Below are positions 1-27,205 of a DNA stretch of 27,205 bases, piece after piece. The notes below the pieces were generated by a model. The model was not told where the DNA came from, did no database searches, and worked only from the letters and a program-made list of their open reading frames with translations. Origin of the DNA: a virus; IMG/VR virus record IMGVR_UViG_3300031379_000018, positions 1 through 27,205 of that record. One strand, given 5' to 3'. Made by a program: the position numbers and the translations under genes. How positions within the stretch are numbered: the first letter of the stretch is position 1; each line of letters starts with the position of its first letter.

Positions 1-1
1 T

Positions 2-289
2 GACCCCGATTCGCCAATAGGTAAAGCTATTGAAGCAATAACACCAATAAAATTCTTTTTCCGTGGAGCCATCATCGGCGAAGTTGATATTGTCGGTTGC
101 AAGTATCGCTATGGGGATGAAAACAACAATCTCTATTCACCCTGGCATGAGGTCGGTATGTATGGTCTGTTGCTGGCTAACCCTATCCTATACGATAAGC
201 CGATACCATGCAAGGGTAAGCTGGGATTTTTTGAACCCAGTATTCCTTCAAAAGAGCCAAGAAATGAAGCAAGCAATCAGAAAGTATAA
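2..289 (+). CDS. ASCH-domain protein, 3' part
   Basis: This is the last 95 codons of a gene cut by the left edge; the frame is open from base 2 to TAA at 287-289. The order of motifs fits the end of a phage ASCH domain: a GAIIGEVDIVGC strand, SPWHEVGMYG, an LANP turn, then PIPCKGKLGFFEP. ASCH domains are PUA-like beta-barrels thought to bind RNA or modified nucleosides, and phages often carry stand-alone copies. The N-terminal part is missing, so the conserved early residues cannot be checked. The stop codon overlaps the Shine-Dalgarno site of the next gene, so the two are probably co-transcribed. An ORF in another frame over the same bases looks like a shadow. The family call is fairly safe; the cellular role is unknown. 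Confidence 0.75.
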   Translation, partial: DPDSPIGKAIEAITPIKFFFRGAIIGEVDIVGCKYRYGDENNNLYSPWHEVGMYGLLLANPILYDKPIPCKGKLGFFEPSIPSKEPRNEASNQKV

Positions 290-300
290 GGAGGGAATAT

Positions 301-618
301 ATGGCTACAAAAGTATATGGTGAATCAGATGACCTTATTGAATTTGATGGCGATATTTCTGGTGAAATCGGAAATTTTGGGACAGACGATAGAGAGCATG
401 GAGAATTGGTTATATTCAGCGATGGCACTCTCTTGGAAGTGAAGTATGGAAAAGGAGATATGGCTGTCTGGGGAATCACTGTGATAAACGGGGGTTCTTT
501 GCTCAAAGATATTATCCCGTGTGCAGATGAGGATGCGAGACCCCATAGTGATATAGCCAATTTTAATGATGGGTTGAAGTGGGCTTATGGTGCAAGCGAG
601 TGGGAAAAGGTTAGATGA
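301..618 (+). CDS. Small acidic phage protein, unknown function
   Basis: This 105-residue acidic protein has a strong AAGGAGGG site at 288-295, which fixes the ATG at 301. I see no signal peptide, membrane segment or catalytic motif. The middle (FSDGTLLEVKYG, then MAVWGITVING) reads as alternating beta-strands, suggesting a small beta-sandwich or barrel. The C-terminal part has an NFNDGLKWAYGASEW stretch. The pattern is typical of small conserved proteins in phage accessory regions, but I do not recognise a named family. It lies between the ASCH gene and another small unknown gene. Confidence 0.75.
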   Translation: MATKVYGESDDLIEFDGDISGEIGNFGTDDREHGELVIFSDGTLLEVKYGKGDMAVWGITVINGGSLLKDIIPCADEDARPHSDIANFNDGLKWAYGASEWEKVR

Positions 619-650
619 CAATACTAAAGTAGCGAGTATAAGGAGGAAAT

Positions 651-935
651 ATGGATGAATTAAGAGAGAAGATAGCACAATATTTATATGAGCATAGTTA
701 CCCTAGAATGTATCATACCTTTGACGACTTAAAGAATAATTACCCTGGGGGTGTTGAAGCGATTATGAGTCACGCCGACCAAATCCACACTCTCTACAAA
801 GAAGCTGGCTATGTGCGATTATCTCAAGACCAGAGCCTGCCTAATAAACCACCATACTTAACTCTTGCTCAGGGTGGCTATAAACAGGCTCTTGTAGATA
901 TATGTGAAGCAGGCTGGCGAAAGGTTGAGTTATGA
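651..935 (+). CDS. Small hypothetical phage protein
   Basis: This protein has 94 residues. The start is set by AAGGAGGA at 640-647, a good distance from the ATG. The sequence looks mostly helical: MDELREKIAQYLYEHSYP, then a helix around GGVEAIMSHADQIHTLYKEAG, then a C-terminal helix. It may be a small winged-helix-like or helical-bundle protein, but no motif supports a specific function. Its last bases overlap the ATG of the VRR-NUC gene by four, indicating translational coupling. Confidence 0.7.
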   Translation: MDELREKIAQYLYEHSYPRMYHTFDDLKNNYPGGVEAIMSHADQIHTLYKEAGYVRLSQDQSLPNKPPYLTLAQGGYKQALVDICEAGWRKVEL

Positions 936-1243
936 AAACAGAAACCCATAGGATAATAGTCACCGAGAGAGACCTGAGAGAGTGGGTTAGAGACCTGTGC
1001 AACCTCTTCGGGTGGAGATTTCTATTTACTTGGACATCAATTCACAGCCCAAGGGGGATGCTGGACTTATTACTCATCAACAAGGAACAGAAGCGTGTAA
1101 TCTTCGCAGAATTGAAGAGCGAGAAGGGCAAAATGAGTCCTGAACAACAACAGGTGTTTGAAGAGCTTAAAGCCTGCGGACAAGAGGTCTGGCTGTGGCG
1201 GCCGGCAGACATTGAGGGGATTGCAAATATACTCAGAAAGTAA
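932..1243 (+). CDS. VRR-NUC domain nuclease
   Basis: This 103-residue protein is essentially a stand-alone VRR-NUC domain, a PD-(D/E)XK-type nuclease found in many phages and in the eukaryotic nuclease FAN1. Visible are Asp45 in GMLDLLLI, then the E-x-K pair Glu60/Lys62 in VIFAELKSEKG, followed by MSPEQQQVFEEL, the helix that normally follows the catalytic strand. The C-terminal WLWRPADI matches the usual last strand, so the core looks intact. Phage VRR-NUC proteins are thought to cleave branched or structured DNA, in resolution of replication or packaging intermediates. The start overlaps the upstream stop by four bases. The family call is strong; the substrate is not known. Confidence 0.88.
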   Translation: MKTETHRIIVTERDLREWVRDLCNLFGWRFLFTWTSIHSPRGMLDLLLINKEQKRVIFAELKSEKGKMSPEQQQVFEELKACGQEVWLWRPADIEGIANILRK

Positions 1244-1266
1244 AGGAGCTAGAGAAGGAGGGGTAA

Positions 1267-1614
1267 ATGGATAATAGGATAATGATAGGCATAGCAGAAT
1301 TAAGGGCTGCGGTTGATTCTAAGCAGCCACTAGAAGAAAGGCTTAAGATTGCTATGCGAGCTGCGTTAGGGCACTGGTGTGTCCTCGATGAGGAAAGCCA
1401 ATTTAAGATGGCTATTGGAGCGGTGATGGCTGAAGCTACTGAAGAGGAACAAGAGCGAATAAAGATTGACTTAAAGTTTCTAAATGCAATGTCCTCAGCT
1501 GCTAGTGGAGTTCCTGTGGATTTCGCTAGATTGGCAGAAGAATTAGGAGAAGGTAGTGCGTCTAAAGCCGTTGGACTACGGAAGCTATGGGATGAGGTAA
1601 AGGCTGGGAATTAA
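1267..1614 (+). CDS. Hypothetical helical phage protein
   Basis: This 115-residue protein has an AGAAGGAGGGG site just upstream of the ATG. Composition and pattern are largely alpha-helical and acidic (for example EATEEEQERIKIDLKFLNAM). The C-terminal half holds a short Gly/Ser linker (LGEGSASK) before a last helix. No catalytic, metal-binding or membrane motif is visible, and I do not recognise the family. It is spaced normally in the row of small genes after the VRR-NUC gene and is probably in the same transcript. Confidence 0.7.
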   Translation: MDNRIMIGIAELRAAVDSKQPLEERLKIAMRAALGHWCVLDEESQFKMAIGAVMAEATEEEQERIKIDLKFLNAMSSAASGVPVDFARLAEELGEGSASKAVGLRKLWDEVKAGN

Positions 1615-1655
1615 GCAGCTATTAAAGCAGGAGACAGCAGGAGCATTGAATAAGG

Positions 1656-1668
1656 TCACAATTTGTGA
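1656..1668. promoter_or_regulatory. 13-bp palindrome, possible operator
   Basis: The bases TCACAATTTGTGA form a perfect palindrome with 6-bp arms around one central T. It sits in the 71-bp gap between two small genes, a few bases before the AAAGGAGGG ribosome-binding site of the next gene. A protein binding here, or a small RNA structure, could affect the downstream gene. No promoter boxes are visible close by, and a short palindrome like this can occur by chance. Confidence 0.2.
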
Positions 1669-1685
1669 TGTTAAAGGAGGGATAA

Positions 1686-1934
1686 ATGAAAGACAAGATA
1701 GATGCAATCATAGCAAAGTTTGGTCAGGATTTTATGGAACAGATTAGTGATTCGCCTGATGTGATTGGCAATGAAATCCTCACCCTAATAGCCGAAGAAA
1801 TAGAGAAGGTGGAGAATCCTTATCCCGAAGATAGATACCATGTGGCTCAGCGCATTGCTTACGGGGAAGCTCTCCAAGATATTCTCGCCCTATTTCACCC
1901 GATAAAGAACGTAGTTGGTAATGCAGACGTATGA
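1686..1934 (+). CDS. Small hypothetical phage protein
   Basis: This 82-residue acidic, mainly helical protein is preceded by AAAGGAGGGATAA, a strong ribosome-binding site that fixes the start. The sequence has a segment EEIEKVENPYPEDRYHVAQR and a final helix with GEALQDILALFHP. No motif identifies a function. The stop overlaps the start of the next gene (ATGA arrangement at 1931-1934). It may be a small accessory or host-takeover protein, but that is only inference from its location. Confidence 0.65.
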   Translation: MKDKIDAIIAKFGQDFMEQISDSPDVIGNEILTLIAEEIEKVENPYPEDRYHVAQRIAYGEALQDILALFHPIKNVVGNADV

Positions 1935-2128
1935 AAGAAAGGATAACCCGAAAAGTTACTAAGGCTCAAAGTGCTTTCCTAGACTGGGGAGAGAAACATC
2001 CGTATGGGCGGCTTGAGAAAGTTGAGTTCGTGGATGGCGACCCGTGTAAGTGGATAGCGAATACCGAAGATGGGCTTGGCACAGAGCTAATTAGATTTGA
2101 TAAAATAGGAGGGCAAAATGGACACTAG
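1931..2128 (+). CDS. Small hypothetical phage protein
   Basis: This 65-residue protein has a basic N-terminus (MKERITRKVTKAQSAFLDW) and an acidic C-terminal half. It starts inside the stop of the upstream gene and has no strong Shine-Dalgarno site of its own, so translation probably depends on coupling. It overlaps the next gene by 11 bases. The sequence is too short for a family call. Confidence 0.55.
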   Translation: MKERITRKVTKAQSAFLDWGEKHPYGRLEKVEFVDGDPCKWIANTEDGLGTELIRFDKIGGQNGH

Positions 2129-2519
2129 TGAAACTTATATCAAGATGTGCGAGAAGGCAGAGGAGATACAGGCGTTATTTCCCTGGCATGATGATATTGC
2201 TAGTCAACCACTCTTGAGACATCAAATCTTTTGTGGTGATGATGAGCCAGCTAAAAATATACTCTTAGATGAAGGCGATAATTTATGGTTTGAAGGTGGG
2301 TTTATTGATGAATTGCCAAGATTACCAAAAGCAACTATTCATATCTGGCTACCACGCCAAGACCAGTTGCAGGAAGTAAGTGGGTTAGACTGGCATGATT
2401 TTGATAGGAAATGTCTAGTCTACGAGAATGTTCCTACGAAGGAACAAGCAGGCATAAGAGTCGTGATGAAGGAACGCTACTCAAAGATATGGAACGGAGA
2501 AGATTGGATAAAGAGCTAA
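2118..2519 (+). CDS. Hypothetical phage protein
   Basis: This 133-residue acidic protein has an AGGAGGG site a few bases before the ATG. It is rich in Trp, Asp and Glu (for example FPWHDDIAS, HIWLPRQDQL, LDWHDFDRK, IWNGEDWIKS) and shows no transmembrane segment or recognisable catalytic site. It is the last gene before the terminator at 2545-2591 and so probably ends the first transcript of the window. I do not recognise the family. Confidence 0.7.
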   Translation: MDTSETYIKMCEKAEEIQALFPWHDDIASQPLLRHQIFCGDDEPAKNILLDEGDNLWFEGGFIDELPRLPKATIHIWLPRQDQLQEVSGLDWHDFDRKCLVYENVPTKEQAGIRVVMKERYSKIWNGEDWIKS

Positions 2520-2544
2520 GCTAGCTGACCAGCATAGGAACTGG

Positions 2545-2591
2545 AGGCGAGCTTCAAGACGGCAAGGGCTGTCTGGCTCGCCTCTTTTTTT
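2545..2591 (+). terminator. Rho-independent terminator
   Basis: AGGCGAGC (2545-2552) pairs with GCTCGCCT (2576-2583). The inner AGAC/GTCT (2557-2560 with 2571-2574) extends the stem across a small internal loop. A run of seven T follows at 2585-2591. It closes the small-gene module and lies only ten bases before the next start codon. Confidence 0.85.
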
Positions 2592-2600
2592 ATTAAGACG

Positions 2601-2810
2601 ATGGCTAAGTTTTGGGATATTTTGAAACCCGGTGACCAAGAGAAGTTAATTTGCTTCTACAAGGAGCAGTTCGGCAAGGAATTCATACCACCAAAGCGCG
2701 GTGACCGTGCTATCGAGTGTGAGACGAAAATCGAGGACCTCGCGGAGATAGACAAGCTGATGCAGCAGAAACCCGGTTACTCAGTTGATGGTCATGGGAG
2801 GGAAGGGTGA
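2601..2810 (+). CDS. Small hypothetical protein upstream of radical SAM
   Basis: This 69-residue charged protein starts MAKFWDILKPGDQEKL. The ATG lies about ten bases after the T-run of the preceding terminator and has no convincing Shine-Dalgarno sequence. No better downstream start exists: the next Met is near residue 54. Its stop TGA overlaps the GTG start of the radical SAM gene, suggesting the two are translated together. No domain is recognisable. A link to the radical SAM protein is only inference from position. Confidence 0.6.
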   Translation: MAKFWDILKPGDQEKLICFYKEQFGKEFIPPKRGDRAIECETKIEDLAEIDKLMQQKPGYSVDGHGREG

Positions 2811-3628
2811 AGATTCTGAGAGTCTTTCCCAGACGGACAAGTTTCACACCACAAGATGATCTGTCTTTTGTTGGTGATCCTCCCTCAAGACTGATTCGCC
2901 CCGAGGCCGATGAGGTTCATGTATCTTGCACCTTGACCTGGGATAGAGCAAAGGCAGAACGTCTCGCCCTAGCGTGGGGGCAATATTACCCCGTTAAATT
3001 GGGCGGTTGTGCCCTCGGTTCTGAGACTGATGGCTTTACTCCTGGAATGTATGTGCGACGTGGAATCACCTTTACAAGCCGAGGTTGTAACAACCGATGC
3101 CCCTGGTGTCTCGTACCCGAAAGGGAAGGCCGGTTATTTGAACTTCCAATCCAAGAGGGCAATGTTCTCAAGGACAACAATATACTCCAATGTTCAAGAG
3201 GCCACCTAACAAACGTATTCGCCATGCTACGAAAGCAGCATCAGGTTGAATTGAGTGGCGGCCTTGATAGCCGACTCCTGACAGAGGAAATTGCCAGCGA
3301 GATAAGGGCATTACGACTTAGGCAGGTATTCCTCGCTGCCGACACGAAAGAGGCAATTAGGCCGCTACGGAAGGCAGTTGCACTACTCCAGCTTCCAAGA
3401 AACAAGGTGCGGTGTTATGTCCTGTTGAAATTCAACAAGAGTGAAACCCTGTCAGACGCAAGGGCAAGGATGGAACTCGTATGGGAGGCCGGGGCTATGC
3501 CATTCGCTCAACTTTATCAGCCACCCGATGAGTGGATTGATTACCCTTGGGAATGGACAGACTTCGCCCGAACATGGTCGAGGCCGGCAGCAATGAAAGC
3601 AGCAATGAAGAGCATGGAGCTAGTATGA
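2807..3628 (+). CDS. Radical SAM family protein
   Basis: This 273-residue protein has the radical SAM cluster motif CxxxCxxC as Cys94, Cys98 and Cys101 in SRGCNNRCPWC. Those cysteines would hold the [4Fe-4S] cluster that cleaves S-adenosylmethionine to a 5'-deoxyadenosyl radical. The following VPEREG and a later SGGLDSRLL segment (residues 150-158) fit a radical SAM TIM-barrel. Some 90 residues precede the motif, and no second cysteine cluster typical of a SPASM domain is visible. The start is GTG, overlapping the upstream TGA, with GGGAGGGAAG as ribosome-binding site. The substrate cannot be told. Phage enzymes of this family might modify nucleosides, peptides or metabolites. Confidence 0.85.
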   Translation: MKILRVFPRRTSFTPQDDLSFVGDPPSRLIRPEADEVHVSCTLTWDRAKAERLALAWGQYYPVKLGGCALGSETDGFTPGMYVRRGITFTSRGCNNRCPWCLVPEREGRLFELPIQEGNVLKDNNILQCSRGHLTNVFAMLRKQHQVELSGGLDSRLLTEEIASEIRALRLRQVFLAADTKEAIRPLRKAVALLQLPRNKVRCYVLLKFNKSETLSDARARMELVWEAGAMPFAQLYQPPDEWIDYPWEWTDFARTWSRPAAMKAAMKSMELV

Positions 3629-3647
3629 CCGGGGACTGTCGAATAAG

Positions 3648-4106
3648 ATGAGCGATTTCAGGCCGTGTCGGGAATGTAAGGACTGGAACAACTGTCTATT
3701 AACTGAGAGCGAGAAACACTGGTTTGGCTATCAGCATATTACTTATTGCCCACAGCATATCTTCTTCTTGCTTAGGTATGAGTATGATATTCGGGGCAGA
3801 GCCTGGCCTGTTGATGATGAAGCAGGTGGGGGTAGTCGGGCATTGAGTGAGGCAAGTTGGGTAAAGGTGTCATTGACACTAGCTGAGCTTGATGAGAGAC
3901 TGAACAAGATTTATCCGTCATTAAAAGGTGAACTTCTGCGTAGCGAGTGCAAAGACCCCGATAAGGACAAGATAGAATACCTCAGTGATGGAGCAAAGGA
4001 CGCACTTTATTATGTGGCTGGTAAAAGAAAAGATACTCCATTTACGGTGTGGCTGGCCAAAAAAAGGTATAAAAAATATACCCCCGTAGAAAAATGCCGT
4101 AGCTGA
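3648..4106 (+). CDS. Cys-rich hypothetical phage protein
   Basis: This 152-residue protein begins with CRECKDWNNC and continues to a YCPQH segment. Together these Cys and His residues could bind a zinc ion, though no known zinc-finger class fits exactly. The segment HIFFLLRYEYDIRGRAWP looks like a recognition helix or structural core. The C-terminal third is basic (KKRYKKYTPVEK), which would suit nucleic-acid binding. Only a weak GGGGA lies upstream of the ATG. It ends just before the promoter at 4117. A transcription-related role is possible from the combination of a putative Zn site and basic tail, but this is speculative. Confidence 0.65.
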   Translation: MSDFRPCRECKDWNNCLLTESEKHWFGYQHITYCPQHIFFLLRYEYDIRGRAWPVDDEAGGGSRALSEASWVKVSLTLAELDERLNKIYPSLKGELLRSECKDPDKDKIEYLSDGAKDALYYVAGKRKDTPFTVWLAKKRYKKYTPVEKCRS

Positions 4107-4116
4107 AATGAAATAC

Positions 4117-4146
4117 TTGACAAACTTCTTAGTCTTGTGATAGCCT
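4117..4146 (+). promoter_or_regulatory. Sigma70-like promoter, extended -10
   Basis: A perfect TTGACA -35 box lies at 4117-4122. After an 18-bp spacer there is TAGCCT at 4141-4146, preceded by TGA (4138-4140), so it resembles an extended -10 element. Transcription would start near 4153, in the intergenic gap before the holin-like gene, and could drive the lysis, packaging and structural genes. The -10 match itself is modest. Confidence 0.55.
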
Positions 4147-4186
4147 AAATTAACGGGATAGAATACGCCCGCAAGCAGTTTTAGGG

Positions 4187-4208
4187 CCACCCTTTCGGGG
4201 TGGTTTTT
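4187..4208 (+). terminator. Rho-independent terminator
   Basis: CCACCC (4187-4192) pairs with GGGTGG (4198-4203) around a TTTCG loop, followed by five T (4204-4208). It lies in the 122-bp gap between the Cys-rich protein gene and the holin-like gene, downstream of the apparent promoter. It may stop read-through from the radical SAM transcript or attenuate the new transcript. Confidence 0.75.
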
Positions 4209-4228
4209 GCATTTCAGGAGGCTACACC

Positions 4229-4483
4229 ATGGAGAATCCAGTTGTTCAAATCATCCGGGCAATAGCAAGGCCGGCAATTAGCATTATCTTCGCTGCCGTG
4301 ATTGCCCAAATCGTTGTTGAGGGGATCACGGCGCCGGAGTGGTTCCTGGCATTAGCTATTCCTACGATTGCCTGGTGGTTCGGGGAGCGGGCGATAACTC
4401 ATGTCAAAGCCAATAGTGCCAACAACCTTGAGGCATTAGCCAACAAGATAGCGGCTGCACTAAAAGAAAAAAACGATGTTTAA
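4229..4483 (+). CDS. Holin-like small membrane protein
   Basis: This 84-residue protein has two predicted transmembrane helices, about residues 14-31 (ISIIFAAVIAQIVV) and 36-54 (APEWFLALAIPTIAWWFGE). A charged cytoplasmic-type tail ends in KKNDV-like residues. A GERA motif after the second helix resembles small phage holins of the GTA_holin_3TM type, which form membrane lesions for lysis. CAGGAGG precedes the ATG. No endolysin is obvious directly next to it, though the next gene carries a protease-like domain. A small structural membrane protein is the main alternative. Confidence 0.6.
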   Translation: MENPVVQIIRAIARPAISIIFAAVIAQIVVEGITAPEWFLALAIPTIAWWFGERAITHVKANSANNLEALANKIAAALKEKNDV

Positions 4484-5060
4484 CTGGCAAGATTTTCTAG
4501 GAGACCTTTCAGGCTATAAGCTAAAGTATGAGCGGTGCTCAACAAACTTTGCCGAGTGCAGTAGCAACCTAAAGGATATTGGCTCTAAACTTATTGAGGC
4601 AGAGAACACGATAAGGCAGCTTGAGTTATTAGTTCCTAGGCCTGCTCCGCCGAAGATTGACCATATTGTGGAGAAAAGCGATGCCTGGGTTGAGGCACAA
4701 TTAAGAGCCATGAATCTCAACATCATCAGGCTACGGCTCGATGACACTTTCAAAATCACAAATCGAAAGAATTGGGTTAATATCGTTGTGCCTTATGATT
4801 TAACCGATAAATTGCCTTATATCAAGTCTATTTTTGATTGTGAGGATTTCACCTTTCTATTCAAGGTTAATACCCATCTTGATTTCGGCCTGAACCAGAT
4901 GGCAGTGATATTAGACTACAAAGGTGGTCATGCCTATGGTCTGGTATTGCTTGATGAGAGTGAGCACATGATTCAGGAAATTCAGACAGATGGATTATAC
5001 CTGTGGACAAAAAGGATTAAGGATTTCTATCCATTAGAGGGAGCTATTGCTTTAATCTAA
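4476..5060 (+). CDS. MOA-like cysteine-protease (Agglutinin_C-like) domain protein
   Basis: This protein has 194 residues. Residues 1-60 look like a helical or coiled-coil stalk. The C-terminal 75 or so residues match the pattern of the MOA agglutinin C-terminal domain, which is a papain-like cysteine protease: Cys122 in FDCEDFTFLFK, a glycine/hydrophobic stretch, His152 in GGHAYGLVLLD, and Glu168 in MIQEIQTD. This spacing is compatible with a Cys-His-Glu triad. Similar domains occur in small phage proteins next to terminase genes. It overlaps the holin-like gene by eight bases and has only a weak ribosome-binding site. A role in lysis, proteolysis or host interaction is possible; a degenerate non-enzymatic fold is the alternative. 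Confidence 0.55.
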   Translation: MFNWQDFLGDLSGYKLKYERCSTNFAECSSNLKDIGSKLIEAENTIRQLELLVPRPAPPKIDHIVEKSDAWVEAQLRAMNLNIIRLRLDDTFKITNRKNWVNIVVPYDLTDKLPYIKSIFDCEDFTFLFKVNTHLDFGLNQMAVILDYKGGHAYGLVLLDESEHMIQEIQTDGLYLWTKRIKDFYPLEGAIALI

Positions 5061-5287
5061 TGCTTAATGGTATTGACTTCAAGGAATTTCTAAACAAGCC
5101 TGGGGAGGTACACGCTCTTGTAGAAGGGCTTTGCGAAGTCCTTTGTCCCTGGCCTGCCAGATACAGGCCTAGCAGTAAGCTATTGGAATCTCTCAAGAAG
5201 GAACATCACTACTACGTCTTTGGGCGGGTCATGGGTGTCATCGCCTGGATATTGATAGCGAAACTCGTACAGGTGATATTCTGGTGA
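5060..5287 (+). CDS. Small C-terminally anchored membrane protein
   Basis: This 75-residue protein begins in a TAATG overlap with the upstream gene. Residues 1-50 are soluble-looking with two Cys (EGLCEVLCPWP). The C-terminal 25 residues form one transmembrane helix (VMGVIAWILIAKLVQVIFW). The upstream GAGGGAG is a little far from the start. No family is recognised. Placement between the holin-like and terminase genes suggests a membrane or lysis accessory, which is inference. Confidence 0.6.
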   Translation: MLNGIDFKEFLNKPGEVHALVEGLCEVLCPWPARYRPSSKLLESLKKEHHYYVFGRVMGVIAWILIAKLVQVIFW

Positions 5288-5290
5288 AAC

Positions 5291-5470
5291 ATGATAGGCA
5301 CAGGCAAAATCCGACAGGCAGGTGTCCAGATGAAATGTGGATACTGCAGGGAGATGATTTGGCAGTATGATGATTACGTCTGGTGGCACAGGGAACAATA
5401 TGGGAAGGTAGGTATTGTGCCCGTGCATCCTGGGTGCTGGGAAAAGATTAAGGAGAAAGATGGACTTTGA
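5291..5470 (+). CDS. Mini zinc-ribbon-like protein
   Basis: This 59-residue ORF starts three bases after the previous stop. Residues 16-19 are CGYC and residues 46-49 are HPGC, so the protein could hold one zinc ion in a CxxC...HxxC arrangement. Several Trp lie between (IWQYDDYVWWHREQ). There is no strong ribosome-binding site, so it probably relies on coupling; ATG at codon 14 is an alternative start. Small zinc-binding proteins of this type occur next to terminase genes in HNH/terminase loci, but no HNH motif is present. Confidence 0.55.
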   Translation: MIGTGKIRQAGVQMKCGYCREMIWQYDDYVWWHREQYGKVGIVPVHPGCWEKIKEKDGL

Positions 5471-5558
5471 GAACGACAACTTCACATGGACTAGAGACAG
5501 CATAACAGAGGCAGAGGAAACTACCACCGAGGAACAAGATGGCAAAACAGAAATCTAA
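5460..5558 (+). CDS. Possible acidic micro-protein before terS
   Basis: This 32-residue ORF has an AAGGAG site at 5450-5455 with a short four-base spacing. It overlaps the upstream gene by 11 bases and the terminase small subunit start by 20 bases. It is very acidic and Thr-rich (EAEETTTEEQ). The overlap style and ribosome-binding site suggest translation, but the small size makes it uncertain. It could simply couple translation into the terminase genes. Confidence 0.35.
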   Translation: MDFENDNFTWTRDSITEAEETTTEEQDGKTEI

Positions 5559-5916
5559 ATACCCTGTGGGCAGGCATCCGAACACACTGGCGAACCTTGC
5601 AAAAGGTAGAAAGGAATTTAAGCCAGGGCAATCAGGAAACCCAAAGGGGAGACCACCGGGCATCAAATATGTCAGTGAGGCTCTGAGGGAAAGGTTGGCT
5701 AAAGGCGAACTGGATAATGTGACCCTTGCTGACCTCTTGGCTGATAGTTTAATAAAGCGGGCAAAGAAGAGCGATGTCGCCCTCAACATACTTTTAGACA
5801 GGACAGAGGGTAAGGTTACTCAGCCTATCGGGGGAGACCCGACTATGCCAATCGTAGTCGAAAGGATAGTGGCTCACATAACAGAGGATAAAAATGGCAG
5901 TAGCTCAGGAGATTAG
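5539..5916 (+). CDS. Terminase small subunit-like (DUF5681) protein
   Basis: This 125-residue protein has the DUF5681 signature FKPGQSGNPKGRPPG at about residues 27-41, a motif common in phage proteins directly upstream of the large terminase. The N-terminus is basic (MAKQKSKYPVGRHPN); residues 45-85 are helical with a LADLLADSLIKRAKK segment that could be the DNA-binding or oligomerisation part. It overlaps the large subunit gene by 23 bases. The small subunit recognises the packaging site and regulates the motor. The position strongly supports the role even though DUF5681 itself is not experimentally well defined. Confidence 0.75.
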   Translation: MAKQKSKYPVGRHPNTLANLAKGRKEFKPGQSGNPKGRPPGIKYVSEALRERLAKGELDNVTLADLLADSLIKRAKKSDVALNILLDRTEGKVTQPIGGDPTMPIVVERIVAHITEDKNGSSSGD

Positions 5917-7177
5917 ACCTTATAGGGAGCTTATAGACAATGAGATACACCTGAACTTTCACCCCGGGCAGTCTAAGACATGGCAGAGCACTAAGAGGTT
6001 TATCGCCATGCAGGCCGGCACCCAGGGCGGGAAGACATGTTTTGGGCCGGACTGGCTCTACAGGGAGATTAAAAACCGTGGGGAAGGGGACTACTTAGCG
6101 GTAACATCTACCTTCCCTCTGCTAGAGCTCAAGATGCTGCCTGAGTTCCTGGCTCTCTTTGTTGACTTGCTTCACTTAGGCACTTACTCCGACTACAAAA
6201 AGGTTTTAACCTTCCATAGCGGCAAGACGAGAGTGATTTTCGGCAGTGCTACCCATCCCGAGTCTTTGGAGTCAGCTACGGCTAAGGCGGCATGGCTTGA
6301 CGAACCTGGGCAAAAGCAGTTCAGGCGGGATACATGGGAAGCGGTGCAAAGGCGTCTTTCTATTTACCAGGGAAGGGCACTATTCACAACCTCTCTTTAC
6401 TGCTTGGGCTGGTTTAAGAACGAGGTTTACGACCTATGGGAGGCTGGCGACCCTGATTATGATGTAATCATATTCGACTCCACAATGAACCCGGCTTTTC
6501 CGCAGGCTGAGTTTGAGAGAGTCCGCTTAAGGCTTCCGACCTGGAAGTTCAATATGTTTTATCGCGGGAGATACGATAAACCCGAAGGGCTTATCTACTC
6601 CTCGTTTAATCCCCAGCACTGCTTAAAGGCAAGCTTCGAGATACCTAAAAACTGGCTAATCTATGTAGGGCATGACTTCGGAGCTGCTAACCCTGCTGCT
6701 ATCTTCTTCGCTGAAGACCCGGGGACTGGGCTCCTGTGGGCTTTTCACGAATACCGCCCTGGTGCTGGCAAGAGCGTATCTGAGCATGTGGCTGAGTTTA
6801 AGAGGATAACCGAAGGTTACACAGTGGTTAAGAGAGTGGGGGGCAGCCACCAGGAAGAGGAGATTAGGCAGGCTTATGATGCTCATGGCTGGGCGATAAG
6901 CGAACCCCCGGAGATGAACCGCAAGGTAGAGACTCAAATCGCTAAGGTATTCGCATGGCACAAGCTCAACAGGATTATGGTATTCAAAGACCTCTTGGGC
7001 TACCTGGACGAGAAGCAATCGTTTTCCCGAAAGCTGGATGAGCGATACCAACCTACCGATGAGATAGAGAACGAATCTCACTATCACCTTATGGCAGCAG
7101 AACGCTACATCATAGCAGACCTGGATGAACCTGATAGGGCAGTAAATAAGGAAGAGGCGGAGGCTTGGCAATTCTAA
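5894..7177 (+). CDS. terL: Terminase large subunit
   Basis: This 427-residue protein is the ATPase-nuclease that drives DNA into the prohead. Walker A is AGTQGGKT at residues 41-48. Walker B and the catalytic glutamate are AAWLDE at 132-137. The C-terminal RNase H-like nuclease begins with YVGHDFGAANPAA, where Asp261 is the likely first metal ligand. GGSHQEEEIRQ near 316 and NESHYHLMAAERY near 393 cover the later acidic positions. The length is normal for a Terminase_6-type protein. The start overlaps the small subunit gene and has AGAGGA upstream. Confidence in the assignment is high; the exact later nuclease residues are inferred. Confidence 0.95.
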   Translation: MAVAQEIRPYRELIDNEIHLNFHPGQSKTWQSTKRFIAMQAGTQGGKTCFGPDWLYREIKNRGEGDYLAVTSTFPLLELKMLPEFLALFVDLLHLGTYSDYKKVLTFHSGKTRVIFGSATHPESLESATAKAAWLDEPGQKQFRRDTWEAVQRRLSIYQGRALFTTSLYCLGWFKNEVYDLWEAGDPDYDVIIFDSTMNPAFPQAEFERVRLRLPTWKFNMFYRGRYDKPEGLIYSSFNPQHCLKASFEIPKNWLIYVGHDFGAANPAAIFFAEDPGTGLLWAFHEYRPGAGKSVSEHVAEFKRITEGYTVVKRVGGSHQEEEIRQAYDAHGWAISEPPEMNRKVETQIAKVFAWHKLNRIMVFKDLLGYLDEKQSFSRKLDERYQPTDEIENESHYHLMAAERYIIADLDEPDRAVNKEEAEAWQF

Positions 7178-7188
7178 AGGAGGGTTAT

Positions 7189-7416
7189 ATGGGACTACTT
7201 GAATATATCGGCAGCATTGGTGGGATAGCGGGGGTTCTCGCTGCTATCATTTTTCTCACCTACAAGAACATGGTCAAGCAACTGAGAGATGATAGAAAGT
7301 ATATGGAAGATAGGCTTACCGAAGTCATACATGACTACAACGAGGCAGTTCAGGCCAACACTAAAATCTCAGCCGAATTGTTCACATGGCTGAAGGCAAA
7401 GAACGGACACAGTTAA
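7189..7416 (+). CDS. Small protein with one TM helix and coiled coil
   Basis: This 75-residue protein starts at the ATG placed after AAAGGAGGG (7176-7184); an in-frame ATG 24 bases upstream lies inside the terL end and lacks that site. Residues 8-26 form one transmembrane helix (GGIAGVLAAIIFLTY). Residues 30-65 form a charged amphipathic or coiled-coil helix (QLRDDRKYMEDRLTEVI). This TM-plus-helix layout resembles small XhlA-like or holin-accessory proteins in phages. Its place right after terL and before the HExxH gene gives no decisive function. Confidence 0.65.
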   Translation: MGLLEYIGSIGGIAGVLAAIIFLTYKNMVKQLRDDRKYMEDRLTEVIHDYNEAVQANTKISAELFTWLKAKNGHS

Positions 7417-7422
7417 GGAGCA

Positions 7423-7764
7423 ATGAACAAGGATTTTGCTTTATTCCAAAAAGAGTTCAAAAGGTGGCAGAAGCTATTTGGGCTTACTGGCTATAAGGTT
7501 TATTTCAAATATGAGCCAGAAGAGGGTTATTTCGCAAGCCTTTCTGTCAACCAGGGGAATATGGTAGCTACTGCAACACTAAACAGTGAACTGCCTGACA
7601 AAGATAAACCCTTCAAGGATATTAAGCGAACTGCCAAGCATGAGGCAATACACTTATTAGTATCCAGATTAGAGAAGGATGGGCGTTATCGGTTCACATC
7701 TGAGGATGAAATCTATGAAGCCACCGAGGAATTAGTATTTAGGCTAGAGGATTTAATCCCTTAA
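7423..7764 (+). CDS. HExxH metallopeptidase-like protein
   Basis: This 113-residue protein contains a zinc-protease signature KHEAIHLL with His73, Glu74 and His77. A Glu-rich helix follows (EIYEATEELVFRLE, residues 96-109), where Glu99, Glu102 or Glu103 could be the third ligand, giving a minimal gluzincin-like or SprT-like fold. The N-terminal YKVYFKYEPEEGYFASL reads as two strands, as in these families. The AAGGAG site lies only two bases from the ATG, unusually close. It lies between terminase and portal genes, so a role in head maturation is possible. Loss of activity or a purely structural role cannot be excluded. Confidence 0.6.
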   Translation: MNKDFALFQKEFKRWQKLFGLTGYKVYFKYEPEEGYFASLSVNQGNMVATATLNSELPDKDKPFKDIKRTAKHEAIHLLVSRLEKDGRYRFTSEDEIYEATEELVFRLEDLIP

Positions 7765-7773
7765 GGAGCAATT

Positions 7774-9537
7774 ATGGCAGACGAAACCACAAACGAATAC
7801 AAGGTATTTGACAATAAGCGGGGAACACTGAAGCCCATACATGACCGGATGGACGTGGACGAGGCTCTTTACTTCCTCAAGCCCTACAAGATGATGATGC
7901 TGGATGACCCCAACAAGGAAATGCCAGATGTCGCCAATGTTACGCTGAATGATTGCCTTCTCTATGCCGTTAAAGCCATATCAATACTCAGCGGTGCGAC
8001 CATGCAGGCAATCGTTGAGGGGCACAAATTAACGGACAAGCAAACTACCTTGATTGAGCAATTCCTCTCTGATGTCTACTACATGATAGACGAATGGCTA
8101 GAGAAAAAGGGTATATGGGGCCTAGGGCCTTTCGCCGATGAGCAGATAATGATTCGAGGTCATGTTGCTGCCCGTCCTTGTCTAAGGATAAGCAAAGATG
8201 GCGTGCTTATCCCTGATGTCACTCCCCTGGACACCCGGTTCTTCGCCCCGGAGTTGGGAGAAAACGGAATTGTTTGGGGAGCCCCATGGTTTACTCAGAC
8301 TAAAGAGGAACTGGAGCGGGAATATAGCAAGCCCGGTGACACGCTGCCGACTGTAGAGGGCAGCGAGAACGAAGTCGTGGACCTGTGGAACTCTGAAAAG
8401 AACCTCGTCTTTGTGCAAAAGGAAATAGCTCGACAGCAGCCTAACACCTATAAATACCCGCCTTTTGTCTATTCAGTCGTCCACGCTGGCTCCATGTTCT
8501 ATAGCAAAGATGCAGTGGAGCATCGTGGTGAAAGCATACTTTGGGCTGACCGTGAACTCTGGTCAGAGAAGAACGGCATCGCAACAATTCTAAAGACCAT
8601 AAGTGTCAATGCCTTATTCGCTGCCTTGCAGCTAGAGACCTCAAAGCCAGGGCAAGCCAAGAAGCCAAAGACATCACCCTACAAGCAAAGGACTGTGCAT
8701 CCAGTAGAGATAGGCGGTGGTTTTGCCGCTATGCCAGTCAACGACATAAAGAGAGCCACGACATTATACTACTCTATTGTCGAAACCGATGCACAGCGTG
8801 GAAGCCTGGCAGCGATTGATTATGGAACATTGAACTTCCCGCTTTCTTCGCTGGCAATGGCCAGGCTCACTGGCTCGCGAAACGACATATTCCTGCCCCG
8901 AGTGAATACGAAGGCGGTATTTTACCAGGCTCTCAGCCGCATGCTTATTAACCAGTGCATACAGCTAGACCAGCCTATAATCGTGGGGCCAGAGGGCAGC
9001 GAGAATGAATATAAACCAGATGACCTCAAGGGTGACTACACAATCAAATACCGGTTTTTCACTGAATCGGCAGAGCAACGGATAGCCAATTTCGCTATAG
9101 CCAAGGATGCAAGTAACTTCTACAGTAGAGACACTATAAGGCGGGAGTTCCTGAACGATAAAGACCCCGACGGGGAAGAGATTAAGTTTCTGTCCCAGCA
9201 AGCTGAAGGTGTAGATGAGGTTCTCTTCCTATTCAGGAGAGGAAGAAAGTTGGTTGAACCTGTCAAAAAGGGTGATAAGCTAAGCCGACAAGCCAAAATT
9301 GAGGCTCGCATATTGGCTCAGAGGATACGCACAATTCTAAGGCAGAGGAAGGCTATGGGGCGCTTGAGCGGGTTAGAAGCTGATGGTTTCCCCAATGTCC
9401 AGGCTGAAGGTAAGCCTAAACCTTCGCTAGAGGAAGGTGGTGGAGGGAATCCTGCCGGCAAAGCTGCACAAAGACCATCAATGCTAAGTAGAGCTCCAAT
9501 GCAAGAAGAAGCTATCGAGGAGGCTGAAAATGAGTAA
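7774..9537 (+). CDS. Portal protein
   Basis: This 587-residue protein lies between the terminase and the head genes, where phage portal proteins are found. The layout fits: an N-terminal helical region, a beta-rich middle part (RPCLRISKDGVLIPDVTPLD) and a long helical wing and stem region (ESAEQRIANFAIAKDASNFY then IRREFLNDKDPDGEEI). The C-terminal 60 residues are low-complexity (GGGGNPAGKAAQRPSM), as in the barrel or tail of many portals. It has AAGGAG five bases from the ATG. As a dodecameric ring it would form the DNA channel and bind terminase and connector. I do not see a fused MuF domain. Confidence 0.85.
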   Translation: MADETTNEYKVFDNKRGTLKPIHDRMDVDEALYFLKPYKMMMLDDPNKEMPDVANVTLNDCLLYAVKAISILSGATMQAIVEGHKLTDKQTTLIEQFLSDVYYMIDEWLEKKGIWGLGPFADEQIMIRGHVAARPCLRISKDGVLIPDVTPLDTRFFAPELGENGIVWGAPWFTQTKEELEREYSKPGDTLPTVEGSENEVVDLWNSEKNLVFVQKEIARQQPNTYKYPPFVYSVVHAGSMFYSKDAVEHRGESILWADRELWSEKNGIATILKTISVNALFAALQLETSKPGQAKKPKTSPYKQRTVHPVEIGGGFAAMPVNDIKRATTLYYSIVETDAQRGSLAAIDYGTLNFPLSSLAMARLTGSRNDIFLPRVNTKAVFYQALSRMLINQCIQLDQPIIVGPEGSENEYKPDDLKGDYTIKYRFFTESAEQRIANFAIAKDASNFYSRDTIRREFLNDKDPDGEEIKFLSQQAEGVDEVLFLFRRGRKLVEPVKKGDKLSRQAKIEARILAQRIRTILRQRKAMGRLSGLEADGFPNVQAEGKPKPSLEEGGGGNPAGKAAQRPSMLSRAPMQEEAIEEAENE

Positions 9538-9706
9538 AGACCTCGACTTTGAATTTACTGTAGATGACTTTGACCGAATGGTTCTTGAGGCTCTTGAAGA
9601 TGATGAGGGAGTAGAAAAGAAGCCCAAGACAACCAGGCCGAACTTCCTAGAGATGCTACGAACTGGTGGCCAGCTAGGAAAACTTAATACTGGGAAAGAG
9701 GAATGA
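9530..9706 (+). CDS. Small acidic phage protein
   Basis: This 58-residue acidic protein overlaps the portal stop by eight bases and the start of the giant gene by four (ATGA arrangement). GAGGAGG lies upstream of the ATG. The N-terminal half is strongly acidic (DLDFEFTVDDFDRMVLEALEDD without any motif); the C-terminal half is basic and Gly-containing (TTRPNFLEMLRTGG). Its position between the portal and the giant virion-type protein suggests a chaperone or adaptor, which is inference only. Confidence 0.6.
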   Translation: MSKDLDFEFTVDDFDRMVLEALEDDEGVEKKPKTTRPNFLEMLRTGGQLGKLNTGKEE

Positions 9707-12700
9707 ATGGATTTACTCTAAACGAAAAGGACTTGCTAAAACAATACGGGCAGGCAAAGCAGCTAGAGATTGAGCGCTTACTGTCGCAATATGGGACTTC
9801 CCTCAAAGATGTCAGGGAGATGTATCCCCAGCTAACAACTGCTATTGAGCAGAAAAGGCTAACGACTACCTTCCCCACACAGCCTTTGTTCTTTACACCT
9901 TCTGAAGCTGCTCAAATGGGTTTAGCACTTCAGGAAGGCTGGATGCTCAAGATGAGTCCGATAGAAGGCAACGGCGGTTTTACTTCTAGCCTTATTACCC
10001 CTCAGAAGTGGGAGATTACTGAGGATGACATGTACATATCACCATCTGGCGACCAATTGGCTAGAGCTGACATGGAGGCACTTCTAGGCGAACCAACGGG
10101 AGCCTTTGAGGCTACTCCATACCCTCTGACTGTAGAGGACTTAACCGAAGAAGGTAAGAGTGCATACCAGGAATATCAAGGAGCTGGTGGCGCCTTAGAT
10201 GTCAAAGGCTGGGTGGACTTAAGAGAGAGGCAGCAGCTTGAAACCGAGCAAGTATTCGGAGCTGTTTTCCCCGAGAAGGATATTCAGGAAGTCGTAGATT
10301 ATATCAACACTGACGCAGAGGGTTTTCTGGCAGATATACGGGAAATTGGCAGGACTGGGGGAACTGAGGCACTGCTACGATATTTGATACCAGAAATTAC
10401 CGAAGCAGACTTTCAGGATATATTTGGCACGGCGGTAACTGCCCCAGGATACATACCTGAGAGCAAGCTGGAAGATGCGTGGGATGCGGTTATTGCCGGT
10501 GCTATGGGATTTAAGCAAAATATAGAAACATTCCTGTTCACAAATCCACCGCCAGACCCCGAAAAGAACCCAGAGGCTTATTCAGCTTGGGCTACTCATA
10601 CAACTGCAATAGCTCCAGAATTTTTCCCACAATATGCACAAGCACAATATGAACAGGGGATGCAAAACACGATAGCAGGATATTTACGGAGAAGGACAGA
10701 ACACGAAACCTTTTGGGCTGAGCATCCTGAACTGGCACCAAGACCTGAATATCTGGAAAACCCCTTTGATAACCCTAGTTTGCTTAAAGACCCGGGTTAT
10801 TGGGCTTATTCAATTTCAAGTAGTTTAGCCTATACCTTAGCTGTTATGGGAACGATAGTAGGAGTAAGCGCCGTAGCGACTCCTTTTGCTGGAATACCGG
10901 CAGGGTTAGCCCTGGCAGCAATGCCTGAAGCCGGCAGTATGATTGATGAATTGGTGAGTAAAGGAGTTCCCATTGAGGAAGCTACAAAATGGGGTGAACG
11001 CTATGGACTCATTGCTGGGGGGATTGAAACAGCGTCAGACTTACCATTCTTAGGATTGGTATTCAAGCCTATTAAGGCAGCAGTTCAACCAATGTGGAAT
11101 ACCATCTTCAGGGGAGTAGCAAGTCGGATTACCAAGAAGATATTGACCGGCCTTGTTATCACGCAGACTGAAGCCTTAGAGGAAGTATTTACACAGGTAA
11201 TACATAACGCTATCCTCAAGCATTATGACGAAACGCAATCTCTTATGGAGGGTGTGAGCCATGCTTACATTCAGGCGACAATAGCCTCAACACCCTTTGG
11301 TGCTATCGGTGGGTATGCCTCGTTTAATACATTCTACGACAGGCTTTCGCCCCAGATGCAGCAGCAATACAGTGGGTTGGTTGAAAGGTTTAAGGATGCT
11401 GGACTCACCGAACAGGAAGCTCAGGTGCAGGCTGCTAATGAGCTGGCTAAGACTACTGAGGGCGAAGCGGAGCTTTCTGAGGCTATCGAGGCAGCACAAG
11501 AGGAATACTTGGAAGAGCATCCTGAGGCAAAACTCCCAAGCCAAGAGCCTGTTATCCCTACTCTACCAGAGAGTATTCTCCAAGATATGAGGGTAGCGGA
11601 TGAGATTGCGAAGAAGGGTGTGCCTGTTACGCCAGAGGTTACGAAAATATCTGAACCAGAAGGCATTAAGCTTTTAAGGAATATCATAGAAGATTATCAA
11701 AATAGGAAACAAAACTATGTAGAATTTCTAATAGGAACCAACTGGCAGTACCCAGGAGATTCTAAATTAGATATTCACCAGTTGGAGAATGACCTAGAAA
11801 AAGCAGGTTATTTCAATGTAAAAGCATTTTGGGATGAGATAGCACAATCGAAAGCAGCAATCCCCAAAGCCAAAGCTGAAGCCAAAGAACCTTGGCAGAT
11901 GACAGAGGGGGAATACAACAACTATATTAACCAACTCCAGAAAGCCCAAAGTCGTGGTTTGACGGAGACATTAACAACCAAAATGGCAAAAGCCTCTGAT
12001 GAATTATCTCGCATTCAAGGTGGGCGTTCTCATAGATGGCAGGTAGAAAAAGCCCTCTCAGAAGGCAAGCCCGTTCCCGCCGAAGTCCTAGCCGATTATC
12101 CTGACTTAGCAGTTCCCGAAATCGCCACAGGCAAGCCATATACCGCTACTGTCTATCGAGGTTATAAAGAGGGCGGTGCTCCTGTAGATGAAGGCTTGTT
12201 CGGCAAGGGGACTTACTACACGACTAACAAGGAATATGCTGAGACCTACGACGGCAAAGAGGTTATGACAGTCAATCTCAAAAACCCCTTCGTTATAAAG
12301 ACTCAACAAGAGGCTGAAGCCTTCTGGAATGAGACTACCAGACCCGCAAGGCAAGAGGCAATTAACGAGGGCAAGACAGTAGAGGAAGCTGACGAACTCG
12401 CTGCCCAAGCTGCTACAGATTATCTTAAGAAACGAGGGCATGATGGGCTTGTAGCCAGAGATATTATTGAAAAGGGCGATGAGATTGTAGTTTTTGAGCC
12501 TGAGAAGGCGGTGGGAGTTCCCAAAGCCGAAGCTGGTATGCCAGAAGCTGGTATGCAACCTTCTATGCTAGAGGAAGTGCCAGCAAAGGAAGTTAAACCT
12601 GCGCCGACAGGGAAATTAGTCCAGGCTCGCATGGACGACTATCTGAGGCTCAGGGAATATAACAAGCAGGCTACCACAGACCGAATTGCCGAGATTAAAA

Positions 12701-15700
12701 AGGCACTCGAAACCAAGGGCAGGTCAGCACTTGGGCTTAAAGGAAACCTGAGATTAGAGCTTGCCAGGCTTGAGGCATTACAGGAAGTTGACGCTGTAAA
12801 GAGTATTCAAGACCTCGATTCCTTAATCAGAGAGGTTCAAGCCGAATTATCAAATCGAGAACTCCCATATCATGGCGGGGCTCGAAATCTATTTAAGGGA
12901 TACACGATAAGACAGCTTGAAGAGATGCTGAATGTCTATAACCAGGCAAGACAATCAATGCAAGCTGAAGTGCCTGCGCTTGAACCAGCACCTAAGCCAG
13001 AGCCAAGCCAGAAAGATATTAACAGAGTTAAAACAGACCCGACCCCAGCATCCGATGAGATTATCCTGCAGAAGTTTATCGAGTGTATTAAGGATGCCAA
13101 GCCCGCAAGGGAAGTTACTGAGGTATTGAAACATCAGGAGTTATCAAGGCGTTCTGCTATCTTTGCTAGTATTTTACAGGGGGGAGAAGGATACAAGGCT
13201 TTTGAGAAGGCTAAGGGGGCTCTGAAGGGATTTTTACCACAGGGCGAGTATATCTTGGACTTGCAGAAGTTCGAGATAACCGATGCAGATATTGAGCGAA
13301 TGATTGACCGCATCCGCCTTGATAATAGTTTAAGGCCTTTTGAGAAACTCAATACTTATCAGGCTTTCACGAATTTGGTTATGGGGTCAATCCCGACTGA
13401 AGGTGAGCTCCTTCTCTTGGAAAGAGAGTTTGGCGCAGACTTCATTAAAGCCATTATGAGTAAAATGGCAGCAAGGGAGAGGGCAATCAGAATTATTCAG
13501 GACATAGCCAACATTCCACGAACCCTACAGACCTTTGCAGACCTATCTGCCAGTCTCAGGCAAGGGGCAGTTTTAGCCTTCGGGCAACCTGTCCAGTTTG
13601 CCACAGCTTTTAAGGCAGAGCTGAAGGTTGTGTTCAGCGAAAAGAACTTTAAGCTAATAAATGAGATTGTGCACAACAATGTGTATGCAGATTCGGCACG
13701 TGAACATGGACTTTACGTTGCTCCTATAGAAGAAGCTGTCAGAATTGAGGCCAGGGAAGAGGCTTTCAGAGGGAGGTTGATTGAGAAAGTGCCTGTTCTC
13801 GGTGCGATAGTTCGTGCTTCAGAGAGAGCTTATATCACGATGCTCAATGTCCTCAGAATTGAGACGTATGCCTATTACGCTCACCAGTGGGAGGGAACAG
13901 GTAAGACCAGTGGCGACTATGACAAATTGGCAGCGTTTATCAATCATGCCACCGGGCGCGGTGACCTAGGTGCGTTTAGCAGGGCAGGAGCTTGGCTTTC
14001 TGCTGCATTTTATTCACCTAGATTTATCATGTCCAGGCTCCAAGTGCCTCTTGATTTGATTAACACAACACCGGCAGTGCGAAAGGTGGTTGCTCGCAAC
14101 CTCGTAGCTTTCGTGGGCACAGGCATGATGGCACTAACTCTAGCAAAACTAGGTGGTGCAGAAACAGAAGATGATCCTCGCTCTAGCGACTTTGGGAAAA
14201 TTAAGATTGGTAATACTCGGATAGACTTCTGGGCTGGCTTTCAGCCTTATGTGCGCGTAATCACTCAGATAATTAACGAGGAACGGAAATCTACCAGGAC
14301 AGGTGAAGTCTATACGATTGACCCAATAGATGTTGGCGTTTATTTCTTCAGGTCAAAGCTCGCTCCAATGCCCGGGTTATTGTGGGATTTGAAGTCAGGC
14401 GAGACATTTATAGGTGAGGAATTAAGTGCCGAGAACGCTGAAAAGATAATCTTTGAAAAGCTAACTCCCCTGTTTATTCAGGACTTAGTTGAAGCTGTGA
14501 GGGATTCCGGGATAGCAGGTGTGGGATATGGGACACTAGCGTTGCTCGGTATTGGGGTTCAAACATGGAGCGATAATTGGGAAACGGCTGAACAGAAACT
14601 CGGCCTGCCACAAAGGGGTGATAATCTGCCTTACACAGTAGAAAATGCAGTTTACGATGTGGGAGATTACTACTCAGAAATAAGCAGAATGATTGGCGGG
14701 GCGACTTACGATATGCTTTCGGACAAATGGAATATATCTGAAATGGTATTATCGGTTGCCCAAGCTAAAGACATCGTAAGAGAGATAAACTTACTCCCTA
14801 ATAAGAGGCTGACCAGCATCAATGCTGACCCAGCTGAGGGAGATACCTTTGAGCAATATCACACACAATGGCTGGCTAGGCAGAAAATCACCGATGCAGA
14901 CGAATTAGACAAGTTCGATAAAGATTATCCAAAGGCTTATCTCGGGAATATGACTCAGGCTCAATATGTCTTATTAACGCAATACCACTCATTACCCGAC
15001 TCCCAGAAAGCAGAGTTTCTTGGTAATCATCCAGAGATTTATGCTAACCCTAGAGAGGATTGGCTAAGGACTCACCCTGAAGAAAACGCCCTGCTGGTTC
15101 TATGGGACAAGGCGAAAATATACAGTCTTGAGGCAGTCAATAAGGTGGAGGCGCTGGCTAAATCCTTAGACATACCTGAAAACGCTTTGATACTCCAAGA
15201 TTTAGATGCCGTTACACAACTGAAACTAAAGAACAAGGCTAATTCTGATTTGCTCGATGCTTACAGTGGGCTCGATGACACATTTAAGGGTCCAGATGGG
15301 CTTACCGCCAGGGATAGAGCTATTCAAGAATTATACACCGATAACCCTGAGTTCAGGGATGATATAAGGCGCATTGAGGCTTTGAATGTGGGGACGGAGG
15401 CAAACCCAACATTAGAAAGTATTGTCGAAGGCTGGGTCGAGAGAGGTCAGGTCGTTGATGAGTTCGGAGCCAGCAGCGTCGAGACTAGATTATGGCTGAT
15501 AGATAACAAGGAAGTCCGCCAATGGGCACTCGACAACAAATTATTAACCGATGATGGCTCAGACTGGAACGAGAACATTCTCAGGCTTCAGGTCGGCTAT
15601 CGAGAGGACTTTGACCTGTACGATTCCTACGGAGACAGGACATCACCCAATTATATTGAGGGGGATATACCTAGAGAAACCGCGCGGAAAGAACTTTTAT

Positions 15701-16140
15701 TTAATGCTCAAGGGCAACTTACTAATTTTGGAACAGCTTATTATACAAAGAAAGCTCTTGAAAAGAATATCCCAGACAATCTTGTTACTACTTATGTTGA
15801 CTATTACGGGATAAGGAAAAAAGAGGGCGTGGATTACTCGGCGGGATGGTATGAGGATGACTGGTTCTTAATTGAAAATAAGGACTTCTATGACACGATG
15901 GTTGATATGGGGCTGTGGCAAGAAAGAGATTTTACTAAAATTCCGACAAGGGAGGTTTTCAATCTGTACCAGACTTATTATACCAAGCATGAAGGTCAAG
16001 AAAGGATAACTTTTAGGATCCAGCATCCCGAATTGGATGCATGGCTAGTCTATGCCAAGCAATATAGCTATACCAGCGATGTAGCTAGGGATATATACTC
16101 GAATCACCCAGATAAGTTTCTGGCATATTGGCCTAGATGA
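9703..16140 (+). CDS. Giant large-polyvalent-type protein with ART-like domain
   Basis: This 2145-residue protein is encoded between portal and scaffold genes. The N-terminal 360 residues are mostly helical. A hydrophobic segment lies around 366-410 (AYTLAVMGTIVGVSAVATPF). Linker motifs known from phage large polyvalent proteins follow: EPWQMT at 729 and HRWQVEKALSEGKPVP at 777. Residues about 815-938 look like an ADP-ribosyltransferase fold: Arg819 in YRGY, GLFGKGTYYTT at 831-841, a helix with KEYAETY, then VVFEPEKAV with Glu932. From about 1270 a helical region (GRGDLGAFSRAGAW near 1418) resembles the LPD38-type domain, and the C-terminus holds HPE-type helical motifs. It is probably a virion or injected internal protein; modification of a host target by the ART is inferred. 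Confidence 0.75.
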   Translation: MNGFTLNEKDLLKQYGQAKQLEIERLLSQYGTSLKDVREMYPQLTTAIEQKRLTTTFPTQPLFFTPSEAAQMGLALQEGWMLKMSPIEGNGGFTSSLITPQKWEITEDDMYISPSGDQLARADMEALLGEPTGAFEATPYPLTVEDLTEEGKSAYQEYQGAGGALDVKGWVDLRERQQLETEQVFGAVFPEKDIQEVVDYINTDAEGFLADIREIGRTGGTEALLRYLIPEITEADFQDIFGTAVTAPGYIPESKLEDAWDAVIAGAMGFKQNIETFLFTNPPPDPEKNPEAYSAWATHTTAIAPEFFPQYAQAQYEQGMQNTIAGYLRRRTEHETFWAEHPELAPRPEYLENPFDNPSLLKDPGYWAYSISSSLAYTLAVMGTIVGVSAVATPFAGIPAGLALAAMPEAGSMIDELVSKGVPIEEATKWGERYGLIAGGIETASDLPFLGLVFKPIKAAVQPMWNTIFRGVASRITKKILTGLVITQTEALEEVFTQVIHNAILKHYDETQSLMEGVSHAYIQATIASTPFGAIGGYASFNTFYDRLSPQMQQQYSGLVERFKDAGLTEQEAQVQAANELAKTTEGEAELSEAIEAAQEEYLEEHPEAKLPSQEPVIPTLPESILQDMRVADEIAKKGVPVTPEVTKISEPEGIKLLRNIIEDYQNRKQNYVEFLIGTNWQYPGDSKLDIHQLENDLEKAGYFNVKAFWDEIAQSKAAIPKAKAEAKEPWQMTEGEYNNYINQLQKAQSRGLTETLTTKMAKASDELSRIQGGRSHRWQVEKALSEGKPVPAEVLADYPDLAVPEIATGKPYTATVYRGYKEGGAPVDEGLFGKGTYYTTNKEYAETYDGKEVMTVNLKNPFVIKTQQEAEAFWNETTRPARQEAINEGKTVEEADELAAQAATDYLKKRGHDGLVARDIIEKGDEIVVFEPEKAVGVPKAEAGMPEAGMQPSMLEEVPAKEVKPAPTGKLVQARMDDYLRLREYNKQATTDRIAEIKKALETKGRSALGLKGNLRLELARLEALQEVDAVKSIQDLDSLIREVQAELSNRELPYHGGARNLFKGYTIRQLEEMLNVYNQARQSMQAEVPALEPAPKPEPSQKDINRVKTDPTPASDEIILQKFIECIKDAKPAREVTEVLKHQELSRRSAIFASILQGGEGYKAFEKAKGALKGFLPQGEYILDLQKFEITDADIERMIDRIRLDNSLRPFEKLNTYQAFTNLVMGSIPTEGELLLLEREFGADFIKAIMSKMAARERAIRIIQDIANIPRTLQTFADLSASLRQGAVLAFGQPVQFATAFKAELKVVFSEKNFKLINEIVHNNVYADSAREHGLYVAPIEEAVRIEAREEAFRGRLIEKVPVLGAIVRASERAYITMLNVLRIETYAYYAHQWEGTGKTSGDYDKLAAFINHATGRGDLGAFSRAGAWLSAAFYSPRFIMSRLQVPLDLINTTPAVRKVVARNLVAFVGTGMMALTLAKLGGAETEDDPRSSDFGKIKIGNTRIDFWAGFQPYVRVITQIINEERKSTRTGEVYTIDPIDVGVYFFRSKLAPMPGLLWDLKSGETFIGEELSAENAEKIIFEKLTPLFIQDLVEAVRDSGIAGVGYGTLALLGIGVQTWSDNWETAEQKLGLPQRGDNLPYTVENAVYDVGDYYSEISRMIGGATYDMLSDKWNISEMVLSVAQAKDIVREINLLPNKRLTSINADPAEGDTFEQYHTQWLARQKITDADELDKFDKDYPKAYLGNMTQAQYVLLTQYHSLPDSQKAEFLGNHPEIYANPREDWLRTHPEENALLVLWDKAKIYSLEAVNKVEALAKSLDIPENALILQDLDAVTQLKLKNKANSDLLDAYSGLDDTFKGPDGLTARDRAIQELYTDNPEFRDDIRRIEALNVGTEANPTLESIVEGWVERGQVVDEFGASSVETRLWLIDNKEVRQWALDNKLLTDDGSDWNENILRLQVGYREDFDLYDSYGDRTSPNYIEGDIPRETARKELLFNAQGQLTNFGTAYYTKKALEKNIPDNLVTTYVDYYGIRKKEGVDYSAGWYEDDWFLIENKDFYDTMVDMGLWQERDFTKIPTREVFNLYQTYYTKHEGQERITFRIQHPELDAWLVYAKQYSYTSDVARDIYSNHPDKFLAYWPR

Positions 16141-16174
16141 AAGGCTACACACCAGCAAAATAAGGAGGAGACCG

Positions 16175-16279
16175 ATGAAAGGAGTACCTAAAAGAAATGG
16201 CTCTGGTGGAGGGACTAGAGCAAACAGGGGTAGAGGTGGATGTAAGCCAACGAGAAGTGTAGGGAAGGGAAGAAAATAA
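16175..16279 (+). CDS. Gly/Arg-rich mini-protein, copy 1
   Basis: This 34-residue basic protein has AAGGAGGAG just upstream of the ATG. It shares a core with the mini-protein at 20393-20506: NGSGGGTRAN here versus DGSGGGVRAN there, followed by RGGCK in both. About 21 of 34 aligned residues are the same. The single Cys and many Gly, Arg and Lys suggest a disordered nucleic-acid- or protein-binding peptide. It lies between the giant gene and the scaffold gene and is followed by a hairpin terminator. Similar short RANxGRGGC peptides occur in phages, but I know no function. Confidence 0.7.
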   Translation: MKGVPKRNGSGGGTRANRGRGGCKPTRSVGKGRK

Positions 16280-16318
16280 GGGTCGTTGGGCGGCCACCGC
16301 CTTTAAGAGTGGCACTAG

Positions 16319-16351
16319 CCTCAGAAAATCTTTTACATTCTGAGGCATTTT
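16319..16351 (+). terminator. Hairpin terminator before scaffold gene
   Basis: CCTCAGAA (16319-16326) pairs with TTCTGAGG (16338-16345), followed by CATTTTCTATTT. It lies directly before the scaffold gene's AGGAGG site and would reduce read-through from the giant gene, or act as a partial terminator or mRNA processing and stability hairpin. An additional smaller GGCGG/CCGCC hairpin sits at 16289-16301. Confidence 0.65.
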
Positions 16352-16368
16352 CTATTTAGGAGGTTCAA

Positions 16369-17118
16369 ATGAAGGACGAAACCAAAGAGACCCAGGAGAA
16401 TTCCCTCCAGGATTCTGGAAAGGCTTCTGAGGGTAGCGAAGGGACTACTCCACCGGATGAAGCCAAGACTCACACACAGGAGGAGCTAGACAAGGCTCTG
16501 CAAGCTGACCGCATTAAGCGAGGTAGAGATGATAAAGCGCTATCCGAAAAGAAAGCTGCCCTCGATGCCCAAGAGGAATCTGTCAAGGCACGACTCGCCA
16601 AGATAGAGGAATGGGAAAGGCAACAGGATGCAGCGGAACTAGCGGAAGCGCAGCGAGACCCCGACAAGTTGGTAGCTTACCAGGCTAAGCAAGTTGAAAA
16701 GAACAGGGGAAAGGGCTTGGACGCTCGCGAGGCTGAGCTTAAAAAGCGAGAGCAAGAGCAAGACCGCAAAGAGGCTGAGCACGCAGAGACGGTTAAGTCT
16801 GCCCAGCAGCACCAGATGGAAATGAGCCTATGGGAGATTGCCGCGGAAGCTGGAATTAACCCACAGACGCTCAAAGATGGTGTTAAGGAACTTAACCTGA
16901 CAACTGTAGAGCAAGCCAAAGCACTCGCCAAACGACTGAAGCCAACGGGTGAACGACCACCAGAGGGCGAAGTTGAAGGCGAGAAAGTGACTCCTATATC
17001 TGTGCCGACGACTGGCGGTTCTCATGGAACACCTACCCTTGAGCAGCGAGGGAAGCAGTCAATGGAAGACTACGCTGCTCAACGGAAAAAGGAAGAACCA
17101 GACAAATTCCCATTATAG
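16369..17118 (+). CDS. Scaffold-like capsid assembly protein
   Basis: This 249-residue, highly charged protein is predicted mainly helical. Residues 1-45 are acidic and disordered. Residues 45-150 form a long coiled coil rich in Glu, Lys and Ala (KAALDAQEESVKARLAKIEE, then DAREAELKKREQEQ). A small domain with EIAAEAGINPQTLKDGV follows at 155-171, then a disordered tail ending in KKEEPDKFPL. That composition, the length and the position directly before the capsid gene are typical of phage scaffold proteins, which guide prohead assembly and leave before packaging. An AGGAGG site fixes the ATG. Confidence 0.8.
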   Translation: MKDETKETQENSLQDSGKASEGSEGTTPPDEAKTHTQEELDKALQADRIKRGRDDKALSEKKAALDAQEESVKARLAKIEEWERQQDAAELAEAQRDPDKLVAYQAKQVEKNRGKGLDAREAELKKREQEQDRKEAEHAETVKSAQQHQMEMSLWEIAAEAGINPQTLKDGVKELNLTTVEQAKALAKRLKPTGERPPEGEVEGEKVTPISVPTTGGSHGTPTLEQRGKQSMEDYAAQRKKEEPDKFPL

Positions 17119-17130
17119 GAGGGATAAAAA

Positions 17131-18243
17131 ATGACGCAAACTCTATTAACTTCAGACATCATAGCTAAAGAAGCTCTGTTGGTCCTGGAGAACGAATTAG
17201 TCATGGCTAACCTTGTCCACCGGGATTACTCTAAAGAGTTCAAAAAGGTAGGGGCAACGGTTACTATCCGCAAGCCAGCGACATTTGAGGCAAGTGCCTT
17301 TTCAACGACTGTCGCTGCCCAGGAAATAGTCGAGTCAAGTGTTCAGGTTATTCTGGATAAGTTTTACGACATTACGGCGCACATAACTTCGCAGGAAATG
17401 TCGCTGGATCTTGTGAGCTTTTCAGAACAGGTGTTGCAGCCGATGATGCGAGAACACGCTCAGAATGTGGATGAAATTATCTTCAGCGAAATCTACAAGA
17501 CTGTAGCGGGGCACACCCCGGTTGCTGGCACTCCGGCGATAAGCGACCTGGCCGGGCTCATGGCACAACTGGACATTCAGAAATGTCCTATTACCGAAAG
17601 ACGGGTAGTCCTGTGTCCTGTTACTCAGGCGAAATACGCTGCGCTTGATGCAATACTTCACGCCGACAAGAGGGGCAAGTCCCTCACCATTGACGAATAC
17701 CGCATCGGGCGTGTACTGGGCGCGGACTACTATATGTCTCAGAATGTGCCGACCTGGGCAAGCAACTCCAACGATGACACGCTGGCATTCAAGGGAGCTG
17801 CTACTGCCGGTGCTACGGCTGCGACACTCGATGCAGGTGGAACAGTAGGCGCTATCGCTGCTGGCGATGTTTTCAAGGTAGTGGGTAGTGACAGGGGCTA
17901 TCTAATCGTAACCGGTAGCACTGTCCTGGCCGATGCAACTGCTGAAATTGACATTACCTTTACCCCAGCTCTTGATGCTGCATTGCTTGATAATGCCGTT
18001 GTTACCTTTCAGAGTGCCGGCAAGGTGAACCTGGCTTTCCACAAGAATGCCTTCGCTCTTGTTAGCGCACCACTGGAACCTTATATCGGCGGAGTCAACT
18101 GCAGCACTCAGAACTACAAGGGCATATCCTGTAGGGTAGCCCTTGACGGGGACACTGTTGCTAAGGCAAACCGCATCTCGGTAGACATCCTCTTCGGGGT
18201 GAAAACTCTGGACAAGGAACTAGCGGCCAGACTATGTGACTAA
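17131..18243 (+). CDS. Major capsid protein, P22 coat family
   Basis: This 370-residue protein has the HK97-like fold pattern of the P22 coat (gp5) family. It has an N-terminal arm, a spine helix region around LVSFSEQVLQPMMREHAQNV (residues 94-113), and a core beta region. An inserted domain at about 212-298 is rich in Gly, Ala and Thr (ATAGATAATLDAGGTVGA), matching the family's I-domain. LAFHKNAFALVSAPL at 301-315 is a typical segment after the insertion. The C-terminal VDILFGVKTLDKELAARL resembles the usual end. AGGAGGG precedes the ATG. It is expected to build the icosahedral shell, with the upstream gene as scaffold. The call is strong. Confidence 0.9.
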   Translation: MTQTLLTSDIIAKEALLVLENELVMANLVHRDYSKEFKKVGATVTIRKPATFEASAFSTTVAAQEIVESSVQVILDKFYDITAHITSQEMSLDLVSFSEQVLQPMMREHAQNVDEIIFSEIYKTVAGHTPVAGTPAISDLAGLMAQLDIQKCPITERRVVLCPVTQAKYAALDAILHADKRGKSLTIDEYRIGRVLGADYYMSQNVPTWASNSNDDTLAFKGAATAGATAATLDAGGTVGAIAAGDVFKVVGSDRGYLIVTGSTVLADATAEIDITFTPALDAALLDNAVVTFQSAGKVNLAFHKNAFALVSAPLEPYIGGVNCSTQNYKGISCRVALDGDTVAKANRISVDILFGVKTLDKELAARLCD

Positions 18244-18267
18244 TAGCGGGCAAGGAGAAGCTACAAG

Positions 18268-18301
18268 GGGGGAGGTTGCTCCTGAAAGCCAGGCCTCCCC
18301 C
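18268..18301 (+). terminator. GC-rich hairpin after the capsid gene
   Basis: GGGGGAGG (18268-18275) pairs with CCTCCCCC (18294-18301) across an 18-base loop region. Only ATTTATT follows, so the T-run is weak. It may act as a partial terminator or as an mRNA-stabilising hairpin that keeps capsid expression high and lowers expression of the glycosyltransferase downstream. Confidence 0.5.
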
Positions 18302-18318
18302 ATTTATTAAGGAGGTTT

Positions 18319-19515
18319 ATGAAGGTTTTACTTACTGGTAATTCACCCTTCAACCAGACAGGCTACGGAATACAACCAGCGCAACTAGCCCTAGAATTAC
18401 GGGGACTTGGGCATACAGTTGCCATCTTTGCCTACTATGGGCTGGCAGGTGGCATTATTTACTGGAACGACATACCTATCTACCCTAACCCCGGTGAAGA
18501 TTATGGCGCAAAATGGGCAGAGAGAATTTATAACCACTTCAAGGCTGATTGCTTAATCACGCTCATAGATGTATGGGTTCAGGGCGAATTATCGGCAAAC
18601 CTTAAATGGTTTCCCTGGACACCTATTGACCATGAACCTATGCCACCGGGGGTTTATAGTGTGCTCAAAAACCACCCGGGGATTTATAAGCCAATCGCCA
18701 TGTCCAAGTTCGGGGAAAAGGAAATGAAGCGCCTCAAAATTGATTGCTTCTACGTTCCCCACATGATTGACTGTAACGCTTATTATCCCAATTTGGAGAT
18801 ACGCCAGATACAGAGGGAAAATGTAGGCTGGACTGATAAGTTCGTCATAGGCAAAGTAGGCACGAATGTCCGTGAAAGAAAGGACTGGACATCTGCCTTT
18901 CTCGCATTAAGTAAGTTCAAGAAATATCACGATGATGTGATGATGTATTGCCACACAGACGCTTCGGAATCAAGAGGGCGCAACCTCCAGGCGTTGCGGG
19001 AAAATCTGATGATTCAAGATGTAACCCGCTTTCCTTCTATGGTGGAGATGAAGCTAACTGGCATCCCTGCACCCACGATGAACAATATGTATAACTCACT
19101 CGATGTTTTCCTGAGCAATTCAAAGGGAGAGGGATTCGGGATACCGACCATAGAGGCACAAGCGGCGGGGGTCCCCGTCATTGTTTCCAACAATACGGCA
19201 CAGCCTGAGCTGTGTGGCGGGGGCTGGATTCTCAAGAGAATGATACCCGAATTTGACGAGCAATCATCCTGGGAAGGAAGAGCCGACCCTGACGAGATTG
19301 TCGAGTATCTTGAGGAGGCTTACCAGGAGAAGAAGTCGGGCAAGCTGGCTGAAAGAAAGATAGCAGCCAGGGAAAAGGCGCTGGAATACGATATACCCAC
19401 GGTGATGGAGAAATACTGGAAGCCCGTCATTGCGGAAATCGAGAAGATGGTACAGATGCCCAGGAAAAAACATAAAAGAAAAGGTGAGCATGCAGGAAGT
19501 CGTAGACAGGTTTAA
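18319..19515 (+). CDS. GT-B glycosyltransferase (GT4-like)
   Basis: This 398-residue protein starts with the Rossmann strand MKVLLTGNSPFNQTGYG followed by LELRGLGHTVAIF, as in GT-B enzymes. The donor-binding E-x7-E motif is Glu271 and Glu279 in SKGEGFGIPTIEAQAAGVPV, the hallmark of family GT4. The C-terminal tail is very basic (KKHKRKGEHAGSRRQ). The ATG follows an AAGGAGG site. It would transfer a sugar from a nucleotide donor; the acceptor could be a virion protein or a host surface glycan. The location right after the capsid gene fits virion modification, but that is inference. Confidence 0.85.
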   Translation: MKVLLTGNSPFNQTGYGIQPAQLALELRGLGHTVAIFAYYGLAGGIIYWNDIPIYPNPGEDYGAKWAERIYNHFKADCLITLIDVWVQGELSANLKWFPWTPIDHEPMPPGVYSVLKNHPGIYKPIAMSKFGEKEMKRLKIDCFYVPHMIDCNAYYPNLEIRQIQRENVGWTDKFVIGKVGTNVRERKDWTSAFLALSKFKKYHDDVMMYCHTDASESRGRNLQALRENLMIQDVTRFPSMVEMKLTGIPAPTMNNMYNSLDVFLSNSKGEGFGIPTIEAQAAGVPVIVSNNTAQPELCGGGWILKRMIPEFDEQSSWEGRADPDEIVEYLEEAYQEKKSGKLAERKIAAREKALEYDIPTVMEKYWKPVIAEIEKMVQMPRKKHKRKGEHAGSRRQV

Positions 19516-20209
19516 GGAAACGGGCAATACCGTAGAACTCTATACTGGCTACGCCAAAGCCAGTGGAAAAAGCTGGGCAAATACTAAAAGACCTTCTTAC
19601 CAGACCGACTTGTGGTATTGCCATAACCGCAACCGCATTTGCCTTGAACTATTGGGTGATTTGTGCGACGGGAAAGATGTCCTGTCCATTGGTTCAAGGG
19701 AGTGGGTAGAAGATGAATTGCTCCAATCAATCAATGGGAGAATTGTCAGGACCGACCTCATCACACAGCCTGAAAAAAAGATTATAGGGGCTGATGTTGC
19801 GTACCTGCCGTTTAAGGATCAAACCTTTGATGTTGTTATTTGCAGGGAAGTGATTGAGCATGTGCCGGATGCGGATGCCACCTTTCAAGAGATTAAGAGA
19901 GTATTAAGATCCGAAGGCTATCTGCTTATAACGACACCGAACGGCCTGGCAGGATACATTGACGGAGTAATCCATGTCCGGGGCTATACACCCCCATCAT
20001 TCCTGAATGAATTGGAGATCCAGGGGTTTGACGTAATCAAGAAGAAAGGGGACATTCCCTATCTTCTTAATGGGATAGTGCTTTTCAAGTCTGTTGAGGT
20101 TCAAAAGAGACTACTTCAAGACTTCATGGAGATAGACCGAGTAACTAGAGACTACCAACATCTCTATTATCTAAGTACGCATTTATATGTTTTGTGTAAA
20201 AGGAGGTAA
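19490..20209 (+). CDS. Class I SAM-dependent methyltransferase
   Basis: This 239-residue methyltransferase of the type 11 kind is read from the ATG at 19490, preceded by AAGGTG. An earlier in-frame ATG at 19430 lies inside the glycosyltransferase gene and is less likely. Motif I is DVLSIGSRE (residues 63-71), a degenerate version of the glycine-rich loop. The acidic position is RTDL (87-90). The strand VVICREVIEHV (115-125) and the TTPNG loop (148-152) also fit. The overlap with the glycosyltransferase gene suggests both act on the same target, for example methylating a transferred sugar. The target is unknown. Confidence 0.8.
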   Translation: MQEVVDRFKETGNTVELYTGYAKASGKSWANTKRPSYQTDLWYCHNRNRICLELLGDLCDGKDVLSIGSREWVEDELLQSINGRIVRTDLITQPEKKIIGADVAYLPFKDQTFDVVICREVIEHVPDADATFQEIKRVLRSEGYLLITTPNGLAGYIDGVIHVRGYTPPSFLNELEIQGFDVIKKKGDIPYLLNGIVLFKSVEVQKRLLQDFMEIDRVTRDYQHLYYLSTHLYVLCKRR

Positions 20210-20211
20210 AT

Positions 20212-20385
20212 ATGCCTGCTGAAAGTCCGGCAATGAAGACCACGGCGTGTATGGCACTAGGCTATAAGCGTCATGGTGAAAGTGCCATAAAAAGCGTGAA
20301 AAATAAAAAGGCTGTAATTGACATGGCGAACTCAATGACCGAGGAAGAGCTAGAGGATTTCTGCCTCCAGCCGGTGAAAGAGTAG
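20212..20385 (+). CDS. DUF3008-like mini-protein
   Basis: This 57-residue protein is preceded by an AAAAGGAGG site. The pattern is MPAESPAMKTTACMALGYK, a spacer of Lys and Ser, then MANSMTEEELEDF. It matches the layout of the short PAKS...QQ...A..M family seen next to capsid genes in many phages (DUF3008-like), but the first motif is diverged: it lacks the usual QQ pair. Its function is unknown. It stands between the methyltransferase gene and the second Gly/Arg mini-protein. Confidence 0.55.
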   Translation: MPAESPAMKTTACMALGYKRHGESAIKSVKNKKAVIDMANSMTEEELEDFCLQPVKE

Positions 20386-20392
20386 GTGAAGC

Positions 20393-20506
20393 ATGACTAA
20401 AGGAACACCCAGAAAAGATGGGAGCGGTGGAGGGGTCAGAGCAAACAAGAGAAGAGGGGGATGCAAGATACCCCGCAGCACAGGGCAAGGCCGCAATAGA
20501 AGGTAG
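20393..20506 (+). CDS. Gly/Arg-rich mini-protein, copy 2
   Basis: This 37-residue basic protein has the core DGSGGGVRAN-KR-RGGCK, followed by PRSTGQGR. It is a clear paralogue of the mini-protein at 16175-16279: the position of the Cys, the RAN triplet and the GSGGG run are the same, and the C-terminal Arg/Lys-rich tails differ. A GGTGA serves as weak ribosome-binding site. It starts seven bases after the previous stop and is followed by an inverted repeat at 20508-20550. It lies just before the connector gene, whereas copy 1 lies just before the scaffold gene. Confidence 0.65.
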   Translation: MTKGTPRKDGSGGGVRANKRRGGCKIPRSTGQGRNRR

Positions 20507-20507
20507 G

Positions 20508-20550
20508 TGAACCATGGTGAAAAAAAGACACCTTTCTCTCCTGTGGTTCA
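20508..20550 (+). repeat. Inverted repeat before the connector gene
   Basis: TGAACCA (20508-20514) pairs with TGGTTCA (20544-20550), and inside it GGTG (20516-20519) pairs with CACC (20529-20532). The second arm directly abuts the AGGAGG site of the connector gene (20551-20556). There is no T-run, so this is more likely an mRNA structure affecting translation than a terminator. Confidence 0.4.
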
Positions 20551-20562
20551 AGGAGGTCACCT

Positions 20563-21153
20563 ATGAGTAAGAAGAGTCTATCCGCCATTCGGGGCGTTTG
20601 TCGTCAAATGCTCCGGGATGAATATACTGGCAATACCTATGAGTTTGCCGATGATGAGCTGGACTTGCACATTAACGAGGTACGGGTAGAAATCTCTCAG
20701 GAAAGACCTTACGAAGTCAGAGAGACAGTAGTTAGCGATGGCACAAAGGAAGTGGACATCAGCGCGATTACAGACTTACTTGAGGTAGAAAAAGCAGAAT
20801 ATCCCACAGGGAGCGATCCGCCTGATTTCCGGGATGTTAGCGTTTTCGGGAATACGCTGAGAATCAATGTCGCCACTGCGCCGACATCCGGGGATGATGT
20901 CTATCTCTACTGCCATAAGGTTCACTCATTGACCGAATCTGCATCTACATTAAACCCGGCACTGGAGAGGGTCTTAGTAGAAGGCGTTGTGGCTAAGGCT
21001 GCCCAGGCGTGGCTCAATAAGATGCGGATTCAGATAGTCCCTGCGTCTGTAAGATGGTATCAGAATTGGGCAGACAAACAATTTCTTATTTATCAAAACA
21101 GCCTCAATGGGCTAACCAGGCCTCAATCCTGGGAATTTTACCCGAGAGGCTAA
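20563..21153 (+). CDS. Head-tail connector / head-completion-like protein
   Basis: This 196-residue protein has a helical N-terminal part (SAIRGVCRQMLRDEYTG then DDELDLHINEVRVEI), a beta-rich middle (VFGNTLRINVA near residue 103) and a C-terminal helical stretch with ALERVLVEGVVAKAAQAWLN and RWYQNWADKQFLIYQ. This organisation matches phage adaptor proteins that bind the portal after packaging (gp6/gp4-like head completion proteins), and the position after the capsid genes is right. AGGAGG lies upstream of the ATG. The family is recognised by pattern only; a neck or decoration role is the alternative. Confidence 0.65.
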   Translation: MSKKSLSAIRGVCRQMLRDEYTGNTYEFADDELDLHINEVRVEISQERPYEVRETVVSDGTKEVDISAITDLLEVEKAEYPTGSDPPDFRDVSVFGNTLRINVATAPTSGDDVYLYCHKVHSLTESASTLNPALERVLVEGVVAKAAQAWLNKMRIQIVPASVRWYQNWADKQFLIYQNSLNGLTRPQSWEFYPRG

Positions 21154-21165
21154 AAAGGAGGGAAC

Positions 21166-21717
21166 ATGCAAAAAGTAAAAGTTAATTTACCAGAAAACCT
21201 AAAGCACGGAGGGAAGTTCAAGGGTGTCTTTGATATTGAAGTCAAGGACAAACTTGGTAACTTAATCTCTAGGAGCAGAGCTGAGAACATCATCACTGAT
21301 GAGGGTTTGAACTCAATACTCAATGTTTTTTTTCATGCTGATACGCAGATTACAGCTTGGTACTGTGTGATATTTGAGGATGACGTCACACCTGATGGTG
21401 ATACCACTTATGCGGTACCTGTATTTACTGAGTGGGAAGCCTATGAGGAAGCTACCAGACCTGCGTATGTTGAGGCGGAATCAACTGCTAAGTCAATAAC
21501 TAACTCAGCTAGCAAGGCATCCTTTGAAGCCAATGCCACTAAGACGCTTTATGGAGCAGCCTTGGTAGGTGGTGGGTCTGCTCCTACTACTAAGGGCAAT
21601 GTAGCTGGTGGTGGTACTATGCCATGTGCTGGAAAGTTCGCTGCATCTCAACCTGTGGTTGATGACAACGTAGTGAACCTGACCTACACAGTCACCGCAG
21701 CCGATGACGCAGCATAA
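21166..21717 (+). CDS. Conserved phage tail/decoration protein
   Basis: This 183-residue protein is built like a family common in phage structural clusters. It has a first strand (FKGVFDIEVKDKLGNLISRS), a helix-turn with the phrase ITDEGLNSILNVFF, an ITAWYCVIFEDD strand, then a Thr/Ala/Gly-rich C-terminal domain with TKTLYGAALVGG and TTKGNVAGGGT. Such proteins sit between connector and fiber genes and are thought to be virion surface or tail-attached proteins. It has an AAAGGAGG site. The family assignment is by pattern; its location in the particle is unknown. Confidence 0.6.
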   Translation: MQKVKVNLPENLKHGGKFKGVFDIEVKDKLGNLISRSRAENIITDEGLNSILNVFFHADTQITAWYCVIFEDDVTPDGDTTYAVPVFTEWEAYEEATRPAYVEAESTAKSITNSASKASFEANATKTLYGAALVGGGSAPTTKGNVAGGGTMPCAGKFAASQPVVDDNVVNLTYTVTAADDAA

Positions 21718-21739
21718 GAGATACCCTTGGAGGTAAACA

Positions 21740-23071
21740 ATGGCAGACTCAGGAATAAAGCATATTGATGTAGGGGCAGAGCTTACTAAAGTAGAGTGGG
21801 AATCTGAGGCGAGCCACGAGCTTGTTCATGGCAACAGCTTTCCCGAATCTCCTGTTGAGCGACAGCTCTATTACAGGGATGATGAGCACAAGTGGTATGT
21901 CTACAATGGCACGAGTTGGGTTGACCTTCAGGGTGCTGGTGGTGGTGTCACAGACCATGGAGAACTCACAGGACTGGCTGATGATGACCATCCTCAGTAT
22001 ATCAAGCATTCCCTGGCCACTGCCGTTAGTAATTTCCTTGTAGCTTCTGGCGCTGGCGTATTCATTAAGAAGACATTAGCAGAAGTCAAGACTATCTTGG
22101 GGTTAGGAACAGCAGCTTACACTGCTGTTACTGACTATATTACTCATGCTTTAGCTACTGCTGCCAATGACTTTCTAGTGGCTTCAGGCTCAGGGGCTTT
22201 TGCCAAGAAGACCTTGGCTGAAGTTAAAACCCTGCTTGATTGGGCTGCCGATATTGCTACCCATGCTGGATTGACCACAGGAGTTCATGGTGCTGGGGCT
22301 GGAACTGTAGGTATTCTCAATAAGGACACTAAAATCATAGATGCTGATGGCGACACTGGCTTTGAGGTTGAGCAATCTGCTGATGAAGATGCGATTCGTG
22401 GCAAGGTTGCAGGAGTTGAGGCTTTTCTGTTAAGTGCCGCTGGTATCCTCACCCTAGCCAAGCAGGCGTTAGCTGTTGTTGGCATGAGTGCAGACCAGCC
22501 ATCATATTTGGATGCTAGTTATATTAAGCTAAAGTTCGATACTGAGGTAACAGATACCCAGAATGAATTTAATTCAAGGTTAATATCGGGAACAGCAGAT
22601 GCTACTGAAGCCTTCAAGTTGCATGATGCAGATGGTGGTTTTGAGGCTTCCGATGTTGGGGCTACCATACATAATAAAACAGATAATACCTACACTACTG
22701 TTGCTGCCTTCGTTGATTCTGGCGAACTTACTCTGACTGCTGACATTATGGTGAATACAGACACTTATGACTTATATCACGCCAAATGGACTTGCACGGA
22801 AGCTGGCACGTATTTAGTTATGGTATCATCCATGATGGATGATGTAGATGATGGCGAATACTACCAAGCGTGGATATACCGCAATGGTAGTGGATTGGTT
22901 CTTCAATCACTATACAGTTCTGGGGCAAGCCTCCAAATGTATGTTACCTGTTTCTCTATTTATACTATGGCAGCAACGGATTACGTTGAAGCATACTTTA
23001 GGTCAATCACAGGAACGGGAGAATTTGTGGAATCTACTAGAACGTATCTTTATATAGTCAAATTAGTATAA
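21740..23071 (+). CDS. Tail fiber with C1q-like tip domain
   Basis: This 443-residue protein has an N-terminal attachment part with VYNGTSWVDLQ (about 54-64), then the collar motif TGLADDDHPQYI (77-88) common in tail fibers. Two copies of a roughly 32-residue unit follow (90-121 and 136-167), then a shaft-like region. The C-terminal part from about 262 starts like a C1q-type jelly-roll (IKLKFDTEVTDTQNEFNS). It is interrupted by a separate beta domain at 282-347 (FKLHDADGGFEASDVG, HNKTDNTYTTVAA) and then resumes (TCTEAGTYLVMVSS, YYQAWIYRNG). It likely forms a trimer whose tip binds the host surface. A ribosome-binding TTGGAGG precedes the start. Confidence 0.7.
   Translation: MADSGIKHIDVGAELTKVEWESEASHELVHGNSFPESPVERQLYYRDDEHKWYVYNGTSWVDLQGAGGGVTDHGELTGLADDDHPQYIKHSLATAVSNFLVASGAGVFIKKTLAEVKTILGLGTAAYTAVTDYITHALATAANDFLVASGSGAFAKKTLAEVKTLLDWAADIATHAGLTTGVHGAGAGTVGILNKDTKIIDADGDTGFEVEQSADEDAIRGKVAGVEAFLLSAAGILTLAKQALAVVGMSADQPSYLDASYIKLKFDTEVTDTQNEFNSRLISGTADATEAFKLHDADGGFEASDVGATIHNKTDNTYTTVAAFVDSGELTLTADIMVNTDTYDLYHAKWTCTEAGTYLVMVSSMMDDVDDGEYYQAWIYRNGSGLVLQSLYSSGASLQMYVTCFSIYTMAATDYVEAYFRSITGTGEFVESTRTYLYIVKLV
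22007..22240 (+). repeat. Tandem fiber unit, two copies
   Basis: Two copies of a unit of about 96 bases, at 22007-22102 and 22145-22240, lie inside the fiber gene. The encoded phrases are HSLATAVSNFLVASGAGVF and HALATAANDFLVASGSGAF, each followed by KKTLAEVKT-x-L. Synonymous codons differ between copies, so the duplication is not recent, and the protein rather than the DNA is conserved. Confidence 0.75.
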
Positions 23072-23079
23072 GGGGGCTT

Positions 23080-23412
23080 ATGAAAACATTTAATATAGAA
23101 ATAGACGATGAAGTCCAGAAAGCTCTTGAGTGGGATATAGTTGATTTGGACATCTGGGCTAATAACGCTATATTTAACAAGGCAAGGCAGTGTGCCGATG
23201 CAATATGTAAATTAGCCCTAGACGATAAGACGAATACTATTTTATCCACAGATGACAAGCAGTTACTAAAGACCTATCTTGCTAACCAAGGCATAATTGT
23301 AGCTGGTTCAATTAAGGAGTTGCCTACTAACGTCAAGAAGGAAATAGTCAAGAGGGCAAATATCAAGTCGGCTGCTGAGAGACAAGCTGAAATAGAAGCT
23401 GAAACCAAGTAG
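23080..23412 (+). CDS. Small fiber-linked protein, unknown role
   Basis: This 110-residue protein lies directly after the fiber gene, eight bases after its stop. It contains WDIVDLDIWANNAIFNKARQ, a pattern seen in short phage proteins next to tail or fiber genes, followed by helices rich in Lys and Glu (VKKEIVKRANIKSAAERQAE). A GGGGG-type site precedes the ATG. It could be a fiber-assembly chaperone or a small tail protein. No catalytic motif is present. Confidence 0.6.
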   Translation: MKTFNIEIDDEVQKALEWDIVDLDIWANNAIFNKARQCADAICKLALDDKTNTILSTDDKQLLKTYLANQGIIVAGSIKELPTNVKKEIVKRANIKSAAERQAEIEAETK

Positions 23413-23487
23413 GAGAAATAATGTCCTATAAAATCCTGAAGGAAAGTAGGTGAGTACACTTTGCGAGTATTATACAGAAGGTGCTAA

Positions 23488-25398
23488 ATGCCCTATGCAA
23501 AGATAGAATTGTCTGGCTGTGGAACACACAAGAATAGAGCCAAGCTACGGCTTGACTTCTTCCTAAACCCTGATGACCCCAACTATGACAAATATCCTGA
23601 TATTCCCTTTCATTCCCATTTTATCTACCCTGGCAAGGATGCCTCCGATGCCGATATTAAGACAGAGATAGAGAAGTGTCTTAACTACTTCTATGCCTTC
23701 CATCAGCATTGTTGGGATAAAGGACTTAACTTCATAGATGAATGGAAGAAAGTGCCATCACGGAAGGGACAGGTCAGGCAACCATTCGTCAAAGGCAGTG
23801 CGAAAGATGTCAAGGCAAATAAAGCTAAAGTCCAGAACATTGTTAAGAGAGCCAAGTCCTTTCGAGTTGGAATAGCAAAAGTCCCGCCTCAAGACCTCAA
23901 CATAGGGGAGAAGGGAACGATTGATGTGGGGAGCGCAGCGATTGATAGAGGTAGCAATCTGACACTGAGCGATGGTGGTGGGACTTATTACTGGACTGGT
24001 ATTGCTTATTACAATAGCGCCAATGCAACTGGCGAGATAGACACAGTAGAAGTATATATGTATATCGCCAGCCCTAACAATAGTATTAGGTTCGGCACTT
24101 TCACTGATGAAGGGTCTAACTACTTTACTTGCCATGATGCTGAAGAATATGGCGAGGTAAGCGCTGGATACAATGTTTGCACTGGGTTGGCTATTGATAT
24201 AGAGGCTGGAGAATACATTGGCGTTGATGCTATTGCTACCCCTAAAGTAGAGATAGAGAAAGCTCGTACTATTACTACTGGTTATTCTGGTGATAGAGCA
24301 GGGCAATATTGTGTCCCTGAAGATTATGGTTTGTATTCAGTTTCCCAAACAGAAATATCCCTCTATGGCACAGGGACAGAGGGAGGAGCTTTTGAGTTAA
24401 GTATCACTGATTCAATCTCAGTAGGTGATAGTAGACTCAGAAGTATGCTTGCTGGCTTATCAAGAGCTGATGGCTTAACATCAGGGGACACAAATAACCC
24501 CTTTGGAATGGTAAGCAGAGTAGATGGCTTAAAGGCTGGAGATAGCTTCTCCCTCTTAGCCCACCTGCTGGCCAGTGAAGGCTTGAAGTCTGGGGATAGT
24601 ATCTCCATCTTAACCAGCTTATTAGCTAGTGATGGCTTGAAGATAGGGGACAGCTCCTATGCTACTGGTCTTCTTTTGTCTCTTATTGTTGTAGATGGTA
24701 TAAAACTTGGGGATTCTGGTATTAGAAACTTAATCATACCCCTCCTTGTTTCTGATGGCACAAAGCTGGGCGATAGTCTCTCCATCTTAGCTAGGCTGGC
24801 AATCAGTGATGGTTTAAAATTGGGAGACTCTCTATATGCTCCATTCCCATATACCTTCCCTTTCCGCTTCTCCTTTGTTAATGAAATGGAGATGGTTGCC
24901 AATTTACTTCGTCCAGATGGGATGAAGCTAGGAGACACTGCTACACTTGGAGAAGCTATTCTCTACTTTGCTATTGTGGATGGCTTAAACGTAGGAGACA
25001 CAAGCCTTATAGAGATGCTGGCAGATATTCAGGCATCCGATGGCATAAAAGTAGGAGATGCCATAATCCAATCCCTACTTGCTAGCCTTGGTATTAAGGA
25101 TGGCCTAAAGCTAGGAGACATAGAACTAGCTGAGCTTGATATAGGAGGTATTGCTCTTTCCATCATTGAGGGTATCAAGATAGGCGATTCAAACTCAGTT
25201 AATAACCTAATTGAATTAGCCATTCTTGAAGCAATAAAGGTTGGGGATACCGGAGCCCTAGGACAATTTGGCAGGGTATTAAGGCTGCTAATCCTTACCA
25301 CTCAATATCGCAAGGTGAATGTAGTCACCTGCCAGAAGCGAAAGGTGAACACAGTTACCACTCAAAAGCGCAAAGTGCGAGTCATAACAGGAGAGTAG
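23488..25398 (+). CDS. Repeat-rich tail protein with lectin-like domain
   Basis: This 636-residue protein has three parts. Residues 1-130 form a mixed domain. Residues about 142-300 look like a beta-sandwich (NLTLSDGGGTYYWTG, then GEIDTVEVYMYIASPNNS), the layout of carbohydrate-binding jelly-rolls in phage tail proteins. Residues 306-592 hold about 14 repeats around a D-G-x-K-x-G-D-[ST] core (such as SDGLKIGDS, VDGIKLGDS, SDGLKLGDS), spaced about 18-24 residues, probably a beta-solenoid. Residues 605-634 have three decapeptides (QYRKVNVVT, QKRKVNTVT, QKRKVRVIT) forming a basic tail. GAAGGTG is a moderate ribosome-binding site. Its place next to fiber genes suggests an adhesin or long tail spike. 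Confidence 0.65.
   Translation: MPYAKIELSGCGTHKNRAKLRLDFFLNPDDPNYDKYPDIPFHSHFIYPGKDASDADIKTEIEKCLNYFYAFHQHCWDKGLNFIDEWKKVPSRKGQVRQPFVKGSAKDVKANKAKVQNIVKRAKSFRVGIAKVPPQDLNIGEKGTIDVGSAAIDRGSNLTLSDGGGTYYWTGIAYYNSANATGEIDTVEVYMYIASPNNSIRFGTFTDEGSNYFTCHDAEEYGEVSAGYNVCTGLAIDIEAGEYIGVDAIATPKVEIEKARTITTGYSGDRAGQYCVPEDYGLYSVSQTEISLYGTGTEGGAFELSITDSISVGDSRLRSMLAGLSRADGLTSGDTNNPFGMVSRVDGLKAGDSFSLLAHLLASEGLKSGDSISILTSLLASDGLKIGDSSYATGLLLSLIVVDGIKLGDSGIRNLIIPLLVSDGTKLGDSLSILARLAISDGLKLGDSLYAPFPYTFPFRFSFVNEMEMVANLLRPDGMKLGDTATLGEAILYFAIVDGLNVGDTSLIEMLADIQASDGIKVGDAIIQSLLASLGIKDGLKLGDIELAELDIGGIALSIIEGIKIGDSNSVNNLIELAILEAIKVGDTGALGQFGRVLRLLILTTQYRKVNVVTCQKRKVNTVTTQKRKVRVITGE
24403..25263 (+). repeat. About 14 DGLKxGDS coding repeats
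   Basis: The DNA encodes about 14 units whose shared part is D-G-x-K-x-G-D-[ST]; examples are VDGLKAGDS, SEGLKSGDS, SDGLKLGDS and PDGMKLGDT. Unit lengths vary from about 18 to 36 residues; unit 8 carries an extra insertion (residues after SDGLKLGDSLYA). Codons differ between units, so they are old and kept by selection on protein. Large reverse-strand open frames over this area are a by-product of the repeats. Confidence 0.85.
25300..25389 (+). repeat. Three basic decapeptide repeats
   Basis: Three 30-bp units in a row encode TQYRKVNVVT, CQKRKVNTVT and TQKRKVRVIT at the very C-terminus of the repeat-rich tail protein. The units are exactly ten residues long, with the R-K-V core in a fixed position. 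Such a short basic beta-repeat may add a small strand stack or a docking tail. Confidence 0.8.
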
Positions 25399-25401
25399 AG
25401 A

Positions 25402-25716
25402 ATGAATATAGAAACTATTATAGAGTTCACGGCAAAGGCGAGCATACGAACATTGGTGTATGTCTATGACGACGATGATGCCCTGGTTGAGCCAACTTCG
25501 GTTTTAGTGACTTGGGTTGATGCAGACGGAGAAACACAAGTTGACGAAGATGAGATTGTTGTTACCGGCAGGCTAGAAGACGGAATCTATGAGCATTTCT
25601 ACAATACGGTAGCTGGCTCTGCAAAAGGATGGTGGCAGGGCTCAGTAGAAGTCATTGACGGCACGGCTCCGACCGCCAGGACAAGCATAGGGAATTACAG
25701 CGTTAAAGTAAAATGA
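25402..25716 (+). CDS. Small Ig-like phage protein
   Basis: This 104-residue protein looks like one beta-sandwich: IEFTAKASIRTLVYVYDDDD, SVLVTWVDADG, EIVVTGRLEDGIYEHFYN, AKGWWQGSVEVIDG, and a last strand SIGNYSVKVK. This order resembles Ig-like or BppU-type N-terminal domains that decorate capsids or baseplates. It starts three bases after the stop of the repeat protein and ends in an ATGA overlap with the following hub-like gene, so expression is coupled. The function is inferred from fold and place only. Confidence 0.6.
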   Translation: MNIETIIEFTAKASIRTLVYVYDDDDALVEPTSVLVTWVDADGETQVDEDEIVVTGRLEDGIYEHFYNTVAGSAKGWWQGSVEVIDGTAPTARTSIGNYSVKVK

Positions 25717-27205
25717 GGACACTAACAGATACTTTATTAGCAGCTCAACAGGCTGGTTTTGTAGATGCTCTGGTCAAGATTGAATTAACTCTTGGGGCAT
25801 CTTCCTACACCTATGCCAAGCCACAGATACTCAACATTAAGGAAACAGGTGACGGCAGCTTTCAGACTATCACGATAACGCTGGACAATAGCGACAAGTC
25901 GCTGACTGACCTCGACCTCAGAGGTTATGAGGGAGTCCTATCCTACGGAGCAATCACGGCTAATGAGGACAGCCCGGAGGAATATTCTGCCCTAGCTCCA
26001 ATGACAGTTCGCTACCAAGAGTTTGACTCTGACCCCAAGAAGTTAGAGTGCACACTTACACTTATCGGCATCTGCAACGATATGGCTGAGGATGAAGCAA
26101 GCGAAGCCTACCAGCCAGACGAGGACGATGTTCTATCAGTCAAAGAGATAACAGATGCCATCGCCGGGGCGACATTAACTTGTTTCGACCACTGCAAGGC
26201 TTACGAGGTAGAGTGGGATGCCGGCTATGATAACCTGGCAGATACTTACATTCCCAAAGATGCCTTCCGCATCTATGCTGGGAATAACAGAAACTCTGCG
26301 ATAGATCGGCTTCTCGATTATACCCTGAATGTAAAGGTAGTCAAGGCAGACGGAAAGATACATATATTCAAGCCCACTACGACAGGGGTGGTATACGACT
26401 CTGAATACAGCCTGGAGAGTGGGCATCCTTTCTTTGCTAAAGCGTTAAGGAATAGGCTTGTAACCCCAAACTATGTCACAGTATGCTCTCGCGAGGATGA
26501 TGATCCTCAGTATGGCGGGTATGCTATTGACCACGACTCCTATGACATACTGCCGAAGGCTCACTTCAAGAGAACACGGCTTGCCAGCGATGCTCAGGGA
26601 ACGGCAATAGCCGAAGCCATACTCGCACAAGCTGTCATGTGGTGCGAGGCCGGTGCTGCCTCAGTGCCACTCAACACTGGGACTGAGGCATTTGACTACA
26701 TAAAGGTTACGGATTCTAGGGAAGGGGATTACCGGGTAGGGAACATCGGGAGATATACTCGCTACTATGATGTTCGAAAGAACAGGTGGGAGCTGGCTTT
26801 CAACTTCGGTAACTGGCAGAACGCCAGGAAAGCGCTGGATAACTTAAATATCAAGCCTGACGACTTGGAGAACTACTTTTCCCGGCTGAGCGTTGGCACC
26901 CTCTATGCCGAGCATATCTTGGCTGAGAACTGCGACTTTGTCTGGATAGACCCCGATAATACGATTGACCTTTCTAAGATAGGGGATAACCTTGATAATC
27001 TTCCTGATGGGGAAGTTTATGCCAGGGTTAAGACGCTTCACTTGGATGCTGGGATTATCAAGCTCGACGAAAATATCCTCTACAAAGAGGGTTATGACCC
27101 GTCAACTAAATGGACTGGTGAAGACCTGGACGATTTGCCAGACGGCACAGTCTATCAGAGGGTTAAGAGCGCTGCTTTGACGGCCGGTGGGCTGGTGATT
27201 CTCGA
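25713..27205 (+). CDS. Tail hub/baseplate-like protein, 5' part
   Basis: This frame is open from the ATG overlapping the previous TGA to the right edge, so the first 497 codons are seen. The N-terminal 90 residues form beta-strands (QTITITLDNSDKSLTDLDL). The middle has a phrase common in tail hub or tip proteins, NSAIDRLLDYTLNVKVVKADG then KIHIFKP, followed by RNRLVTPNYVTVCSRED. The C-terminal part begins a repeat with period 45 residues around LPDG-x-VYxRVK (27000 and 27135), typical of tail proteins with adhesion repeats. The C-terminus and total length are unknown. A baseplate or receptor-binding role is plausible. Confidence 0.65.
   Translation, partial: MRTLTDTLLAAQQAGFVDALVKIELTLGASSYTYAKPQILNIKETGDGSFQTITITLDNSDKSLTDLDLRGYEGVLSYGAITANEDSPEEYSALAPMTVRYQEFDSDPKKLECTLTLIGICNDMAEDEASEAYQPDEDDVLSVKEITDAIAGATLTCFDHCKAYEVEWDAGYDNLADTYIPKDAFRIYAGNNRNSAIDRLLDYTLNVKVVKADGKIHIFKPTTTGVVYDSEYSLESGHPFFAKALRNRLVTPNYVTVCSREDDDPQYGGYAIDHDSYDILPKAHFKRTRLASDAQGTAIAEAILAQAVMWCEAGAASVPLNTGTEAFDYIKVTDSREGDYRVGNIGRYTRYYDVRKNRWELAFNFGNWQNARKALDNLNIKPDDLENYFSRLSVGTLYAEHILAENCDFVWIDPDNTIDLSKIGDNLDNLPDGEVYARVKTLHLDAGIIKLDENILYKEGYDPSTKWTGEDLDDLPDGTVYQRVKSAALTAGGLVIL

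What the first reader, a model, noticed from the sequence alone, without database searches (positions are those of the whole stretch)
9703..16140. Giant polyvalent protein with an ADP-ribosyltransferase-like domain between portal and scaffold
A 2145-residue protein sits in the slot where MuF-type head proteins, often with toxin domains, are usually found in other phages. It carries an ART-like core (Arg819, GLFGKGTYYTT, Glu932), large-polyvalent linker motifs (EPWQMT, EGKPVPAEVLADYP) and hydrophobic segments. This suggests a virion-packaged, possibly injected multi-domain protein that could modify a host target on entry. Polyvalent proteins are known from conjugative elements and phages, but this arrangement in a P22-type head locus deserves attention. 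The ART activity is inferred.
Basis: partly seen in the sequence, partly recalled or inferred. Interest (0 to 1): 0.8.

Follow-up and report, generated by a model that had tools for sequence, protein, structure and literature searches.

The report
Phage ejection protein with swappable ART
A giant protein encoded in the head-gene block of an uncultured podovirus-like phage is probably injected into the host with the DNA, and it carries an ADP-ribosyltransferase-type domain that relatives gain, lose or replace like a plug-in cassette.

Summary
The 2145-aa ORF at 9703-16140 is real, and the ART call holds. Pfam ART-PolyVal matches residues 834-934 at E 9e-6, just under its cut-off; homologue L008 passes it. 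A 39-row AlphaFold model gives an ART-like region at 812-950, whose PDB matches are nearly all ART-superfamily proteins (Z 4-6, middling), including a cyanophage A4 pre-ejectosome chain. One detail is wrong: the likely catalytic Glu is E927 (GDE-IVVF), not E932, which is E/H/Y/D in homologues. R819 is kept except for Lys in two.

About 40 relatives were found, 32 with a readable slot. Nearly all sit between the presumed portal and scaffold genes. N-terminus, hydrophobic domain and C-terminus recur; the middle is mosaic. The ART is present in 10 of 32, with at least 5 gains or losses on the N-terminal tree. L031 lacks exactly the ART that L053 has. L006 and L044 carry an HExxH domain there instead. 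The core is also swapped, sometimes for LPD38, which in Pelagibacter phage Lederberg lies in the T7 gp16 (ejection protein) position.

Best explanation: an injected ejection protein with an exchangeable NAD-using effector. Activity, target, packaging and injection are inferred. New variant of polyvalent proteins.

The parts
9703..16140 (+). giant modular protein, 2145 aa (P0001)
9709..10437 (+). NT: conserved N-terminal domain (aa 3-245), shared by all members
10762..11520 (+). TM: hydrophobic domain (aa ~354-606)
11878..12117 (+). linker with EPWQMT and EGKPVPAEVLADYP motifs (aa ~726-805), shared with L009, L028, L044
12115..12531 (+). ART cassette (aa ~805-943)
   Evidence: PF18760; alignment; predicted fold
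12157..12159 (+). codon of R819, strand-1 active-site candidate
12214..12216 (+). codon of Y838 (GKGTYY), second active-site candidate
12481..12483 (+). codon of E927 (GDE-IVVF), likely catalytic Glu
12514..12618 (+). EAGMPEAG-type junction motif at the right edge of the slot (aa ~938-972)
12616..13014 (+). CC: conserved charged region (aa ~972-1104)
13024..14640 (+). core A (aa ~1108-1646); replaced by LPD38, core C or other modules in relatives
   Evidence: related to phage ctf1B273 protein UOF78006.1
14620..16107 (+). CT: C-terminal region (aa ~1640-2135), shared across core types
7774..9537 (+). presumed portal gene, upstream neighbour
   Evidence: synteny; identity not confirmed by profile
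16369..17118 (+). presumed scaffold gene, downstream neighbour
   Evidence: position next to the coat gene, charge-rich composition, synteny
17131..18243 (+). P22-type major coat protein
   Evidence: PF11651 E 7.6e-42; phrog_283

Best explanation
The ORF encodes a large ejection (internal virion) protein of a podovirus-like phage. It is made with the head genes, docked in the head through its conserved terminal parts (inferred), and released with the DNA (inferred). Its hydrophobic domain and core help form or line the DNA passage through the envelope (inferred). The stretch between hydrophobic domain and core is a cargo slot. In this phage it holds a PARP-like ADP-ribosyltransferase fold with a predicted R819-Y838-E927 active site, which on arrival would use NAD to modify a host protein or nucleic acid, or consume NAD (inferred). 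Related phages swap this cassette for other domains or none, and swap the core too. Shown: ORF, ART homology and predicted fold, conservation, synteny, cassette presence/absence. Inferred: packaging, injection, catalysis, target.
For: ART: PF18760 E 9.3e-6 in the window and 4.2e-7 (above cut-off) in L008; predicted region 812-950 matches NatT, MbcT, ParT, VPA0770, PARP2, TNKS2, PARP10 and a diphtheria-toxin homologue, and a cyanophage A4 pre-ejectosome chain at 1419-1608; dN/dS 0.05-0.12. Delivery: head-block position in nearly all loci with flanks; TM then ART also in L063, L065, L066, with L065 beside a virion structural gene (phrog_3287) and a weak 'DNA ejection protein' match; LPD38 occupies the core position in L009 and L016, and lies in the T7 gp16-like position of Pelagibacter phage Lederberg; no second tape-measure-sized ORF in the longer loci. 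Cassette: L031 versus L053/L019, ART versus HExxH beyond an 80% identical linker in L002/L006, at least 5 label changes.
Against: No virion proteomics exists for this family. The portal was not confirmed by profile. Structural Z scores (4-6) are middling and the Foldseek E-values are not significant. The first fold, with 4 sequences, failed. The His of the polyvalent HYD2 clade is Arg here, and Lys in two relatives, so some copies may be inactive. In P22 and T7 the ejection genes lie elsewhere, not between portal and scaffold.
Confidence: 0.62

Rival explanations
1. The ART fold is a catalytically dead structural piece of the ejection protein: it helps assembly in the head and no longer modifies anything.
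For: The strand-1 residue is Arg, and Lys in L022 and L053, where described polyvalent ARTs have His (PMC5512222). The ART-like region of cyanophage A4 is part of an ordered pre-ejectosome structure.
Against: GKGTYY and E927 are conserved across close members and dN/dS is 0.05-0.12. The domain can be absent or exchanged while the rest persists, so it is not needed for assembly. Arg at strand 1 is usual in other ART clades (established knowledge).
Confidence: 0.2
2. The protein is made late and acts inside the producing cell (assembly factor or exclusion of competing phages) rather than being injected.
For: Only position, not virion presence, is known. It lies between presumed portal and scaffold, not in the usual P22/T7 ejection gene place.
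Against: LPD38 proteins and TM-ART proteins of other phages lie among ejection or structural genes; the large conserved scaffold around the slot and the hydrophobic domain fit a delivery protein; an ART-like region is present in a solved pre-ejectosome.
Confidence: 0.12
3. The domain works mainly as an NAD-consuming enzyme (like the RES-domain proteins NatT and MbcT) that starves the host or blunts NAD-based defence, not as a protein-modifying enzyme.
For: NatT and MbcT are among the best structural matches (Z 5.9 and 5.8), and Arg at strand 1 recalls that group (established knowledge).
Against: Z differences under 1 are ties, and ParT, PARP2 and others match nearly as well; no sequence link to the RES family was found.
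Confidence: 0.2

Closest known systems
Phage polyvalent proteins (Iyer et al. 2017, PMC5512222), ART-PolyVal PF18760
   Same: giant multi-domain protein in the head/packaging gene block with an ART; LPD-type domains exchanged between members; predicted to be packaged and injected
   Different: Arg instead of His in strand 1 and Glu instead of Asp in strand 5; NT, core A and CT have no Pfam match; the ART occupies one defined slot that is filled, emptied or refilled
Cyanophage A4 pre-ejectosome (PDB 9k3a chain B, presumably A4L_27 of Anabaena phage A-4L)
   Same: podovirus internal protein with an ART-like region (YHGT and GSGTYF motifs)
   Different: no sequence relation outside the ART-like region was found; the region lies near the C-terminus; gene lies after the tail tubular genes
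T7 gp16-type internal virion proteins; LPD38 proteins of Pelagibacter phage Lederberg and Escherichia phage PTXU04
   Same: large protein in the ejection gene block; the LPD38 core is interchangeable with core A in this family
   Different: the window protein has no LPD38, and the gene lies between presumed portal and scaffold
T4 Alt
   Same: virion-packaged, injected ART that modifies host proteins (established knowledge; PMC5512222)
   Different: Alt belongs to the R-S-E clade and is a smaller separate head protein, not part of an ejection protein
MuF-effector fusions
   Same: effector domains in head-gene-block proteins near the portal
   Different: no MuF domain detected in 15 members

Membership tests
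ART superfamily | ART fold | tested here: met
   predicted region 812-950 matches about ten ART-superfamily entries at Z 4.2-6.1 among Foldseek's candidates; scores are middling
ART superfamily | three-residue active site in strands 1, 2 and 5 | tested here: met
   R819, Y838, E927 conserved, except Lys for Arg in L022 and L053
ART superfamily | NAD-dependent activity | not testable with these tools
   needs biochemistry
ART-PolyVal (PF18760) | score above the curated cut-off | tested here: inconclusive
   window 26.9 bits against 31.2; homologue L008 31.3
Polyvalent ART, HYD2 clade | His-Tyr-Asp active site | tested here: not met
   Arg-Tyr-Glu here against H-Y-D described in PMC5512222
Phage polyvalent proteins | large multi-domain protein combining disparate domains, encoded with packaging and structural genes | tested here: met
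Phage polyvalent proteins | packaged and injected | not testable with these tools
   needs virion proteomics
Podovirus ejection (internal virion) proteins | present in virion and ejected | not testable with these tools
   needs proteomics
Podovirus ejection (internal virion) proteins | structural resemblance to a solved ejectosome component | tested here: inconclusive
   only the ART region matches 9k3a chain B, Z 6.1
LPD38 proteins | LPD38 domain | tested here: not met
   absent in the window protein and core A not detectably related at profile level; present in L009 and L016
MuF head proteins | MuF domain | tested here: not met
   no MuF match in 15 family members at E 0.1

The most novel reading that the evidence does not exclude
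A family of phages, probably infecting Dehalococcoidia, uses one giant ejection protein as a modular delivery platform: conserved ends, interchangeable membrane/channel cores (core A, LPD38, core C and others), and a cargo slot into which effector cassettes (an Arg-Tyr-Glu ART, an HExxH domain, others) are plugged, much like polymorphic toxins.
Probability: 0.5. Interest if true: 0.68.

Novelty: new variant of a known kind. Interest (0 to 1): 0.52.

Why it matters
Polyvalent proteins have been described mainly from their domain architectures. Here relatives that share the rest of the protein show the same place filled, emptied or refilled, so the cargo idea becomes testable: compare otherwise similar phages with and without the ART. 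It also links polyvalent domains (ART, LPD38) to the machinery that carries podovirus DNA into cells, in line with an ART-like region in the solved cyanophage A4 pre-ejectosome.

Tried and rejected
E932 as catalytic residue: rejected, it varies E/H/Y/D while E927 is conserved. LPD38 in the window protein: not found. MuF membership: not found. First AlphaFold job (4 sequences, mean pLDDT 46.6) was unusable and its structure comparison gave nothing relevant. Sequence searches of the PDB gave no significant hit for the whole protein, N-terminal 950 residues, core, C-terminus or LPD38 core; the ART profile's weak hits included the PARP15 GKGTYF motif. Foldseek alone gave no match with E under 0.001 in the PDB or the viral library. 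ART in named phages: only a weak hit in crAss-like cr85_1 (E 3e-3, inside a putative RNA polymerase subunit); none in plasmids. The EPWQMT linker and the L006 HExxH domain had no match in named phages. No conserved extra gene (possible immunity gene) between the giant gene and its neighbours in ART-positive loci was apparent from the gaps. Clustering of the ART on the N-terminal tree: 7 changes against 7.9 in shuffles, so none. The portal could not be confirmed by profile. The paper on the cyanophage A4 structure is not held.

Full report
Observation. The window is a 27,205-base viral record. It holds one uninterrupted ORF of 2145 codons at 9703-16140. Downstream lies a P22-type coat gene (PF11651, E 7.6e-42), upstream a terminase (phrog_2). 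The gene at 7774-9537 is called portal by position, size and synteny only; profiles did not confirm it.

The ART domain. Pfam ART-PolyVal matches residues 834-934 with E 9.3e-6, 26.9 bits, below the curated 31.2. The homologue in L008 reaches 31.3 bits; L002, L003 and L028 also match. An AlphaFold model of residues 1-950 built on 39 related sequences has mean pLDDT 69.5, with blocks of about 73-95 over most of 840-930, though 829-837 is poor. Among its listed matches in the 805-950 region, all but the EF-Ts and proteasome rows are ART-superfamily proteins by title or established knowledge, or hold an ART-like region: NatT, MbcT, ParT, VPA0770, PARP2, TNKS2, PARP10, a diphtheria-toxin homologue, and cyanophage A4 pre-ejectosome chain 9k3a_B at 1419-1608 (Z 6.1, rmsd 4.0, 126 aligned). 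Z of 4-6 is middling, and Foldseek E-values were not significant. The presumed A4 protein, A4L_27, shows YHGT and GSGTYF motifs in that part.

Active site. The window has R819, GKGTYY with Y838, and GDE-IVVF with E927. By established knowledge of PARP1 (His862, Tyr896, Glu988) the counterparts are R819, Y838 and E927. The ART profile weakly pairs GKGTYY with the PARP15 GKGTYF motif. R819 is Lys in L022 and L053. Described polyvalent ARTs are His-Tyr-Asp (PMC5512222), so this is a variant. Pairwise dN/dS of 0.05-0.12 indicates purifying selection, with dS high in many pairs.

Relatives and architecture. Scans gave about 40 distinct N-terminal relatives, nearly all viral contigs. The module order is NT, TM, variable slot, an EAGMPEAG-type junction motif, CC, core, CT. 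In nearly all loci with flanks the gene follows the presumed portal and precedes the scaffold, often with the coat gene after it. Cores fall into groups with no detectable relation in profile comparison: A (with looser relatives including ctf1B273), LPD38 (L009, L016), C (L008, L013, L019, L031, L053) and D; F is at most weakly like A.

The slot. The ART occurs in the window, L002, L003, L008, L019, L021, L022, L028, L053 and L079, 10 of 32 readable slots, and with core A, its looser relatives, and core C. L031 matches L053 closely on both sides but lacks the ART. L002 and L006 share a linker at 80% identity, after which L002 has the ART and L006 a domain with an HExxH motif, 95% identical to L044. 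On the N-terminal tree (30 rows, 9 with ART) the label needs 7 changes; well-supported branches force at least 5; it is no more clustered than shuffled labels. Most other slot contents have no convincing family match.

Delivery. Three lines suggest ejection. First, TM followed by ART appears in L063, L065 and L066 without a detected NT module; in L065 the neighbours include a virion structural family (phrog_3287) and a weak DNA-ejection match (E 0.0078). Second, the LPD38 core that replaces core A in L009 has relatives in 154 phage records; in Pelagibacter phage Lederberg the LPD38 protein follows tail tubular A and B and an internal virion protein and precedes the tail fibre, the T7 gp16 place. 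Third, no other tape-measure-sized ORF was seen in the longer loci. A giant DarB-like protein was found in virions of Burkholderia phage JC1 by mass spectrometry (PMC9144972), a parallel and not a test. Packaging and ejection here are not shown.

Host. A Dehalococcoidia bin holds a related 6.8-kb contig, the only hit among the bacterial and archaeal genomes scanned, and a second genome of the same class holds a 12.5-kb contig with a distant relative. Binning error is possible.

Known versus new. Head-packaged ARTs (T4 Alt) and polyvalent ARTs are known (PMC5512222, PMC9503650). What is added is a family in which one site of a probable ejection protein is repeatedly filled, emptied or refilled, together with exchange of the core. 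I rate this a new variant of a known kind, interest 0.52.

Noticed in passing
window 7423-7764: Small ORF with an HEAIH motif (possible SprT-like metallopeptidase; no Pfam hit). It lies between terminase and portal here but after the giant gene in L003, L006, L019, L027, L031 and L044.
   Followed up: partly
L006 11825-13003 (and L044): HExxH (HEALH) domain in the ART slot, 95% identical between the two phages; no convincing family match.
   Followed up: partly
L067 7974-9035: A 3318-residue phage protein with two tandem ART-like domains.
   Followed up: partly
L087 20116-25269 (Anabaena phage A-4L, A4L_27): Annotated 'tail protein' (1717 aa) with YHGT and GSGTYF motifs in its C-terminal part, probably the ART-like region of the solved pre-ejectosome; Pfam finds nothing.
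   Followed up: partly
L022 and L053: ART copies with Lys at the strand-1 Arg position, possibly weakened enzymes.
   Followed up: no
window 18319-20209: Glycosyltransferase-type gene (phrog_2170) followed by an apparent methyltransferase ORF after the coat gene, matched in only some relatives.
   Followed up: no
L090 (crAss-like phage cr85_1), 9001-9273: Weak ART-like match inside a large putative RNA polymerase subunit (E 3e-3).
   Followed up: no

Follow-up and report, generated by a model that had tools for sequence, protein, structure and literature searches.

A conserved Gly/Arg-rich micro-protein family of tailed phages, probably related to the cellular DUF5320 motif

DUF5320 proteins (PF17253) begin with the motif MPxxDGTGPxGxGPxTGRGxGxC, which is followed by a GRG-rich linker and a C-terminal coiled coil, and their genes lie in a neighbourhood of DUF134, Nitro_FeMo-Co and NUBPL-like genes. 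DUF134 (UPF0251, PF02001) is a cellular HTH protein, the tail of which reads EKGVPKRDGSGKGxRANRGRGGC in Micrarchaeota. A further set of small proteins, DUF3008 and other micro-proteins starting with MP, is encoded in phage late modules. The two peptides described here are encoded in an IMG/VR virus record of 27,205 bases (the window), with which numbered loci (L-numbers) were compared. Like DUF5320, they have the PxxDG[S/T]G start, the GRG and the terminal Cys of the core, but RAN takes the place of GPxT, and both the linker and the coiled coil are missing, these being present only in the archaeal protein of L298. Their core is nearly identical to that of the DUF134 tails, but they lack the HTH domain, and they have head and packaging genes as neighbours, whereas the cellular neighbourhood of DUF5320 is present only around the stand-alone peptide of the archaeal locus L124. 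The MP-starting micro-proteins occupy the same slots as the peptides (DUF3008 in the window, L117 and L045; other small families in L170, L068 and L009) but are unrelated to them in sequence. The finding is larger than that of the initial annotation: the peptides belong to a family of viral micro-proteins that is not catalogued and is probably related to a motif widespread in cells.

The features of the window that concern the two micro-genes are as follows.

5894-7177, + strand: terminase large subunit (phrog_2, E 7.5e-17)
16162-16170, + strand: strong Shine-Dalgarno sequence of copy 1, AAGGAGGAG
16175-16279, + strand: micro-protein copy 1, ORF of 34 aa, MKGVPKRNGSGGGTRANRGRGGCKPTRSVGKGRK; positional orthologues in L014, L122, L070, L009 and L028
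16310-16350 (approximate bounds), + strand: terminator-like hairpin 3' of copy 1, GCCTCAGAA..TTCTGAGGC, then T-rich
16369-17118, + strand: putative scaffold, acidic, 249 aa, role by position only
17131-18243, + strand: major capsid protein (MCP), P22 coat type (PF11651, E 7.6e-42; phrog_283, E 6e-67)
18319-19515, + strand: glycosyltransferase, GT4 type (PF00534, E 7e-11; phrog_2170, E 4e-28)
19430-20209, + strand: SAM-dependent methyltransferase (PF08241, E 7e-15), its 5' part overlapping the glycosyltransferase gene
20212-20385, + strand: DUF3008 micro-protein, 57 aa (PF11450, E 4e-5, at the cut-off)
20393-20506, + strand: micro-protein copy 2, ORF of 37 aa, MTKGTPRKDGSGGGVRANKRRGGCKIPRSTGQGRNRR; positional orthologues in L009, L056, L117, L167 and L170
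20563-21153, + strand: head-tail adaptor-like protein, 196 aa, SU10-type relation (the connector of the initial annotation)

Copy 1 ends about 90 nt 5' of the 249-aa acidic ORF, which stands at the scaffold position, has no convincing family match in profile libraries and has a homologue at the same place in L009, L028 and L117. Copy 2 ends about 57 nt 5' of the 196-aa ORF, and the DUF3008 gene stops 7 nt 5' of copy 2. The adaptor-like assignment derives from an iterative HMM match of the 196-aa ORF with L014:5085-5885, which itself matches SU10_adaptor (PF24175) with an E-value of 8.5e-4, below the cut-off. The hairpin that follows copy 1 (folding z of -3.0 for the 90-nt gap) was considered as a family-wide conserved terminator and rejected, as it accompanies copy 1 only. 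Upstream of copy 1 lies a gene for a 2145-aa protein (9703-16140), the C-terminal part of which is conserved in L009, L014, L028 and L117. The glycosyltransferase and methyltransferase are separate overlapping ORFs in the window (18319-20209), and a single 534-aa ORF in L117 (3418-5022) matches both.

The two peptides are paralogues, and the micro-protein family to which both belong is under strong purifying selection. They are identical at 21 of 32 residues (66%, E 1e-12), and a back-translated pattern common to both copies has exactly two matches in the window and none in 100 shuffles. The initial annotation had noted the paralogy, the conserved Cys and Gly/Arg content and the fact that the genes are short enough to be skipped by gene callers; these points hold: the RGGC core is conserved, and both are real genes missing from profile libraries. 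When the pattern was searched in IMG/VR, at least 120 stretches were found, nearly all of them stand-alone ORFs of about 33-45 aa, and extrapolation from a rarer codon pattern (9/121 in the sample, 21 in all) gives an estimate of about 280 viral contigs with the family. Its consensus, KG(V/T)PKRDGSGxGxRANRGRGGCxxTRxxGxGR, spans about 35 residues, and the window peptides end 11-13 residues past the Cys. Although the search pattern itself imposed 11 core residues on the set of 161 non-redundant members, positions outside it are also kept, namely P (155/161), K (147/161), G (140/161) and two later G (139/161 and 124/161). In a scan without the RGGC requirement, only 9 of 134 matches deviate from the full core, and 8 of these 9 keep a Cys there or adjacent. 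First and second codon positions are fixed across the 161 members while third positions are free, indicating that selection acts on the protein.

No family in Pfam, PHROG or NCBIfam covers the peptide, and neither PDB sequences nor a literature search on the motif strings gave a match; two papers that mention DUF5320 have titles on other subjects. The family is absent from 50,697 genomes of deposited phages searched by tblastn, a negative for which the same query served as a sensitivity control, finding 114 of roughly 125 family members in a database of similar size; among 84,980 prokaryote genomes only 15 carry it. Flank similarity is undetectable in 14,889 of 15,051 pairs of carriers, and the peptides themselves have a median identity of 67% at the amino acid level and only 60% at the nucleotide level. 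The peptide is thus old and not freshly transferred; recent horizontal transfer was rejected, since nucleotide identity is about 60% between unrelated carriers, with very few exceptions. The family is an uncatalogued, very strongly conserved one, carried by hundreds of otherwise unrelated tailed-phage genomes. Its shortness, its conservation in so many unrelated phages and its absence from Pfam, PHROGs, NCBIfam and the deposited phages searched point to a function late in infection that escaped notice, such short genes being passed over by gene callers and libraries. Two further readings of the motif were discarded: a P-loop resemblance (GSGKGT), as the Lys is often replaced by Arg or Gly, and a RiPP or modification substrate, as no recurrent modifying enzyme adjoins the peptide gene.

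Outside viruses, DUF134 proteins of Micrarchaeota (L284, L287, L289, L295-L297) carry the same core as their C-terminal tail. In another Micrarchaeota protein (L298, 75 aa) it stands at the start, and 69 residues align with PF17253 at 25.6 bits (cut-off 27). Additionally, a Diapherotrites contig (L124) encodes a stand-alone peptide of 37 aa between Nitro_FeMo-Co/DUF134 and two Fer4/NUBPL-type ATPases. Profile comparison with hhalign, the E-values of which are single-comparison values on shallow alignments, links the phage peptides (type A) to the Micrarchaeota tails (E 8e-18) and those tails to DUF5320 (E 4e-12), with a weak direct comparison of type A and DUF5320 (E 0.016). The window peptides have no match to PF17253 at E<=1 and do not reach the Pfam gathering cut-off of 27 bits, and among 83 members scanned only two match at E<=1 (best 0.56). 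From these alignments, the type A core (PxxDG[S/T]G..G...GRG.C) probably represents a variant form of the motif at the N-terminus of DUF5320 and in some DUF134 tails of archaea, though convergence of Gly-rich motifs can also give rise to such likeness.

The canonical DUF5320 motif (DGTGPxGxGPxTGRGxGxC) also occurs in viruses, in 77 contigs (L321-L397), mostly as peptides of 23-60 aa, five of which end exactly at the Cys. In L321, L338, L370 and L379 it stands close to the N-terminus of a longer viral protein. These type B peptides align well with DUF5320 (E 3e-14) and weakly with type A (E 5e-5), and each type has been found fused to an MPF(K/Q)S..Q micro-protein, type A in L093 and type B in L386. 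No genome was found with both types, each being too rare for this absence to carry weight. We infer that a single peptide module exists in two versions, types A and B, and the phage forms would show how small its minimal unit can be, the shortest having 23 residues with Cys at the end. The DUF5320 link also gives a handle on function through the cellular neighbourhood, which suggests Fe-S or Mo-cofactor proteins as the partner; no such proteins were seen among the phage neighbours examined.

The best explanation for these observations, to which we assign a probability of about 0.42, is a conserved late free peptide of the DUF5320-variant type that docks on a host-side partner and not on the capsid, with paired copies bracketing a swapped cassette. 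The peptide would be expressed late, be intrinsically unfolded and stand free in phages; the AlphaFold prediction has no confident fold (pLDDT 65, pTM 0.21). Its Gly-rich, Cys-bearing core would dock onto a partner that is conserved in phages and hosts alike, with a host protein, or the metal-cluster or nucleic-acid machinery common to the DUF5320/DUF134/NifX/NUBPL system, as the candidate, and not a particular capsid protein. Capsids and portals differ between carriers and the core does not, which makes a capsid protein a less likely partner than a host-side one or a nucleic acid. The two copies would be retained because each is part of a module that is transcribed on its own or can be exchanged. 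Stated more broadly, and still tentatively, the Gly-rich, Cys-ended motif of about 20 residues could be a functional module common to cells and phages, used by the latter as a late free peptide with a universal host-side partner, its paired copies bordering capsid cassettes in some lineages.

Binding of nucleic acid, which the initial annotation had also raised, is the strongest competitor to host-side docking, though we consider it rather unlikely. On this account, the chain, rich in Arg, Lys and Gly, would bind DNA or RNA of the phage at a late stage of infection, in genome condensation, in packaging or as a virion-internal peptide. The composition of type A would suit such a role, with a mean net charge of +11.4, 59% G+R+K, 5.5% hydrophobic residues and RG/RGG-like repeats, as would its late-strand location, next to terminase and connector genes. 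However, the near-invariance of G.G.G.RAN..R..C is not expected of a peptide that binds by charge alone, and the related type B includes neutral or acidic members (10 of 77 with a net charge of 0 or below), which argues against charge as the common principle. For type A itself, the strong positive charge favours the idea.

The initial annotation suggested a peptide used in head assembly, which as a structural peptide could be a capsid cement, decoration or scaffold-helper protein, and asked as a check whether homologues always flank head genes. HMM searches detected head and packaging anchors in a part of the loci only; of these 150 anchors, 148 share the strand of the peptide. Among 26 larger records, 22 have the peptide on the strand of most anchors, compared with 65% of all genes. 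The median distance of the peptide to an anchor is 5.5 kb, versus 9.4 kb for a random gene (P 0.017). Compared with a random same-strand gene, however, the peptide is not significantly nearer to the anchors, either in the larger records (P 0.09) or in the loci (P 0.09), which makes it a late-strand gene and not a fixed head gene. Type B peptides are likewise on the strand of head and packaging genes (47/49) and are nearer to these than other same-strand genes are (P 0.008). The immediate neighbours of type A include terminase, connector, MuF-like, portal and adaptor genes, as well as genes for NinG, ribonucleotide reductase, dUTPase and methyltransferases. A family rule of strict adjacency to head genes was rejected on the distance tests, so that homologues do not strictly flank such genes in every case.

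What stands of the head-assembly proposal is the location of the peptide within the head block of the window lineage and several relatives, together with an MCP at 10 kb or less in 10 of the 12 record placements with a detectable MCP. Against it, the same peptide, unchanged, is found beside different capsid families (phrog_283 and phrog_212), as well as beside portal phrog_156 and connector phrog_332; unrelated portals and terminases and some DNA-metabolism genes adjoin it, and its cellular relatives lie in a non-viral operon. A role specific to head assembly is accordingly improbable, although a virion protein would show the same strand and module bias as a peptide docking on a host-side partner.

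Each of the two copies in the window has relatives at its own place in other phages. Copy 1 is closest to the scaffold-preceding copy in L014 and L122 (84% nucleotide identity) and groups with that of L070, while copy 2 is closest to the adaptor-preceding copy in L170, L009 and L117 (74-77%); the two are only 68% identical to each other. L028 (record G015) has the scaffold copy only, L117, L167 and L170 have the adaptor copy only, and L009 and L056 have both. Between L009 and the window, homology extends over the adaptor (56%), the scaffold (43%) and the upstream gene (50-61%), whereas the capsids belong to different families (phrog_212 in L009, phrog_283 in the window) and the glycosyl- and methyltransferase genes are unrelated by blastp. 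These orthologues at fixed places, in combination with the non-homologous block in L009, show that the copies predate these phages and border the exchanged block. In the window lineage, ancient, positionally orthologous copies thus bracket a swapped cassette of capsid and sugar/methyl-transfer genes whose outer flanks are kept, which supports a reading of copies retained on either side of an exchangeable head cassette and makes this lineage a natural experiment, with a capsid block swapped between two conserved micro-genes.

The swapped block, and a gene for a 113-aa protein that lies beside copy 1 in L009 and L028 but elsewhere in the window, could be taken to mean that the repeat is a recombination border or mobile micro-gene with no late function of its own, marking exchange points of the head cassette, but this is the least probable reading, as selection acts on protein and not on DNA, the copies have no stretch of identity longer than 10 nt, which makes them poor substrates for recombination at present, and most carriers have a single copy (43 of the 45 records searched, with two copies in the other two). 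The 113-aa gene lies just 3' of the terminase gene in the window (7423-7764) but in L009 (1159-1500) and L028 (4904-5245) it stands between copy 1 and the scaffold, with 72-75% nucleotide identity, and is thus a small gene that has been relocated.

Small genes are frequent beside the peptide gene. PxKSxxQ micro-proteins were rejected as a general partner by proximity (2/175). Recurrent micro-proteins starting with MP (MPLAVDNLTE.., MPYDIEKRGDK.. and DUF3008-like) occupy the slot beside the peptide, as if they were interchangeable partners, in L009, L017, L063, L068, L096, L109, L150 and L170 and at 20212-20385 in the window. In L134 and L137, which are binned as Woese- and Pacearchaeota and may be virus contigs of DPANN archaea, rows of tiny basic proteins, often containing Cys, adjoin the peptide.
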